Shown here: piece after piece, positions 1-64,000 of the stretch | Position numbering within the stretch: the first letter of the stretch is position 1 | How the letters are laid out: each line of letters begins with the position of its first letter | Origin: an uncultured Granulosicoccaceae bacterium | GTDB taxonomy: Bacteria > Pseudomonadota > Gammaproteobacteria > Granulosicoccales > Granulosicoccaceae | Direction of reading: 5' to 3' | NCBI GenBank assembly: GCA_937957915.1 | Contig: CALGNZ010000027.1 | Location: forward strand, 1-64,000 | Length of the DNA: 64,000 bases | Notes under the pieces: generated by a model | Seen by the model: only the letters and a program-made list of their open reading frames with translations | The model's database searches: none | What the model was told of the DNA's origin: nothing | Position numbers and translations under genes: made by a program

Positions 1-851
1 GCATCCAGCCCCAGCGCAACGATTAACAGTCCGGGATTAAACGCTTTAACCCTGTCAATTGCATCATTTAATGCTTGCAGAAAAACAGTATCACCCGACA
101 GTTTTTCAAGCGGAATATTCAGGTTGTATCCGTCACCCTCACCCTCGCCATGCTCGTTTTCATACCCCCAGAAAAAAGGATAAAACTCATTCGGATCTGC
201 ATGTATTGAAACAGTAAGAACATCCGACCGGGCGTAAAAGATGTCCTGGGTACCGTTACCGTGGTGAACATCAACATCGAGGATGGCTACCCTTGAATGG
301 GTTCTACGGGCGTACTGTGCAGCTATCGCCGAGTTATTCAGAAAACAAAAGCCTGCGGCCATTTCTGCATAGGCATGATGGCCCGGTGGTCGACACAACG
401 CATACGCCAGTTTCTGCTCGCCCAGCAATACCATCTGAGCCGCAGTGAGCGCTACGTTGGCAGAGCAACGAGCGGCCTGCCAGGTATGCTCACCAAGCGG
501 GCAGGCGGTATCTCCCATATGCCACCCTGCTCTGCCAATAATGCTGGTCGGATAATTTTTTCGCCTGTGCATGGGATGAACATTAGCGATGACTTCAGCA
601 GACGGATCTGGCAGTTCCTGCCATTGTTGAAAGCCGTGCTGTAGAAAATCCAGATAGTTGGCACTGTGGATATCCTGCAACGGCGACAAGTCGAAGCCGG
701 CAGGTTCAACAATGGGGATATTGCTACGGTGTAGCGCCGTCAACAACCGTTGCGCGCGCTCGGGTTGCTCTGTACTCTCTCGCATTTTTCCTTTGACCAG
801 GAAAAATTTCGGATCATGACTTGAAGTGCTGTCATCAAAAACGGCTTGCAC
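1..851 (-). CDS. Histone deacetylase family / acetylpolyamine amidohydrolase, 3' end cut by window edge
   Basis: Zinc-dependent deacetylase fold of the HDAC/AphA family, which removes acetyl groups from acetylated polyamines or proteins. The frame is open from position 851 to the left edge (283 codons, C-terminus missing). Visible family motifs, in order: an early PERAQRL segment, RPPGHHA (active-site His pair), GFCFLNN, and DVDVHHGNGTQDIF (metal-binding Asp/His), followed by HADPNEFYPFF and GEGDGYNLNIPL. I chose a GTG start at 849-851 because AGAGGA lies about six bases upstream and the AphA-like N-terminus (Phe-Asp-Asp... HDP) begins directly after it. Family membership is clear. The substrate, polyamine versus another acetylated amine, is inference from the PFFWGYENEHGEGEG region. 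Confidence 0.88.
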   Translation of the reverse strand, partial: MQAVFDDSTSSHDPKFFLVKGKMRESTEQPERAQRLLTALHRSNIPIVEPAGFDLSPLQDIHSANYLDFLQHGFQQWQELPDPSAEVIANVHPMHRRKNYPTSIIGRAGWHMGDTACPLGEHTWQAARCSANVALTAAQMVLLGEQKLAYALCRPPGHHAYAEMAAGFCFLNNSAIAAQYARRTHSRVAILDVDVHHGNGTQDIFYARSDVLTVSIHADPNEFYPFFWGYENEHGEGEGDGYNLNIPLEKLSGDTVFLQALNDAIDRVKAFNPGLLIVALGLD

Positions 852-1223
852 TGGGTTTCCTCTGGCTGGTGTTCGGTCCAGGCTAGTATGCGATTAAAGG
901 CAAGCGCGTAACAATTTTGCGGGCTATCAACAGACCATCTGAGCAATACAGATGCATTAGCGATCTCTATCTGAAAGCTGCTGGCAGCTACTCGACTCGA
1001 CTTGATATCTCCCCGGATGTAAGAAAATTACCATCCCGGGCTGAACGTCTTGCAGTCGAAGTATCGCAAACAGCAAAGTGTGAGTCGAGGTGAACTCTGT
1101 GAAAGCTGCAAAGTAGCCCGAGCCGGCTCAGAGGCTGAATTTTTTTGGCCTCACCTGCTGGTTGAGACCATATTTCTGGAATGTCGCCGATGCGTGTGAA
1201 TTGGCCAGGTGTTAAGTAGTCAG
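852..1223. other. Intergenic stretch between the deacetylase and the RHH gene
   Basis: No gene here is recognised. The only item of note is a short plus-strand open frame at 1080-1199 (GTG start, 39 codons) with two CxxC pairs, CESC and CRRC, about 25 residues apart. That spacing would suit a small zinc-binding protein, but there is no clear ribosome-binding site and no family match, so it is not called as a gene. Confidence 0.3.
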
Positions 1224-1412
1224 TCAGGCGCTGGCTTTTTTGGCCGAATCTCTGCGATTGCGACGATTGAACTCACGCTGGATCAAACTTTCCAGAAACT
1301 TGGTAACAGTCGTTCCATCGTCCTGAGCCATTTTGAGCACAAGAATCTTGGTTTCAGGGGTTACCCGTAACTCAATTTTTTGCGTTTTTTCACGTACCAG
1401 TTTTGGCGCCAT
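1224..1412 (-). CDS. Small ribbon-helix-helix (CopG/Arc-like) DNA-binding protein
   Basis: A 62-residue basic protein. Residues 11-18 (KIELRVTP) look like the DNA-contacting beta strand of a ribbon-helix-helix domain. They are followed by two helices (ETKILVLKMAQDDG and TVTKFLESLIQREFNRR). Such proteins are usually dimeric repressors or antitoxins. No toxin-like gene overlaps or adjoins it, so an antitoxin role is unsupported. Two identical GTCATGAC palindromes lie just upstream and one overlaps a promoter-like -10, which suggests autoregulation. The tail is Lys/Arg/Ser-rich. Fold confidence is moderate; the target is unknown. Confidence 0.6.
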   Translation of the reverse strand: MAPKLVREKTQKIELRVTPETKILVLKMAQDDGTTVTKFLESLIQREFNRRNRRDSAKKASA

Positions 1413-1425
1413 CGCTTGTGTTTCG

Positions 1426-1491
1426 TGTCATGACAGTCTAGAATGCAATTATGTCATGACGCATCTAACAACGCAACCCTCTCTACAAAAC
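1426..1491 (-). promoter_or_regulatory. Promoter and paired palindromic operator upstream of the RHH gene
   Basis: On the minus strand TTGCGT and CATAAT are separated by 17 bases, a plausible sigma-70 promoter reading into the RHH gene. Two perfect GTCATGAC palindromes occur at 1427-1434 and 1453-1460, 26 bp centre to centre. The distal one covers the spacer and -10 edge. Repeated short palindromes at about helical multiples are typical of RHH operators. Autoregulation is inferred. Confidence 0.5.
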
Positions 1492-1640
1492 AAAGACTTA
1501 GCCAATCTGAATCGTCAATTATGCGAGCAGTTCGTATCTTTTAATCGGTTCGGTGATTTATGGTGCGTTGTCATCCGCTGTTATTCAGACACCCGATAGT
1601 TGATTTTCCCCAATAAAACACTGATGAATAAGGACGAGAT

Positions 1641-1898
1641 ATGGAATCCAGCCAAAAGGCCGGCTTAGTAAAACCGAGCGAATGGATTCTGCTTGTTTGT
1701 GCAACCGCACTGCTCACCGCGGCGGTCACGCACCAACGTACTGTTACCCCTCATATTCCGGTCGAAGCAAAAATGGATATGCCGATTGACGAAACAGTGC
1801 CTGCCACCGACACCAGTGCCGGGATATCAACTGAGGCGGAAATCGTCGCTGTGCTGGTGACACCAACGCGCGATCCTTTGGCTGACACTACGAACTAG
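1641..1898 (+). CDS. Small single-pass membrane protein, hypothetical
   Basis: An 85-residue protein with one hydrophobic segment (about residues 16-29, WILLVCATALLTAAV) and an acidic, Thr/Ala-rich tail, so probably an inner-membrane-anchored small protein. AAGGACGAG just upstream is an acceptable ribosome-binding site. No family is recognised. The same reading frame continues after the stop, past a second in-frame stop (TGA at about 1950), into a further hydrophobic stretch (about 1962-2072; LTAALTSSTVALLTPFAAA) ending in a charged EKREEP tail. The annotated ORF may therefore be the front half of a decayed longer gene. Confidence 0.45.
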   Translation: MESSQKAGLVKPSEWILLVCATALLTAAVTHQRTVTPHIPVEAKMDMPIDETVPATDTSAGISTEAEIVAVLVTPTRDPLADTTN

Positions 1899-2103
1899 TC
1901 AATTCCCAATGACGATGCTGAGCGTGTTGCCCTGGCATCGTCGTGGCGCTGATTCAGCTCTACTTCTTTAACCGCAGCTTTAACATCCAGTACAGTTGCA
2001 CTGCTAACACCATTTGCAGCAGCTACCGTCGGTATCTGGTTTATTTCCGTTGAAAAACGCGAAGAGCCTTGATTAGCTAACCTTCTACCAACTTTGGCAG
2101 CAC

Positions 2104-2601
2104 TTAGTCACCATAACTCACATTTTCAATGGTGTATGTCTTCGTGCCTCCAGGCGCGGTAACCGTCACTTCATCATCTATCGATGATTTCAACAATGCC
2201 CTGGCAACCACTGAATCTACACTGATCCAGTGACTTGACGGATCAATCTCATCCGGCCCGACAATTCGAACCGTACTGCGCTCGCCATCTTCATCTTCCA
2301 GTTCGACAGTGGCACCAAAGAAGACTCGGGACTGATCAGTGGGTCGGTCTCGCACAACTTTCAGCGCTGCGGTTCGCTTCTGCAGATAGCGAACTCGCCT
2401 GTCAATTTCACGAAGCTCTTTTTTGCGATAGATGTACTCAGCATTCTCAGAGCGATCGCCTTCCGCAGCAGCGGCCGACAACGCCGCAGTCACATCGCGA
2501 CGCCTTACCCACAGTTCTTTAAGTTCAGTTTGAAGCTTGTCAAAACCAGCAGGTGAAATTAAGGCAGTAGATTTTTCCGCCGGAGGGCGATATCGACTCA
2601 C
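2104..2601 (-). CDS. greB: Transcription elongation factor GreB
   Basis: Cleavage factor that rescues backtracked RNA polymerase by stimulating transcript cleavage in the secondary channel. The 165-residue length matches GreB. The N-terminal coiled coil carries the acidic tip region with [20 protein letters not shown] (about residues 49-68), and the C-terminal FKBP-like domain has [15 protein letters not shown] and [18 protein letters not shown]-like sequence. The strongly conserved [10 protein letters not shown] distinguishes GreB from GreA. The start is GTG at 2599-2601; no in-frame ATG lies nearby. The first 12 residues ([10 protein letters not shown]) extend beyond E. coli GreB. It is a single gene with its own gap on both sides. 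Confidence 0.92.
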
Positions 2602-2846
2602 AGATGCAACCTGGCTAGTGGACCTATAAGGCGAGGATTGTATAAAACCTTGAGGCTGAACACACGTCTTCCCTCAACTACCCGTATTAATCGCACTTTC
2701 GCATAGGCAAAGAGCTACGATCGCCGCAGCCCCCAATCTTCAATAAAGCTGGTGGTCAGTAGAAAGTTTGGTCTACTGTCCTGGCGTCAAAGAGCCTTGC
2801 GTCACAGTGCTTTCTTCAAGTACAAGGTCCGGAGCTCACCATCCAC

Positions 2847-4031
2847 TCAGGCAACCTCGGAATGACTGGCATCATTCGCGGCAGTCGCCTCGCACACTAT
2901 CGGTTGTTGAGCGTGGCCTGAGCGACGCATAGTGTCCTCTGGAACCCGATGCCAACTGGCGCGCATGCCTTTACGCTCCGCCTTTTTATCCTGTGACGAT
3001 AAGTATTTTTTGATCGCGAAATGACTTATTCGTCGATACCAGTCGAGGTTCAAACCAGGCCATGGATTAAACGGATTACTTCGACTAAACGCCCATAACT
3101 CCATTCGACTGCTGACCTGCGTTGCCTCGCCCCGGCGATGAAACCCATGGGTATCACCGATGATCAACGTATTGCGCGGCACTTTAAACGCAACCGGCCT
3201 CGGTAGTCCAAGCTTCGCTAAATCCGCTTCCTCAATCCGCAGCGAACCGCGAGCACCATAAGAGTCCTTCAGACGGGACCCCAGCAGACTTTGCTGATAC
3301 TCCCACTTTAACCGAGCTATAGTCAGCCGATGCGAACCGGGAACGTAAGTAAAGGGACCATTCTCCTCTGATACATCATCAACAAACAACCAGGCTTTCA
3401 TAGTGGAATGAAAAGTATCGCTATGCAGATTCCTTTGCGGATCTGGCTTGCCGGCTATCGCATTGCTGCGAATACATTGCAGGTAGTAAACAGGACTGGT
3501 GTTTCTGGATGCCGCGAACCGCATCAGGCGAGAAAAAGTCTTTTCTGAAAGTAGCTTGCGACATGAAGGCAGAGTTGCCAAGCTGTTATCGTCAAGCAGA
3601 ATTCGCTGCGTTAAGGTATCACCCTGCACACACTGGCGCACATCACCGCGAACGTTCTCGACTTCATTTTTTAGTCGATCAAACTCCTCAGGCGGCAGGA
3701 AATTTTCGATTTTCAGGTAGCCGTCGCGAAGGTAAGTTGCCCGCTGTTCACGCGTCGCAAAGCCACTCAGACATAGAAACCGAAATCGAGTAACACCTGC
3801 GGCAACAACTACTCTGACGACATGTAAGCCGAGCAGATTTAACCACCCGTTGCCCAGTATCGGATTATCTCGAAAAGATTTACTACCCGTAAAAAGTTGC
3901 AGACATTGCACCGGCAGCTTTACCAGCGATACAACCTGAGCGACGGTTTTACGGACGAAAAGCAGTGTGTCCGGATTGCGTATCACATTGGCAACTCGAC
4001 GACAAAAGAACTGACGTCCGGCGCAAGACAC
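2847..4031 (-). CDS. Phytanoyl-CoA dioxygenase (PhyH) family protein
   Basis: Fe(II)/2-oxoglutarate-dependent dioxygenase fold, 394 residues. Visible signals: the family start YLRDGYLKIENFLPPEEF (about residues 100-117), the iron-binding HSD motif in NLHSDTFH (about 205), FTYVPGSHRLT, and the distal His with Arg in DTHGFHRRGEA...SSRMELW (about 300). The first 90 residues form a preceding helical region that appears in longer members of the family. The start is GTG at 4031; a shorter start is possible but would cut into this region. The substrate is unknown. No neighbouring gene suggests a pathway. Confidence 0.8.
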   Translation of the reverse strand: MSCAGRQFFCRRVANVIRNPDTLLFVRKTVAQVVSLVKLPVQCLQLFTGSKSFRDNPILGNGWLNLLGLHVVRVVVAAGVTRFRFLCLSGFATREQRATYLRDGYLKIENFLPPEEFDRLKNEVENVRGDVRQCVQGDTLTQRILLDDNSLATLPSCRKLLSEKTFSRLMRFAASRNTSPVYYLQCIRSNAIAGKPDPQRNLHSDTFHSTMKAWLFVDDVSEENGPFTYVPGSHRLTIARLKWEYQQSLLGSRLKDSYGARGSLRIEEADLAKLGLPRPVAFKVPRNTLIIGDTHGFHRRGEATQVSSRMELWAFSRSNPFNPWPGLNLDWYRRISHFAIKKYLSSQDKKAERKGMRASWHRVPEDTMRRSGHAQQPIVCEATAANDASHSEVA

Positions 4032-4155
4032 ACGCCGGTTGCCCGTGTTTTTTTAGGCGATCAGCCGAAAGTGTGATCTATCGCAAGCTCACCACTCTGG
4101 AAACTGACCAACCACATCCAGTTACCTGCTGGAATCAGGCGAAGGTGCGGCTGCT

Positions 4156-5295
4156 TCAGGGTCGCATATCATCGAAGAATTTACGAACTCCGGTCAGCCA
4201 CCCGTGATGTTTGGGTGTGTGGCGCGACGCTTTTTTGCCTTCCATGGTTGTGCGAATTTGCTCAAACAGTTCTTTTTGCTCAGTGGTCAGATTGACCGGC
4301 ACCTCTATTTGTACACGGCACAGTAAATCACCGCTGGCTGTATTGCGAACCGGCTTGACGCCCATTCCCCGCATACGAAATACTTTATCTGATTGCGTAC
4401 CAGCGGGTATTTTCAGGTTTACCTTGCCGGTCAGCGTCGGCACCTCCAGCTCGCCCCCCAGACTCGCCGTTATGATATCGATCGGTACCGTGCACAACAG
4501 ATCGTCGTCGTCACGCTCAAAAATCGCATGCTCCTTCACCTGGACCATCACGTACAAGTCGCCGGCTGGTGCACCCTGCTCGCCCGCTTCACCCTCGCCA
4601 GATAAGCGGATACGATCACCGTTATCCACACCCGGTGGGATCTTGACTGACAGTGTTTTCTGCTCCTGCACGCGACCACTGCCGCGACACTTGTTACAGG
4701 GATCGGCTATTTTCTCACCGTTACCACGGCAGGTCGGGCAGGTTTGCTGCACCGAGAAAAAGCCCTGTTGCATACGCACCTGCCCCATACCATTGCAGGT
4801 ATCGCAGGTTACCGGCTTGGTGCCAGGTTTCGCACCGCTGCCCGAACACTGGTCGCAAAGCACCTGGGTTGGAATTTTGAGCGTTTTCTCTAATCCGGAG
4901 ACAGACTCTTCCAGTGAGAGTTGAAGATTGTACTGCAGATCAGCGCCACCTCTGGCACGACCGCGAGAGCGCCCTCCACCACCACCGAATATATCGCCGA
5001 ACACATCACCAAAGATATCGCTGAAATCGGCCCCACCACCGCCAAAACCGGCACCACCCGATGCCGAGTTGCTAACGCCATCATGCCCAAAGCGGTCATA
5101 GGCGGCGCGCTTTTGCGAATCACCGAGCACTTCGAATGCCTCTTTGGCTTCCTTGAATTTTTCCTCCGCGACTGAATCATCCGGATTTCGATCCGGGTGA
5201 TGTTTCATCGCCAAACGCCGATATGCCTTTTTCAGCTCAGCATCGTCCGCATCGCGCGCAACGCTCAGCACTTCGTAGTAATCCCGCTTCGACAT
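4156..5295 (-). CDS. dnaJ: Chaperone DnaJ (Hsp40)
   Basis: Co-chaperone that delivers substrates to DnaK and stimulates its ATPase. All type-I parts are present in 379 residues: J domain with HPD at 33-35, Gly/Phe-rich linker about 74-118, and four zinc-ribbon repeats beginning at Cys147 ([32 protein letters not shown]), then the C-terminal substrate-binding domain with [11 protein letters not shown]. It follows dnaK by 91 bp, but that gap contains a strong terminator-like hairpin, so expression is probably lower than dnaK. The ribosome-binding site before the ATG is weak. Confidence 0.97.
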
Positions 5296-5311
5296 ATATT
5301 CAGGTGCCCGT

Positions 5312-5351
5312 AAAAAGAAAAATCCGAGGGCCAGGTGAACGCCCTCGGATT
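5312..5351 (-). terminator. Terminator/attenuator between dnaK and dnaJ
   Basis: A perfect 11-bp stem (arms 5321-5331 and 5341-5351, nine-base loop) is followed in the minus-strand transcript by TTTTTCTTTTT. This fits a factor-independent terminator lying inside the operon. Confidence 0.8.
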
Positions 5352-5358
5352 AGGTCTG

Positions 5359-5382
5359 AACAGCGCATTACATCGCGCTGTT
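5359..5382 (-). other. Hairpin just after the dnaK stop codon
   Basis: AACAGCGC and GCGCTGTT pair across an eight-base loop, directly 5' of the terminator hairpin in the transcript. There is no T run of its own. It could protect the dnaK 3' end after termination or processing. Confidence 0.5.
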
Positions 5383-5386
5383 ATTC

Positions 5387-7327
5387 TTATTTGTCGTCTT
5401 TGACATCTTTTACTTCTTCAAACTCGGCATCGACAACGTCATCGCCCGCAGAAGACTTGCTACCGCTGTTTCCAGAATCGCCGGCAGCGTCACCATCTGC
5501 ACCAGCTGACGCCTGTGCGTAGGCCCGCTCTGCCAGTTTGCCAGATGATTCAGTCAACAATTGTAGCTTGCTTTCGATCGCTTCTTTGTCGTCGCCGGTT
5601 AATACTTCGCGAAGATCAGCTATACGAGACTCAATCTCTTTCTTCTCGTCTTCGGTAACCTGTTCAGCCAAATCGGCAACTGATTTCTCGGTCGCGTGAA
5701 TCATGTTTTCTGCCTGATTACGCGTATCAATCAACTCCTTGAGCTTGCGATCTTCGTCAGCGTGAGCCTCGGCGTCCTTGACCATAGCCTCGACTTCTTC
5801 ATCAGACAGACCACTGGATGCCTTGATTACGATCGACTGCTCTTTACCCGTCGCCTTGTCTTTCGCTGACACGTTGAGGATACCGTTGGCATCGATATCG
5901 AAAGTCACCTCAACCTGAGGCATGCCGCGTGGCGCGGGTGGTATGTCGGTTAAATCGAATTTACCCAGCGACTTGTTGCCACCGGCCATATCACGCTCAC
6001 CCTGCAGCACATGCACAGTTACGGCTGTCTGGTTATCATCTGCGGTGGAAAATACCTGCTGTGCCTTGGTTGGAATAGTGGTGTTCTTGTCGATCAGGCG
6101 AGTCATTACACCACCGAGTGTCTCAATACCCAGAGACAGCGGGGTAACATCAAGCAACAGAACATCTTTCACGTCGCCGCCAAGAACACCCGCCTGGATC
6201 GCCGCCCCCATCGCTACCGCTTCATCAGGATTAACATCACGACGAGGCTCTTTACCAAAGAACGCTTTCACTTCATCGAAAACCTTCGGCATGCGGGTTT
6301 GACCGCCGACTAAAATAACATCGTCGATCTCTGAGGCACTGAATCCGGCATCCTTGAGTGCCACCTTGCAGGGCTCAATAGTGCGCTTGACCAGGTCTTC
6401 GACGAGTGATTCGAGTTTGGCTCTTGAGATTTTGATGTTGAGGTGCTTCGGTCCCGAAGCATCGGCAGTCACGTAGGGCAGATTAATATCAGTCTGCTGG
6501 CTCGATGACAGCTCAATTTTCGCCTTTTCGGCAGCTTCTTTCAGACGCTGTAATGCGAGTGGATCGTTGTGCAGATCCATCCCGTTTTCTTTCTTAAACT
6601 CTTCTGCGAGATACTCGATCAGACGGTTGTCGAAATCTTCACCACCGAGAAAGGTGTCGCCATTGGTCGACAGCACTTCGAACTGATGCTCGCCATCGAT
6701 CGATGCGATCTCAATAATAGAGATATCAAAGGTTCCGCCACCAAGGTCAAAAACGGCAATTTTGGAATCACCCAGTTTCTTGTCCATACCGTAGGCGAGT
6801 GCCGCCGCCGTAGGCTCATTGATAATCCGCTTTACCTCGAGTCCGGCGATCTTGCCGGCATCTTTGGTAGCCTGCCGCTGTGAGTCATTGAAGTAGGCTG
6901 GTACCGTTATCACCGCCTCTGTGACATCCTCACCCAGGTATTCCTCGGCAGTGGATTTCATTTTCATCAATACTCTGGCAGATATTTCGGGCGGCGCCAT
7001 CTTGTTACCGTTGGCTTCAACCCAGGCATCGCCGTTATCTGCCTTAACAATGTTGTAGGGTACGAGTTCGATGTCTTTTTGAACCGCTTCTTCATCGAAC
7101 CGACGTCCGATCAGGCGTTTTACCGCATACAGCGTGTTTGTTGGATTGGTCACTGCCTGGCGTTTTGCCGGCTGCCCGACGAGTACTTCATCGCCGTCTG
7201 CAAATGCGACAATAGATGGCGTGGTACGATCACCTTCGGAATTCTCGATAACCCGAGGAACGCCGCCTTCCATCACCGCCACACATGAATTGGTTGTGCC
7301 CAGGTCTATACCAATTATTTTACCCAT
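5387..7327 (-). CDS. dnaK: Molecular chaperone DnaK (Hsp70)
   Basis: ATP-dependent foldase at the centre of the DnaK-DnaJ-GrpE cycle, 646 residues. The nucleotide-binding domain starts [17 protein letters not shown] and contains the [23 protein letters not shown] and [11 protein letters not shown] signatures and [10 protein letters not shown]. The interdomain linker is [13 protein letters not shown]. The lid and an acidic tail ending in AEFEEVKD follow. It sits downstream of grpE by 96 bp and has its own sigma-32-like promoter in that gap. The ribosome-binding site CGGAGA is well placed before the ATG. Confidence 0.98.
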
Positions 7328-7381
7328 GTTGCTAATCTCCGAGACTGTCTAGTAACAGCTATAGTGTTTTGATTTGTTTGT

Positions 7382-7410
7382 TAAATAGGGCTACTGCTGT
7401 CTAATTCAAC
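7382..7410 (-). promoter_or_regulatory. Sigma-32-like heat-shock promoter of dnaK
   Basis: On the minus strand GTTGAA, 14 bases, then CCCTATTTA. This matches the heat-shock consensus (CTTGAA, 13-15 bases, CCCCATTTA) at most positions and lies about 55 bp before the dnaK ATG. Confidence 0.65.
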
Positions 7411-7423
7411 ACAAATGGTGTGG

Positions 7424-8077
7424 TTATTTTGCGATGACGACCATCGCCGGGCGTAAAAGGCGCTCATTGAGCGTATAGCCCTTCTGCATGACGTTAAGAA
7501 CCGTGTTTGCCGGCTTGTCGGTTCCCTCCTGGACACTAATTGCCTGGTGCAGATCAGGATTGAACTTGTCACCCTGCGGATCCACCTCAACGACGTTAAA
7601 TTTCTCCAGTGCCTGAGTCAGCATTTTCAGGGTAAGTTCGGTTCCCTCGGCAATTTTCGACAGATCGCCGTCAGTCTCTGCCGCCGCAGCGACCCCCATT
7701 TCCAGCGTGTCTCTGACCGGCAGTAGCTCGAGCGCAATCTTGTCCAGTGCATATTTGTGCGCGTTTTCGAGCTCACGCGTCTGACGTTTGCGAAGATTCT
7801 CCATCTCCGCACGAATTCTCAATACGTCGTCGCGACTCTTCGCAGCAACTTCGTTGGCCTCTTCCAGTTGCGCTTTTAGTGCAGCGATATCATCTTCTCC
7901 CTCCGCAATGATGGGCTCAACCCCCTCATTGATTGTATTCGCCGCGTCGTTCAAGTCGGCAACGTCGACGCCACTGTCGGTTTGATTGTCGGGCATGATT
8001 TGCTCCGCATCCGGCACGCTGCCAGCGTCTGTGTTTTCAGATGGACGAGAGTCTGCAGAAGGCTTCTCTTCAGCCAT
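7424..8077 (-). CDS. grpE: Nucleotide exchange factor GrpE
   Basis: Releases ADP from DnaK. The 217-residue protein has an acidic, disordered N-terminus of about 65 residues, a long coiled coil (ALKAQLEEANEVAAK through AEMENLRKRQTREL), then the core with LLPVRDTLEMG and the C-terminal beta-wing with NPDLHQAI and GYTLNERLLRPAMVVI. Gene order hrcA-grpE-dnaK-dnaJ supports the call. A sigma-32-like promoter overlaps the end of hrcA directly upstream. Confidence 0.96.
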   Translation of the reverse strand: MAEEKPSADSRPSENTDAGSVPDAEQIMPDNQTDSGVDVADLNDAANTINEGVEPIIAEGEDDIAALKAQLEEANEVAAKSRDDVLRIRAEMENLRKRQTRELENAHKYALDKIALELLPVRDTLEMGVAAAAETDGDLSKIAEGTELTLKMLTQALEKFNVVEVDPQGDKFNPDLHQAISVQEGTDKPANTVLNVMQKGYTLNERLLRPAMVVIAK

Positions 8078-8146
8078 TCAGGGGTCTCCAGCTTTTTGAG
8101 GTGTTTGCGAAATTCGGGATTGGCACCCGAACAGGTATTGCGGCCG

Positions 8147-8176
8147 TATATGGGAGCTACGACGAAGAATTCAAGG
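8147..8176 (-). promoter_or_regulatory. Sigma-32-like heat-shock promoter of grpE
   Basis: On the minus strand CCTTGAA, 14 bases, then TCCCATATA. It overlaps the last codons of hrcA and lies about 70 bp upstream of grpE. The match is stronger than that before dnaK. Confidence 0.65.
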
Positions 8177-9215
8177 CAGCACTTAGCAAGCGTGAAGTGA
8201 CATCGACGACCGGAACGACACGATCATAGGCCATGCGCGTCGGACCGACCACCCCAAGATACCCGACGACCTCACCGTTGACCTTGTAGCTGCTGGTAAC
8301 AAGGCTACACATATCAAGAACACCATAGCCGGACTCCTGGCCAATAAAAATCTGCACGCCTTCGGCAGAGATGCAGCGCTCAAGCACATGGTACATGTCG
8401 CGCTTTTGACTGAAGGCCTCGAACAGATCGCGCAGATGCTCCCGGTCCGAGAGCTCACTGAAGTTCATCAGATTGGTTTGCCCTTCGACAATGACATCTT
8501 CATCGGTGGGTTGCTCGTCATTCTCGAACACTCTGCCTGCGAGATTGATCATCTGCTGCATTTGGTCGTTCATGGATACCCGGGTGTTCTCGAGTTCACT
8601 ACGAATCAGCTCTTTCACTGATTCCAGATCCTTGCCCGCGTATGTCTGGTTGAGATAGTTAGAAATTTCCTGAAGCTCTGCAGCATCGTAGTCTCGATCG
8701 AGAGTCAGGATTCGGTTCTGAACATTTTTTTCGTTAACAACCAGGATGACCAGCACTCGCTGTTCGGACAAAGGAAGAAATTCGATTTGTCGGAAAATTG
8801 TCGCGCCGCGCTTGGGCAGCGTGACCACACCAGCCATATTCGTAAAATGCGACAGATACCTCGAGGTGTGTTGAATAAGTGATTTTTCGTCCTGATCCGG
8901 TGACAAGGCCACTTTCAATGGATCAAGCTCGTTTTCGATAATTGGCTGCACCTCGAGCATGGTATCGACAAACAGCCGAAAGCCATCGCAGGTTGGTACC
9001 CTGCCAGCGGAGGTGTGAGGTGATTCAAGCAAACCCAAATCTTCCAGGTCGCACATCACATTACGCACCGACGCTGCACTGACATTAACGCCAGGCATTT
9101 TTGACAGTGTGCGCGAGCCTACTGGTGCTCCGTCCTGAATGTACTGCTCAACCAACAACCTGAAAATCTGTTGTTCGCGTTCGCCTATCTCACGAATTGG
9201 TGTAAAGTTGCCCAT
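8157..9215 (-). CDS. hrcA: Heat-inducible transcription repressor HrcA
   Basis: Repressor of class I heat-shock genes that binds the CIRCE inverted repeat. In 352 residues, the N-terminal winged helix (about 8-80; REQQIFRLLVEQYIQDGAPVGS... SAASVRNVMCDLEDLGLL) and the C-terminal GAF-like/dimerisation part with RVLVILVVNE, FIGQESGYG and GYLGVVGPTRMAYDRV are all clear. It heads the operon. No CIRCE element (TTAGCACTC-N9-GAGTGCTAA) could be found before hrcA, grpE or dnaK, so its target is probably elsewhere, for example groESL. Confidence 0.95.
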   Translation of the reverse strand: MGNFTPIREIGEREQQIFRLLVEQYIQDGAPVGSRTLSKMPGVNVSAASVRNVMCDLEDLGLLESPHTSAGRVPTCDGFRLFVDTMLEVQPIIENELDPLKVALSPDQDEKSLIQHTSRYLSHFTNMAGVVTLPKRGATIFRQIEFLPLSEQRVLVILVVNEKNVQNRILTLDRDYDAAELQEISNYLNQTYAGKDLESVKELIRSELENTRVSMNDQMQQMINLAGRVFENDEQPTDEDVIVEGQTNLMNFSELSDREHLRDLFEAFSQKRDMYHVLERCISAEGVQIFIGQESGYGVLDMCSLVTSSYKVNGEVVGYLGVVGPTRMAYDRVVPVVDVTSRLLSAALNSSS

Positions 9216-9668
9216 ACGATTTCGCGGTTGCCCGTTTAGTCTTATCTGGAGTCAATTGCCACTGGTTGCAAGACCCGGTGAGTTATGATCCTGGCGAATT
9301 CATCGTCTGACTCCATTTCCGGATTTCCTCCGATTATTCCAGACTGATGAAACTTCGCAAGCACTGACAAAGCGTGCGGACAAAAAACGTCGCCATTGGC
9401 AGTACTTTTTTAGTCAAAGTCCGGCTTCTTAACAACTTTAACACTGCCGAAATCATCTTCACCACTATACATGTAGCAGAACTTGAACGCGCAGGCTCTG
9501 AATTGTCACCAGAAACCCTAAACAATGATGATGCCGCTGGCTGTGCACCTGAGATTTGTGTGACACCGGTATTTCACCACTGTCTGCTGCCAGCGGCAGT
9601 CAATACAAAAGCAAATCCGCGCGAATTCCGGGTTCAGTCGGACGGCGCGGAAACCGGGCTTAGCTGCC
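9216..9668. other. Intergenic region upstream of hrcA and the MnmC2-type gene
   Basis: The divergent gap between hrcA and the FAD oxidoreductase. On the minus side TTGCAA and GATAAG lie 19 bases apart about 50 bp before hrcA, a weak promoter candidate. A GTG-initiated open frame at 9374-9688 has no recognisable similarity and overlaps the next gene, so it is not called. Nothing else is seen. Confidence 0.35.
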
Positions 9669-10916
9669 ATGACCATACCCGGTCTTGACGCCCCGGAGTA
9701 CCACTTTTCCCCGGCGACACCAGCGATTGTGATCGGCGCGGGCCTCGCCGGTTGCGCCCTGGCGTGTGCGCTAGTCAGGGCGGGCTTTACATGCACGCTT
9801 TACGACAGGCAGAACACCGTGGCGAGCGAAACCTCTGCCGTGCCATGCGCCCTGTTTCGCCCTCAGGTCTCCAGAACCGAACACCACGCCAGTCGATACC
9901 TTCAACAGGCGTTCAACAGAATCCACACTGAAATTACCGGAGAACCAGACACCGTAACGGTCTCTGCCCAGGCCACGGGTGTGTTGCAACTGGTCAAAGA
10001 TTGTCAGCTGTGGCCCGAGAGCGAATCCTACAGAAAATTAACCAAAGCAGACGCCAGCCAGAAGGCCGGAGCGGAATTGGCAGGTGATGCGCTGTATTTT
10101 GATCGAGGCGGATGGTTTGACATCAACCGCCTGTGCCGTCGCTGGATCAGTCAGTGCAAAGCGTGCGGACCGCAACACACCAACTTCATCGGCAATACAG
10201 CAGTCCACTCTCTGCTAAAAACCACTGGCGGCTGGCAATTAAAAGATGCATACGGTGGAGTCATTGATGAATCCCCGCTGGTAATCGTTGCATGCGCAGA
10301 ACTAGCTACCCGACTGGCTGAAACCTCTCATTTGCCTTTGCAAAGAAGCCGTGGCCAAATTAGCCATTTTACCCGCAACTCTTCAAGTGCCCTCGGCATC
10401 CCAACTATCACCGTCACCGGAAAAGGATCTGTTATTCCAGTGAGCAGCGGATTTTGGGCAGGCTCAACACACCAGCGACAGCAAAACTCACCGCACTCAT
10501 CCACACAGGATGATCAGTTAAACCTGAAAGGTGCAATGGCGTTGTGTCCGCAAATCGCGGAGACAATTGCCCAACCCGCAGTCGCCGACAAATCATGGGT
10601 GGGTTTTCGCTATTCAACGCCTGATCGATTACCAGTCGTTGGAGCAGCGCCGGTAAAAGACTGTTACCTGCAGGATTATGCAGATCTTAGGCACGGGCGG
10701 CGCACACAGTCATTTCCTCAACCCCACTTTCACCATGGCCTCTATTTACTAACCGGATTCGGATCACGCGGCGCACTGCACTCAGTGCACGCCGCAGAGA
10801 TACTGACTGACGTCATTACTGGTAAGATGAACTCTGCAAAAGGTTATGCGCAAACGCTCAACCATATACTGCACCCTGGCAGATTTATCATTCGGCAATT
10901 ACGCCGCGGTTTGTAG
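9669..10916 (+). CDS. FAD-dependent oxidoreductase resembling the MnmC C-terminal (MnmC2) domain
   Basis: DAO-fold flavoenzyme, 415 residues. In bifunctional MnmC this domain oxidatively demodifies cmnm5(s2)U34 of tRNA to nm5(s2)U. The FAD-binding Rossmann motif is AIVIGAGLAGCALACALVRAG (about residues 18-38; ends with the acidic YDR). MnmC-like features are ALFRPQVSRTEHH, GQISHF, FWAGSTHQ, VGFRYSTPDRLPVVG, and the C-terminal LTGFGSRGALHSVHAAEILT and FIIRQLRRG. The N-terminal methyltransferase half (MnmC1) of the gammaproteobacterial fusion is absent; this is the oxidase part alone. The separate methyltransferase must be elsewhere or missing. Confidence 0.8.
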   Translation: MTIPGLDAPEYHFSPATPAIVIGAGLAGCALACALVRAGFTCTLYDRQNTVASETSAVPCALFRPQVSRTEHHASRYLQQAFNRIHTEITGEPDTVTVSAQATGVLQLVKDCQLWPESESYRKLTKADASQKAGAELAGDALYFDRGGWFDINRLCRRWISQCKACGPQHTNFIGNTAVHSLLKTTGGWQLKDAYGGVIDESPLVIVACAELATRLAETSHLPLQRSRGQISHFTRNSSSALGIPTITVTGKGSVIPVSSGFWAGSTHQRQQNSPHSSTQDDQLNLKGAMALCPQIAETIAQPAVADKSWVGFRYSTPDRLPVVGAAPVKDCYLQDYADLRHGRRTQSFPQPHFHHGLYLLTGFGSRGALHSVHAAEILTDVITGKMNSAKGYAQTLNHILHPGRFIIRQLRRGL

Positions 10917-11026
10917 ATCGACAGTAATCCTGTTTGTGGCGTATGAATTAGCCGCTCGTCACAGTTGCCCGCTATTACGGATTTGAGCCAACGCTGCTAT
11001 CACCTCACTCAACCACCGGAGTTCAT

Positions 11027-12211
11027 ATGTCCGAACCTTTCCCTGACATAGACCGTGCCCGTAGCGACACCAGAGCGTTGCCACAGCTAATCCACTTTAA
11101 CAACGCTGGCTCTTCGCTAATGCCGGCGCCGGTATCAGATGCGCTGCACAGTTATCTTCACGATGAAGAAAAATATGGTGGTTATGAGACTGCCGCTATC
11201 AGAGCCGCTGAGCTCGACAATTTTTATGCGTCATTCTCCAGACTATTAAACTGCCAGACAAATGAACTGGCTTATATAGAGAATGCAACACGCGCCTGGG
11301 ATATGATTTTTTACTCTATCCCGTTGCAAGCCGGTGATCGCATTCTCACCTCGGTTGCAGAATACGGAAGTAACGTAATAGCCTATTTGCAAAGGGCAAA
11401 ACAAACCGGGGCGGAGCTGGTCGTCGTGCCCAACGATGACTCCGGACAGCTGGATACGAGAGCACTGGAACAACTGATTGACGCAAAAACTCGTCTGATT
11501 TCAGTGAGCCATATTCCAACGGGAGGCGGGCTTGTTAATCCGGTTGTAGAAATCGGACGCATCGCCAAAGCTGCTGGTGTGCCCTACCTGCTTGATGCCT
11601 GCCAAAGCATGGGCCAGCTACCGGTCGACGTCAAAGAGATTGGCTGCGACTTCGCCAGCGGCACCGGCAGAAAATATCTGCGTGGCCCCAGAGGCACCGG
11701 CGTGTTGTACGTGAGCCAGACAATGACCGAAAGCATGGAGCCGGCAATGCTCGACCAGCATGCAGCTGATCTGATTTCACCAACACAGTATCAGGTTATC
11801 GACGGTGCAAAACGCTTTGAAAACTGGGAGCAGTTTTTTGCCGGCAAAGCAGCCCTGGGTGTCGCTGTCGACTACGCCTTGTCATGGGGCATCAATGACA
11901 TTCAACAGCGCAACACGATGTTGGCAGAAAATATGAGAGCTCAGTTGTCCGCGATACCCGGTGTAACAGTGACCGATGAAGGGTCGACCCGTTGTGCCAT
12001 CGTTACATTCTTTTGCAAGCAAAAAAGCGCCACGGAACTGCAAAGGCTGTTTTCTGCCGAATCAATTAACGTTTCTGTATCCAGTGGCTCGGGCACACTG
12101 CTGTCGTTCCGACAACGTGGTCTCGATGAGGTGGTTCGGGCATCAGTTCACTACTTCAACACAGAAACCGAAATTGATCTGTTCATCGAAAAACTTCGAC
12201 AGTTCCTGTAG
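11027..12211 (+). CDS. Class V aminotransferase-fold PLP enzyme (cysteine desulfurase/selenocysteine lyase-like)
   Basis: PLP-dependent fold-type I enzyme, 394 residues. The N-terminus has the family's HFNNAGSSLMP (residues 22-32), then LAYIENATRAWDM, the PLP-stacking region LISVSHIPTGGGLVNP, the Asp that holds the pyridine nitrogen in YLLDACQSMGQ, and the Schiff-base lysine in SGTGRKYLRGPRGTGVLYV. C-terminal SSGSGTLLSFRQRGL is also typical. Cysteine desulfurase activity is not assured, because I see no obvious active-site Cys loop; a C-S lyase or epimerase activity is equally likely. CCGGAG precedes the ATG at good spacing. It stands alone. Confidence 0.8.
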   Translation: MSEPFPDIDRARSDTRALPQLIHFNNAGSSLMPAPVSDALHSYLHDEEKYGGYETAAIRAAELDNFYASFSRLLNCQTNELAYIENATRAWDMIFYSIPLQAGDRILTSVAEYGSNVIAYLQRAKQTGAELVVVPNDDSGQLDTRALEQLIDAKTRLISVSHIPTGGGLVNPVVEIGRIAKAAGVPYLLDACQSMGQLPVDVKEIGCDFASGTGRKYLRGPRGTGVLYVSQTMTESMEPAMLDQHAADLISPTQYQVIDGAKRFENWEQFFAGKAALGVAVDYALSWGINDIQQRNTMLAENMRAQLSAIPGVTVTDEGSTRCAIVTFFCKQKSATELQRLFSAESINVSVSSGSGTLLSFRQRGLDEVVRASVHYFNTETEIDLFIEKLRQFL

Positions 12212-12394
12212 TAAGATCAGGTTATATTGAATCGCAGCGCCTTCAACAGCCAGAACGTTTAAGCCGATGCTCCGCCCATGACGTATACACTGCGTACAGA
12301 TTCTTAACAGCACCGACTGACACGATGCCAGGCCCTGTATTGGCAAATACCAATGTGAACCTATATTTACTAACCCTCTCGCGGAGACACCTCT

Positions 12395-12937
12395 ATGACT
12401 AGCAATGCTACTAGCAATACAGAGACTAGCAATACAGAAAAAGCCGTCCTGGCAGGCGGTTGTTTTTGGGGCATGCAGGATCTGATTCGACAACAACCGG
12501 GCATCTTGTCAACACGGGTAGGCTACACTGGTGGCGACGTGCCCAATGCCACTTATCGAAACCATGGAACCCATGCCGAGGGTATAGAAATCGTATTTGA
12601 TCCAAAGCACACCAGCTTCCGGGAAATACTCGAATTCTTCTTTCAGATTCACGACCCGTCCACCCCCAATCGACAGGGTAACGACACGGGCCTCTCTTAT
12701 CGATCCGCCATTTACTATGTCGATGAGCAACAAAAACAGATCGCTGAAGATACCATCGCGGATGTCGACGCATCGGGGCTATGGCCGGCGCGGGTAGTCA
12801 CTGAAGTTGAACCCGCCGGTGATTTCTGGGAGGCTGAACCGGAACATCAGGATTACTTACAGCGAATCCCGAATGGTTACACCTGTCATTTCATCAGACC
12901 AGACTGGGTGTTACCGAAACGCGCTGTCACAGCCTGA
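12395..12937 (+). CDS. msrA: Peptide methionine-S-sulfoxide reductase MsrA
   Basis: Repairs oxidised methionine (S-epimer). The catalytic GCFWGMQD begins at about residue 21, with [38 protein letters not shown] and SAIYY following in the usual order, ending [17 protein letters not shown]. The C-terminal resolving-Cys tail of some MsrA proteins is not seen beyond the single Cys in YTCHF. The first 15 residues are a TSN(A/TE) tandem repeat coded by a DNA repeat, not part of the normal fold. GGAG lies before the ATG. Confidence 0.95.
12398..12439 (+). repeat. In-frame tandem repeat at the start of msrA
   Basis: ACTAGCAAT recurs three times, as a 12-base then two near-identical 15-base units, coding [14 protein letters not shown]. 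All units are multiples of three, so copy number change would keep the frame. Confidence 0.75.
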
Positions 12938-12995
12938 GCAACAGGCTGGTGACCCACCCGATCGTTTCACCTTCGTTAATTCGAGGGTTAAACGA

Positions 12996-14432
12996 TCAGG
13001 GCTGAAGCATCAAATAAACATCTGCGATACGCTGCCCCAGTACTCTCAGTGAATCGGCTGAAAAGTGATTGCCGTGCGGATCATTTTCCCGTGCAGCAAG
13101 ATCAGACGCAGCAGCACATCCCGTTAATGGATCATCATCGCTGTTCAAACCCATCAAGTGAGTATTCACCGCAGCCTTGATAGTTTCTGTGCATATAAAA
13201 CGTGCACTATCGCCGAACCATGGATCAGAACGCAACGCCTTTATTAATCCATTTAGCTTCCGTGGATAGTAATACAGATACGCTTCAGATTGATACGACT
13301 CAAACTCCGGAATATCAGGATCAGCAGTTCCGTGCAACAGCCAGTCAGTCTCGCCCTGCATCCAGACCACTGCATCATAAGACGCCTTGTGTGGCACCTC
13401 ATTTAGTGCAGCAATCGCATGGTCTCGAACCTTGTTATAGAACGTGCCGTTATAATCCCAATGGCTGATGCCTTCACCAGGGGCAGTCAGCATCACTATA
13501 CCCACACGACGATCTGCTTTGCTTGCCAGGGCTTTCCCGACCTGAAAAATTATACTGTTGTAGGGCTCACGCGTCGGATCATCAGCAGAGAAATTACCCG
13601 GAATACCTTCATCCCAAAACTGATGCAGATCCGCCACCTGCCAACCCTGATCCGTGTAGGCAAAAACACGTTCATCAGGTGCATCCAGTTTTGCATCGTA
13701 TTTTGTCACCAGACTTGCGGCGTTAGACTGACCTGTTAGAAAAATCAAATCTGTTATTGAACCTATTCCCGCACTCTCCGTTGTATCCGGATCGGAGCTC
13801 TGCAGAATTTCTGCACCAGAAGAATCTGTCATGTCCTGATCAGTGTGTTCTGGCTCTGGCTCAATAGATACTGATGATGACTCCTGTTCCGAATCATCGC
13901 TCAACTGAGGGGTTTCTTCAAAACCGGATGAGTCATTTGTATCTACCACAAAAGATTCAATCGGCTCATCGGGGTGCAGCACTGCAACCGGATCAGCAGC
14001 GGCATCAACGTCGTTTGTCAGATCAAGAGGCGGCGGGATAATCCTGTAAGGGGGTTCAGCTATCGCAGCCGGCTCTTCGCTATCCGCACCTTTTTTACTT
14101 TCATCTTCATCGAGATTTCCCTCTTCACCGCGCATGTCTGCAGTGCTCGTACCCTCGGTCACTACGCTATCCACGTCGTCGGGCGCGATCAGTCCATCTG
14201 TATCTATCTGTGCATCAAATTTATCGTCAGAAACTTCCTGACTGATACCGCTAATACCCGGCACGGTTTGTTGTGTGGGTTCAACACTCGGTGCAATGAG
14301 TGTTTCATCAACCGCACTTTCCACTGTTTCCACAGTTAACAGATCCGGCGTGCTCGAACCTCCGCAGCCCTGCAACAACATTAGCCCAATTGCTACCTGT
14401 AACGCTGTTATTCGCTGTATTTCCATGCTCAA
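12996..14432 (-). CDS. Lipoprotein with acidic linker and SGNH-type (sialate O-acetylesterase-like) domain
   Basis: A 478-residue exported protein. The N-terminus has a signal peptide with lipobox LLQGC at about 19-23, followed by a Ser/Asp/Glu-rich low-complexity region to about residue 225. The C-terminal domain has the SGNH/DUF303-like blocks FLTGQSNAASL (nucleophile Ser), APGEGISHWDYNG, VWMQGETDWL and the catalytic Asp/His pair in NDPHGNHFSADS. It probably deacetylates a surface or environmental carbohydrate, held on a long flexible acidic tether. The lipoprotein-plus-esterase reading is well supported; the substrate is not. Confidence 0.75.
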   Translation of the reverse strand: MSMEIQRITALQVAIGLMLLQGCGGSSTPDLLTVETVESAVDETLIAPSVEPTQQTVPGISGISQEVSDDKFDAQIDTDGLIAPDDVDSVVTEGTSTADMRGEEGNLDEDESKKGADSEEPAAIAEPPYRIIPPPLDLTNDVDAAADPVAVLHPDEPIESFVVDTNDSSGFEETPQLSDDSEQESSSVSIEPEPEHTDQDMTDSSGAEILQSSDPDTTESAGIGSITDLIFLTGQSNAASLVTKYDAKLDAPDERVFAYTDQGWQVADLHQFWDEGIPGNFSADDPTREPYNSIIFQVGKALASKADRRVGIVMLTAPGEGISHWDYNGTFYNKVRDHAIAALNEVPHKASYDAVVWMQGETDWLLHGTADPDIPEFESYQSEAYLYYYPRKLNGLIKALRSDPWFGDSARFICTETIKAAVNTHLMGLNSDDDPLTGCAAASDLAARENDPHGNHFSADSLRVLGQRIADVYLMLQP

Positions 14433-14587
14433 AGACTTTCTGCGCTGTCTTCACAACTAACGGTAACTCAAGCAATTGTTAAAGGCGCAATGCATAAAAA
14501 ATCACTAGCAAAGCAAAATGTCGCCGTGGTGGCACCTGTATCCTGTCACAATACGCGCATTAATCATCATCACGGAAAAGAGCTGAA

Positions 14588-15196
14588 ATGTTCGCGTTTG
14601 TTGCTGCTGTGTTTTTTCTATTGGTCACTCCAGGCCCGGGTGTCTTGTCAACTGCGGGGGTTGGCGCGGCATTCGGTAAAACTGCCGGCCTGCGCTACCT
14701 TATCGGGCTGTTTATCGGCACCAATCTGGTGGCGCTTGCTGTTGTCAGCGGCCTGGCCGCGATCCTGTTTTCCGTGCCCTGGCTGCGTGTAACACTGCTG
14801 GTATTGTCTGCACTCTACTTACTGAGCCTGGCAGCTCGCATCGCGATGTCGGGATCAGAAATCGCGTTCATAAAAAGCGCAAAGCAGCCCGGTGTCTACA
14901 ACGGAATACTGCTGCAAACGATTAACCCGAAGGCCTATGCGGTAAACACCACGTTGTTTTCAGGTTTTAGTTTCTATGCTGAGAATATTGCGCTCGAAAC
15001 ACTGTTAAAATTCGCGATAATCAATGCGATCTGGATTCCGATTCACTTGCTATGGCTGGGTGCCGGAATCAGTTTGAAGCGCCTCGCGCTGGATCCAAAA
15101 ACGCAGCGACTGATCAACTATGCCATGGCCGCTTCGATGTTGATGGTAGTGTTGCTCGCACTGCTTTCAGCCAGCGACATGTATAAGTCCCAATAA
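14588..15196 (+). CDS. LysE/RhtB family amino-acid exporter
   Basis: A 202-residue integral membrane protein with about six hydrophobic segments. The family signature LLVTPGPGVLSTAGVGAAFG is at residues 11-30, with GLRYLIGLFIGTN next, and NPKAYAVNTTLF in the middle loop replaces the common NPKA(W/I) motif. It probably exports an amino acid or a derivative such as homoserine lactone. The LOG-family gene follows by 27 bp on the same strand, so they may share a transcript, but no shared function is known. Confidence 0.87.
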   Translation: MFAFVAAVFFLLVTPGPGVLSTAGVGAAFGKTAGLRYLIGLFIGTNLVALAVVSGLAAILFSVPWLRVTLLVLSALYLLSLAARIAMSGSEIAFIKSAKQPGVYNGILLQTINPKAYAVNTTLFSGFSFYAENIALETLLKFAIINAIWIPIHLLWLGAGISLKRLALDPKTQRLINYAMAASMLMVVLLALLSASDMYKSQ

Positions 15197-15223
15197 TGTA
15201 ACTAATAGGCAGACCCTACTGGC

Positions 15224-15799
15224 ATGACACGATATTGCGTATTCTGTGGCTCAAGTTCCGGAGCCAGCGACGACTATCTACTGGCCGCCCACACGTTGGG
15301 AAAAGCCCTGGTCGAAAGAGAAATAGACCTTGTATACGGCGGTGCAAGCATAGGCCTGATGGGAGCCGTTGCAGATGCTGTGCTCGCTGCCGGCGGCAAA
15401 GCATATGGAGTCATCCCCCGACATCTCGAAAAACACGAAATAGCTCACAAAAGCCTTACTGAGCTGCTGGTCGTGGAAAACATGCATGAGCGGAAAGCAG
15501 CAATGGCCGACATGGCCTCCGGGTTTATCGCGCTTCCTGGCGGTATTGGCACGCTGGAAGAACTGATCGAAATCTGCACCTGGCAGCAACTCGGCCTTCA
15601 CACCAAGCCCACCGGCGTCCTGAACATTAACAAGTTCTACGACCAACTATTGAGTTTTCTCGATCACACCGTGCAGGAGAAATTTCTCCATCCACAGCAT
15701 CGAGCCAACCTGATCAGCGCCGCCGATGCCGGGCTGCTTCTGGATCAGATGATGTCGGCAACCACGTCCCCGGACGTGTTCAAAATTGACAAAATATAG
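15224..15799 (+). CDS. LOG family protein (TIGR00730; cytokinin riboside 5'-monophosphate phosphoribohydrolase-like)
   Basis: Rossmann-fold nucleotide hydrolase, 191 residues. It opens with YCVFCGSSSGASDDY and has DLVYGGASIGLMGAVADAV, then MHERKAAMADMASGFIALPG and the diagnostic PGGIGTLEELIE at about 103-114. Catalytic Arg and Glu of the LOG family lie in the MHERK and LEELIE segments. Bacterial members cleave nucleoside 5'-monophosphates; a cytokinin role in this organism is not implied. Confidence 0.9.
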   Translation: MTRYCVFCGSSSGASDDYLLAAHTLGKALVEREIDLVYGGASIGLMGAVADAVLAAGGKAYGVIPRHLEKHEIAHKSLTELLVVENMHERKAAMADMASGFIALPGGIGTLEELIEICTWQQLGLHTKPTGVLNINKFYDQLLSFLDHTVQEKFLHPQHRANLISAADAGLLLDQMMSATTSPDVFKIDKI

Positions 15800-16202
15800 C
15801 CGACCTTTTTCATGAGAGTTTGGCACTCAGCAGAAAACACCCTGGACAATTCTGTCTGAATTGACCAGACATTCCTGCTGTTTTGTGTATGTTTTTTCAC
15901 TATTCTCCCCTGCCACTTTGTGAATAGCCCGGGCCTGAGCAACGCCAAACCACTGGTCACCTGAACCGCAAACTTCGCTATTTGCACCTGTGACAATGCT
16001 TGTTCAGGTGCAACGCAAATTGCATTACTTCATCACTCAGGTATGGTAAAAACTGCTCTGTGGCCAATGCATTCCAATTCAAAATTGGGTGAAATAACAT
16101 CAGTAGAATGAGGAATGGTTCATAAATATACTGTGATCATGGACGACATATCTTATTAGGGCCAGTGCAACACACATAACACGACGGTTTGGGGAGAGAC
16201 GG
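15800..16202. other. Intergenic region with a hairpin, upstream of the TPR gene
   Basis: No gene is seen. A nine-bp stem (TTGCACCTG at 15982-15990 with CAGGTGCAA at 16005-16013) also has an inner ACAA/TTGT pairing. It lacks a T run on either strand, so it is not a standard terminator. Confidence 0.5.
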
Positions 16203-16751
16203 ATGCGAAGACTTCGACCACTACTTCTGGTAGCGGCACTGGCGTGCTCAGCGAACTTATTCGCTGATCAAAAACACGACGCTCTGCCTGATCTTTTCGG
16301 ACAGCTGAAGCTTGCTAACAGCCCGCAACAAGCAGTGATGATTGAGGCGGAAATCTGGAAAAAATGGTACGAAAGAGATAGCGCCATCGGCGGTGCATCG
16401 ATGACCGAGGCGATAGATGCGATGGGGGCTGGTCGTTACACGATTGCTCTGAACTTACTGAACAATCTGGTCAGCAACCAGCCAGATTTCGCTGAGGCCT
16501 GGAATCGCCGCGCAACTATTCACTACCTGCTCGGAAACTACGAAGATTCGCTTGCTGACATAGAACAGACGTTGACCCTGGAACCGCGGCACTTTGGCGC
16601 TTTATCGGGCGTTGGGCTTATCATGCAGCAGCTCGGCGAAAACGAGAAAGCACTGCACGCCTTCGAAAAAGTCCTGGAGATATCTCCGCAAAATATTGGC
16701 GCCGCTAAAAGTGTCAAGGACCTGGAAACGAAGCTGGGTGTGAGCATCTGA
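16203..16751 (+). CDS. Periplasmic tetratricopeptide-repeat protein
   Basis: A 182-residue exported protein: signal peptide RRLRPLLLVAALACSANLFADQ with cleavage near residue 22, then a helical region and about three TPR units. The clearest are PDFAEAWNRRATIHYLLGNY, EDSLADIEQTLTLEPRHFGA and ENEKALHAFEKVLEISPQN. It probably acts as a protein-protein adaptor in the periplasm. GGGGAGAG precedes the ATG. No partner gene is adjacent. Confidence 0.8.
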   Translation: MRRLRPLLLVAALACSANLFADQKHDALPDLFGQLKLANSPQQAVMIEAEIWKKWYERDSAIGGASMTEAIDAMGAGRYTIALNLLNNLVSNQPDFAEAWNRRATIHYLLGNYEDSLADIEQTLTLEPRHFGALSGVGLIMQQLGENEKALHAFEKVLEISPQNIGAAKSVKDLETKLGVSI

Positions 16752-16760
16752 CTTCACCTG

Positions 16761-16808
16761 CGCTGCCTGACTGGCAGCGGCCTTGATACCCGATTGACGT
16801 ATCAAGGC
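16761..16808. terminator. Two adjacent hairpins between convergent genes
   Basis: First hairpin CGCTGCC-TGACT-GGCAGCG (16761-16779); second a perfect ten-bp stem GCCTTGATAC...GTATCAAGGC with nine-base loop (16780-16808). They sit between the converging TPR gene and ABC operon. There is no T run, so termination is likely but not proven. Confidence 0.45.
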
Positions 16809-16879
16809 TGAATATCCACCACCACATTACACAGCGATCCTGCCCCGCACCCTGCCCCACAGGCAGCTTCGGACTTCTG

Positions 16880-18808
16880 CTAGCCCTTGCCTCTCCACGG
16901 AATAGTGCGAGTGATTATCCATCGCATAATCAGATCGAATAACAGGCCCAGCACCCCAAGCAAAATAATAGTGACCCAGATGATCTCGTAGTCACTTTGC
17001 TTGCGCGCTACATTCTCCACAAAGCCGATACCGGTGGTGCCAGCCAGCATTTCTGCCGCTACCAGCGTGCCCCAGCAAACCCCGATCGAGATGCGAATTC
17101 CGGTCAGTATCTCTGGCAACGAGTTGGGCAAAATCACCTCTTTGATAATCTGCCGTCGTGACGCACCCAGTGAATGCGCCGCGTGGATTTTCGATAACTG
17201 TGTACCGGTAGCACCTGTTCTGGCCGAAATAACCATGATGGCAAATGCCACCATAAACAGCAGAAAGATTTTACCGTCGTCCTGGATGCCGAAGATCGTC
17301 AAAATCAAAGGAGCCCACGCCAGTGGTGGTACCGGTCTGTAGAGCTCAATCAGCGGATCGAAGAAGCCTTTGGCAAAGCGCGACAAGCCCATAAACAGAC
17401 CCAGCGGCACGCCAAGAATAATGCCCAAAAACAAACCCGCCAGCACTCTGAGTATTGAATCCCAGATGTGTCCCATCGGGACCGGCACGGTGATTGACGG
17501 AAAGTTGCCGGTGGCGACATTGAGCACCCGCGTTTTCAGATTCTCATTGATCTGTCCATCTTCCTGGTGGCGCGGATACTCGCCAGGCACCAGATCGGCT
17601 ACCCAGTCGGGGATAAAAAAGCCCACCATTTCTGCGACCGGTTTTTGCTCGTACCACAGCAGTGGAATACCTTTAAAGCCAACATCGGGGTTACTGATGC
17701 GCACCAGCGTGCCAAGGGTATCGGATGGTTTCGGCAGCCAGCGGCCAGAGCCCTGCTCACTACAAGCGGTATTGCCCGCGACAATGGTTCCGGCAGGCAT
17801 CGCCAGCGCATCGATATAGTTCAACCCGCCCTTTTGATTTGACTTTTCTGCCTCAAAGCGACGGACTGCCCCTTCTACCGGATCAAGCGCACTGGGCGGA
17901 AACACGGTTCCGTCGTCGATACGCTTGGTGAGCTTGCCAATTTGCCTGATGAACTTGACACGGCTTTCTTTCTCATCGGCCTCAAGGGCACTGTCTGTTA
18001 CTTCCTGCTGTAGTGTCTTTATTTCTGCATTAAGCTCTGCGACGGTTGCTTTAAAGTCATCACTGAGATTGCGCACCTTGCTAAAGTCTTTCGCAATGGT
18101 GGAAATCTCCTTTGCCACCTGATCAAATTTGCGGCCCCTGTCGCTGGTCGGTTTTATCGGCACTTCTGTGCTTGATTCCCCCCAGCCGGCTTGCGCCTGC
18201 GCGGCGGCCTGCTCTGCGGGTTCAGCCTGGCCCGGGAAATTCGGGTCTGCTAATGAAGCGGTTACCGCATCAATTCTGTCAGCGATTGACTGAATATCAT
18301 TTGCCGTTTGCTCTGAAAAATTAGCCGGTAACGCCAGCGAAGTCAGCGCTGCCCGCAACTTCCCGACGGCTGCGCCATAAGTTGCTTTTTCGTCGTCAGT
18401 AAATTTGCTGCGTAGCAGACGCTTGTCCAGCAGGTCAAGCTGCAAGTTATCGCGCGCCAGAAGCGAGGTACCTTTCAGCAGACGCGATTGAATCGGAAAA
18501 GTCGAGCGCACCGGATTCATCGCAGATTCTACTTTGGCCACCTGGCACAACTCGTTTGCCGCGTCCGGAAAAAATGACCTGGCAGCATCCCACGAAAAAT
18601 AAAACCAGATCAGCAATATGCTGGCTACACCGGCAAACACCCAGTACCAGCCACCTAGTGCCCTTTCTGGGTTACCAAAGACAGCGTCAGTCTTTTCGGT
18701 TCGAATAATTTTTCGGCCATAGATCCAGGCCGCGATTAGTCCGACGATCAGAGCAATAAATATCGTGCCTACAATCACGCCGCGGTATTCTGCGATAGCG
18801 GAAATCAT
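16880..18808 (-). CDS. ABC transporter permease, nitrate/sulfonate/taurine type, with long N-terminal extracytoplasmic domain
   Basis: 642 residues, more than twice the usual length. The last 230 residues are a complete TauC/SsuC-like permease with the EAA loop AAHSLGASRRQIIKEVILPN and about six membrane segments. Ahead of it are two N-terminal membrane helices (about 10-30 and 52-72) and roughly 330 residues predicted outside the cytoplasm, with coiled-coil-like sequence (about 225-295) and a proline/acid-rich part. The gene overlaps the ATPase gene by one base (TGATG). No substrate-binding-protein gene is adjacent, so the long domain may contribute to substrate capture. The substrate is unknown. 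Confidence 0.8.
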   Translation of the reverse strand: MISAIAEYRGVIVGTIFIALIVGLIAAWIYGRKIIRTEKTDAVFGNPERALGGWYWVFAGVASILLIWFYFSWDAARSFFPDAANELCQVAKVESAMNPVRSTFPIQSRLLKGTSLLARDNLQLDLLDKRLLRSKFTDDEKATYGAAVGKLRAALTSLALPANFSEQTANDIQSIADRIDAVTASLADPNFPGQAEPAEQAAAQAQAGWGESSTEVPIKPTSDRGRKFDQVAKEISTIAKDFSKVRNLSDDFKATVAELNAEIKTLQQEVTDSALEADEKESRVKFIRQIGKLTKRIDDGTVFPPSALDPVEGAVRRFEAEKSNQKGGLNYIDALAMPAGTIVAGNTACSEQGSGRWLPKPSDTLGTLVRISNPDVGFKGIPLLWYEQKPVAEMVGFFIPDWVADLVPGEYPRHQEDGQINENLKTRVLNVATGNFPSITVPVPMGHIWDSILRVLAGLFLGIILGVPLGLFMGLSRFAKGFFDPLIELYRPVPPLAWAPLILTIFGIQDDGKIFLLFMVAFAIMVISARTGATGTQLSKIHAAHSLGASRRQIIKEVILPNSLPEILTGIRISIGVCWGTLVAAEMLAGTTGIGFVENVARKQSDYEIIWVTIILLGVLGLLFDLIMRWIITRTIPWRGKG

Positions 18809-19605
18809 CAGTTAGATTTCCCCATGATTTCTTCCTCCATGTTCCAGATCATGGACAGGATCTCCTCGCGATTGGAGACAAACTGAGGATCATTCTTTAT
18901 TTCTCTTAAATCGCCCTGTAGTCCCATCTCTGCGAAGGGCAGATTGTATTCTTTATGCAAGCGACCCGGCCGTGGAGCCATCACAAACAATCGCTCTCCG
19001 AGTAAAAGTGCCTCCTCGACCGAGTGAGTTATGATCATGATTGTCTTGCCAGTCTCCTTCCAGATCTTCAACACCAGTGACTGCATTTTCTCTCGAGTCA
19101 GGGCATCGAGTGCGCCGAGTGGCTCATCCATAAGAATGAGGTCAGGGTCGTTAATCAAGCAGCGCGCCAATGCGACACGTTGCTGCATTCCACCGGATAA
19201 CTGATAAGTGGGGGTTTCGCCAAATCCCTGGAGTCCGACAATCTCGAGCCATTCTTCCACCTTGGCAGCAGTCTCTTTTTTGTTATTCTTTTTCATACGC
19301 AGGCCAAAATTGACATTTTCTGCAACCGTTAACCATTCGAATAAGGCGCCCTGCTGAAACACCATGCCACGCTCTACGCCGGGGCCATCGATCTCTGTAT
19401 TGTTGAGCTTGATGCTGCCACCAGTCGGGCGCAAGAATCCGGCAATGATATTCAGTAAGGTGGTTTTGCCACAGCCACTCGGCCCCAACACAGACAGTAG
19501 TTCACCTTCTTTGAGCGTAAAATTAACATTCTGCAGTGCATGGACTGACTCACCGTTCGGTGCACTGAAGGTCATATCCAGGGAACTTGCAACGAGATCA
19601 CTCAT
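18808..19605 (-). CDS. ABC transporter ATP-binding protein (TauB/SsuB/NrtD type)
   Basis: 265-residue ATPase that drives the permease downstream. Walker A is GPSGCGKTTLLN, the Q-loop region VFQQGALFEWLTVAEN, signature LSGGMQQRVALARCL, Walker B LILMDEPLGALD, and the H-loop IMIITHSVEEALLL. The MAPRPGRL segment after the H-loop is typical of the nitrate/sulfonate/taurine branch. It heads the two-gene unit and is translationally coupled to the permease. Confidence 0.92.
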   Translation of the reverse strand: MSDLVASSLDMTFSAPNGESVHALQNVNFTLKEGELLSVLGPSGCGKTTLLNIIAGFLRPTGGSIKLNNTEIDGPGVERGMVFQQGALFEWLTVAENVNFGLRMKKNNKKETAAKVEEWLEIVGLQGFGETPTYQLSGGMQQRVALARCLINDPDLILMDEPLGALDALTREKMQSLVLKIWKETGKTIMIITHSVEEALLLGERLFVMAPRPGRLHKEYNLPFAEMGLQGDLREIKNDPQFVSNREEILSMIWNMEEEIMGKSN

Positions 19606-20099
19606 AGTTTGTCCGCTTATTCAGGTAAGGCATGTTTCCCGATGAGAGTTCGGGCGCCGCACGATCTAAACCGTAAGCAGCGCGTGTTTTGAGGTTCTGG
19701 AACAACCTGAGCGATCGGTTTTTCCAGCAACAATTAGACGTGCTAAGTGTTGTATTATTGATGGCGCAGCATACTGACACCCACAGGTACGCGGGCACAT
19801 CAGACTTTCCATCGTTATATCATTTAAAAGTAGCATGCTTTCGCCTGCTGAACGAGTCTGCTGGCGTTAACGCTAACTGTGTTGTCGCAACGGAGTTGTT
19901 TACGTTGGAGGACTGCAGCCACTGATAGTTCAGAAGCCGCCAAAACGTGGAAACACCAGCACCCGTCGCACAATTGGTGTTAGCAGTCAATCGACGTCAA
20001 GAAACGCCAGGTGCAATCAGCCCTGCAGCGGCCAAAAAACCGTAGCATTTAAAATGCGATCGGAACCCTAAGGTTTTCCGCAGATCTAAAAATGCGAGA
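19606..20099. other. Intergenic region between slyD and the ABC operon
   Basis: No gene is recognised. Near 20045-20080 the minus strand holds two weak stems (GCATT-TTA-AATGC and an imperfect CGGAAAACC/GGGTTCCG) followed by TTTTTT. This could be the slyD terminator. Confidence 0.35.
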
Positions 20100-20582
20100 T
20101 CAGTGTTGATGCCCGCCAGGCCCGTGTGCATGTCGGTGCGATATTTCTTCCATAGTTGCTTCCCGAACGTCAATAACTTCTACATCGAACTGAAGCGACT
20201 TGCCCGCCAGCGGATGATTGGTATCAACATCAACATTAAAACGGCCCATTTTGACAACGGTCGCCCGTACCTTACGGTCTCTCGTATTAACAAGCACAAT
20301 GTCACCGACTCGAGGATTTTTCGGCTCGAGCAGATGCTTCACGGGCACCCTTTTAATGCCGTTTTCATCGCGTAAGCCGTAGGCATCCATCGCCTCCAGC
20401 GTCACTGAAAATTCATCACCGGCAGATCGGCCGAGCATGGCTTCCTCAAGACCCGGCAATACTCCGCGGTAACCATGCAGATACAGCATAGGATCACCGC
20501 CACGCGAGTCTTCAGTGTAATCTCCATCGACTTCTTGCAGTTGATAATGAAATGACACCACGGTGTTGTTTGCGACCTTCAT
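20100..20582 (-). CDS. slyD: FKBP-type peptidyl-prolyl isomerase, SlyD family
   Basis: 160-residue cytoplasmic prolyl isomerase/chaperone. The FKBP half has LYLHGYRGVLPGLEEAMLGR and, after the inserted flap (IF domain; VPVKHLLEPKNPRVGDIVLV), DTNHPLAGKSLQFDVEVIDV. The tail HRHAHGPGGHQH is His-rich but much shorter than E. coli SlyD's metal-binding tail. Strong GAGGG site before the ATG. It may assist nickel enzyme maturation, as SlyD does elsewhere; this is inference. Confidence 0.92.
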   Translation of the reverse strand: MKVANNTVVSFHYQLQEVDGDYTEDSRGGDPMLYLHGYRGVLPGLEEAMLGRSAGDEFSVTLEAMDAYGLRDENGIKRVPVKHLLEPKNPRVGDIVLVNTRDRKVRATVVKMGRFNVDVDTNHPLAGKSLQFDVEVIDVREATMEEISHRHAHGPGGHQH

Positions 20583-20676
20583 AACGCCCTCTATCTGCCA
20601 AAATCAAACTATTTTGCCCCGGCAGAAATGCCCGGTCAAAATTTCCAGCTCGCATCGATGTAAAAAAGGCCCGGTA

Positions 20677-20706
20677 GCTCGCAGCAGAAATTCTGCGGCT
20701 GCGAGC
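20677..20706 (-). terminator. Probable terminator of the M48 protease gene
   Basis: GCTCGCAGC and GCTGCGAGC form a nine-bp stem with an inner palindrome. In the minus-strand transcript TTTTTT follows about ten bases later. Confidence 0.5.
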
Positions 20707-20776
20707 AACTGACGCCGGTCTGTTTTAGTCGATTACTCCATAACGATCTACACGAATTAAAGAAGCAGACAAGCCG

Positions 20777-22324
20777 TTAGCGGACGATGCTCGCGGCGAC
20801 AACGCCAGCACGCACATTTTTCCCGAGACCGGGATTAACTCTGATTGGAAGCTCGATGATCTCTTTCTTACCTGCGGCCACAGTGCCGTTGATACGTCGC
20901 GTTACCTGCCGCATTCGACCATTGGCATCCGGGTAAATAATCTGCAATGAAATATTACCCAGATTGCGCGGCGTTCGATTGTTCAATTGAATGCGTAAAC
21001 GTCCGTCCTCAGTCACCTGCGTGCCTGCCAGCAAATATTTACCCGGATTAGACGGCAAATCCAGGTCAAGCAGCGAGCCCATCGCTGACTGACCAGCCGG
21101 GCCCTTGTCCTGCGCTGCCAATTGATACGCGGCAATCGCCTCGTCTTTACGCCCTGTTGCTCTGGCTATATTGCCCAGTGCGTTGTGCGCGTTAGCGGTT
21201 GGCAACAGCTGCACGCTTTTTTGCAGCGACCGTCGAGCGGCTGCGTAGTCTCGTTGCTTCTCACTGACCAGACCGCTTTGCAAATGGTAGTAAAAAAAAT
21301 TGCTATTGCGACTGATGGCATCAGCGTAGTGTTTGCGTGCACGATCAAGATTATCACTGGCGCCTTCAATATCGCCAAGCAACGAATGAAAATGCCCCTC
21401 TCTCGGCTCTGCGGCGATTGCTTTACGCGTCAGCGCCCGTGCGGTTGCCAGATCCTGATCGGCAAACGCTTTCTTCGCTTTCTCATAGTTATCGTAGGCA
21501 GGTTTGGCCCGTATCAGACTGGCAATATTCTGCCGGTACCGCTGTCGCCCGACCTCGCCTCCCCTGGGCATCGATGCGACGAGTCTCTTATTATTCGCAA
21601 GACGCTCTGCCGACGGCGGGTGACTGGCAAAAAGACCGGAAATAAAATCGTCGCGACGCTGACTGCCTTTGGACAGATTTAAAAAAGTCTGTTGCAGGTC
21701 GACCGCGCCTTGCGGGTCGTAGCCAGCCCGAGCCATGTACTCAATGCCATAGCGATCCGATTCAAGCTCTGCATTACGGCCGTATTTGGTACTGATTAAC
21801 TGAGCGCCAATGCCGGCCCCGAGCTGAGCAAGGTTAGACAACTTTCTGCCAGACGATGCAACGGTCGCGGCCATTACGCCACCCTGCAGCAATACGCCGC
21901 GCGTCATACCACTCGCTCCGTGCCTTGCGGCTGCATGTACAACTTCATGGCCGAGCACCGCGGCGAGTTCCGCCTCAGTCTTCATCTCCAGCAGCAAGCC
22001 ACGATTAATGGCGATTTTCCCACCCGGCAGCGCCCAGGCGTTAGGCACGCCAGAGTTGAGCACCTTGAATTCATACGGCAATTTGTTATCGCTCACTGCC
22101 GCGATTTTCTGCCCGACGCTGCTCACGTACGCTTGAATCCGCGGATCAGCATTGTAGTCTCCACCCTGCGACTGGCGACCCGGCGAATATTGCTGAGCAC
22201 CCACTTCCAGTTCCCAGTCCTTGCCTACAAAGCTAAGTTGCTTTTTTCCGGTTACCGGGTTGGTCGCGCATGCCGAGAGCAGCACGGCCACACACACCGA
22301 AAAACCAATAATCTTCATTTTCAT
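20777..22324 (-). CDS. M48 family metalloprotease lipoprotein with TPR repeats (BepA-like)
   Basis: 515 residues from the ATG at 22324, chosen because GGAG lies seven bases upstream and a lipoprotein signal follows at once (MKIIGFSVCVAVLLSAC). The zinc site HEVVHAAARHG and the downstream ESDRYGIEYMARAGYDPQGA are typical of the M48 branch that includes BepA and LoiP. The middle has three or more TPR units (ARALTRKAIAAEPREGHFHS, ARKHYADAISRNSNFFYYHL, ARRSLQKSVQLLPTANAHNA). The last 90 residues look like an added beta domain. It probably performs periplasmic quality control of outer-membrane proteins. Confidence 0.88.
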   Translation of the reverse strand: MKMKIIGFSVCVAVLLSACATNPVTGKKQLSFVGKDWELEVGAQQYSPGRQSQGGDYNADPRIQAYVSSVGQKIAAVSDNKLPYEFKVLNSGVPNAWALPGGKIAINRGLLLEMKTEAELAAVLGHEVVHAAARHGASGMTRGVLLQGGVMAATVASSGRKLSNLAQLGAGIGAQLISTKYGRNAELESDRYGIEYMARAGYDPQGAVDLQQTFLNLSKGSQRRDDFISGLFASHPPSAERLANNKRLVASMPRGGEVGRQRYRQNIASLIRAKPAYDNYEKAKKAFADQDLATARALTRKAIAAEPREGHFHSLLGDIEGASDNLDRARKHYADAISRNSNFFYYHLQSGLVSEKQRDYAAARRSLQKSVQLLPTANAHNALGNIARATGRKDEAIAAYQLAAQDKGPAGQSAMGSLLDLDLPSNPGKYLLAGTQVTEDGRLRIQLNNRTPRNLGNISLQIIYPDANGRMRQVTRRINGTVAAGKKEIIELPIRVNPGLGKNVRAGVVAASIVR

Positions 22325-23121
22325 ACACCATCTCCGGCTATTTCCCTGCAGTGATATTAACCAAATTTGACGACAGCCAGCTGTATTTGATGTGACAATT
22401 GGTTGCAATCGCCCGGCAGGCCTGCTCCCGGGACGGCAGGTGATGGTGTGATGCCGCGCTCGTACCTCTGCATAATTATGCAGACAGCACTGCTCTTCGC
22501 CACGCTAATTCAAGGCCTGTCAGCGCATTAAGCTCCCAACGATGCCTCTCTGCCACCCCGTTTTCGCCGAAACTGGATTCGGGTTCGCAACTCGGTCGCG
22601 GTGCGGGCGCCCGCGCTTGCCAATCAGTCACGCCGCAACAGCGAGGAAATTGCTAAATTCCCCTTTTTCCAGACTTTATCGAGGCCACCTACGTTTTAGT
22701 GGCGTCAAAAATGCTCGTGATAGGAAATAACATCCGCTCTGTCGCCCGGTAAGCCTTCAACAGCACTTAGTGATCGCCAAAACATCAGGCGGCCCCGGGT
22801 GGAATGTGCCAACACAGTTTCTGCTCCTGGCAGTTTTAGAACCACCATTGATCTTGAGACAACTTCGCCCTGTGCTTTAAGACAGCAGAATGCTAAACGA
22901 CGGCCGAAATTTTTATCTTTTTCGCGATTTTCCGACATTTTGATCAGACAAATTTTTACTATAAACACCGGCTCGATTGCCGGTTCGTATAGCAGGAAAG
23001 TGTTCATACTCGACACGGTAAACAGGGACGTGCTCCGCGCAACCAGCGCGAATCGCTGCAAGAAGCACTTCTGGATCGGTTACCAGCTTGCTTCTGTCAT
23101 TGTCGACAACCCGGTGCCTGC
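22325..23121. other. Long intergenic region upstream of the acyltransferase
   Basis: About 800 bases without a convincing gene. Open frames on both strands (for example 22799-23125 plus and 22705-23061 minus) overlap one another, lack ribosome-binding sites and match nothing I know. The DNA holds several Arg-coding, GC-rich stretches around 22590-22640 but no clear repeat. Confidence 0.35.
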
Positions 23122-24975
23122 ATGAATACATTGAAATACCGAAAAGATATCGATGGGTTAAGAGCAATCGCGGTGCTCGCGGTTTTACTCTTCCATCTCG
23201 ATCCCGGTTACCTGAACGCCGGGTACCTCGGTGTTGATATCTTCTTTGTGATATCCGGATACCTGATTACCCGAATCGTGTACACCGAGGTTATTGCAAA
23301 CAAGTATACGTATACGAACTTCTATGTTCGTCGATCAAAGCGAATACTACCGCCGCTGTATTTCATGATCATTCTGACACTGATTGCCGGCTATATTATT
23401 TTACTTCCGCTCGACTTCTACAAAACCGGTATCTCAATACTTGGTGCAATATTTTTTGCGTCCAATATGCAGTTTGCGCTCAGGACGGGAGACTACTTTT
23501 CATCTGACTCATCCGAGTGGCCGATGCTGCACACCTGGTCTCTGTCGGTGGAGGAGCAATATTATTTTGCGCTGCCGCTGGCATTGATATTTTTTGTACG
23601 ATATCTGAAATTCAATCTCACAATCGTCATGTGTGTGGTGGCTATCGCAAGCTTTGCACTGGCTGAGTTCATGTCTGCAAAGAGTCATCTGGCAGGCATC
23701 AGTTACTACATTATCCTGACCCGCATGGGAGAATTACTTGTCGGCTCAATCCTCGCGATTCAGCACGCAAACGGGTCATTGCAAAAAAGCAATTCCAATA
23801 TACTAACCAGCGTTGCAGCAGCTGTTCTGGTTGCAACCCTGATATTCTTCGACAAGCAGTTTGTCTTTCCCGGGTTCTCGGCTCTGTTGGCCTGCATACC
23901 CATCGCACTGATCATCCACAGTGAAGATACATGGGTAAACAAACTACTCGAGAACAAACTGGTGGTCTGGATCGGACTACTGTCTTATTCGCTCTACCTG
24001 TTCCACTGGCCCGTTCTGGCCTTTGCTCGATACATACTCAATACCACTGAAGGCTACCTGCACCTGCCCCTGATGACGCAGGCCATTTGTCTGGCAATCA
24101 TATTTGTATTGAGTTCGGTTTCTTACTACGCCGTAGAGCGACCGTTACGTCGCTTCAACCTCGTTGGCATAAAAGCACTGGTTTGGTATTTCCTGATACC
24201 GAGCGCCGCACTGGCGCTACTGGCAATCGGTGTAGTCATGAAAAAAGGCCTCCCGGATCGGCTCAGCACAGACACAATCAATACCGCTTACCAATACAGC
24301 CATATCGATAAAAACCAGTGTCCTTCACTGGTCAACCTCGGCTGTGTCGGAGGGCAAAAAGACAGTGAGAGCGAAATACTGCTATACGGCAACAGCCATG
24401 CAGAACACCACTTCGAGTGGATATCGCTGTTGGCGCGAGATGCGGGTATGAATGTAAAAATTTACGCGTCCGGCGGATGTTACCTTGGGAAAAAATCTGC
24501 CAAGTGCGATTCCACCAGATCCAGCTATGCTGCCGAACTACAGCAGGGTACAGATATCTCAATCATTGCATTCCGATGGGATCAAAATTTCACCAAAGAA
24601 GAATTTCTTGTCGAACTCGATCAGCTGGTTAAACAGGCTCAAACAGCGTCGAAGAAAGTAGTTGTAGTGGCTCAGCCGCCGTTGCTGACCTTCAGTCCGT
24701 CGAAGATTGCGAACTGCCACAGACTGGGTATCAACTGCCCGACACCCGCTAATTCCATCAACGATCTGTACCCCAGCTACAATGAGGCAATAGAACGCCG
24801 GGTGACAGCGCTCGGTGCCGATTTTTTCGATCCATACGACACCATTAGCGACACCAGCCAGTTGTACGATGGAGACAGATTACTGTACTCAGATACAGAT
24901 CATTTGTCCGTCTATGGCGGAAAGTGGCTCTACGAAAATATGGCAAAACAGGATTTAACGCTGTTGAAATTTTAG
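23122..24975 (+). CDS. Membrane-bound O-acyltransferase (acyltransferase 3, OafA/YrhL-like) with C-terminal SGNH domain
   Basis: 617-residue membrane enzyme that transfers acyl groups to surface glycans. The N-terminal acyltransferase-3 part has YRKDIDGLRAIAVLAVLLFH with the catalytic His, GVDIFFVISGYLIT and FYVRRSKRILPP, plus about ten membrane helices including HTWSLSVEEQYY. From about residue 385 a periplasmic SGNH domain follows, with LLYGNSHAEHHFEW (Ser block) and the late YSDTDHLSVYGGKWL (Asp/His). This two-domain form is typical of O-antigen and polysaccharide acetylases. It stands alone with no glycan cluster nearby. Confidence 0.9.
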   Translation: MNTLKYRKDIDGLRAIAVLAVLLFHLDPGYLNAGYLGVDIFFVISGYLITRIVYTEVIANKYTYTNFYVRRSKRILPPLYFMIILTLIAGYIILLPLDFYKTGISILGAIFFASNMQFALRTGDYFSSDSSEWPMLHTWSLSVEEQYYFALPLALIFFVRYLKFNLTIVMCVVAIASFALAEFMSAKSHLAGISYYIILTRMGELLVGSILAIQHANGSLQKSNSNILTSVAAAVLVATLIFFDKQFVFPGFSALLACIPIALIIHSEDTWVNKLLENKLVVWIGLLSYSLYLFHWPVLAFARYILNTTEGYLHLPLMTQAICLAIIFVLSSVSYYAVERPLRRFNLVGIKALVWYFLIPSAALALLAIGVVMKKGLPDRLSTDTINTAYQYSHIDKNQCPSLVNLGCVGGQKDSESEILLYGNSHAEHHFEWISLLARDAGMNVKIYASGGCYLGKKSAKCDSTRSSYAAELQQGTDISIIAFRWDQNFTKEEFLVELDQLVKQAQTASKKVVVVAQPPLLTFSPSKIANCHRLGINCPTPANSINDLYPSYNEAIERRVTALGADFFDPYDTISDTSQLYDGDRLLYSDTDHLSVYGGKWLYENMAKQDLTLLKF

Positions 24976-25395
24976 GTTTCCAACTCCTGGACAGCGCGGT
25001 CTCCGGGAGCACGGCCAGTGCCCCGTGGATCGCTGCAGGTGATTGCCGCAAGTCGGCGCACCATGAATAGCGCAGAGAGCGCTGTCAGGCATGGACGCGT
25101 GTTCGCAACCCGCTTCAGCGGTTACTCTCAAAATACCGCAGGCATCCTTGGGATTGGTGCGGGTCGCGTTTCTCACCGGCACCCTGCGTCCGGCCGAAAA
25201 AAGACTTTTCTTCGTTTTTAGTCTTCTTGAATCCAAGCTTTTCAAAAACGAAGGCCCCGGCAGGGATGTCCTGATTGCGCGCCGCACGGACACATCAATC
25301 CAAAACACCCAAAGTAAGAACTCCAAAGGGCCCCAGCCAGGACACACAGCAAAGGCACTAGCCGCGCGACAGCCCTCTCACCAGAACTGAATCCG
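24976..25395. other. Intergenic element with long-arm inverted repeat and a 130-codon antisense open frame
   Basis: CTTCGTTTTT (25210-25219) and AAAAACGAAG (25244-25253) form a ten-bp perfect inverted repeat. The minus strand is open from 25347 to 24955, overlapping the acyltransferase 3' end. Its product is rich in Arg, Cys and Trp and resembles the spurious ORFs that come from dispersed non-coding repeats in gammaproteobacteria, not a real protein. A chromosome-wide repeat family is my suspicion, not shown here. Confidence 0.3.
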
Positions 25396-26151
25396 CTAGC
25401 AAATAGTCATACCACCGTCAGCAACAATGGTTTGGCCGGTTACAAAAGCGGCCGCATCACTGGCAAGAAAATGCGCCACTCCTGCAATATCTTCAGGTTC
25501 ACCGATTCTTCTGAGGGGCGTTGTCTGCTCGACACGGGCCAGCCTCTTCGGATCTTCCCATAGCGCTTTGGCGAAATCAGTTTTAACCAAACCAGGCGCT
25601 ATGGCGTTGGCTCTAACACCCTGCGGGCCCCACTCTACGGCAAGGTTTCGCACCAGCGCTGTTTCTGCCACTTTGGAGATGCCATACACACCAAGAACAG
25701 CGTCTCCTCGCAGCGCGGCAATACTGGAGGTGACGATCACAGAGCCCGAGCCGCGTTCAGCCATACCCGGGCATACCATATTGCAAAGCTGGAACACACC
25801 GCGCACGTTAGTGTTCATTACCGTATCAAATGCCTCGTCAGGCACTGTATGCATTGGCCCATACACGGGATTCGTGGCTGCGTTGCAAACCAGTACATCA
25901 ATTTGGCCCCAGTGTTTCATGGTCATATCCACAAGCGCCTGCAGTTGGTCCTTGCGACCGACATGGCATGCGATACCCACCGCCTGTAAACCCGCGTCTG
26001 TCAACTCTTTCGCAACAGCCGCGCAGCTTTCCTCTGAGCGACTTGAAACAACAACCTTTGCACCGGCTTCAGCAAATTGTTGCGCGATTGCCCTGCCGAT
26101 ACCTCGTGTGGAACCGGTAATCAAAGCAACTTTGTCCTGCAAATTAAACAT
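25396..26151 (-). CDS. Short-chain dehydrogenase/reductase (SDR), FabG-like
   Basis: NAD(P)-dependent oxidoreductase, 251 residues. The cofactor motif TGSTRGIGRAIA is at residues 13-24, with VCNAATNP (NNAG equivalent), the catalytic Ser in VIVTSSIAAL, and Tyr-Lys in YGISKVAE. APGLVKTDFAKAL and FVTGQTIVADGGMTIC close the classic SDR plan. The HDYGIGL-type fatty-acid signature is absent, so an alcohol or hydroxyacyl substrate outside fatty-acid synthesis is possible. A hairpin separates it from the upstream PuuD-like gene. Confidence 0.87.
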   Translation of the reverse strand: MFNLQDKVALITGSTRGIGRAIAQQFAEAGAKVVVSSRSEESCAAVAKELTDAGLQAVGIACHVGRKDQLQALVDMTMKHWGQIDVLVCNAATNPVYGPMHTVPDEAFDTVMNTNVRGVFQLCNMVCPGMAERGSGSVIVTSSIAALRGDAVLGVYGISKVAETALVRNLAVEWGPQGVRANAIAPGLVKTDFAKALWEDPKRLARVEQTTPLRRIGEPEDIAGVAHFLASDAAAFVTGQTIVADGGMTIC

Positions 26152-26188
26152 AACTCACCTGTGCCTGTAGTAAAGATTTGAATGGAAT

Positions 26189-26212
26189 CGAAGACCCTGA
26201 AACGGGTCTTCG
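26189..26212 (-). terminator. Hairpin between the PuuD-like gene and the SDR gene
   Basis: CGAAGACCC and GGGTCTTCG pair almost perfectly over a short loop. ATTCCATTC follows in the minus-strand transcript, so the T tail is weak. It is the likely end of the upstream gene's transcript. Confidence 0.55.
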
Positions 26213-26242
26213 ACGAGACCGGCATGATAGCCGCGCGCAGCG

Positions 26243-26884
26243 CTACAGAAAATGCAAAGCGAGGTAGATGATCGCAGTGAGCACGAAGCTTAGGTGAATT
26301 ACCCCGACCACACTGGCCATCTGCCGAATTTTTCCGAAAATAGCATTGGCTTCCAGAACACCGACGATGACAAGCGCAATCAGGAAACCAAAATCAGCCA
26401 ACGTTACACCTGCCAGACCACCCGCCTCGGCGCCGAAGGTTCCGTGTTTTGAGGCCAGCATGCCAAACAACATTGGCGCAGAAAACAGGGTATTGGTCCG
26501 AGATGCTAACAAAGCCTTGCTACCGGCAGCCGCAGCATCCCCCTCTTTGAGCCCGCAAACCACGCGCTGATTGGGCCAGATGATGAACCACACATTGAGA
26601 AACATCAGTGTGCCCATTAACGCAGCAATTGCAATGTATTGGTTAACGCCTGCCCCGAGAGACATAAACAGATACAAACCGCTTAAAAAAGTCATCATTG
26701 CCGCCCAGCGGAACCACCAAAGCGCACGCGGAGCAAGCTTTTTCAAAGCATCTGCTTTGGCATCAGCCTCGGCTTCCTTAAAGTACTCTCCCTGAATAAA
26801 ATTGAAGTAGTAGAGAAGACCAACCCAGGTTACGCCGAAAATCACATGAAACCAGCGAAACAAAAACTCAATGAAATACCCCAT
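26243..26884 (-). CDS. Integral membrane protein of the PuuD N-terminal (urate hydroxylase membrane domain) family
   Basis: 213 residues with about six membrane segments. The opening FLFRWFHVIFGVTWVGLLYYFNFIQ (split across the first helix), WWFRWAAMMTFLSGLYL, and the loop FIIWPNQRVV match the membrane part of bacterial urate hydroxylase PuuD and its cytochrome-lacking relatives. The C-terminal cytochrome c domain with CxxCH, needed for urate oxidation in PuuD, is absent. No purine-catabolism gene is nearby. I chose ATG 26884, with AAGGGGGTG upstream, over the GTG three codons earlier. The function of the cytochrome-less form is not known to me. Confidence 0.75.
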   Translation of the reverse strand: MGYFIEFLFRWFHVIFGVTWVGLLYYFNFIQGEYFKEAEADAKADALKKLAPRALWWFRWAAMMTFLSGLYLFMSLGAGVNQYIAIAALMGTLMFLNVWFIIWPNQRVVCGLKEGDAAAAGSKALLASRTNTLFSAPMLFGMLASKHGTFGAEAGGLAGVTLADFGFLIALVIVGVLEANAIFGKIRQMASVVGVIHLSFVLTAIIYLALHFL

Positions 26885-27457
26885 AACAACCACCCCCTTG
26901 GATGTAACTGATAAGTGAATCTGATTTTAAACCCGACTATGGCGACTCTGCGCTCTCCCGAGAATCAGTGCATTTGTACAAAGCCGGACATTTACTTACA
27001 ACCACACTTTAAATCTGCAGGCTCATTCTAACCCTCAGCAGTGGTTTGGCAATAACAAAGCACAACCAGCATGCAAAATAGCTGGCTTGAGTGCGCTCAG
27101 TTGATCTCAATGGCGTTGGCGGCAACCAAGGTGTGGTGTCAGGGTCATTGATAGCAGCAGGTAAGGCTGCCGTAATCGGCCCTGACTGGATCGTTTTCTT
27201 CCCGAGAGGCTTACCGTCTCGATGGTGGCTTCTCAACAAATCCACCCGATTGTAAATACACGTGCGTTAAAAAAGCATCAGCCCGCAACTGTCGGCAGGC
27301 TAAAAATCTCAGCACGCATAAACCAGCCGATTTATGTTCTGATCAAAGCCGCTCCTGCGCCTGGTCTGAAGGTTATGACCGTCTAGCGCTTTTGTATGAC
27401 GGGTTATCAAACCCTGTGACCAACACTAAAACCTGAAGAACCAGTCTGCATTTAAAC
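26885..27457. other. Intergenic region between the PuuD-like and MFS genes
   Basis: About 570 bases without a supported gene. A 78-codon minus-strand frame (27009-27245) has no ribosome-binding site or similarity. A short stem (GGGTT/AACCC near 27400) may relate to MFS transcript ending. Nothing else is seen. Confidence 0.35.
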
Positions 27458-28675
27458 TCAGGCTTGCGCCGCAGCGCTTCTGGCTTCCGGATCTACAACT
27501 GCCAGCGGCAGTGTATAGACCAATACAAAGATCGCCAGTGAGGTTGTCATTAGTACCTTAAACAGAAAACCGAAACCATAGCTGGCATGGATCCACGCTA
27601 TTACAGGTACAGTAGTGGCCATCACTAAAATAGTAATGGTGTAGCGAATGGCTAACAATCGGCTGCGGACTTCGGGCGTCGATATACGACCGATCAACAC
27701 GTCATTAATCGGAATTTGCCCGAACGCCGCAATCATATAGCCCACTGCTGCAAATATAGCGAGCGATCCATAGGCGCTTACAGCTATCGCAAAGAAGATA
27801 ACCTGCAACGCGGCGACCGACATAAAAATTCGCCTTGGAGAGGTACGATCGAGCATATACCCGACAAGCAGCTGACCTAGTGACCCAATGGCAAATGCAG
27901 CAAACGCCAGCAACCCTACAAAGGCCGCAGCACTCCCGGTGTCTGCTGCTCTTTCAGCCAGTACCTTTGGCAGCGCAAACGTTGTACTTTGAAATACCAA
28001 TCCACCCAAAGCCGTAGTGCCAAAGACAACCGCCATTACCCGTAAAAACATAACAGACCCGGGAACAAGGACAGACGACTTCGAGTTTGTTTTCGATACA
28101 GGCACTTTGGCAGCTTTTGCCTGCAAAGCGCCCCGCCATACAACTCGCCAATACACCCACCCTAAACCAATTGACACAATACCTGGCGCGACAAACGCCG
28201 CACGCCACCCGATCTGATCAATAAAAAAGCCCGTTAACAGTGCAGCCACGGCAACACCCAAATTACCCCAGACGCCGTTAACAGCTATGCGCATACCCTG
28301 GTTACCTTGCCCATCAAGCACCAGCGCTATGCCGACTGGATGATAAATTGCGGCAAATATGCCGATCGTGAACAACCCGACACCGATTTGTAGTGGTGTA
28401 TTGGCAAACGAGGTGGCAATGGCGGCGAGACCAATACCCACAAAAAAAACAATCATCAAAGCATGCCGACTCCAGCGGTCCGCGAGCCACCCGGCCGGCA
28501 CCGCGAACAGACCAAATGCAACAAAGCCTGGCGTTGCGTACGGAATCAGCGCTGCATAGCTCATTCCCCATTCTCCCGCGAGAGCCAGGGCTGCCACCGT
28601 GGCAAAAACCAGCATGAACAAGTGATCAAGAAAATGCCCGAGGTTGAGCAACATAAAATGGGACCGTGTCTGCAT
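27458..28675 (-). CDS. Major facilitator superfamily transporter
   Basis: 405-residue secondary transporter with about twelve membrane helices. The loop 2-3 motif appears as AGWLADRWSRHALMI and the equivalent in the second half as VGYMLDRTSPRRIFM. IFAAIYHPVGIALVLDG and RIAVNGVWGNLGVAVAALLTGFFIDQ resemble the FosR/fosmidomycin-resistance and related efflux branch. The ATG at 28675 has GGAG six bases upstream and is preferred to the longer frame. The substrate is unknown. Confidence 0.88.
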   Translation of the reverse strand: MQTRSHFMLLNLGHFLDHLFMLVFATVAALALAGEWGMSYAALIPYATPGFVAFGLFAVPAGWLADRWSRHALMIVFFVGIGLAAIATSFANTPLQIGVGLFTIGIFAAIYHPVGIALVLDGQGNQGMRIAVNGVWGNLGVAVAALLTGFFIDQIGWRAAFVAPGIVSIGLGWVYWRVVWRGALQAKAAKVPVSKTNSKSSVLVPGSVMFLRVMAVVFGTTALGGLVFQSTTFALPKVLAERAADTGSAAAFVGLLAFAAFAIGSLGQLLVGYMLDRTSPRRIFMSVAALQVIFFAIAVSAYGSLAIFAAVGYMIAAFGQIPINDVLIGRISTPEVRSRLLAIRYTITILVMATTVPVIAWIHASYGFGFLFKVLMTTSLAIFVLVYTLPLAVVDPEARSAAAQA

Positions 28676-28933
28676 ACTATGCTCCGTTTTGTTCCGGCAT
28701 GGATCCACCAATTTTCGCCGACAGTATGGCAGACCATCGTCCAGGTCGCTGCCGCGAATCTACACGGCTGCAACCTTGAATCAACAGACTCAATAGCAAT
28801 TACAGCAAAGTGACGTTCGTTCCAATCGTTGCAGGCAACAACTTGCAGGCAAATTGAAGATACCTATAATGCCAGTATTGCAATTTTTTCGCATGTAAGC
28901 TCCAAATTCGATTCCGGATATCGGTAGAGGTTA

Positions 28934-29518
28934 GTGACCACCATGATTTTTGTTTTTTATCCCGGCCTTTCAGCAGTGCGCGAACTCAACCAGAAAACCC
29001 TTCACAAACTCGGCACCTGCCTGCTGTTGCCAATTTGTTTTCTTATCGGTACGAGCAAACCAGGGCTGTCAGCGGATCTGGCGATACCGGATCTCGAAGG
29101 CAGGGTCCTGCTCACAATCGACGGCGATATATCAAATCATAATGTTGGCGAAACATTGCAATTCGACCTTGCCATGCTGGAGAGCTTTACGCCGATTACC
29201 TTCACAACAGAAACAATATGGTTTGACGAAGCGACCACCTTTACTGGCGTCAGACTTAGCGAACTGCTGGAATACGCCGGAGCTAATTCGGAAAAAATCC
29301 GCGCTGATGCGCTGGACAAATACTGGTACGAATTTAAAAACAACAGCTGGAAAGATGTGCCAGTCATTGTCGCTTACAAAAAAAACGGCAGTTATATGCG
29401 CATTAAGGAGCTTGGACCACTATGGATCATGTATCCTTTCGATGATTACCCGGGCACTCTCACAGAAGACAATCAGGGAGCTTGTGTCTGGCAGCTGATA
29501 CGGTTATCAGTGTTGTGA
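28934..29518 (+). CDS. Exported protein with molybdopterin-dependent (sulfite oxidase-like) fold, paired with a sensor kinase
   Basis: About 190 residues with an N-terminal hydrophobic export signal (about 25-48; CLLLPICFLIGTSKPGLSA). The rest follows the oxidoreductase molybdopterin-binding fold: VLLTIDGDISNHNVGE, FTGVRLSELLEYAGA, and the conserved end LGPLWIMYPFDDYPGTL...ACVWQLIRLSVL. There is no cysteine at the position expected for a molybdenum ligand, so it is probably a catalytically inactive ligand-binding relative. Its stop overlaps the start of the kinase gene (GTGA). The likely role is a periplasmic sensory partner. Start is GTG 28934 or ATG 28943. Confidence 0.72.
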   Translation: MTTMIFVFYPGLSAVRELNQKTLHKLGTCLLLPICFLIGTSKPGLSADLAIPDLEGRVLLTIDGDISNHNVGETLQFDLAMLESFTPITFTTETIWFDEATTFTGVRLSELLEYAGANSEKIRADALDKYWYEFKNNSWKDVPVIVAYKKNGSYMRIKELGPLWIMYPFDDYPGTLTEDNQGACVWQLIRLSVL

Positions 29519-31356
29519 GTCCCAACAGGGAAATCACACTGTTACTTTTGTTTTCAGTGCTTTGCTCATGCCTGCTGGCAGTCATATTTTCAGACCTTCT
29601 AAAAACCCGGAAACAGCTGGCAAATAACAGCCCTATTGCATTTAACTCTCTACTCCAGATCAGCCGAAATTTCAGTGGTCTGGAACACTCGTTATCACAG
29701 TACGTCCATAACAACGACGATCCTGTCCAGACGTCGATAGATGAATATCGTACTCGCTTTGACATTGCCTGGTCGACGCTCGCCGTTTTCGAACTGAGGG
29801 TACCAGGAGAAACCACAACAATGCCAGAGGTTCCGGAGTTTCTGAACCTGACAGAGAATTTCTTTAACAATGCGGAGCCACAGATTCACGCAGACACTCC
29901 ACTGAGTCCGGAAAATGCGATTAATCTGAGAAACCTTATATTCGAGGTGAGAGAAAGAATATACGACCTTGGTCATGCCTACTACATCAGCAGCAACAAA
30001 TGGCGCGACACGTTAAACAACCGCATGACAAAGCTGTATCGCGCCATTTCTGTTTTTGGACTCCTACTTCTTGCCAGTTCCTCTTTTTTAATATGCAGAT
30101 TGTATTTCGCCAACAGGAAATCTTACACTTTGGTAGAAGAATCTCGCCAAAATCAAAAAGAGTTAAAGAGACTGGTTAGCGAACTGCGAAGCGGTAAATT
30201 GGAGCAAAAGGCAAAAGACAGTTTTATTGCTGCTGCAAGTCACGACCTGCGACAACCACTCCATGCGCTCGGCCTGTTTCTCGGATCATTAGAGAAATAT
30301 GTTCAGCCGGACGGGCTCCCCACATTAGAGAAAGCCAATCAATCAAGCACCGCGTTGAACCGTTTGTTGTCAAGTGTATTGGACCTGTCAAAACTCGACG
30401 CAGGTATTGTCAGTGTCGATGCAACGCACTTTGGTATTGATGCGCTGATTGTATCGCTGATAAAAGAACACAGCGCAAAAGCGGAGCAATACGACATCGA
30501 ACTCCACTTCGATTTAGCGCATGCAACGGTCTACACTGATCGCGTTTTGCTAACAAGGATTCTTCGCAACCTGCTTGATAATGCGATGAAACACAGCAAC
30601 GGCTCTTCGGTTGCACTGCGCGTTCAAACAAAGCAACCTCATCTTTTATTGACAATAGAAGACGACGGCGATGGGATTCCAGAAACTGAACACAAAGAAA
30701 TATTTTCAGAATATTATCAGATAGGAAACCCGGAACGGGATCGATCATATGGCCTGGGGTTAGGACTATCAATCGTAAAAAGACTGACTGACCTGCTTGA
30801 TATGCCTTTGAAATTTTCATCAATCGAAGGAAAAGGAAGCTGCTTTTCGCTTATGATCCCTCTCAGCGAGGCGAACACAGTCACAGAGCTATCGCAAGAC
30901 ATTGACCACAGGCATTCTCAATCGCAGGCCAGTCAATACAGACTGTCCGGCCACCGCCGTCGGCACAGAACTATTGCTGTTATCGACGACCAGCAGGACA
31001 TTTGCCTCGGCATGGAGTCCGTTCTCAAATCGTACAACTTCCATGTCGTATCCGCGGAGTCTGCCAGCGGAATGATACATCTGCTGGAGCAGCAGGATCT
31101 GCATCCCGACGCAATAGTTTCAGACTACCGGTTGCGTAACAATGAACTCGGCGACCAGGCGGTAAAAGATATACGTGTCGCCCTGGGTCGGGAGACACCA
31201 GCTTTGCTGGTCACTGGAGACACATCACCGAAAAGAGTATTAGAGGCAAGCCGAAGCGGCTGTACGCTGCTTCACAAACCGGTGACTCCGGATCATCTGG
31301 TACAGGCTCTGGATCAACTGTTCGCCGAAAAACAATTTGCGGCGGCCTCGATCTAG
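29515..31356 (+). CDS. Hybrid sensor histidine kinase with receiver domain
   Basis: 613 residues from the GTG at 29515, chosen because it overlaps the upstream stop by four bases and places the first membrane helix (about 6-28) correctly. A periplasmic loop (about 30-165) and second helix (about 172-195) follow. The kinase core has the H-box ASHDLRQPLHALG, N-box LLDNAMKHS, DDGDGIP and YGLGLGLSIVKRL. A C-terminal receiver domain holds IAVIDDQQD, phospho-acceptor Asp in IVSDYRL and LLHKPV. No separate response regulator or output domain is adjacent. It pairs with the sulfite-oxidase-fold protein. Confidence 0.92.
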   Translation: MSPNREITLLLLFSVLCSCLLAVIFSDLLKTRKQLANNSPIAFNSLLQISRNFSGLEHSLSQYVHNNDDPVQTSIDEYRTRFDIAWSTLAVFELRVPGETTTMPEVPEFLNLTENFFNNAEPQIHADTPLSPENAINLRNLIFEVRERIYDLGHAYYISSNKWRDTLNNRMTKLYRAISVFGLLLLASSSFLICRLYFANRKSYTLVEESRQNQKELKRLVSELRSGKLEQKAKDSFIAAASHDLRQPLHALGLFLGSLEKYVQPDGLPTLEKANQSSTALNRLLSSVLDLSKLDAGIVSVDATHFGIDALIVSLIKEHSAKAEQYDIELHFDLAHATVYTDRVLLTRILRNLLDNAMKHSNGSSVALRVQTKQPHLLLTIEDDGDGIPETEHKEIFSEYYQIGNPERDRSYGLGLGLSIVKRLTDLLDMPLKFSSIEGKGSCFSLMIPLSEANTVTELSQDIDHRHSQSQASQYRLSGHRRRHRTIAVIDDQQDICLGMESVLKSYNFHVVSAESASGMIHLLEQQDLHPDAIVSDYRLRNNELGDQAVKDIRVALGRETPALLVTGDTSPKRVLEASRSGCTLLHKPVTPDHLVQALDQLFAEKQFAAASI

Positions 31357-31405
31357 CAGTTACCGCAGCTATTCAAGTGCGCATTGCACCAATAAAAATT
31401 ATGTC

Positions 31406-32275
31406 TTACGCCACTGCCGCGGCAGACCTCGCTATTGGCTTTTGCTCAACGCTGATGAAATGGCTCATGTCCACTGGCTGATTTAGCGTATAGATATGGA
31501 ACTGGTTGCATTCTCTTTCGATCAACTGTTCTACAAACGTGTTGAATTCATGCTGCCACAATTTCTTCTCTGCAGCCGCATCTCCGGCAACACGATGGTA
31601 GGCCTTATTAATTCGAGCCGGAATACTTGCACCACAACGCCCGGCAAAAGAAATCATCTTTTGATAGTCCCTTATTGGAAGAACGCCCGCCACAATCGGC
31701 GTGGTTATGCCCGCACGAACTGTACGATCTCTAAAACGTTCAAAATCATCAATGTTAAAAAAGAACTGTGTGATCGCACGATTGGCACCGGCATCGCATT
31801 TCGCTTTTAATTCCTCGATATCTGCTTGCTCGCTTTGCGCCATGGGGTGAACCTCCGGGTAGCATGCGACACTGATGTCAAACGGATGGATCTTGAGTAA
31901 ACCACTGACAAAATCGGCTACCGATTCATAACAGGGGCCACGATCGTAGGCCAGCCTGGCATCTTCTCTGGCATCACCTCTCAACGCCACTATTCGGTCT
32001 ACCCCTATCTCCTTAAGATGGAGAGCAACGGTATTTATCTCTTCTATCGTTGCACCCTCAAATGTCAGGTGAGCGGCAACCGGCACATCCGATACCTCCA
32101 GCAGATCTTTTACGACCCTGACACTTCGCGCCTGACCAGAACCCAGAGCACCATAGGTCACTGAAAAATATCCCGGATCGAATGTTTCAATGCAGCCAAC
32201 GCTGCGCCAGAACGCGCGCTCGCTAACGTTGTTAGCCGGCGGGAAAAATTCGTAAGAAAAAGCGGTATTGGTCAT
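31406..32275 (-). CDS. metF: Methylenetetrahydrofolate reductase MetF
   Basis: Reduces 5,10-methylene-THF to 5-methyl-THF with NAD(P)H and FAD, supplying the methyl group for methionine synthesis. 289 residues from the ATG at 32275, preceded by AAGGA at seven bases. It begins TAFSYEFFPP, with the catalytic Glu, and has VAAHLTFEGATIEEIN, DRIVALRGD, SVACYPEVHPM, GANRAITQFFFNID and AGVLPI as in MetF. It lies 54 bp behind the ArsR-methyltransferase gene, same strand, probably co-transcribed and regulated by it. Confidence 0.95.
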   Translation of the reverse strand: MTNTAFSYEFFPPANNVSERAFWRSVGCIETFDPGYFSVTYGALGSGQARSVRVVKDLLEVSDVPVAAHLTFEGATIEEINTVALHLKEIGVDRIVALRGDAREDARLAYDRGPCYESVADFVSGLLKIHPFDISVACYPEVHPMAQSEQADIEELKAKCDAGANRAITQFFFNIDDFERFRDRTVRAGITTPIVAGVLPIRDYQKMISFAGRCGASIPARINKAYHRVAGDAAAEKKLWQHEFNTFVEQLIERECNQFHIYTLNQPVDMSHFISVEQKPIARSAAAVA

Positions 32276-32329
32276 GTTCAATTCCTTTCTGTTACAACTA
32301 GAGCCTGTTGCAACTTGTGTTGGTTCCAA

Positions 32330-33271
32330 CTAGTGCGCAACAAGTTCCGGGCGGCTGCCCTGCCAGATTTTTACGGTAAGCGGATCACCAGCCAGGTCGC
32401 GACTGATGGTTGGCGTCATATCGAATCGATTGAGCCAGTTTTCAATTTCATCATCATCAAACCCCATCCGATGATGCTTGTGCTCCAATCGCAGTTGTTC
32501 TTCATTGTGGCTGGCGAAATCGACAATAATCAGTCGACCTCCGGGGCGCAGGACTCGCACTGCTTCCTCAATTACCAGCACCGGATCATCACTGTAGTGG
32601 AGTACAAGGTGCAAAGTTGCTAAATCAACTGATTCATCAGCCACCGGCATGTTGTACATATCACCTTGCCTGACGTGTACATTGCGAAGTTGCGAACGCT
32701 CGAGATTGGCTCTGGCGACAGTCAACATCTCCTGAGATAAATCAATGCCCATACCACGTTCGATACGATCGGCGAGCAGTTCCAGCAAACGCCCGGTCCC
32801 CGTGCCTATATCCAGGTAATCGGCAACAGGCTGATCACCAATAACCTCTAGAAATTCCTTCTCAAGCATTCCTTCCGGAACATGTAAGGATCGGATTTTG
32901 TCCCACTGTGCAGCGTTCTCGCGGAAATAGTTAAGCGCCAAACTGGCCCTTTTTTGTTTGACCTGATCCAGTCTTTGCAGGTCCCGATTCAGCTCCCCAT
33001 CATCTGCAGGCAGCAAATCAACCAGTGTTCTTGCCAGGTGGGCGGGTTCCGTTCGATCAGCGATCCGATAGAACACCTGCGCACCCTCTCGAAATCTATC
33101 AAGAAGGCCAGCTTCGACGAGCAATTTTAGATGCCGTGATACCCGTGGCTGGCTTTGCCCCAGTATCTGTGTCAGTTCACTGACACTGAGTTCACCGTAA
33201 GCACAAAGCGCAAGCAATCGGAGTCGGGTAGGCTCTCCCGCCGCTCGCAATCCACCCAGCAATTTATCCAT
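32330..33271 (-). CDS. ArsR-type regulator fused to a SAM-dependent methyltransferase domain
   Basis: 313 residues. Residues 1-85 are an ArsR winged helix (ALCAYGELSVSELTQILGQS, QPRVSRHLKLLVEAGLLD). From about 145 a class I methyltransferase fold follows: VADYLDIGTGTGRLLELLAD (SAM-binding), GIDLSQEMLTVAR, VDLATLHLVLHYSDDP and VLRPGGRLIIVDF. Such fusions next to metF have been thought to sense SAM or its products and control methionine-cycle genes. It likely autoregulates through the palindrome at 33319-33336 upstream and controls metF; both are inference. Confidence 0.88.
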   Translation of the reverse strand: MDKLLGGLRAAGEPTRLRLLALCAYGELSVSELTQILGQSQPRVSRHLKLLVEAGLLDRFREGAQVFYRIADRTEPAHLARTLVDLLPADDGELNRDLQRLDQVKQKRASLALNYFRENAAQWDKIRSLHVPEGMLEKEFLEVIGDQPVADYLDIGTGTGRLLELLADRIERGMGIDLSQEMLTVARANLERSQLRNVHVRQGDMYNMPVADESVDLATLHLVLHYSDDPVLVIEEAVRVLRPGGRLIIVDFASHNEEQLRLEHKHHRMGFDDDEIENWLNRFDMTPTISRDLAGDPLTVKIWQGSRPELVAH

Positions 33272-33645
33272 CTGTCGGCACTCGCCTGTCGTTCATTGGC
33301 TTCTATCGTTTATAATAGTATAAAGATATGTTTATATGTACATTATTATCTAAATCACAGAATGTTGCAATTCTTCGCCAATTCTTTAATCCCGTTTGCA
33401 GATCAGATGCGAAACCCTGTACCACCGACTTCCGTCGGCATGCGCTTGCAGCTATGCGGCGTGTTGTAATTCGCTTGGAACCCAAGGAACGTTACGAGCT
33501 AATAAATCTACGCTCATTCGCCTGCCTCTTGCTGTAATTTCGGGGCATCAGCACGCTAGGTGACTTTGGCTGACCTGTCATCTTGCCGGGTTCTTGATCG
33601 AAACCGTTCCCTGCCCTGAATTCCGGACGAGATTTCTGTACTGAG
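33272..33645. other. Divergent regulatory region of the ArsR-methyltransferase and OmpA-like genes
   Basis: Holds a strongly A/T-rich core at 33305-33355 that contains the candidate operator and promoter of the minus-strand regulator. A short CCGAC/GTCGG stem lies at 33424-33437. No gene is supported. Confidence 0.45.
33319..33336. promoter_or_regulatory. Candidate ArsR operator
   Basis: TATAAAGATATGTTTATA is an 18-bp palindrome with only one mismatched pair. It lies about 50 bp upstream of the ArsR-methyltransferase start and overlaps the A/T-rich spacer before a minus-strand TATACT. Size and symmetry suit an ArsR dimer. Confidence 0.5.
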
Positions 33646-34908
33646 ATGAAAGAAAGTTTTAACAAGCTATTTGAGAATAACCAGCGTCGAAACCGGCTGC
33701 TATTGGTAATGGCAGTGCTTTTCTCGTTTCTCACGCTTGCTTACTGCCATCTTCAGTCGCCAGTGCCTGGTGCGGACACTGAATCAGATGCAAAAAGTGA
33801 GTCAAGCACAGGTCATACGTCAAAAGCAGAAATTGACCCCGACGAAGACGGTATCTCTGGCGAGCTCGATGCCTGTCCGAATGCCGCAGGCGCTGCGATC
33901 GATAATGGCTGTCCGGTAGATTCTGACGGCGATGGTATCGCAGATCACGAAGATCAATGCCCTACCCGCGCGGGTGGTATCGACGGCTGCCCCGAGGATA
34001 GTGACGGGGACGGCATCATCGACGAAGACGATACATGCCCACACAGCACAGGCTCTGCCGCCAATCAGGGTTGTCCGGCCGACAGTGACAGTGACGGAGT
34101 CGGTGATGCTGTCGATCAATGTCCGCAAACCGCGGGGCAAATCTCTCTTGATGGCTGTCGCCCGAAGCCATCCTCCGCAGATATCAGTAACCACGCTTTA
34201 GCAGCTGACAATGCAGCTGCTGATTCAAAAACACCCGACAACACGCCTGCCGCCTGTAATGATGCAGACAGTAATTGCTCTGACGCACCAGATACAGAAT
34301 CAAAAAATATCGCACCGCTGATCGAACCGACTGAAATGGATAACGGAGACGCGGATGGTGACAGCGTAATTGGTGAAGCTGACAAGTGTCCCGAACAATT
34401 CGGCGACGCCGCTGATAATGGCTGCCCACCCGATAGCGATGGAGACGGCATAGCGGATATCGAAGATCGCTGTCCTTCTGTTGCTGGCACCATTTCAGCG
34501 AACGGTTGTTTAACCATGGCAGGCAACAGTAGAGTTACTCTCGAAGCTCAGGATCAACAAATCCTTGATGAGGCACTCGCCGGGGTAGCGTTCGATTCAA
34601 ACAGCGCCACGCTAACCGCTGAATCCAGCGATTTGCTAACAGCTGTTGCAAGCTTGCTGCGAAAGTACCCGAAGGCGACTCTCGAGATCAGAGGCCACAC
34701 CGATGCCTCGGGTGTTGCAGACAATAACATGCAGCTATCAATGGCACGCGCCAGGTCAGCCGCGGCACAGATTGTGGCCGCTGGTATCGACGTCAATCGC
34801 ATACGTGCATTCGGCTATGGCGAATCACAACCGATCACCAGCAACAAGTCGCCGGAGGGTCGAAAAATAAACAGAAGAGTTGAGTTTGACCTGCATTTCG
34901 ATGAGTAA
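33646..34908 (+). CDS. OmpA-family protein with thrombospondin type 3 (calcium-binding) repeats
   Basis: 420 residues. An N-terminal membrane helix (about 18-33; LLLVMAVLFSFLTLAYC) anchors or exports it. Two blocks of Asp-rich DxDxDGI repeats (DSDGDGIADHEDQCP, DSDGDGIIDEDDTCP, DSDSDGVGDAVDQCP and, after a Ser/Ala/Asp spacer, DSDGDGIADIEDRCP) are typical of thrombospondin type 3. The C-terminal OmpA domain has GVAFDSNSATLTAES, IRGHTDASGVADNNMQLS and GYGESQPITSN and should bind peptidoglycan. The C in the first helix could allow lipidation but no lipobox is clear. Confidence 0.88.
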   Translation: MKESFNKLFENNQRRNRLLLVMAVLFSFLTLAYCHLQSPVPGADTESDAKSESSTGHTSKAEIDPDEDGISGELDACPNAAGAAIDNGCPVDSDGDGIADHEDQCPTRAGGIDGCPEDSDGDGIIDEDDTCPHSTGSAANQGCPADSDSDGVGDAVDQCPQTAGQISLDGCRPKPSSADISNHALAADNAAADSKTPDNTPAACNDADSNCSDAPDTESKNIAPLIEPTEMDNGDADGDSVIGEADKCPEQFGDAADNGCPPDSDGDGIADIEDRCPSVAGTISANGCLTMAGNSRVTLEAQDQQILDEALAGVAFDSNSATLTAESSDLLTAVASLLRKYPKATLEIRGHTDASGVADNNMQLSMARARSAAAQIVAAGIDVNRIRAFGYGESQPITSNKSPEGRKINRRVEFDLHFDE

Positions 34909-34959
34909 CGTCGCACTTGTAAACAGCGCGCTCAAACTTCCGGCAGTTGCAGAGTCTTG

Positions 34960-35889
34960 ATGATTCTGTCGAAAAATCATTCCGATTTAACCATAAGCTC
35001 AGTCGTATTTTTTTCAGCAGCAATATGGGGTCTGTATTGGTTGCCGCTGCGTAAAATCGAGGAAGCCGGTATAGCCGCCAGTTGGTCTGTGCTGGCAATT
35101 TACGTAGTGCCGTTTCTTTTTTTGCTGCCATGGGTGGCCATCAGACGGCGCGCGCTCTGGAATAACGCCCGGTCGATTCTGCTGATCGGCCTTCCCATCG
35201 GGGCCGGGCTTGCATTTTACGCTATGGGTTTTCTGCACACCACCGTCCTCAGAACCACCCTGCTGTTTTACATGACGCCCATCTGGTCCACACTTCTGGC
35301 TATGTTTTTTCTCGGTGAAAAAACCGGACCGCGGCGCTGGGTTGCCATTGGCATTGGGCTGGCGGGGCTATGCCTGATGCTTTTGGGCAAAGACAACGGC
35401 TCAGCACAGACTGCAATCAACCGGGGAGATATATCGGCGCTTTTGGCTGGAATCTTCTGGTCTGCCGGCACTGTGCTGATTCGAAAGAAACCCGAACTGG
35501 ATAGCTTTGACGTTATCCCCGCTCAGTATTTGTTTGCTATAGCCTTCAGCGCCATTTTTGTCTGGGCAGGGATGCCCGGTGATTCCGCAAGCGAAAGCAA
35601 TGCAGCGATCCCTGCATTGTCGGCGTGGCTTAACGCACTGCCCTGGCTTGTCGGATTCTACGTCGTTATATTTCTACCGTCGCTGTATGCGTGCATCAGA
35701 GGGGCGCAACTGTTGTCTCCCGGCCGGGTGGGTATCCTGATGATGTCAGAAGTATTAGTTGCCGGCATCAGCGCGCCGTTGCTTGCCGGCGAGTTGATCT
35801 CAATGCTGGAGTGGATCGCAACGGCGATGATCGTACTCGCTGCAACGCTGGAAATCACTACACCTGAATCCACCCCAGAGACTGTTTGA
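34960..35889 (+). CDS. EamA/DMT-superfamily transporter
   Basis: 309 residues, ten predicted membrane helices in two EamA repeats. The first has SAAIWGLYWLPLRKIEEAG (about 17-35) and TTLLFYMTPIWSTLLAMFFLGE, the second ALLAGIFWSAGTVLIRK and GILMMSEVLVAGISAPLLAGE. A metabolite or amino-acid exporter is likely; substrate unknown. The ATG at 34960 is preferred to the TTG one codon upstream. It follows the OmpA-like gene by 51 bp. Confidence 0.88.
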   Translation: MILSKNHSDLTISSVVFFSAAIWGLYWLPLRKIEEAGIAASWSVLAIYVVPFLFLLPWVAIRRRALWNNARSILLIGLPIGAGLAFYAMGFLHTTVLRTTLLFYMTPIWSTLLAMFFLGEKTGPRRWVAIGIGLAGLCLMLLGKDNGSAQTAINRGDISALLAGIFWSAGTVLIRKKPELDSFDVIPAQYLFAIAFSAIFVWAGMPGDSASESNAAIPALSAWLNALPWLVGFYVVIFLPSLYACIRGAQLLSPGRVGILMMSEVLVAGISAPLLAGELISMLEWIATAMIVLAATLEITTPESTPETV

Positions 35890-36042
35890 AGGTTACACCT
35901 TGGTCTAACGACTTATAGAAATGTGGCTTTCCTGGTGTCTAAGAATTTGGGGACAGATGCAAAAATGTGTGGCCCGAGAAGAACGACTGGCCGAACCAGG
36001 ACTTTTCGCTACTGGCAGCCAGGGCTTGAAGCTGTATTCCGC

Positions 36043-36636
36043 TTATTGTTCCGATCGCCGACGCTGAGTAAAAATATCGATAGTTTTACCTGACAGATCA
36101 TCGATAAAAAACACCGCTGATTCATTGTCTTCGTTGTACTGCCTGACGTACAAGTGCCAGATATTGCTTATGTCGTTTTTCAAATCGACACGCGTTTCAT
36201 AACGCACTCGTTGCCAATAATCCAGATCGACCCGGACCTCCATCGTCGTTGGACTTTTGCGTGTCAGCTCCCTGAACATATCATCGCCAACCATGTCATT
36301 CAGGCTGGTTATCGCATCACTGATATCACTCCACACTTGCTCTCGGTGAGCTTCATCCTTCTGGTCGCCAGTTGACGCTGAAGATGAATCTGCCAACGTC
36401 GACGCAGTTTCGGTGTTGGTATCAGCAGGCTTACGGCTAGATGCTGTAACCAGTTGGGGCGCGGCGTTATCGACATTCTGCTCGGCCACATCTGTCTTGG
36501 CCGATACGTCGCCCTGCTGCTGGTTCTCGCTGACAGCGGGGTTACTTCCGTCGGATTGGTCTGCAATCAAACTCATCGACAATGTCAAAATCATCACCGC
36601 CAATAACGCTAGCAAACTTGTCTGTATTGTATTCAT
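36043..36636 (-). CDS. Exported protein of unknown function with low-complexity linker
   Basis: 197 residues. An N-terminal signal sequence or anchor (about 5-26; QTSLLALLAVMILTLSMSLIA) is followed by a Ser/Thr/Asp-rich stretch to about residue 95. The C-terminal 95 residues (EQVWSDISDAITSLNDMVGD, then VRVDLDYWQRVRYETRVDLK) look folded, with a repeated VDL(D/K) pattern and a final FFIDDLSGKTIDIF. I recognise no family. It stands alone before the divergent selO gene. Confidence 0.6.
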   Translation of the reverse strand: MNTIQTSLLALLAVMILTLSMSLIADQSDGSNPAVSENQQQGDVSAKTDVAEQNVDNAAPQLVTASSRKPADTNTETASTLADSSSASTGDQKDEAHREQVWSDISDAITSLNDMVGDDMFRELTRKSPTTMEVRVDLDYWQRVRYETRVDLKNDISNIWHLYVRQYNEDNESAVFFIDDLSGKTIDIFTQRRRSEQ

Positions 36637-36979
36637 GCTGTCGTCTCATTACCCGAAACCGAAATGTAACAGTATTGCAACGTTTTGTGTAGGGGTTGAC
36701 ATGATTGGCAACAAAATTCCCCTTTTGATGGTGGACAACGACTTCAGGGAGGCAGTCCGAGATTCAGGATCGTAGCGAGGGCGTGAGATTTTGAGTCAGA
36801 TATTTCGATCAATTGAGGCGAATAGTCGTTCATATTTAACGTTGTGATCGGAATGGCTGGCCAAAAGATCGCGTCCGCCGCAGATCATTGGTTCTGGGAC
36901 AGCCTCCTGCCCTTGCCAAATGTCGTCAGTGATCATATTTTCTACGATCGCTACATCACATTCCGCTGAAGGCACAAGC
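36637..36979. other. Divergent gap between the exported protein and selO
   Basis: About 340 bases. TTGACA within GGGGTTGACATG at 36695-36700 is a candidate -35 for the plus strand but no good -10 was found. No gene is supported here. Confidence 0.3.
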
Positions 36980-38551
36980 ATGGCTGAACTACCGATTTAC
37001 TCCAATTTTACGAGCCATCTGCCCGGGGAGGAAACGACCTCACCTCATCCGCACCAGGTCGAAAATGCCATGTGGAGCGAGGTAACCCCTGCCATTGCAA
37101 GCCGACCACAGCTGATTCACACGTCCGCAAACATGGCAGCTCGCCTGGACATTGATTTTGATTCATTGGGTGACAGTGCCGCACAGCTATTTACCGGGTC
37201 CAGGCTGATGCCTGGCAGCACACCCTACGCAATGCGTTACGGCGGCCACCAGTTTGGCAACTGGGCAGGACAACTGGGCGATGGACGAGCAATCGCACTC
37301 GGAGAACTAAACGATAGCAGTGGACAGCACTGGGTTCTGCAACTCAAAGGCGCAGGCCCCACTCCTTACTCCCGTCAGGGCGATGGCTTCGCTGTTTTGC
37401 GCTCGTCGATCCGCGAATACCTGTGCTCCGAGGCTATGTACCACCTTGGCATAGCGACCACACGCTCGTTGAGCTTGTGCATCACCGGAGACACGGTACC
37501 GAGAGATATCTTCTACGATGGCAACGTCACACACGAGCCTGGCGCCATTCTTTGCCGTGCCGCAAACTCATTTGTCCGGTTTGGCAGTTTCGAAATTCAT
37601 GCAGCCCATCAGGAACACGATCTGCTGAAGTCACTCGCTGACCATGTCATCAGGAATGACTACCCACATCTGGGCACCCCGAGTGAAGCTGTCTATCTAA
37701 AGTGGTTTGAAGAAATCGTGCAAAGGACAGCACTGCTAATAGCCGAGTGGCAGCGAGTCGGTTTCGTACATGCAGTGATGAATACAGATAATATGTCGAT
37801 ACTGGGTCAGACAATCGACTACGGGCCCTACGGATGGCTTGAGGAATATGATCCCGGCTGGACGCCAAACTTCATCGACCAGCAAGGCAGACGTTACAGC
37901 TATGGCAACCAGCCTTCAATCGGACTATGGAACCTGTACCGCCTGGCCAACGCAATCCTGCCTCTGGCAGACAACAAACCCGAACCACTGAAAGAAATTC
38001 TCGATACCTACGATGGTATCTATGATCAGGCCTGGAAAAAAACGGTTGCCAACAAACTCGGCCTTGTGGATTACGCAGGTACATCCGAGGAACACACACT
38101 TGGCGACGACCTATGGCAGACAATGACCCAAACGCCTACCGACTACACAGTATTCTTTACTGCACTGGCAAAAACTGTAAACGGCAATCTGAGTGACGTA
38201 GATGCCATATACGATACAATTTCCGAATCGTTTTACGACAGTGAAAATGTTGCCATTGAAGTACAAAACAACTACAAAAAATGGCTGTCCCGCTGGTCGA
38301 AGCGCATTGCTGGTCAACCGGCTCAGGAGACGATCAAACTGATGGGAGCGACAAACCCGCATTTCATACTGCGTAACTACCTGTCACAACAGATCATCGA
38401 TCAGGCCGAAGCTGGCGATTACACGCTGCTTGATCAGGCTTCAAAGTGGGTGCAATCACCGTACACTGCAAGTGACTCCGAATATCAAAAAATCAGACCC
38501 AAATGGGCAACCACCAAACCAGGATGTACGATGTTGACCTGCTCGAGTTGA
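36980..38551 (+). CDS. selO: Protein adenylyltransferase SelO (YdiU/UPF0061 family)
   Basis: Pseudokinase-fold enzyme that attaches AMP to protein Ser/Thr/Tyr. 523 residues from the ATG at 36980 (the frame is open 60 bases further). Family blocks are clear: SGSTPYAMRYGGHQFGNW-like, GQLGDGRAIALGE, the nucleotide-binding LQLKGAGPTPYSRQGDG, RSSIREYLCSEAMYHLGI, HAVMNTDNMSILGQTIDYGPY with the metal-binding Asn/Asp and Asp, and NPHFILRNYL. The C-terminus has two Cys (CTMLTCSS), as in redox-regulated SelO. There is no selenocysteine signature (no TGA read-through). Confidence 0.94.
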   Translation: MAELPIYSNFTSHLPGEETTSPHPHQVENAMWSEVTPAIASRPQLIHTSANMAARLDIDFDSLGDSAAQLFTGSRLMPGSTPYAMRYGGHQFGNWAGQLGDGRAIALGELNDSSGQHWVLQLKGAGPTPYSRQGDGFAVLRSSIREYLCSEAMYHLGIATTRSLSLCITGDTVPRDIFYDGNVTHEPGAILCRAANSFVRFGSFEIHAAHQEHDLLKSLADHVIRNDYPHLGTPSEAVYLKWFEEIVQRTALLIAEWQRVGFVHAVMNTDNMSILGQTIDYGPYGWLEEYDPGWTPNFIDQQGRRYSYGNQPSIGLWNLYRLANAILPLADNKPEPLKEILDTYDGIYDQAWKKTVANKLGLVDYAGTSEEHTLGDDLWQTMTQTPTDYTVFFTALAKTVNGNLSDVDAIYDTISESFYDSENVAIEVQNNYKKWLSRWSKRIAGQPAQETIKLMGATNPHFILRNYLSQQIIDQAEAGDYTLLDQASKWVQSPYTASDSEYQKIRPKWATTKPGCTMLTCSS

Positions 38552-38583
38552 GCCTGAAACACAGGCCCCTGTATCGGCTTTCG

Positions 38584-40110
38584 TTACATTAAGAAATCCG
38601 GGCTGAATGTATGTATTGCGAATGATTCGCTTTCATTGCCAACGCGGTACCAGTAAAGCCGGCCGTGCACCGGGTCTGTAAGGGACTTCACTAGCGTAAG
38701 GCCGACAAACTCGTTCTCCGGCAATGCAGTACCTGAAACAAAGTAGTCGGGTTCAAAGATCGACACTACTCTTAGCTGAGCAGCGTCATCCAGGTAGCGT
38801 GACCGAATATTCAGAACCGGGCGCGGCTTTAACAGATAACTCAACCGCTGATCGCAGTCACAGTCATAAGCGATGATCTTCGCCTCAGGCTCCACAAAAT
38901 CCACAACCGTCTGTAACTCTCTCGTATCACTCGCGAGAAGCGCCTTTTGATGACTCAAATTAGATAAATAAGCTCCAGTTATCGCCGCAAAGACAAACAC
39001 AATCGCGATAAACGCTTTATTACGGGCCACCGGGAATTTGCCTGCTGCAATTGCTATTAATATAAATACCACCGGGGATATCATCTGCTGATAGCGCACC
39101 TGGTGTTGCATCATCGTTATTAACCCGAAATACAACAGCAGCACAATGCCACTTGCCACCAGCAGGGCACGATACCGGTTTCGGCTCACCATGAACAACC
39201 AGCCCCATATCGCGATAGACAAATTCGTAAAAATATTAAAAGGCCATGACAAAGGGTCAGTGAACTGTCGAGCAAATGCTTCTATAATTTTGCTGAACAA
39301 GTTTTTTACATTTATAGAATAGCCTTGCTCAGAAAAGTACCAAAGCATGCTCGGCTCAGTAGGCAGAACATTGGCGATGGCAATACCTAACTCCGGGAAA
39401 AAACTGGTCGGGTAAAGATCACCAGTAATATGCCCAAGAACCAACACACAAACCATTGCGACTACGCCTGCAAACAGCATCAGATAGTCACTCCTTAAAT
39501 GCCCGGTGAGTGCCAGAGCCACAGCAGCCGCGAGTCCGATCGCTACAAATATCGGATGTGATACGGCGCCTACAACTATCCCACAACCGAACAGCAACTT
39601 CCCAACTCCGGTATTTTTGTACAGGTATCCAATAACAACCATTGCCATCACTCCGGCAAGGTATTGCTCCAGCAGCATACTCATGGATTGCCATAGTGCC
39701 AGAGGCGACATCAGATAGAGTGCGGATACGGTGGTTGCTGTCGCGAAAGTCGTGAGCTGTCTGGCGCCCAGAAATATTGCCAATGCCACTAAAAAATGAC
39801 AGGCAAGGTTAATCAGAATCCATGCCCTGTACGCCCCGGTATATTCACCAACAAACGCACTGAGGTGAATCATCGGACCGTTGTGGTAAAAGAAATTGGG
39901 GTTATCAGGCCCCACATTTCCACGAAGCAGTGTACCGGGAAAGTAGGTATTGGAGATTGGCGGCCCTCCATCCATGATCGTCTCAACATCTGCGAGATAC
40001 CAGAATTGATCGGTACCACGCACAGAGTTGGCCCCATAAAATACTAAACAGCACACCAATACTGCTATGGCACACAGCAGCGCGTGACTGACACTTACCC
40101 TCTGGACCAT
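38584..40110 (-). CDS. Polytopic membrane protein, GT-C/ArnT-like glycosyltransferase candidate
   Basis: About 508 residues with eleven or so membrane helices and a C-terminal soluble domain (from about 405). The first extracytoplasmic loop (about 30-75) carries TDQFWYLADVE, similar to the acidic motif of GT-C/GT39 lipid-dependent glycosyltransferases. The C-terminal part (IIAYDCDCDQRLSYLLKPRP) resembles the soluble tail of this type. Family assignment is moderate. The frame is open to 40161 without a good ribosome-binding site for any start; I chose the ATG just before the first helix. Confidence 0.6.
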   Translation of the reverse strand: MVQRVSVSHALLCAIAVLVCCLVFYGANSVRGTDQFWYLADVETIMDGGPPISNTYFPGTLLRGNVGPDNPNFFYHNGPMIHLSAFVGEYTGAYRAWILINLACHFLVALAIFLGARQLTTFATATTVSALYLMSPLALWQSMSMLLEQYLAGVMAMVVIGYLYKNTGVGKLLFGCGIVVGAVSHPIFVAIGLAAAVALALTGHLRSDYLMLFAGVVAMVCVLVLGHITGDLYPTSFFPELGIAIANVLPTEPSMLWYFSEQGYSINVKNLFSKIIEAFARQFTDPLSWPFNIFTNLSIAIWGWLFMVSRNRYRALLVASGIVLLLYFGLITMMQHQVRYQQMISPVVFILIAIAAGKFPVARNKAFIAIVFVFAAITGAYLSNLSHQKALLASDTRELQTVVDFVEPEAKIIAYDCDCDQRLSYLLKPRPVLNIRSRYLDDAAQLRVVSIFEPDYFVSGTALPENEFVGLTLVKSLTDPVHGRLYWYRVGNESESFAIHTFSPDFLM

Positions 40111-40550
40111 CAGCGACAAAGTTCGTCTATCGCATCCTGGTTCAAGCATCCCTGATAACAAACCACTGCCTCGCAGTTATTCCCGATAGCCACCGTTGCA
40201 GTACCTGACTATCTTGTTAAAGATCTCGCAATCCGTTACATCACAGCTTTTAACGTATTTCGCCCCGGAACAATTTGATTGAGCGCAAACGCTATATGGT
40301 GCCGACACCCAACTCTGTTGTTGCAATACCAACCGATACCACTAAAACGTCTGCAATCCACAAACCCTGCCACTTCATACCCGGCTTATAGTGTAGTGGA
40401 AATTCTCTGTCTTGCCGCTGCCTCCAGAATTTGTATCGTGCAATTTTTATATAAAAAAATATTATAAGTAAACAATTTTCATATCCACTGAGAATTGAAT
40501 ATCGATGAGCCAAACTGACTCCCTCTCGACTGAATCCAAGTCTGGTTAGT
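40111..40550. other. Intergenic region downstream of the carnitine cluster
   Basis: About 440 bases without a supported gene. It holds an A/T-rich segment at 40440-40470 with runs TATAAAAAAATATTATAA. No strong hairpin with T tail was seen for the end of the CaiD-like gene. Confidence 0.35.
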
Positions 40551-41339
40551 CTACTTGCCACGCCAGACAGGATCGCGCTTCTCTGCAAAAGCTCTGGCGC
40601 CTTCCAGTTGATCCTCTGAGCTATATAACCGGTCGACACTCGCGAGTTGACGTTTTGAAACACGGTTCAATGCATCCTGAAACTTCATGTCTTCAGCTTC
40701 GCGGACAACTTCCTTGATAGCGGCATATACCAGGGGTGGTCCAGACTCCAGCAGTCGCGCGAGCTCCCAGGTTTTTTCAAGCAACTCATCAGGCGCGCAG
40801 ATCTCCCTGATCAACCCCCATTGGTGGGCCTCGTGTACATCAAACCATCGACCGGTCAGTAACAAGTCCATAGCGACATGATAAGGAATGCGTTTGGGCA
40901 GTTTGATTGATGCAGCATCGGCAACAGTACCGGATCGTATCTCCGGGAGGGCAAAAGAGGCATTATCGGAAGCAATAATCAAATCGCAAGACAGAGCCAC
41001 CTCCAGTCCCCCACCACAACAAATTCCGTTAACCGCGCAAATCACCGGCTTGTTGAGATTACCCAGTTCCTGCAACCCGCCAAAGCCTCCAATACCGTAG
41101 TCACCGTCTACAGCATCGCCATCGGCGGCTGCTTTTAAATCCCAGCCAGGACAAAAAAACTTATCTCCCTCTGCACGCAGAATGGCAACTCGCAAATCCG
41201 AATTGTCGCGAAAGGACATGAAAGTCTCCCCCATCAGACGACTGGTAGCCAGATCAATTGCATTGGCTTTGGGTCGATCCAGGGTCACTTCAAGGACGTG
41301 GCCTTCTATACGGGTTTTAATCGGTAGATCATTGGTCAT
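40551..41339 (-). CDS. caiD: Enoyl-CoA hydratase family, CaiD (carnitinyl-CoA dehydratase)-like
   Basis: Crotonase-fold enzyme, 262 residues, that in CaiD hydrates crotonobetainyl-CoA to carnitinyl-CoA. The close match to CaiD covers the whole protein: LEVTLDRPKANAID (residues 16-29), FFCPGWDLKAAADGDA, the oxyanion hole FGGLQEL/GICCGGGLEVALSCD, the acidic region ALPEIRSG, and the characteristic end AFAEKRDPVWRG. The start ATG overlaps the stop of the CoA-ligase gene (ATGA). Its place in a carnitine cluster supports the role. Confidence 0.85.
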   Translation of the reverse strand: MTNDLPIKTRIEGHVLEVTLDRPKANAIDLATSRLMGETFMSFRDNSDLRVAILRAEGDKFFCPGWDLKAAADGDAVDGDYGIGGFGGLQELGNLNKPVICAVNGICCGGGLEVALSCDLIIASDNASFALPEIRSGTVADAASIKLPKRIPYHVAMDLLLTGRWFDVHEAHQWGLIREICAPDELLEKTWELARLLESGPPLVYAAIKEVVREAEDMKFQDALNRVSKRQLASVDRLYSSEDQLEGARAFAEKRDPVWRGK

Positions 41340-43387
41340 GGTGTTTGTCCCATATTGATAAGCGCGTCAGCGACAATGGCTCTGTCATGAAGACAGAGTA
41401 AAGGATTTACTTCAACTTCCTGCAGCCTGTTTGCATGCTGAACTGCCCAGTTGCACAACAGGCTTATTTGCCTGACAACAGCAGTCAGGTTAGCTGCTGG
41501 CTTGTTTCTATATCCATGCAACAGTGCTGCAATCTTAAGTTCATTGATGGCACAAGCTATGTCATCGTCGCTGGCTGGCAGCAGCAGGCATTTTGTATCG
41601 CGCAGCATCTCGGTCAGTACACCGCCCGCACCGATGGTCAACGTTAAAAGGCCAGACGACTCGCGAACAATGCCTATCAGCAGTTCCGCCACAGCATCGC
41701 TACAAAAAGATTCGACCAGCAACTGGTTGCTGCTGACAAACAATCTTTCCGCTGCAGACAAAAGCGCCGGTTCATCGCGAATATCCAGCACAATACCGTC
41801 ATGCTCCGTTTTGTGTGCCTCCCCGACCACTTTCAATACGACCGGGTAACCTATTTTCAAAGCAGCTGATGTCGCATCAGCGTCAGTACTGATGACGGAA
41901 GAAGCAGGCACATCCAAACCGGCCTGCCGCAGCAGCTGCTTTGACTGATACTCGGTCAGTGTCTCATATTTACCGGCACAGGCCTCTGCAAGCACCACCG
42001 GAGCCGAGCTTAATTGCGTTATCGATTTGCCAACAAAAGATGCAGCAACCGTTGCATCCATCGCTTCCTCAATGCCGTACAACGATGGAATGCCTTCACT
42101 GAGCAGCTGCCGGGCAACGCTATACGGTACATTTTCAGGTAGACTTGCAACAATGGCGACTGCTGATTTTGTGCGTTTTTTTGCCGCAACCAGCGCCTCA
42201 ATCGCTACCATCCAGCTCTCGCCGCCGGGCAACTCCTGATCCGGAAAGTCAATGACTAAAAATGACAGATCAGCTCCCTCTTTCAGCATCGCTGTAAACG
42301 TTGCTGTCATCGCTGGCAACTGATTCCAGATATAGGTGTGATAATCGAGAGGATTGGCTAGTGCGACCATAGGCCCCAGTGCTTCCCGAAGCTCATCTCT
42401 GCGTGCATCACTTAACGTCATATATTCCAGCGGCCTATGCACCGCCGCATCAGCCATCAACCCTGCCTCACCTCCCGAACAACTCATCGAGGCAATGGTA
42501 TTTCCACCGAGATTGCCAAACACATGCAACAGTTTAAGCGCTTCGAGTAGCGTCGGAAGGGAGTCAACCCTTGCCACACCAAGGCGCTGCAGCAACGCAT
42601 CGGAAGATGCATCGCTTCCGGACAACGAGTTCGTGTGCGATATCATGGCCTGCCGCGATTGCTGCGAACGGCCGGCTTTAACCGCAACAATACCTTTACC
42701 TGACTCTGCCGCTTTTTGCGCGAGGGCCTCGAAGGCACGGATATCGCCAAAGCCCTCAATATGCAGCCCCAGCGCAGTCACACGTGCGTCCTCAAGTGCT
42801 GCCATACCCAGTTCAGCAATCGAGATCTGCGCCTGATTACCGGCGGTCAGAACATAGGCGATTGGTAACGCCCGCTGTTGCATCGTTAAACTGATAGCGA
42901 TGTTAGAGCTTTGCGTAATGAGTGCCACGCCACGATCAACGCGCTGTCCGCCATGCAGGTCAGGCCACAGCAAAACGCCATCAAGATAGTTAATAAAGCC
43001 ATAACAGTTTGGACCTATGATTGGCATGTTGCCAGCACAGGCCAGTAATTCCTGTTGCAATTTAGCCGATTGTTGATCCTCTGCTGCCGCTTCACTAAAC
43101 CCTGATGCGAAACACACGGCCCCGCCAGCGCCGCGAGTGGACAGCGCCCTCACCACATCAAGGGTGACATGCCTGTTTACCCCGATAAAACAGGCGTCGG
43201 GTGCAGACGGCAGCGCCTCAATGCTATCGAAGCAGGGCAGCCCCGAGATTTCGGATTTAACCGGGTGAACCGGCCAGATGTCCCCTGCATAGTTTATGCG
43301 CTGCAGTTGCTCAATGACGCTCCTGCCCCATGAACCTCCAACCACCGCAACACTCTTTGGCCTTAACAGGCGATCAAACTTTGTCAT
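41336..43387 (-). CDS. ADP-forming acyl-CoA ligase (acetate-CoA ligase family), probably acting on a betaine
   Basis: About 683 residues. The N-terminal CoA-binding half has LRPKSVAVVGGSWGRS, IWPVHPVKSEISG and MPIIGPNCYGFIN, then the catalytic-His region ISHTNSLSGSDA that carries the phosphate in this family. The C-terminal ATP-grasp half has LTEYQSKQLLRQAGLDVPAS, YPVVLKVVGEAHKTEHDGI and VEVNPLLCL. It makes acyl-CoA from acid, CoA and ATP, yielding ADP and phosphate. I chose the ATG at 43387; a longer frame overlaps the dehydrogenase gene. In E. coli this step uses CaiC (AMP-forming) or CaiB (CoA transfer), neither of which is seen here. Confidence 0.82.
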   Translation of the reverse strand: MTKFDRLLRPKSVAVVGGSWGRSVIEQLQRINYAGDIWPVHPVKSEISGLPCFDSIEALPSAPDACFIGVNRHVTLDVVRALSTRGAGGAVCFASGFSEAAAEDQQSAKLQQELLACAGNMPIIGPNCYGFINYLDGVLLWPDLHGGQRVDRGVALITQSSNIAISLTMQQRALPIAYVLTAGNQAQISIAELGMAALEDARVTALGLHIEGFGDIRAFEALAQKAAESGKGIVAVKAGRSQQSRQAMISHTNSLSGSDASSDALLQRLGVARVDSLPTLLEALKLLHVFGNLGGNTIASMSCSGGEAGLMADAAVHRPLEYMTLSDARRDELREALGPMVALANPLDYHTYIWNQLPAMTATFTAMLKEGADLSFLVIDFPDQELPGGESWMVAIEALVAAKKRTKSAVAIVASLPENVPYSVARQLLSEGIPSLYGIEEAMDATVAASFVGKSITQLSSAPVVLAEACAGKYETLTEYQSKQLLRQAGLDVPASSVISTDADATSAALKIGYPVVLKVVGEAHKTEHDGIVLDIRDEPALLSAAERLFVSSNQLLVESFCSDAVAELLIGIVRESSGLLTLTIGAGGVLTEMLRDTKCLLLPASDDDIACAINELKIAALLHGYRNKPAANLTAVVRQISLLCNWAVQHANRLQEVEVNPLLCLHDRAIVADALINMGQTP

Positions 43388-43425
43388 CTTTGCATGCAAC
43401 TCAACCGGTACAGCCTCCCAGGTTG

Positions 43426-44586
43426 TCAGGCACCCAGCGGTCTGAGTAAATCCCGACTGATAATGTGACGTTGTATCTCCGAGGTGCCATCCCAAATGCG
43501 CTCCACTCTGGCATCACGCCAGAAACGTGCGATTGGCAGGTCACTCATCAACCCCATACCGCCGAAGATCTGGATTGCTTCATCCGTGACTTTCGCGAGC
43601 ATCTCGGATGCATAAAGCTTGGCACTGGCAATTTCCCGGTTGGCCGGCAACTCCTGATCAAGACGCCAGGCACCAGACAAGGTTAACCAGTCAGCCGCAT
43701 CGATCTCGGTCACCATATCAGCCAGTTTAAAAGAGACCCCCTGAAATTTACCAATTGGCTGGCCAAACTGTTTTCGATCAGCCGCTTGCTGCAGCGCCAA
43801 ATCAAATACCCGACGCGCCCTGCCCACGCACATTGCCGCTACCGTGATGCGTGTGGCGTACAGCCACTCATTCATGATGGCAAACCCGCCGTGCAACTCA
43901 CCCAGTATTTGAGAAGCCGGTAAGCGACAGTCATCGAACTGCAAAATACAATTTTTATAACCACGATGCGATACGGAATCGTAGCCATCCAGAATATCAA
44001 AACCGGAGGTTCCACGATCCACCAGAAAGCAGGTAATTTTCTTCTTGGGCCCACGCGGTGTTTCTTCTTCGCCGGTGGCAATAAACACAATCACGAAATC
44101 GGCAACGTTGGCATGCGAAATAAAATGCTTGGTGCCATTCACAATCCAGTCACCACCTGAAAGTCTGGCACTACATTTCATGCCTCGTACATCAGACCCG
44201 GCATCAGGCTCCGTCATTGCCAGTGCATCCATACGCTCACCAGTCACTGCCGGGTAAAGGTATTTCTCTCGCTGCGTATCATCACACGCCATGAGAATAT
44301 TCGACGGGCGGCCGAAAAAGTGATTGAGTGCCATTGAAGCGCGACCCAGCTCTCTTTCTACCAAAGCGAAGTCAAGGTGACTCAGCCCTCCACCGCCCAC
44401 TTCTTCAGGCATATTTGAAGCATAGAAACCTATATCTATACACTTTTGTTTTATCTCCTGCTGTAACTCAACAGGCACCTCTCCCAGGCGCTCAACCTCA
44501 TTCTCATGCGGATACAGTTCATTCTCACAAAAGCCTCGAACGGTATCGACGATCAGTTGCTGTTCTTCAGATAGTGAAAAATCCAA
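43426..44586 (-). CDS. Acyl-CoA dehydrogenase, CaiA-like (gamma-butyrobetainyl/crotonobetainyl-CoA)
   Basis: 386-residue flavoprotein. Family features: LAMTEPDAGSDVRGMKC (residues 120-136), KHFISHANVADFVIVF, CVGRARRVFDLALQQAADRK, RKQFGQPIGKFQG, and FGGMGLMSDLPIARFWRDA. At the place of the usual catalytic Glu (YEGT), this protein reads IWDGTSEIQRH, an Asp. It probably introduces or removes the double bond between gamma-butyrobetainyl-CoA and crotonobetainyl-CoA, using an electron-transfer flavoprotein that is not encoded in this window. It is 57 bp after the L-carnitine dehydrogenase gene. Confidence 0.82.
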   Translation of the reverse strand: MDFSLSEEQQLIVDTVRGFCENELYPHENEVERLGEVPVELQQEIKQKCIDIGFYASNMPEEVGGGGLSHLDFALVERELGRASMALNHFFGRPSNILMACDDTQREKYLYPAVTGERMDALAMTEPDAGSDVRGMKCSARLSGGDWIVNGTKHFISHANVADFVIVFIATGEEETPRGPKKKITCFLVDRGTSGFDILDGYDSVSHRGYKNCILQFDDCRLPASQILGELHGGFAIMNEWLYATRITVAAMCVGRARRVFDLALQQAADRKQFGQPIGKFQGVSFKLADMVTEIDAADWLTLSGAWRLDQELPANREIASAKLYASEMLAKVTDEAIQIFGGMGLMSDLPIARFWRDARVERIWDGTSEIQRHIISRDLLRPLGA

Positions 44587-44643
44587 TGCGGATTACCCCA
44601 ATTGTGCAACTGGCAGACTGGTCAGGTCACCTGTGCAGTGAAA

Positions 44644-45636
44644 TTAGCTGGTGGATGATTTCTTTAGTTGCGCTTCATGCAGATTGAGCAATTCACCAGC
44701 GCCCCAGTTGTTTTCTTTTAGACCTCGCATCATCGCCACCAGATTATCATCGCGAATTCGCTCAAGCTCTCGGATGCTGTGCTTGCCAGATTGTTCATCG
44801 GACTGATCTGCTATCTGCCTGACAAGATCATCAGTAAGCTCCGGCACATCCATCAGCTTCGTCCATGGCCATTGCAGACAAGGGCCGAACTGAGCTATAA
44901 AATGCGCCATGCCCGCTTCTCCACCGGCAACTCGGTAAGTTTCGAATAACCCCATCTGCCCCCAACGCAAGCCAAAGCCGTATCGAATAGCATCGTCTAT
45001 TTCTTCTGTTGTGGCGATACCGTCCTTAATCATCCACAAGCCTTCACGCCACACCGCCTCAAGAAAGCGATCAGCGATATGCGCGTCAATTTCCTTGCGG
45101 ACTTTAAGTGGCTTCATACCCATTTCGGACAGGATGTGGCAGGCGCGATCAACAATAATCGATGTTGTTTCCTGACCCGCAACCACCTCCACCAGCGGCA
45201 ACAGGTAAACCGGGTTAAACGGATGCGTCACCAGTATCTGCTCGGGACTGATAGCGCCTTGCTGGAGCTCGGTCGGCTTAAAGCCGGAAGTGGACGATCC
45301 GAGCACCGCATCTTTCGGTGCATGGGCCTGTATTTCGCGATACACACTGTGCTTCACTTCAAGCCGTTCCGGCACGCTCTCCTGTATCCACGATACATCG
45401 ACCACAGCCTGTTCAATGGAATCACAAAACGCCATTGCCTGCTCTGCAGGCAGGCTTGCATCGGTCAAACGCGGCAGTGATCGGCGGGCGTTTTCAAGCG
45501 TTGCAGTCAGTGTTCTTCTTGAATCAGCAGACGGATCGTATACTTTTACTTTCCATCCGTTTAGCGCAAACCGTGCAGCCCAGCCTCCACCGATAACGCC
45601 TCCCCCAATAATTGCGACTGTTTTGTTTTCAACCAT
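44644..45636 (-). CDS. lcdH: L-carnitine dehydrogenase
   Basis: NAD-dependent 3-hydroxyacyl-CoA-dehydrogenase-fold enzyme that oxidises L-carnitine to 3-dehydrocarnitine. 330 residues. Rossmann motif IIGGGVIGGGWAARFALNG (9-27), then WIQESVPERLEVK, LGSSTSGFKPTELQQG, catalytic His in VTHPFNPVYLLPLVEVV, and the family's AIRYGFGLRWGQMGLFETYR. The size and this last segment suit L-carnitine dehydrogenase better than the fatty-acid enzyme. Directly follows the BKACE gene with two bases between stop and start. No thioesterase domain is fused, unlike some members. Confidence 0.88.
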   Translation of the reverse strand: MVENKTVAIIGGGVIGGGWAARFALNGWKVKVYDPSADSRRTLTATLENARRSLPRLTDASLPAEQAMAFCDSIEQAVVDVSWIQESVPERLEVKHSVYREIQAHAPKDAVLGSSTSGFKPTELQQGAISPEQILVTHPFNPVYLLPLVEVVAGQETTSIIVDRACHILSEMGMKPLKVRKEIDAHIADRFLEAVWREGLWMIKDGIATTEEIDDAIRYGFGLRWGQMGLFETYRVAGGEAGMAHFIAQFGPCLQWPWTKLMDVPELTDDLVRQIADQSDEQSGKHSIRELERIRDDNLVAMMRGLKENNWGAGELLNLHEAQLKKSSTS

Positions 45637-45638
45637 CG

Positions 45639-46568
45639 CTATGATCCACCTGTACTTGTGCCCGGTGCTCGCTTTTGCAGATTTAACAGCTCTCGAACCT
45701 GTTGCGGTCCGATAACGTTAGACCCCAGATTAGTGACAATGGTCGCAGCGCGTTCTACCAACTGTGCGTTCGTTGCAAGCACCCCTTTTTCCAGCCAAAG
45801 GTTATCTTCGAGTCCAACCCTGACATTGCCACCGGCCAGCATTGCAGCAGCCACAAAAGGCATTTGATTTCGGCTTATAGAGAACGCAGAAAACGTCCAT
45901 GACTGAGGTACATTATTAACCATAGCCATGAAGGTGTTCAGATCATCCGGCGCCCCCCATGGTATACCCATGCACAGTTGCACCAGTGCCGGATCATCAA
46001 GTATTCCTTCTTCCACAAGCTTTTTAGCAAACCACAAATGCCCTGTGTCAAACGCCTCGATTTCAGCCTTCACACCGAGAGAGGTCATCAGCCGCCCCAT
46101 CTCACGCAGCATACCGGGCGTATTGGTTGCAACGTAGTCAGCCTCTGCGAAGTTCATAGTGCCGCAATCGAGCGTACAAATTTCGGGCAGGCACTCGGCA
46201 ATATGCGCGACGCGCTCTGCGGGGCCGACCAGATCGGTGAATTCGTCGTTTGGTGGCAGCGGGTTTTCGCCCCCGCCGAACACCAGATCACCGCCCATAC
46301 CAGCGGTCAGATTGAGTACCACATCGACGTCGCTTGCACGAATCCGATCTGTCACCTCACGATAATATTCAAGCTTGCGCGACGGCACACCGGTGTCCGG
46401 ATCGCGCACATGACAATGCACAATCGCGGCGCCGGCTCGCGCAGCATCTATGGCGCTATTGGCGATCTCTTCAGGACTGCGAGGCACAAGATGGGATCGA
46501 TCCTGGGAACTCCCCGAGCCGGTCACGGCACAGGTTATAAAGACATTCTTGTTTGGTGTCAGGCTCAT
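45639..46568 (-). CDS. BKACE-family beta-keto acid cleavage enzyme, probable dehydrocarnitine cleavage
   Basis: 309 residues from the ATG at 46568, which has GGAGGG at ideal spacing. Zinc-dependent enzyme that condenses a beta-keto acid with acetyl-CoA and splits it to acetoacetate plus a new acyl-CoA; with dehydrocarnitine the products are acetoacetate and betainyl-CoA. The zinc-binding HCHVRDP (about 45-51), [35 protein letters not shown] and [21 protein letters not shown] are all BKACE features. The adjacency to L-carnitine dehydrogenase fixes the likely substrate. Confidence 0.88.
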
Positions 46569-46980
46569 GTTCCCTCCTTCGGGAGTGCCCAGTAGGTCGG
46601 TGGCGTCAATCAGTAAGCAGCGGAGCAGTGAGCACCGGAGCAGTGCGCAGCCGAGCCCACCCCGCCACAAAGCTACTCATTTTGGTGGGTGATCATAGCA
46701 GTCGGTGTGGCCCAAAAACATTTCGACAGCAACACCTGTGTAAGCTCGATAGGGCAGTGTTCAATAGACTGCATGCCTGACGAAGTCTGGCACTACAACT
46801 CACGCCGCTGATTTCCGTACAATAGGTCAAGGTTGCTACGTTTCCACACTCTGTACTATCGCAAAAGCGTCCAAGTCGGTTGCGTGGCTGCATGCAAACA
46901 GCCAGGTAAGTTGTCGAGAAATTTAGACAAGCCGCACGTATACCTTCGGAAGCAGCTTGACAGGATTGTCCTGGTTGCCT
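46569..46980. other. Region upstream of the carnitine cluster
   Basis: About 410 bases; the only neighbouring starts are the BKACE gene on the left, and the MATE gene ends on the right. A 15-bp sequence is repeated once in tandem (AGCAGCGGAGCAGTG at 46616-46630, AGCACCGGAGCAGTG at 46631-46645). No operator could be named and no gene is supported. Confidence 0.4.
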
Positions 46981-48402
46981 TTAGCCAGCAGGCACTACAA
47001 GCTGAGTGTCCGATTGCTCGGGCAATACACGAGCTCCGCTGGCAAATTGCCTGCCGACAACCATCAAGCGAACGACTCCGGCAATCGCTGCCAGACTTAA
47101 GCCAAACAACAGTCCGTACCACACGCCTTTTACCCCCATCTGCACACCAAACCAATCAGTCCTGGTTAAACACCACGCCAATGGAAAACCGACTATCCAG
47201 TAACAAAAGACCTGTAACAGCGCCGGTACCAGAGTGTCCTGATATCCCTTCAGCGCGATATTGGTACCAATTTGCAATCCGTCAACAACAAGCTGCACGG
47301 CAACAATCAGGAGCAAAGAGGCTCCCAGCACCAGCAGCGCTTCGTCTTTTGAGTAAAAGGATACCAACGAGGAGCGAGTGGCAAACAACACAACACCACA
47401 AAGACACATCATCACCAGCAAGGTCAGCAACAGTGCATGCGCTTGTTGATAGGCTAATCCGGGGCGCCCCTCTCCCAGAGATCGACCAATAACAATAGCA
47501 CCCGCCTGCCCCATCGCTATAGGAAAGATCAGCGCTATTAATGCGATATTCAATACCACCTGATGAGCCGCCAGTTGAACCGAACCCATGGGTGCAACCA
47601 GTATCGTTGTTGATGCAAAAAAACACTCTTCCAGCGTTATCGCGCCGGCAGCCGGAAGGCCTAACCACAACAATCGCCTGATCAGTTTCATATCGGGCTT
47701 GACGAAAGATTGCCACAAGCGAAACACCTGCAAACGCTTTGAATATTTAAACAGCAACAGTGTTGCGACGGTTTGCAACACGGTTACCACACAAGTCGCT
47801 ATACCACACCCGATCGCCCCCAGCATGGGCATACCAAATTTGCCGAACACAAACATATAGTCCAAAACCACATTCAACAAAAATACCGAAACGTTGATGA
47901 TCATGTTGAAGTGCGGCAACTCCAACCCGTCAAGCGCGTTTCGAAGTGCGAGATTTACCCCGACCCAGGGCAATGTAAACGTAACGATTAACAGGTAGCT
48001 CTCAGCAGTATCCTGCACGTCAGGTTCGAGCCCGAGCAGTGGTAAAAAGGTCGTAGATAGATACAGCAACACGGCGAGTGTGCTGCCGATGCCCAGACCC
48101 ACCCACATGCACTGCCACAATTCATGGCTCAGTCTTTTTTTATGGCCGGCTCCAAGGTGCCAGGCGACTCGCGGAGCAACCACTGACTGCATGCCGATAC
48201 AAGTCATCACCGCGATAAAGAAAATATTGGATCCTATCGCGAGCGCCGCCAGATCTTTGGTGCTTGCCAATCCGGCCATGATGGTGTCGGTGACACCGAG
48301 GCCAATCAGCGCTGCCATACTTGCAACGATCGGCAGGCCCAAACGCAGCATCACCCATGACTGCGTAATCAGGCTACCTGGCTGTTTAATAGCGTTCTCC
48401 AC
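46981..48402 (-). CDS. MATE family efflux transporter (NorM-like)
   Basis: Cation-coupled multidrug exporter, 473 residues and about twelve helices. It starts LRLGLPIVASMAALIGLGVTDTIMAG, and has the MATE features VAPRVAWHLGAG, ALRNALDGLELPHFNMI, GLPAAGAITLEECFF and, in the second half, VQLAAHQVVLNIALIALIFP and GQAGAIVIGRSLGEGRP. The frame starts with GTG at 48402 and lacks a good ribosome-binding site. A four-copy 11-bp tandem repeat lies 52-95 bp upstream. Substrates unknown. Confidence 0.92.
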   Translation of the reverse strand: MENAIKQPGSLITQSWVMLRLGLPIVASMAALIGLGVTDTIMAGLASTKDLAALAIGSNIFFIAVMTCIGMQSVVAPRVAWHLGAGHKKRLSHELWQCMWVGLGIGSTLAVLLYLSTTFLPLLGLEPDVQDTAESYLLIVTFTLPWVGVNLALRNALDGLELPHFNMIINVSVFLLNVVLDYMFVFGKFGMPMLGAIGCGIATCVVTVLQTVATLLLFKYSKRLQVFRLWQSFVKPDMKLIRRLLWLGLPAAGAITLEECFFASTTILVAPMGSVQLAAHQVVLNIALIALIFPIAMGQAGAIVIGRSLGEGRPGLAYQQAHALLLTLLVMMCLCGVVLFATRSSLVSFYSKDEALLVLGASLLLIVAVQLVVDGLQIGTNIALKGYQDTLVPALLQVFCYWIVGFPLAWCLTRTDWFGVQMGVKGVWYGLLFGLSLAAIAGVVRLMVVGRQFASGARVLPEQSDTQLVVPAG

Positions 48403-48453
48403 GAAACGATCAATCGTACCAATTAATCAGAGCGTAACCGGGAGTGACCAGAT

Positions 48454-48497
48454 GCAACCACGCAGCAACCACGCAACAACCACGCAACAACCACGCA
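48454..48497. repeat. Four-copy 11-bp tandem repeat upstream of the MATE gene
   Basis: (G/A)CAACCACGCA occurs four times in direct succession with only the first base varying. On the minus strand it sits in the likely promoter/leader of the MATE gene. Confidence 0.8.
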
Positions 48498-48570
48498 GTT
48501 ACAATCGCCTCACCCTCATGGTGCTGCCAGACTATCATCGGTATGCCTGGCAGGGCCCTAAAGCGACTGG

Positions 48571-49527
48571 TTAATCGCGTTTGGGTATCACCTCGTACCC
48601 GGCCTCTTCAGGTTCATCATCAACCATCTCGGCTGGAAATCCGGGGGCGGTAATATCAAGGCCAGTCGCATCTTCAAGACGCCTGATAATATTCGGCGAC
48701 CACTCTCTCGACCCGTAACGCGCTTCGCCATCTTTAAATATCTTTATTAACAGCGGACTCAGTTCCAATGGCACATCTGCGCGATCAGCCACTGCCTGAA
48801 ACAAACCGATATCCTTGCTCACCAGATCCATAGTAAACGAGATATCTCTTGAGCCATTTAAGATAACCTGACTTTCAGTTTCGTGAACAAAAGAATTACC
48901 CGACGATATTTTGATTGCCTCGTAAGTGGTATTTAAGTCCATACCTGCCGCCTTGGCAGTAACAAGCGCCTCACAACAGGAAACAAGATTTGCCGTCGCC
49001 AAATAGTTCGTCACCACTTTAAGCACCGACGCAGACCCCAGAGGGCCTGTGTGCAATATTCTGCGACCCAGCATTTTCAGCACCGGTAAAATACGCTCGA
49101 ACACTTCTCTATTGCAGCCAGCAAAGATCGAGATGTTGCCCGTATCCGCTCGATGACAACCCCCGGATACCGGGCAGTCTACGGCCGCCGCCCCGGCCTG
49201 GTGCACCAGAGACCCCAACCGTTTCACTTCTGCCTCATCAGTGGTTGACATCTCCAGCCACACCTTGCCTGCCCGAAGGTTGGTCAACAATCCATCATCG
49301 CCTTCCATAACCGCAGTCGAAGCGGCCGGAGACGGCAGACAGGTAATAACCAGATCGCATTGCTCGGCCATTTCGGCCGGACTCTGCGCCCAGTTGGCAC
49401 CCGCATCAATGAACGGCTGCGCCAGGGACTTGTCCAGATCTCGAACAGTTAGGTCGGCACCATTTCGCAGCAAACTGCCACACAGTTTGCCACCGACATT
49501 GCCCAGCCCGATGAAGCCAATTTTCAT
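48571..49527 (-). CDS. NAD(P)-dependent 3-hydroxyisobutyrate-dehydrogenase family oxidoreductase
   Basis: 318 residues. Beta-hydroxyacid dehydrogenase plan: N-terminal IGFIGLGNVGGKLCGSLLRNG (Rossmann), ITCLPSPAASTAVMEG, the substrate loop DCPVSGGCHRADTGNISIFAG, and the catalytic Lys in SASVLKVVTNYLATANLVSCCEA. It probably oxidises or reduces a 3-hydroxy or 2-hydroxymethyl acid; no neighbour fixes the substrate. It lies 168 bp upstream of the MATE gene, same strand. Confidence 0.86.
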   Translation of the reverse strand: MKIGFIGLGNVGGKLCGSLLRNGADLTVRDLDKSLAQPFIDAGANWAQSPAEMAEQCDLVITCLPSPAASTAVMEGDDGLLTNLRAGKVWLEMSTTDEAEVKRLGSLVHQAGAAAVDCPVSGGCHRADTGNISIFAGCNREVFERILPVLKMLGRRILHTGPLGSASVLKVVTNYLATANLVSCCEALVTAKAAGMDLNTTYEAIKISSGNSFVHETESQVILNGSRDISFTMDLVSKDIGLFQAVADRADVPLELSPLLIKIFKDGEARYGSREWSPNIIRRLEDATGLDITAPGFPAEMVDDEPEEAGYEVIPKRD

Positions 49528-49617
49528 TATTTATACCTGCCTGTTTGATCACCGGAATGATAGTCTTTCCGGCGCAGACATAGTACCTGTAAATTCCTTC
49601 ACGTCTATAACAAGAAA

Positions 49618-50841
49618 TTAGTAATTTCCGACACTTTCGGCTTCTATAAGATCTGCCAGAATCTTCAATCCGATACCGCTCCGGGTTTCACTCGCGTGAC
49701 TAAAATTCAATCGTAGATGGGAACCCGACTGACCAGATTTGGCAAAAAACGATTCGCCCGGCATAAAAGCTACCCCCTTCCCTATGGCTGCTTGCAGCAG
49801 GTCACGTGTATCAAGAGATGCAGATAGTTTTAACCAGAAAAACAGACCACCGGCAGGCTTCGACCAGCTCGCCAGATGTGAAAAGTGTTCTTGCAACAAT
49901 GTGTCAAAGTGATCCCTCTTGCGACGATAACCCGAGGTTATTACCTGCAGCCGATCCTGGTAGTTCGGACTCTGCAGTAGTGACAGCACCAACTGCTGAC
50001 TCAATCGATTGCTATGAAGATCGGCCGCCTGCTTGAGCCAGCACAGCGTTGGATACAGTGCTGGTGAACACACCAGATAACCAAGCCTCAACCCGGGTGC
50101 AAGTGTTTTCGAAAACGATGACTGATAGATCCAGTCAGTGTTTCGAATATAGCTGCAAACCGGTTGTCGTTCGCACTCATCGTAAACCAGATCTCGGTAG
50201 GGATCGTCCTCAAATAGAACGGAACCATTGTTATCGCATGCGTTAGCCAGCTGCTGACGCTCAGCTGTGGTGTAGCAGTATCCCGTTGGGTTTTGAAAGG
50301 TTGGAATACAATAGGTCAGTGCCGGTTTTGAATGCCCGAGCTCCCTGGTCGAGCTCGGCTCAAAACTCGTATACCCGGCCCCGAACAGACTGAAAACCTG
50401 CAACGCAGCAAGATAGGTCGGTGATTCAACAGCAACCAGGGTGTGCAGCTCAACAAACATCTTCGCGACTAAATCGATGCCCTGCTGCGAGCCATTCAAG
50501 ATCAGCACATGCTCGGCCGCGACTGGCAGATTGCGCTTTGCCAGATCATCAGCAATCCATTGACGCAGTGTCGCCTCACCTTCGGTCGCACCGTACTGCA
50601 ATGCATCATGATCGAGTTTTTTCAGGCCCACATCCGGAAAGCTTTCGTGATCCGGCAGACCACCGGCAAACGAGATGATATCAGGGCGACTGGCAACACT
50701 TAGTATTTCCCGCACGGGCGATGGCGTCAGCCGCGCGATTCGATCGGCTGTTAGCGAATTGACAGGCTCGCTTTTTCCCTTAGCCGCAGATTCCAATGTA
50801 CCCGACCTGTTGCCTGTATCCGTACCTGATTTAAGGTTCAT
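49618..50841 (-). CDS. PLP-dependent aminotransferase (MocR-like core / 2-aminoadipate aminotransferase family)
   Basis: 407 residues, fold-type I class I/II. LTPSPVREILSVASRPDIISFAGGLPDHESFP opens the conserved core (about residues 36-67; read as two blocks), then LQYGATEGEATLR, GSQQGIDLVAKMF, PTFQNPTGYCYT, EDDPYRDLVYDE, and the PLP Lys in SSFSKTLAPGLRLGYL. It acts as an amino-acid aminotransferase; it has no HTH domain, so it is not a MocR regulator itself. It is divergent from the MarR gene and probably controlled by it via the palindrome at 50859-50877. AGGAG precedes the ATG. Confidence 0.88.
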   Translation of the reverse strand: MNLKSGTDTGNRSGTLESAAKGKSEPVNSLTADRIARLTPSPVREILSVASRPDIISFAGGLPDHESFPDVGLKKLDHDALQYGATEGEATLRQWIADDLAKRNLPVAAEHVLILNGSQQGIDLVAKMFVELHTLVAVESPTYLAALQVFSLFGAGYTSFEPSSTRELGHSKPALTYCIPTFQNPTGYCYTTAERQQLANACDNNGSVLFEDDPYRDLVYDECERQPVCSYIRNTDWIYQSSFSKTLAPGLRLGYLVCSPALYPTLCWLKQAADLHSNRLSQQLVLSLLQSPNYQDRLQVITSGYRRKRDHFDTLLQEHFSHLASWSKPAGGLFFWLKLSASLDTRDLLQAAIGKGVAFMPGESFFAKSGQSGSHLRLNFSHASETRSGIGLKILADLIEAESVGNY

Positions 50842-50858
50842 GCTTCGCTCCTGTATTT

Positions 50859-50877
50859 AGGTCAATATATTTGACCT
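50859..50877. promoter_or_regulatory. MarR-type operator, first palindrome
   Basis: AGGTCAATATATTTGACCT is a perfect 7-5-7 inverted repeat in the 72-bp gap between the divergent aminotransferase and MarR genes. It also covers a possible minus-strand -10. Confidence 0.75.
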
Positions 50878-50878
50878 T

Positions 50879-50905
50879 TTGACAGTGTTGTTCAATTTAT
50901 ATAAT
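50879..50905 (+). promoter_or_regulatory. Promoter of the MarR gene, giving a possible leaderless mRNA
   Basis: Consensus TTGACA (50879-50884) and consensus TATAAT (50900-50905) are 15 bases apart. The expected start point, about 50912, is two bases before the ATG at 50914. Confidence 0.6.
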
Positions 50906-50907
50906 GT

Positions 50908-50922
50908 GTCAATATGGTTGAC
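50908..50922. promoter_or_regulatory. MarR-type operator, second palindrome over the start codon
   Basis: GTCAATATGGTTGAC repeats the GTCAA-N5-TTGAC plan of the first operator. Its centre is the ATG of the MarR gene; the two centres are 47 bp apart. Binding would block transcription start of the regulator. Confidence 0.7.
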
Positions 50923-51345
50923 CAAAAAAGAGAAGAATCACTGCGCGAGGCGATAGAGCTCATCTTCTTTTCGTATCGATCATTCACACGCGGTCCGGAT
51001 CTGATTCTGGAAAAACGCGGCCTCAATCGCATGCACCATCGCATCTTGTATTTTGTCGGGCGCGAGCCTGCGCTCTCGGTCAACGATCTGCTGAGCGTAC
51101 TGAACATCAGTAAACAGGCATTGCACAACCCGCTCAGGCAGCTGGTGGCAATGAAACTGGTATCCAACAGCAAATCCCGCAGCGACGGGCGAGTGAAAGA
51201 ATTGCGACTAACATCGGCCGGCAAAAAGCTCGAGGCGCGACTTACTGGCACCCAGCTGCTGCAACTGGCAGAAGTGTTTGGTCAGGCCGGGCCCGATGCA
51301 GAAAAAGCATGGCGCAAAACCATGCATTTTCTGGCAAACGACTGA
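50914..51345 (+). CDS. MarR family transcriptional regulator
   Basis: 143-residue winged-helix dimer. The N-terminal helices include LREAIELIFFSYRSFTRGPD, the winged helix is MHHRILYFVGREPALSVNDL (starting about 41) with the recognition helix around SVLNISKQALHNPLRQLVAMK, and the wing SRSDGRVKELRLTSAGKKLE. It is divergent from the aminotransferase and very likely controls both itself and that gene through the two GTCAA-N5-TTGAC sites. The ligand is unknown. Confidence 0.92.
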   Translation: MVDQKREESLREAIELIFFSYRSFTRGPDLILEKRGLNRMHHRILYFVGREPALSVNDLLSVLNISKQALHNPLRQLVAMKLVSNSKSRSDGRVKELRLTSAGKKLEARLTGTQLLQLAEVFGQAGPDAEKAWRKTMHFLAND

Positions 51346-51378
51346 ATCGCGCGGGCGCCGATCCAGTACACTACGTAC

Positions 51379-52236
51379 ATGAAAGACTTTGATCAGCTAA
51401 GAAGTGTTCTTGAACTCGAGAAAATCGAGGACAATCTGTACCGCGGCCAGAGCTATCGCACACCCTGGGGCCGGGTATTTGGCGGCCAGGTGCTGGCTCA
51501 GTCAATTCATGCAGCTCAACTCACCACCCCGGATGATCGCGCACTGCACTCGATGCATGCGTACTTTCTATTGGCCGGTGACGTCGAGTTACCCATTGTC
51601 TATGACGTGGAGCGAGTGCGAGATGGCGGCAGTTACACAACCAGGCGGGTAAAAGCGATACAGAAAGGACGCGCCATTTTCAGTATGGAAACATCGTTTC
51701 AAACGCCGGAAGATGGCTATGCCCATCACAGCACGATGCCTGATGTACCACCACCGGAAGGCCTGATGAGCGATCGCGAAATTGGCGAAGCGTTGCGCGA
51801 CACAGCCCCTGACGTCTACCGCTATACACGAATAGACAGACCGATCGAGTGCCGCCCCACCCAGGGCCTAGCGGGCTTCACCGAACCACAAGCCAGTGCA
51901 AAACAGAATATCTGGATAAAGGCGATTGGCAGCCTGCCCGACAATGATCGTATGCACCAGGTGGCATTGGCCTACGTCTCTGACTACAACCTGCTGGCAA
52001 CCGCACTGTTACCGCACCGGCAATCAATTGCCCGCGAGCGGGTTTTTCTGGCAAGCCTCGATCACGCCATGTGGTTCCATCGTCCGTTCCGTTTTGATGA
52101 CTGGCTGCTTTACAGCATAGAGAGCCCGAGTGCCGGTGGCGCCCGTGGCTTTTCACAGGGCCATGTGTATTCGCGTAGTGGCGAACTGCTGGCATCTGTT
52201 GCACAGGAAGGTCTGATTCGCTCCGCTGCCAAGTAG
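51379..52236 (+). CDS. tesB: Acyl-CoA thioesterase II (TesB)
   Basis: Double-hotdog thioesterase that hydrolyses acyl-CoA, 285 residues. LELEKIEDNLYRGQ opens it as in TesB, with GRVFGGQVLAQSI, DRALHSMHAYFLLAGD, GGSYTTRRVKAIQKGRAIF in the first hotdog. The second has ASLDHAMWFHRPFRFDDWLL with the catalytic Asp, and GARGFSQGHVYSRSGELLASVAQEGLIR. It follows the MarR gene by 33 bp and may be co-transcribed. It could release betaine from betainyl-CoA, but no sequence evidence separates that from a general role. Confidence 0.93.
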   Translation: MKDFDQLRSVLELEKIEDNLYRGQSYRTPWGRVFGGQVLAQSIHAAQLTTPDDRALHSMHAYFLLAGDVELPIVYDVERVRDGGSYTTRRVKAIQKGRAIFSMETSFQTPEDGYAHHSTMPDVPPPEGLMSDREIGEALRDTAPDVYRYTRIDRPIECRPTQGLAGFTEPQASAKQNIWIKAIGSLPDNDRMHQVALAYVSDYNLLATALLPHRQSIARERVFLASLDHAMWFHRPFRFDDWLLYSIESPSAGGARGFSQGHVYSRSGELLASVAQEGLIRSAAK

Positions 52237-52268
52237 CTGTTTTATGCAAAGTCCCTTTACCAACTGCT

Positions 52269-52394
52269 ATGCAACAAACAACTCTTATACAGCGCATTTA
52301 TAACAGAGTCCTTTATAATAGAGCTCCTTATAAAAGAGCCCTTTATAAAAGAGCCCTTTATAATAGAGCATTTCAAAATAGAGCATTTCAATGA
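52269..52394 (+). CDS. Possible upstream small ORF made of pentapeptide repeats, coupled to the FrnE gene
   Basis: 41 codons; the last thirty or so are a repeated five-residue unit of the form RA(L/F)(Y/Q)(N/K). Its TGA overlaps the ATG of the FrnE-type gene (ATGA), a usual arrangement for translational coupling. There is no ribosome-binding site before its own ATG, and its sequence is fully explained by the 15-bp DNA repeat, so translation is uncertain. Confidence 0.3.
   Translation: MQQTTLIQRIYNRVLYNRAPYKRALYKRALYNRAFQNRAFQ
52290..52394. repeat. Seven-copy 15-bp tandem repeat leading into the FrnE gene
   Basis: Units of the form AGAG(C/T)CCTTTATAA(A/T), diverging to AGAGCATTTCAAAAT, in register from 52290 to 52394. 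The last unit contains the ATG of the next gene. Several units contain a TATAAT-like box. Confidence 0.88.
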
Positions 52395-53029
52395 CAGATC
52401 TTCCAATGATACGCGTTGATATCGTGTCAGATGTGGTTTGCCCCTGGTGCCTGATTGGCTATAAGCAATTAGAACAGGCATTGCAGGAACTGGGTGTGGT
52501 CGCAGACATACACTGGCAGCCTTTTGAGCTAAACCCCGAAATGCCCGCCGAAGGTGAAAATCTGCGCGACCACATCCAGCGCAAGTATGGTTTGAGCGCC
52601 GCCGATAGTGATGCAAATCGAAACCGACTGGTAGAAATTGGTAATGGACTTGGCGTAAGGTTCGAGTTCAGTGAGGAATCGAGAATGGTAAACACATTCA
52701 AGTCACATCAACTCCTGCACTGGGCGGCACTCAACGAAAGAGAGCACCAGTTAAAAATTACCCTGTTTATGTGTTATTTCAGCAGAGGCAGAGATATCAG
52801 TGATGACGAAGTGCTGACCAACGCCTGCGTCGAGGCCGGATTGCCCTTCGAAGATGCGCAACAGGTACTGGAGACCGAAATGTTTGCTGACGCGGTCAGA
52901 GAAAGACAGCGGTTTTCTATAGCCTCTGGTATCACCGGTGTGCCAGCCATGATATTTAATCAAAACCAGCTGCACGTTGGCGCACAAGGCACCGAAAACT
53001 ATAAAAAGATTCTTCAACAGCTTGATTGA
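52391..53029 (+). CDS. DsbA-family oxidoreductase, FrnE-like
   Basis: Thioredoxin-fold protein with inserted helical domain, 212 residues, probably cytoplasmic since no signal peptide is present. Active site CPWC at about residues 17-20 (VVCPWCLIGYKQLEQAL), then WQPFELNPEMP, HQLLHWAALNEREHQLK, LFMCYFSRGRDISDDEVL and the cis-Pro loop GITGVPAMIFNQ. The family includes FrnE disulfide isomerases and HCCA isomerases; CxxC argues for a redox enzyme. Its start codon is the end of a tandem repeat, an unusual leader. Confidence 0.88.
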   Translation: MTDLPMIRVDIVSDVVCPWCLIGYKQLEQALQELGVVADIHWQPFELNPEMPAEGENLRDHIQRKYGLSAADSDANRNRLVEIGNGLGVRFEFSEESRMVNTFKSHQLLHWAALNEREHQLKITLFMCYFSRGRDISDDEVLTNACVEAGLPFEDAQQVLETEMFADAVRERQRFSIASGITGVPAMIFNQNQLHVGAQGTENYKKILQQLD

Positions 53030-53112
53030 ACCACAGGAAACCAACCGCCAAAAATCAAAGCACGTCGTTCACTGACACGACCTGTTGAAACAAGCAGCAA
53101 CTGGCGGCATAG

Positions 53113-54990
53113 CTAGAATGAAAACACCTGCCCTAATGCCAACGATACCGAGATGCCAGACTCTCCATCAACCGGGTCGAACGGGTAGGCCAAATCCAGT
53201 CGCATCACACCGGAACCCAGCAAGGTATTAGAGCCCAGTCGCAAACCGACCCCGGCGGCACTGCTAAGAGAAAGCTGGCCAGCATCATCACCAGCCCAGC
53301 CAGCATCCACAAAAGCCAGCAAGCCGACATCAATTTCACCAAGGTGCCAGCCGGTAAATATTCTATCCTCCAAATTAATTCGCAAGCGGCTGCTACCTGA
53401 AAACTGTCTTGCGGCATAGCCTCGCAGTCCATTATTCTCACCTAGCGTATATTGGGTAGGCAGATCCGCGCCACGCTCTGACGTAACGTAACTGATGCGC
53501 GTGGCAATTGTGTGAGAGTTAATAGCACGATTAAAAAGTTTCAGCGTGAGACCGGCAGACCACGACTGCTCATCCGAGCTCTGCAGGTTTGTATAACCAT
53601 CAAAGGTGACCTTACCGAACGTCTGTGCTGGCAGAACAGACAGTCGTCTCGAACCCAATGACACCTGATCGGAAACATCGCCAGACCCTTCTGCAATGGC
53701 GGAGCCAAATGCGTAACTCGCTTCGATGAACAGTGCCGGCTCTGTTTCACTAACGTCTGCAGCGTCGCTCGTATGATCAACACCCGCCAGTAATTCAGCG
53801 GAGTAACCAAAAGACAAATCCTCTGTGAACTGCACCGAATCAACACCATTGGTTTTCTCAAAGCGGTTATTTCGATTCACTGCAACCTGAGCGCCGGCAA
53901 AGACCCTTGTATTATCAAGTGGTGCATCAACAAGTTCTGGCTGCACCCCTCTCGTAGGTTCATAACTCTTCTGATCAAACCTTAATACAGAGCCATAACG
54001 AAAATAGCGGCGATGCACAGGCGTTATACCCGGGGAATGCCCTATGGAAAGACGACGAGACGCCTCCAGAATCAGCGACTCGCTCTGCCTGGGTATTTGT
54101 GCAACAGATACCCCGTTTTCATAGTAGTCAATGTCGCTTTCAATGCTTTCCGCTTTTACGGACCAGGACAGTTTGCTAGCCAGTGTTTTGAAGGGTCGCG
54201 AAAACTGAAAATGATAGAACCGCCCTTCTTCGGTTCTTCCTGCGGAATACGCCGCGGTATGATGGCGATCAATGAAATGAATGTCGTCGTAGGCAACCGC
54301 TCCGCGCAACTGTCCGTCAGTTGTGCCGGAATAACTCAGTAGCAAGCGATCGCCGGACCCATTGACATTACGCTCACCAACGGTAAAGCCTAACTCACCA
54401 ATCCCCCCCAGAAACGATCCGGAAGCACCGAATACAACAGACAAACGATCGCGCGTGTGAATATGCAACTCCGCATACTCGCTATCCAACGGCACCAGCT
54501 TCACGGCAACAGACGCGAACAACCCCATGGCTCGAAGGTTCCTCTCTAACTCCGCAACATCGGTGTTAAACACGCTTCGACCCGGTTCAAGGTCGATTTC
54601 TCGCACTATCGTTTTCTCACGCGTGGTTACGTGTAAGGCGTCTATGGCTCTATAGAGTTGTCGCGACAGGCGGTCATTCGCATCTTTATCACCCGTAACT
54701 GACGCAGAGCCGAAAATATCGCGCCGGTTAATAACGATATCGGAAAGTATGTATTGCCGAGGACCTGCTTCAACGTGGACTGACAACCTATCAGCGCTCA
54801 CTGCACCATCAGCACCGGGCTGCTCGACAGCTGCGATCTCAACACCCGATAAAGAAAGGCGCGGCAAGTGGGACAGACCTGATCCGACAGTAAACAAACT
54901 GGCATCTAAATGCCGAGTTGAATCACCGACAGGCGTCACGGCACCTAACTGATTGCAAAACCCGAAAAAAAGCAGCGCGACAATTCGCAT
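53113..54990 (-). CDS. BamA/TamA-family outer-membrane protein
   Basis: 625 residues: signal sequence (about 1-17), an N-terminal region, one POTRA-like domain (about 145-185; DVAELERNLRAMGLFASVAV) and a C-terminal Omp85 barrel. Barrel strands alternate hydrophobic residues, and the final strand VSLALGQVFSF ends in Phe, as the Bam machinery needs. ENNGLRGYAARQFSGSSRLR-like sequence resembles the conserved (V/I)RG(Y/F) barrel tip of Omp85 proteins. It has fewer POTRA domains than BamA, nearer to TamA or two-partner-secretion-like proteins. It is divergent from the metalloprotease. Confidence 0.82.
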   Translation of the reverse strand: MRIVALLFFGFCNQLGAVTPVGDSTRHLDASLFTVGSGLSHLPRLSLSGVEIAAVEQPGADGAVSADRLSVHVEAGPRQYILSDIVINRRDIFGSASVTGDKDANDRLSRQLYRAIDALHVTTREKTIVREIDLEPGRSVFNTDVAELERNLRAMGLFASVAVKLVPLDSEYAELHIHTRDRLSVVFGASGSFLGGIGELGFTVGERNVNGSGDRLLLSYSGTTDGQLRGAVAYDDIHFIDRHHTAAYSAGRTEEGRFYHFQFSRPFKTLASKLSWSVKAESIESDIDYYENGVSVAQIPRQSESLILEASRRLSIGHSPGITPVHRRYFRYGSVLRFDQKSYEPTRGVQPELVDAPLDNTRVFAGAQVAVNRNNRFEKTNGVDSVQFTEDLSFGYSAELLAGVDHTSDAADVSETEPALFIEASYAFGSAIAEGSGDVSDQVSLGSRRLSVLPAQTFGKVTFDGYTNLQSSDEQSWSAGLTLKLFNRAINSHTIATRISYVTSERGADLPTQYTLGENNGLRGYAARQFSGSSRLRINLEDRIFTGWHLGEIDVGLLAFVDAGWAGDDAGQLSLSSAAGVGLRLGSNTLLGSGVMRLDLAYPFDPVDGESGISVSLALGQVFSF

Positions 54991-55554
54991 TAGCTAAAAC
55001 TCACCTCCAGACCACAGAATGCATAACGCGAGCAATATTATTAAGAACAATGCTGCGCCTCTACTGTATTACGGTTAACTGGCATTATTCTTTTCATTGT
55101 TCGGCGGGAATCAGGCATCAGGGTAATTCCCACTTACACTCGACCAGCCCTGTCGGATACTCGACTCAGACAATCGAACGAGCCGGTTGGCAATCCTGCA
55201 CTTGAATACCGGTGCCTGATAAGAACCACGGTCGCGGTGTTTCGCCCCCTTACTGCTTCACCATAACACCAGTCACCTGACCGGAGTTTGTAGCTTTCTG
55301 TTTCAAAACCTGCAGTTTCAATCACTACACGATCAAGTAAACAGACAAAACTGCCGCCACAACACTGGGTAGTTGGGATTGCCGATTTCAACATTACTGG
55401 GGACTGTATGTTCAATAGTTGCATCCGATGGACCTCGCCAGTTACAAAATTGAAGACCCGCTTTCTCTTACTGTTGCTCAATGCCCGATTAAACTGCGAA
55501 AGCTGTCACACACTCAACCACTACACCGTTTCGATGCCTGAACCCGGAATGCTA
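54991..55554. other. Divergent gap between the BamA-like protein and the metalloprotease
   Basis: About 560 bases. The protease frame is open from 55408, but the sequence before the ATG at 55555 lacks a signal-peptide character and ribosome-binding site. Nothing else is seen. Confidence 0.35.
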
Positions 55555-57879
55555 ATGACACACGCACCAAAATGGCTGCCAGCTGCAATCGCCAGATGCG
55601 CTGTGCTTGCCATATTGTTTGTTACGTCCAACGGCGTCCATGCGAACAGCCTGATTGAGACAGCCCGGCAATTCGAAGAACGCGGCAACTATCGATCTGC
55701 TGTCGCCACCTATCAACAGTACCTGTCTGAAAGCCCTGCGAAAAGCGCTGCAACTCGTCTGGCCAGAATTAAACTACCTGTACTGCAGGAGACTATTCGT
55801 TACGGGCTGGATACGGAAGTCGTGCCATTCCTGGCTGCGCTGGACGCGAGAGCCATTGGCCTGACCGACGATGCGCTGGATCTATTGCAACAAATGATCA
55901 ACACCAACGCCGGTGGACATCTGATGGACGATGCAATTTTCATGAGTGCATACGTCACCCTGATGGACCACTACAATTTTGCTAAGGCCGGCGATACCTT
56001 GCAGCAACTGATCGAAGAATACCCGGACAGCCCGTATATCGATACCTCACTGTATTCGATTGCCATTGTCAATGAACAGCAGGGCGACGTTGAGGCTGCG
56101 ATCGCAACCTTAACCCGGCTTCGCGATCGGCATAACAGTTTAACGATTGCGGGCATGTCGTGGGCTAAAGACTCTTACCTGTCCCGTTTTTGGTTTGAGC
56201 GCGCCGACAATCGTATCAGGCACCTGGAAGAACATAAAAAGCAGGCATCACAACTCATCAGCATAGAGCAGGCTGTCGGTAACGGCTATCAATATCAGGC
56301 AGTAGTGCAGACAGACGGCAGAGAATTTACCCTGCTGCTAAACGAAAACCAGCTGACCACAGCCGTCAGTATTGTCAATGACCGCGGCACTCCTATCGCA
56401 CCCGCTGACGTCACCACCTATAAAGGTAAAGTCCAGGGCCTGGACAATTCATGGGCACGCATCAGCATTGATAATGGCAATTTACGCGGACTGATCGCTC
56501 TGCAAAACGAACAGATCCGTCTGCGCCCGAAAACAACGGGAGGCAGTCTTGCCGACTTTCACCCTCTTTTGCTCGGTGACATCGATGGCAATCAGGCCGC
56601 AGAGCAGGATCAGGTGCTATATCCACCGGCTCTCGGTAGTTTGACGGCCCCCGGTTCAAGTAGTAATAACCTGGGCAGCCTGGATATTGGTGGCCTCGAA
56701 AGCTCGCAAAATATACTGCCCGGCAACGACCGGAGCATCAAGTCATTCGATATTGGAGCTGCCAACAATGGTGTAAGCAAGGTTGCCCGTATTGGTGTTG
56801 TCGTCGATAGTAAATTCAACAACTACTTTGCCGGCCGTGGTGTTGATGAAGCGCTTAGCATTCTCAACTCAAGTGACGGTATCTTCCGTCAGCAAATCGG
56901 TCTCGCACTGAGCGTCGCCAAGGTAATTCTGATCGAAGACACCGATATAGACCCGATGAATCTGGGCAGCGTCACGATGGAAACGATGATGCGCAATTTT
57001 CGTGAATATCGCATGGACAGCAGCGAATTTGCTGCCGCAGATATTGGTCTGGCCACACTTTTCTCAGGCAATAAGAACAGCGATTCGGCGCTGGGGCTGG
57101 CATGGATAGGCTCTGTATGCAGAAGTGATGGATTCGATGTCAGCGTCGTGTCTCCGTATTCCCTTGCCGAATTGTTGTCGACGCACGAAATCGGACATAC
57201 GCTCGGTGCTCCACATGATTCGGACACTGCCTGTGCCAGCCAGACAAGCAATATTATGTGGCCATTTCTATCATCCGGCACGCAACAACAATTTTCCAGT
57301 TGCAGCAAAGATTCGGTTCAGTCTCTGATGGCGGCGAGCAGCTGTCATGTCGATGCAATCGATCTTGAAGTTGCCGTGGATCAGCTCTCGGACACGGAGG
57401 TACAGGTATCACTGACTAATCTGAACGCTTCACTCACAGCTTCAGGGGTTCAGCTGGCTGTAGAATCATCGGTGGCGACCGATCAACCACCTGCTGGCTG
57501 CTCACAATCGAGCCGCGCTGAAATCGATTGCAGGGTTTCATCACTGGATCCTTACGAGACTGCCTCATTTCAAATAGAATTGAGTCAGCCACTAATGGGT
57601 AGCGAAACCTTTCTGGCCCAAGCGGCACTACAAAGTGCTATAGACGTGGAGATTTCGAACAACGCAATTGAACTGGATGCCAATGGCAACAGCACACCGG
57701 TGAATCTGACAGGCAACACATTTACAAAAAGCCAGATTACCCAGGCGTCCAACAATTCTGGTCAAGCCGCTTCTGTAGGGGCAATGAACCCCGCAGCCTG
57801 GTTGCCACTGATACTGCTGTTAACGCTGTTTCGACGGCGAACGAAAGCCAGCTACAGATGCTCGAGGCAGTCTCGGTAA
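55555..57879 (+). CDS. Secreted reprolysin-type (M12B-like) zinc metalloprotease with C-terminal anchor
   Basis: 774 residues from the ATG at 55555, just before the signal peptide PAAIARCAVLAILFVTSNGVHA. Helical TPR-like repeats follow (about 30-200; ARQFEERGNYRSAVATYQQY, GDTLQQLIEEYPDSPYIDTS). After a beta-rich propeptide-like region is the protease, with RIGVVVDSKFNNYF, the zinc site HEIGHTLGAPHD and Met-turn SNIMWPF (about 540-590). A beta domain and a hydrophobic helix followed by FRRRTK (about 740-765) end the protein like a GlyGly-CTERM/sorting anchor. Export and surface proteolysis are inferred. Confidence 0.82.
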   Translation: MTHAPKWLPAAIARCAVLAILFVTSNGVHANSLIETARQFEERGNYRSAVATYQQYLSESPAKSAATRLARIKLPVLQETIRYGLDTEVVPFLAALDARAIGLTDDALDLLQQMINTNAGGHLMDDAIFMSAYVTLMDHYNFAKAGDTLQQLIEEYPDSPYIDTSLYSIAIVNEQQGDVEAAIATLTRLRDRHNSLTIAGMSWAKDSYLSRFWFERADNRIRHLEEHKKQASQLISIEQAVGNGYQYQAVVQTDGREFTLLLNENQLTTAVSIVNDRGTPIAPADVTTYKGKVQGLDNSWARISIDNGNLRGLIALQNEQIRLRPKTTGGSLADFHPLLLGDIDGNQAAEQDQVLYPPALGSLTAPGSSSNNLGSLDIGGLESSQNILPGNDRSIKSFDIGAANNGVSKVARIGVVVDSKFNNYFAGRGVDEALSILNSSDGIFRQQIGLALSVAKVILIEDTDIDPMNLGSVTMETMMRNFREYRMDSSEFAAADIGLATLFSGNKNSDSALGLAWIGSVCRSDGFDVSVVSPYSLAELLSTHEIGHTLGAPHDSDTACASQTSNIMWPFLSSGTQQQFSSCSKDSVQSLMAASSCHVDAIDLEVAVDQLSDTEVQVSLTNLNASLTASGVQLAVESSVATDQPPAGCSQSSRAEIDCRVSSLDPYETASFQIELSQPLMGSETFLAQAALQSAIDVEISNNAIELDANGNSTPVNLTGNTFTKSQITQASNNSGQAASVGAMNPAAWLPLILLLTLFRRRTKASYRCSRQSR

Positions 57880-58575
57880 CTACGACAGCTGATCAGCCAA
57901 ATGCAGAAAGTCAGTGGCATGATAGTCAGTGAATTCCTGCTCTGATACGTCTTTCAAAGCATCCCGACCAAATTCGGCTGGCCGCTCTATATAGGCGGTT
58001 TGCAAGCCGCACTGACTGGCAGCTAACAAGTCATCGTGGTGGGCTGCCACAAGCATGACCTGCTCCGGCTTAACATCAAACACACCGGCCACACCGAGGT
58101 AGGTATCCGGGTGGGGTTTGTAGGCTTTAAATACCTCAGCTGACAAGATCAGATCCCACGGCAAGCCAGCGGCTTTGGCCATATCAGCCAGCAACGACAA
58201 GTTGCCATTAGACAGCGTGCAAATTGTGTATTGCTGCCGCAACCGACCCAGCCCCTGTGCCGCATCCGGCCACGCTCGCAATCGATGCCAAACCAGATTC
58301 AACTCATCTGCTTTCGCCTGATCGAGCGTGATGCCAAATTCCTCCAGCGAATCGTTTAGTGTCATTCGATGCAGGTCATCGATGCGGGTCCAGCCGAGTT
58401 CGCCGGACATTACCCTTGCCATCGCTGGCTTGTAACCCGCGCGCCAGCTTCGAGCAAACTCGGCGGCATGCACGTTTAACCCAAGCCGGTCTACTTCATC
58501 TGCGATTGAGCCATGCCAATCGACAACTGTACCGAACACATCAAATGCCAGAACCTTGGGGCTAACAACGGGCAT
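57880..58575 (-). CDS. Haloacid dehalogenase, type II (HAD superfamily)
   Basis: 231 residues. The nucleophile is in AFDVFGTVVDWHGS (motif I, residues 9-22), with TLSNGNLSLLADMAK (motif II Ser/Asn), KAYKPHPDTYLGV (motif III Lys) and LVAAHHDDLLAA (motif IV). These correspond to L-2-haloacid dehalogenases; many relatives act on other small substrates. It follows the DsbA/HCCA-isomerase gene by 34 bp, same strand, and converges with the protease gene (adjacent stops). Confidence 0.9.
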   Translation of the reverse strand: MPVVSPKVLAFDVFGTVVDWHGSIADEVDRLGLNVHAAEFARSWRAGYKPAMARVMSGELGWTRIDDLHRMTLNDSLEEFGITLDQAKADELNLVWHRLRAWPDAAQGLGRLRQQYTICTLSNGNLSLLADMAKAAGLPWDLILSAEVFKAYKPHPDTYLGVAGVFDVKPEQVMLVAAHHDDLLAASQCGLQTAYIERPAEFGRDALKDVSEQEFTDYHATDFLHLADQLS

Positions 58576-58609
58576 GGGTTTTACGCCTATTTCAGGTTAG
58601 TCAGCAACA

Positions 58610-59236
58610 TCAGCCAGGCTTACCACTAAAGGGTGCCCGCCCGGAGGTGATCATCGATTCCAGATAGTCGATTCGATCCTGCCCCCAGAACACCTCATTG
58701 TCATACACATATGACGGCGCCCCGATCACATCGATGGCAATTGCGTCCTGGGAGTTGCTATTCCTGATCTCGGTGTATTCAGGCTCCTTGGACGTAGCGA
58801 CAACTGCCTCGCCGTCAAACCCTGCCTTGGTTAATAATTCCGCCAGAATGGATTCATCCGCTACCTGCCGGTCCTGGCTCCACAAGGCCTCGCCAACACT
58901 GAACAGGAAATCACCCGGATTATCACCCCTTTGCGAAAGCACGATGCAACACAGATCAGCACGCTCGGGATTAGCGGGAAAACTGTCGGGCTGCGGTATG
59001 ACAGATAGGCCTCGATAGTGGCCAATTCGCTGCAATTCGAGCAAGCGATAACGCTGCCTCATCGGGGGTCGCTGCGGTGGAGGCACCGCGCCGGATGTCT
59101 TCCAGACTTCCATCAGGTTGACCGGCTTGTAGTTTATTTTTTTGTCATGCTTCTGCGCCACACTGCAAAACGCCTTGTGACCAAACCATGTAAACGGAGA
59201 AGTCGAGGTGTAGTAGTAATCTATATCTATGGCCAT
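58610..59236 (-). CDS. 2-hydroxychromene-2-carboxylate isomerase / DsbA-fold protein
   Basis: 208 residues from the ATG at 59236. Thioredoxin-like fold with YYYTSTSPFTWFGHKAFC at the start, where the active-site Cys pair of DsbA is replaced by Ser/Pro, as in HCCA isomerases. KINYKPVNLMEVWKTSGAVP, RLLELQRIGHYRGLSVIPQP and VIGAPSYVYDNEVFWGQDR follow, the last near-universal in the family (GVPsfv...fWGqDR). It isomerises 2-hydroxychromene carboxylates in naphthalene degraders; here the substrate is unknown. Confidence 0.86.
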   Translation of the reverse strand: MAIDIDYYYTSTSPFTWFGHKAFCSVAQKHDKKINYKPVNLMEVWKTSGAVPPPQRPPMRQRYRLLELQRIGHYRGLSVIPQPDSFPANPERADLCCIVLSQRGDNPGDFLFSVGEALWSQDRQVADESILAELLTKAGFDGEAVVATSKEPEYTEIRNSNSQDAIAIDVIGAPSYVYDNEVFWGQDRIDYLESMITSGRAPFSGKPG

Positions 59237-59518
59237 CAGTTCACTCTTTAATCTGTGTGAATTACAGCGAATGGACTGTCTATCATCCTTATGACGTGCG
59301 GTTAATGCAAGCACACAGAGATTGCAATACGCTACTGCTAGCGCGCTAAGGTCCGTAAGCAACCCTTTTCAGACTGCAGGCAAAGCTCTACCCCTGCAGA
59401 TCAGCCCTGTATGAACACCGCTGAATCAGCCTGAATGGCAAGCTGGTGTTTTGAATATACGGCCAGTTAACATCACCATCTTGACTATTCAACGCTTTAA
59501 TAGTACGGGCACCGTGGT

Positions 59519-60346
59519 TCAGGAAACAAGATGTTCTGCGGCCGGCTCGCTGGCACCAGTCATGTATGCCACCGCATCAGCCATCGAACAGCACCGGGGA
59601 TCCACAACGCATAACCGCTTGCCGAGCCGATGTATGTGTATGCGATCAGCCACTTCAAACACATGTGGCATATTGTGCGAGATCAACACGATCGGAATTC
59701 CATTCTCACGCACTTCCTGAATCAACTCGAGCACGCGACGACTCTCCTTCACCCCCAGGGCTGCTGTTGGCTCATCGAGAATAATCAGCTTCGAGCCAAA
59801 CGCCGCCGCTCGTGCAACCGCTACCCCTTGCCGCTGCCCGCCCGACAAGGTCTCGACCGACTGGCTGATGTTTTGAATGGTTGTTAGGCCAAGATTAGAT
59901 AACATCTCTCTGGCGCGCTTTTCCATTTCGCTGCGATCAAGTTTAAAAAACAACTTGCCGGCAATTCCCGTTTTGCGCAATTCGCGACCGAGAAACAAAT
60001 TGTCGGCGATTGATAACGCCGGTGACAAAGCGAGGTTTTGATACACCGTTTCGATACCAAACCTGCGCGCCTCCTGTGGAGAGCTAAAGCTGACTTTCTC
60101 TCCATTGACACGGATCTCACCTTCATCAACCTTGACCGCACCCGACAGCGCCTTGATCAGTGTTGACTTGCCTGCACCGTTGTCGCCGATAACGCCGAGA
60201 ATCTCACCTGGCATTAAGTCAAAGTCGCAGTGATCAAGCGCAGTCACTCTGCCAAAACGCTTTACCAGACCACGGGCACTGACGATGGGCTGAGAGTTTG
60301 TGAGCTTCTGTTCCAATGCATCATACCCGCTGGCAACACCGCTCAT
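59519..60346 (-). CDS. frcA: Sugar ABC transporter ATP-binding protein (FrcA-like)
   Basis: 275-residue ATPase with a single nucleotide-binding domain, as in FrcA, unlike the double RbsA. Walker A GDNGAGKSTLIKAL, Q-loop VYQNLALSPALSIADN, signature ETLSGGQRQGVAVARA, Walker B LIILDEPTAALG and IVLISHNMPHVFEVADR. Its start overlaps the permease stop (ATGA). Imports a sugar, probably fructose-like or a related monosaccharide. Confidence 0.9.
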   Translation of the reverse strand: MSGVASGYDALEQKLTNSQPIVSARGLVKRFGRVTALDHCDFDLMPGEILGVIGDNGAGKSTLIKALSGAVKVDEGEIRVNGEKVSFSSPQEARRFGIETVYQNLALSPALSIADNLFLGRELRKTGIAGKLFFKLDRSEMEKRAREMLSNLGLTTIQNISQSVETLSGGQRQGVAVARAAAFGSKLIILDEPTAALGVKESRRVLELIQEVRENGIPIVLISHNMPHVFEVADRIHIHRLGKRLCVVDPRCCSMADAVAYMTGASEPAAEHLVS

Positions 60347-61398
60347 ACGGCCACCTTACGAATCCACTGATCTATAGCCACGGCAAAAATGATGAGCACC
60401 CCGATCAATAAATAGGTCCATTGCGGATCGCTGCCGACCAGGCGCAAACCAAGAGAGAATACACCAACAATCAACGCACCGAACAACATACCGGCAATCG
60501 CGCCACGCCCGCCAAACAATGAGATGCCGCCAATTACCACAGCTGTTATCGATTCAATATTTGCAAACTGACCTGCAGTCGGCGACACCGAGCCGATACG
60601 TCCAATTAACGCCCAACCGGCCAGTGCGCAAATAAAACCGGCTAATGCATAGACAGAAACCAATACACGTTTCACCCGCACACCCGATAACTCTGCTGCT
60701 TCAGGGTCATCACCGACGGCATATACATGACGACCCCAGGCCGTATGCTTTAATACATATGACAACACGACTGTCAGTACTACCATCAGGATTACCGCGT
60801 AAGTAAATACCGCCCCGCCAATCTTTATTTTCTCACCAAAGAACTGCAATAGAGGCGCCTGCTTGGCTATATCCTGAGAGCGGATAGTTTCATTAGCCGA
60901 ATAGAGAAAATTAGAGGCCAGAACGATTTGCCACATACCAAGTGTGACAATAAACGGAGGCAATCTGATCCAGGCTACCAGCAAGCCATTTATTGCGCCG
61001 CAGCAGGTACCAACGGCCAGCCCGCATATCACCGCCAGCTCGGCAGGTAAACCATAGCGAAACGTAAACTGCCCCATCACCACCGACGAAAGCACCATAA
61101 TCGCACCAACGGATAAATCTATACCCGCAGTGAGGATAACCAGTGCCTGCGCCGCGCCGACGATACCGACGATCGCGACTTGCTGCAGTATCAGAGTAAG
61201 GGCAAAAGGAGAGAAGAATTTCTGCCCCAGCACCAATCCAAAGATTGCTATCGAAATGATCAGAACCAACAACGGAATGGCAGCCGGTGTACGGTGCAGC
61301 CAGTGTTGAACAGACTGAATTATTCCCGGCTTGACTTCAAATTCAGCCACCGTATCGGGTGCGTTATCCAGTGGAGTTTCGTATTGTTCTGATGCCAT
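60343..61398 (-). CDS. frcC: Sugar ABC transporter permease (FrcC-like)
   Basis: About 351 residues. BPD_transp_2 family with about ten helices: LVLGQKFFSPFALTLILQQV, GIVGAAQALVILTAGIDLSVGAIM, CGLAVGTCCGAINGLLV and RIGSVSPTAGQFANIESITAVVIGGISLFGGRG. The start ATG at 61398 is preferred over GTG at 61419; a GAGGAAAGG stretch is upstream. A terminator-like hairpin separates it from the binding-protein gene, so the permease is likely expressed less. Confidence 0.9.
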   Translation of the reverse strand: MASEQYETPLDNAPDTVAEFEVKPGIIQSVQHWLHRTPAAIPLLVLIISIAIFGLVLGQKFFSPFALTLILQQVAIVGIVGAAQALVILTAGIDLSVGAIMVLSSVVMGQFTFRYGLPAELAVICGLAVGTCCGAINGLLVAWIRLPPFIVTLGMWQIVLASNFLYSANETIRSQDIAKQAPLLQFFGEKIKIGGAVFTYAVILMVVLTVVLSYVLKHTAWGRHVYAVGDDPEAAELSGVRVKRVLVSVYALAGFICALAGWALIGRIGSVSPTAGQFANIESITAVVIGGISLFGGRGAIAGMLFGALIVGVFSLGLRLVGSDPQWTYLLIGVLIIFAVAIDQWIRKVAV

Positions 61399-61456
61399 TG
61401 ACGCTTTGCCTTTCCTCACCTCAGCCAGCTTGTTCTACCACACTAACAACGGCTGC

Positions 61457-61483
61457 AAAAAAAAGGGCGGCAATGCCGCCCTT
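61457..61483 (-). terminator. Terminator between frcB and frcC
   Basis: A nine-bp G/C-rich stem (arms 61463-61471 and 61475-61483, three-base loop) is followed by eight T in the minus-strand transcript. A textbook factor-independent terminator placed within the operon. Confidence 0.88.
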
Positions 61484-61541
61484 GATAACGTAACGACCGT
61501 GCAGCAGCGCTCAGGCAAACGCACAGACGTTTAAACAGAAC

Positions 61542-62552
61542 TTAACCCCAACAGCGGTCGGTTCCGGTTTTGGTATCGATAGACTCGACACCGTCAACAG
61601 GCTTGTCAGTTACCAGTGCCACACCCGTATCAAAGAAGTCTTTTCCCTCAGTAGGTGCAGGCTTGACGCCGGTGTCAGCCCAGGCCTTGATGGCTTCAAT
61701 ACCCAGTGATGCCATCAGCAACGGGTACTGTTGCGATGTCGCGCCGATCACGCCTTCAGCGACATTGTCAACACCAGGGCAACCGCCGTCGACCGAGACA
61801 ATCAGCACATCGCTTTCACGGCCGATAGATTTCAGTGCCTCGTAAGCGCCGGCCGCAGCAGGCTCATTAATGGTATAGACAACATTGATCATGGGATCTT
61901 TGGCAAGTAGATTTTCCATCGCTTTACGACCGCCTTCTTCGTTGCCAGCCGTTACATCGTTACCAACAATCCGTGCGTCATCTTCGTCGCCCCACTTGTT
62001 CGGGTCACCTAAATCAATGCCGAATCCCTGCAAGAATCCCTGATCGCGAAGAACACCAACCGATGGCTGACTAACCGCTAAATCAAGCATGCCGATTTTG
62101 GCATCGGCTGCGGCATCGCCAAGAGTCGCTGCTGCCCACTTACCAATCAGTTCACCCGCCAGAAAGTTATCTGTGGCAAACGTTGCATCGGCCGAGTCAA
62201 TTGGCTCGAGCGGCGTATCCAGAGCAATAACCAGCAAACCGGCATCACGCGCCTGTTTGACTGAAGAGACGATAGCCTTGGTATCTGACGCGGTTATCAG
62301 GATTCCCTTGGCACCATCGGCGATGCAGGTTTCAATCGCCGCAACCTGACTTTCGTGGTCACCGTCGACTTTACCAGCGTAACTTTTGAGCGAAATACCG
62401 AGCTCTTCAGCCTTTGCTGTTGCACCTTCTTTCATTTTCACAAAGAAGGGATTGGTATCAGTTTTTGTAATAAGGCAGGCGGAGGTCTCCGCCAATACCG
62501 GCGCACTGAACGCCATTGGCACCAGTGCAGAAAGGGCGAGTAATTTTTTCAT
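61542..62552 (-). CDS. frcB: Sugar ABC transporter substrate-binding protein (FrcB-like)
   Basis: 336-residue periplasmic protein. Signal peptide about 1-21 ([20 protein letters not shown]). Mature [19 protein letters not shown] and [20 protein letters not shown] resemble FrcB very closely, then [44 protein letters not shown] and [20 protein letters not shown]. Six or so residues around WNEP-like AAAGAYEAL suit sugar binding. AGGAT precedes the ATG. Its substrate is predicted from similarity only. Confidence 0.9.
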
Positions 62553-63001
62553 TGAAAGACATCCTTAAGTGATTGCGTAAATTCAAACCTATCCGATAGT
62601 TCGGGTAGAAGGTTATAAAAACACAGGATTCTGAGCCGAGTCAATAACTCGGCGTGCCTGTTTAAAATGCAGGCTGGCTGAAGCAGCGGGCTGTTACCAA
62701 CATGCTTAAATCCAGTCTGTTACTTCCTATCGGGAATACACTCGTTCAGACTCTGTCAACAACCCGTGGGCCGGATGTGAAATATCTCATAAATAACCGG
62801 TAGGATACCGCACAGATACAGTGGCCCAGACGAGAAAGGAGCCAGTCAGAGAACGGATGTTCTACCGCGAACGTGTTCGCGCAGCCAGCCATGACAATCC
62901 ATTTTGTTAGACAGGAATGACTCATCCAGCATCCTTCATCCATCGAAATATGAGGCTGGAAATCTCACAGCCTTGCTTCGATGCTCACCCACAGACAGGT
63001 C
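62553..63001. other. Region upstream of frcB
   Basis: About 450 bases without a gene. It holds a perfect inverted repeat GCCGAGT-CAATA-ACTCGGC (62635-62653) that overlaps a minus-strand TTGACT, and a second palindrome GCGAAC-GT-GTTCGC (62867-62880). Both suit a LacI-type regulator, but no regulator gene is adjacent. Confidence 0.45.
62635..62653. promoter_or_regulatory. Inverted repeat upstream of frcB, candidate operator
   Basis: Seven-bp perfect arms, five-base spacer, about 85 bp before the frcB start. The overlapping TTGACT could be a -35, but the best -10-like box TATAAC is 21 bases on, so the promoter itself is uncertain. Confidence 0.4.
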
Positions 63002-64000
63002 CTAAATGGAAAAACCACCCAGCTTGGTCTCAAGATACTCCATCATGCCTTCCCTTGCACCTTCTCGCCCAAGCCCGCTCTCTTTCATTCCGCCGAAAGG
63101 TGCAGCCGCGCTGGTAGGATTAATATCATTGATACCGATAATGCCGAAGTTTAACGCCTCGAAACTTCTCATCGCCCGAGACAGATTCTGTGTGTACACA
63201 TAGGCTGCCAGACCATAGGTTGTGTCGTTGGCCATGCCAATCACATCGTCGTCATCATCGAAGGCAATAATCGGCGCAACCGGTCCAAAAGTCTCCTGAC
63301 GGTAGATCAGCATATCTTCGGTAACTCCGGTTAATACTGTCGGCGTATAAAAATAACCGCTGGACAATTCAGGTGACGCTGGCCGCTGCCCGCCACACAC
63401 CAGTTGGGCCCCTTTGTCCGTGGCATCGTTCACCTGGGCTTCCACCTTGGCAAGCGCGGCTTCACTAACCAACGGACCGATGGCGACACCTTCCTCCAGT
63501 CCACTGCCTACGCGCAATTTGGCAATGCGTGCGCTTAGTGTTTCGGTAAACGCCTCAAGCGATTTTCGGTGAACAAAAATACGATTCGGGCAAATACAGG
63601 CCTGTCCGGTATTTAAAAATTTCACCAACGCAGCACCCTTTGCCGCATGCACCGGATCTGCATCATCAAATACGATAAAAGGTGCATGTCCACCGAGCTC
63701 CATAGATACTCGTTTCATTTGCGGTGCCGCCGTCTGCGCTAACAACTTACCAACCGGCGTAGAGCCGGTGAAGGTTAGCTTACGAACCCTGGGGTTAGTA
63801 CAAAACGCCTCACCGACAGGCTTTGGGTCCGCCGCGGTCACAAGGTTAATAACCCCGTCCGGAATACCTGCCTCTTGCAGTATTTTGAATATCTCAATTG
63901 CACACAGGGGAGTTGCCTCAGCCGGTTTTAACACGACGGTACACCCTGCTGCCAGTGCCGGCGCGAGCTTGCGTGTAATCATCGAAACCGGGTAGTTCCA
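63002..64000 (-). CDS. gabD: Succinate-semialdehyde dehydrogenase (GabD), N-terminus beyond the window
   Basis: NAD(P)-dependent aldehyde dehydrogenase that oxidises succinate semialdehyde to succinate in GABA catabolism. 333 residues are in the window; the start lies to the right. The frame reaches the edge in WNYPVSMITRKLAPALAAGC, followed by LKPAEATPLCAIEI, KLTFTGSTPVGKLLA, catalytic Glu in MELGGHAPFIVFDDAD, catalytic Cys in LNTGQACICPNR, and ETFGPVAPIIAFD. CICPNR and KESGLGREGAREGMMEYLETK are typical of GabD. Confidence 0.9.
   Translation of the reverse strand, partial: WNYPVSMITRKLAPALAAGCTVVLKPAEATPLCAIEIFKILQEAGIPDGVINLVTAADPKPVGEAFCTNPRVRKLTFTGSTPVGKLLAQTAAPQMKRVSMELGGHAPFIVFDDADPVHAAKGAALVKFLNTGQACICPNRIFVHRKSLEAFTETLSARIAKLRVGSGLEEGVAIGPLVSEAALAKVEAQVNDATDKGAQLVCGGQRPASPELSSGYFYTPTVLTGVTEDMLIYRQETFGPVAPIIAFDDDDDVIGMANDTTYGLAAYVYTQNLSRAMRSFEALNFGIIGINDINPTSAAAPFGGMKESGLGREGAREGMMEYLETKLGGFSI

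What the first reader, a model, noticed from the sequence alone, without database searches (positions are those of the whole stretch)
53113..57879. Divergent BamA/TamA-like protein and reprolysin-type metalloprotease with C-terminal anchor
The protease has TPR-like repeats in front, an HExxHxxGxxHD site, and an end like a sorting tag (hydrophobic helix then RRR). Its neighbour is a short Omp85 protein. Together they could form an export or surface-display pair. M12B-type proteases with a TPR front part are unusual in bacteria.
Basis: partly seen in the sequence, partly recalled or inferred. Interest (0 to 1): 0.5.

Follow-up and report, generated by a model that had tools for sequence, protein, structure and literature searches.

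The report
Surface-anchored ADAM-like protease beside Omp85
A bacterial zinc protease related to snake-venom and ADAM enzymes carries a tail that probably pins it to the cell surface, and the outer-membrane protein gene beside it is a genuine but recent neighbour rather than its likely exporter.

Summary
Both genes are real: a one-POTRA Omp85 protein (53113-54990, minus) and, head-to-head, an M12B metalloprotease (start near 55555, to 57879, plus). The protease has a signal peptide, a BamD/YbgF-like TPR front, a prodomain resembling that of ADAM17, a reprolysin domain and a C-terminal helix plus RRR. The sorting-tag guess is well supported. The genome has a rhombosortase (143 bits, cut-off 84) beside type II secretion pseudopilin genes, plus GspD. 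Rhombosortase passes its cut-off in 47 of 48 genomes of the bacterial family. Relatives carry clear GlyGly-type tails; this copy's own tail is degenerate and fails the GlyGly-CTERM model.

The export-pair guess is not supported. The pair is divergent in 13 of 14 genomes of the genus and in one genome of a second genus with different flanking genes. In other genera the protease instead follows a gene for a small HAMP-domain membrane protein (28 of 29 loci; the exception is at a contig edge), and the Omp85 lies elsewhere or is absent. Most likely this is a surface-anchored protease delivered by rhombosortase and type II secretion. Its ancestral HAMP partner was lost and an Omp85 neighbour gained in one lineage. 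No experiment supports this; structure predictions failed.

The parts
53113..54990 (-). Omp85 superfamily outer-membrane protein, 625 aa; barrel about 53116-54444, loop-6 type motif LRGY at 53416-53427, ends in ...GQVFSF
54445..54753 (-). single POTRA domain of the Omp85 protein (boundaries approximate)
   Evidence: Pfam POTRA_1 stretch 123-165; alignment A2; profile match to POTRA of 2x8x and 9ccg
54991..55554 (.). divergent intergenic region between the two start codons; no sigma-70-type promoter pattern found
55555..57879 (+). M12B (reprolysin) metalloprotease, 774 aa from the likely start; signal-peptide-like N-terminus
55651..56169 (+). TPR front part (BamD/YfiO- and YbgF-like tetratricopeptide repeats), boundaries approximate
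   Evidence: TPR_6 in 26 of 26 and YfiO in 21 of 26 homologues at E up to 0.1; TIGR02795 2.8e-7 and TIGR03302 2.5e-6, both below cut-off
56314..56586 (+). prodomain-like region resembling the ADAM17 prodomain (G-x-V-x-G-x-x-x-SW-x-R); no conserved cysteine, so no cysteine switch
   Evidence: profile alignment to 9o54; cysteine columns
56779..57342 (+). reprolysin catalytic domain; zinc site HEIGHTLGAPHD at 57184-57219
57772..57840 (+). C-terminal tail: small residues, hydrophobic helix, RRR (degenerate GlyGly-CTERM-like tag)

Best explanation
The protease is a Sec-exported M12B zymogen. It is held in the inner membrane by its C-terminal helix, cut there by rhombosortase, exported by the type II secretion system and kept on the cell surface. 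Its ADAM-like prodomain keeps it latent, and its TPR front is a protein-docking module. The ancestral partner of this TPR front is a small HAMP-domain inner-membrane protein encoded just upstream. In genera g1 and g5 that gene is no longer beside the protease, and the protease gene sits head-to-head with a one-POTRA BamA-like Omp85 protein that is not its exporter. Shown: domains, tail, presence of rhombosortase and type II secretion genes, synteny patterns. Inferred: cleavage of this degenerate tail, surface location, latency, TPR docking, co-regulation through the shared intergenic region.
For: Rhombosortase TIGR03902 143 bits (cut-off 84), divergent from gspG/gspH-type genes read from the locus; GspD 597 bits; rhombosortase over cut-off in 47 of 48 family genomes and M12B homologues in all 48. 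Tripartite tails in 38 of 50 M12B proteins against 8 of 201 other ORFs by the same rule. HAMP gene directly upstream in 28 of 29 TPR-M12B loci of g2 and g4 (the missing one, G027, at a contig edge) and in the four outgroup loci of f52 and f61; 0 of 14 in g1 (read from contig numbers). The prodomain-like region aligns to the ADAM17 prodomain. Published precedent: VesB is cut by rhombosortase at its GlyGly-CTERM, modified and surface-located through type II secretion (PMC6219818, abstract and passages).
Against: The window copy's own tail has lost the GG pair (SVGAM) and does not match TIGR03501: it is not among the 12 own-genome hits at E up to 10 and not in the tail scan. Of the 8 orthologue tails scanned only two matched the model, both under its cut-off (13.6 and 15.1 bits against 15.5). 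G032 keeps a GG tail but has no rhombosortase over cut-off. No promoter pattern supports co-regulation.
Confidence: 0.6

Rival explanations
1. Two-partner export or display: the Omp85 protein moves the protease across the outer membrane, as TpsB moves TpsA or PlpD moves its patatin domain.
For: Head-to-head pair in 13 of 14 g1 genomes and in g5 with different left-flank genes; single POTRA plus barrel.
Against: The TPR front and whole protease occur without this Omp85 in g4: strong Omp85 matches in 1 of 27 g4 genomes, protease homologues in all. The Omp85 orthologues of G014, G022 and G016 lie by unrelated genes, away from the protease. No TPS-type domain appeared among the Pfam matches. A type II secretion/rhombosortase route is present.
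Confidence: 0.1
2. Periplasmic quality-control module: the BamD-like TPR docks the protease on the POTRA domain of the Omp85 protein, and the protease clears misassembled outer-membrane proteins, as the TPR metalloprotease BepA does at the BAM complex.
For: YfiO (BamD) profile matches 21 of 26 proteases at E up to 0.1, best 8.6e-8; Omp85 neighbour; the window copy's degenerate tag could be an uncleaved inner-membrane anchor. BepA precedent seen only as search-listing abstracts.
Against: The same TPR goes with a HAMP protein elsewhere and also occurs on a separate TPR protein beside HAMP in the own genome, so it did not arise for this POTRA. Tails of close relatives are typical surface-sorting tags.
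Confidence: 0.12
3. Accidental neighbours: the two genes are next to each other only because the genus keeps general gene order.
For: The whole neighbourhood (aminotransferase, MarR, thioesterase, DsbA, HAD genes) is largely conserved across g1.
Against: In G017 (g5) none of the ORFs on the readable left flank match the window's neighbours, yet the divergent pair is kept. This is one case, and its right flank is cut by the contig end.
Confidence: 0.15

Closest known systems
GlyGly-CTERM / rhombosortase substrates delivered by type II secretion (VesB; also a putative metalloprotease, VCA0065)
   Same: N-terminal export signal, protease body, C-terminal small-residue/helix/basic tail, rhombosortase and type II secretion in the genome (PMC6219818 passages, PMC13393428 abstract, section 5 and passages)
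   Different: M12B class with TPR front and ADAM-like prodomain; the GG pair is lost in this copy and TIGR03501 does not match it
M12B reprolysins: snake venom metalloproteinases, ADAM10 and ADAM17
   Same: Catalytic domain by profile (trimerelysin II 2.9e-18; ADAM17 7.8e-16) and prodomain-like alignment to ADAM17
   Different: Bacterial; TPR front; no cysteine switch; no disintegrin region among the Pfam matches shown
'BamA-like' Omp85 subfamily with 1-3 POTRA domains (Heinz and Lithgow 2014)
   Same: POTRA plus Omp85 barrel, present in addition to other Omp85 proteins of the genome (PMC4104836 passages)
   Different: Own profile does not find the genome's three other Omp85 proteins; subfamily membership itself not tested
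BepA, TPR-bearing M48 metalloprotease at the BAM complex
   Same: Zinc metalloprotease plus TPR in the envelope (PMC7950410 and PMC8423444, search listings only)
   Different: Different protease family and domain order (recalled); sorting tail; partner is not BAM

Membership tests
M12B reprolysin peptidases | Pfam reprolysin model over curated cut-off | tested here: met
   PF13688 61.4 bits against 27 and four further reprolysin models over cut-off
M12B reprolysin peptidases | HExxHxxGxxHD zinc site and downstream Met | tested here: met
   H545, E546, H549, H555, D556, M569 invariant in 26 of 26
M12B reprolysin peptidases | cysteine-switch prodomain as in many ADAMs (recalled feature) | tested here: not met
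   no conserved Cys between the signal peptide and position 523, though the prodomain-like region aligns to ADAM17
GlyGly-CTERM / rhombosortase substrates | TIGR03501 match over cut-off | tested here: not met
   window tail unmatched; L015 13.6 and L018 15.1 bits against 15.5
GlyGly-CTERM / rhombosortase substrates | tripartite tail: small/Gly residues, helix, basic end | tested here: met
   window copy passes the rule; 38 of 50 M12B proteins. The strict GG pair is absent in the window copy
GlyGly-CTERM / rhombosortase substrates | rhombosortase and type II secretion in the genome | tested here: met
   TIGR03902 143 bits, GspD 597 bits
GlyGly-CTERM / rhombosortase substrates | cleavage by rhombosortase and surface location | not testable with these tools
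   needs experiment
Omp85 superfamily | POTRA domain plus Omp85 barrel with RGY/RGF motif (motif recalled) | tested here: met
   9 of 17 match POTRA, 8 of 17 PF01103; GLRGY invariant; window copy alone has no Pfam match at 0.01
BamA or TamA orthologues | NCBIfam equivalog cut-off | tested here: not met
   TIGR03303 29.5 bits against 297; NF047950 21 against 625
Two-partner secretion (TpsB/TpsA) | two TpsB POTRA domains and a TPS domain in the partner | tested here: not met
   one POTRA seen; no TPS-type domain among the Pfam matches of the protease; ShlB matched 3 of 17 weakly

The most novel reading that the evidence does not exclude
In genera g1 and g5 an ADAM-like zymogen protease swapped its inner-membrane HAMP partner for an Omp85 partner. 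Its BamD-like TPR domain now docks on the single POTRA of that Omp85 protein, making a dedicated outer-membrane assembly, quality-control or shedding module in which the protease is displayed or activated at the Omp85 site.
Probability: 0.12. Interest if true: 0.65.

Novelty: new variant of a known kind. Interest (0 to 1): 0.4.

Why it matters
It links a bacterial M12B zymogen, with a prodomain like that of ADAM17, to the rhombosortase surface-anchoring route. It also exposes a conserved but uncharacterised module: a small HAMP membrane protein followed by a TPR protein that is either a lipoprotein or a protease. The partner change, HAMP elsewhere and Omp85 in g1 and g5, gives a natural comparison for asking what the TPR front of such proteases binds. 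The searches listed no paper whose title or abstract start describes this combination.

Tried and rejected
Structure prediction of the protease core and of the Omp85 protein from single sequences gave mean pLDDT 31.0 and 28.5. They are unusable and no fold search was made. Promoter scan: nothing above chance. A BamA or TamA orthologue was rejected. An operon was rejected because the genes are divergent. HAMP adjacency was not found in G015 (g3), where the protease also has no Omp85 neighbour. In the HAMP adjacency count I gave the script 32 of the 48 family genomes: the three g2, 26 of 27 g4 (G042 left out because no full-length TPR protease was listed for it, whose list was cut), G015, G017 and G000. 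The other g1 genomes were read by contig number; G018 and G021 were not examined for it. The tail rule was made after looking at tails, and its 201 background ORFs are mechanical ORFs. Its 12 failures include contig-cut proteins (L033, L120), two proteins that end soon after the protease domain (L012, L161), tails that miss the strict charge or hydropathy limits (L005, L018, L022, L024) and L021, L110, L141, L160.
Full report
What is there. The window lies in contig C27 of a 5.38 Mb draft genome. Two genes face away from each other: an Omp85-type protein, 53113-54990 on the minus strand, and a metalloprotease on the plus strand whose ORF opens at 55408, with a signal-peptide-like start at the ATG at 55555, ending at 57879. 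They are divergent, not an operon, and no sigma-70 type promoter pattern was found between them.

The protease. Pfam finds reprolysin domains (best 1.7e-16) and TPR repeats (TPR_6 1.5e-11), over cut-off. In an alignment of 26 homologues the zinc site and the Met after it are invariant, and all 26 match both the reprolysin and the TPR_6 models; 21 of 26 also match YfiO (BamD) at E up to 0.1, best 8.6e-8. The profile finds snake-venom and ADAM catalytic domains in the PDB (trimerelysin II 2.9e-18, ADAM17 7.8e-16). The region before the catalytic domain aligns to the ADAM17 prodomain, including its G-V-GEPDS stretch (domain i-Evalue 0.0043 on its own). No conserved cysteine lies in that region, so there is no cysteine switch; six cysteines further on are invariant in 26 of 26.

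The tail. The last residues, SVGAMNPAAWLPLILLLTLFRRR and a short extension, have the layout of a rhombosortase tag. The genome has a rhombosortase at 143 bits against a cut-off of 84, next to and divergent from genes that read as the pseudopilins GspG and GspH (names from their N-terminal motifs, recalled), and a GspD at 597 bits. Across the bacterial family rhombosortase passes its cut-off in 47 of 48 genomes, and all 48 have M12B homologues (50 of 95 genomes with a match, 48 of them in this family). By one simple rule 38 of 50 M12B proteins have the tripartite tail, 28 with a GG pair, against 8 and 3 of 201 other ORFs. Against this, the window copy has lost the GG pair and does not match TIGR03501, the orthologue tails that match at all score just under its cut-off, and G032 has a GG tail without a rhombosortase over cut-off. 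[quoted passage not shown] A surface location for this protease is therefore likely but not shown.

The Omp85 protein. It has one recognisable POTRA domain, a barrel with the invariant GLRGY motif and a C-terminal aromatic residue in most rows. It is not BamA or TamA by NCBIfam cut-offs, and its family profile does not find the genome's other three Omp85 proteins. It resembles in build the 'BamA-like' subfamily with 1-3 POTRA domains of Heinz and Lithgow (PMC4104836, passages). Those authors suppose that such proteins assist outer-membrane protein assembly; membership was not tested.

The pairing. In genus g1 the divergent pair is present in 13 of 14 genomes; in the fourteenth, G008, the protease lies at a contig edge. 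The neighbourhood as a whole is largely conserved in g1, so this alone says little. In G017 (genus g5) the pair is kept although no ORF on the readable left flank matches the window's neighbours; the contig ends within the protease, so the right flank is unseen. Outside these genera the pairing fails. Strong Omp85 matches occur in 17 of 48 family genomes (13 of 14 g1, the single g5, 2 of 3 g2, 1 of 27 g4, none in g3 and g6), and in G014, G022 and G016 the Omp85 gene lies among unrelated genes on another contig than the protease.

The other partner. In g2 and g4 the TPR protease follows directly after a gene for a small membrane protein of about 200 aa with a HAMP domain (HAMP model over cut-off in two of three tested): 28 of 29 loci, the exception being at a contig edge. 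The same neighbour precedes the TPR proteases of the outgroup families f52 (three genomes) and f61 (one genome, profile E 8.2e-9 in a small set). Members of the HAMP family occur in 47 of 48 family genomes, one copy in each of the 14 g1 genomes and two in 24 of 27 g4 genomes. In the window's own genome the single HAMP gene precedes a TPR protein homologous to the protease's TPR front; its G007 counterpart has a lipobox-like N-terminus (my reading) and a weak VesB/HYDIN-like Ig match. The catalytic-domain tree places the g1 and g5 TPR proteases as one clade, sister to those of g2 and g4. The simplest account is that the TPR front belongs with the HAMP protein, and that the g1/g5 lineage lost that neighbour beside the protease and gained the Omp85 neighbour.

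Rarity. In 369 genomes drawn from the class, 15 have any match at E up to 1e-10. Matches that span TPR front and protease occur in 7 of them, in families f1, f52 and f61.

Verdict. The export-pair idea is weak. Most likely this is a surface-anchored ADAM-like zymogen protease using the known rhombosortase and type II route, with a lineage-specific Omp85 neighbour of unknown role.

Noticed in passing
L159:8007-9863 (own genome, C47), L111:8586-10412, L149:8823-10563, L150:7656-9391: Conserved two-gene module: small HAMP membrane protein followed by a TPR protein (lipobox-like in L111) with a weak VesB/HYDIN-like Ig domain; its TPR is homologous to the protease's TPR front.
   Followed up: partly
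window 55555-57879 (L004 in the tree): The window's protease sits on an unusually long branch (0.61 against about 0.05-0.2 for most genus relatives) and has one of the weakest GG motifs, which may mean relaxed or changed function in this species.
   Followed up: no
L117:8098-9846 and L161:6963-8753 (G006 and G005): A second TPR-M12B paralogue that ends soon after the protease domain, without the C-terminal domain and sorting tail and not beside an Omp85 gene.
   Followed up: no
L106:8352-9992 and L107:7819-9531 (own genome): Shorter M12B paralogues (547 and 571 aa) without TPR but with clear GGG-helix-basic tails; the L107 locus is syntenic across g1, g2 and g4.
   Followed up: partly
L109 and L110 (G007): M12B proteins of about 1000 aa with no sorting tail, ending in a GDGWGWDG/GDGWGWNG-type motif that looks like a repeated binding module.
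   Followed up: no
G032 (family survey): The only family genome without a rhombosortase over cut-off, although its TPR protease (L031) keeps a GG tail.
   Followed up: no
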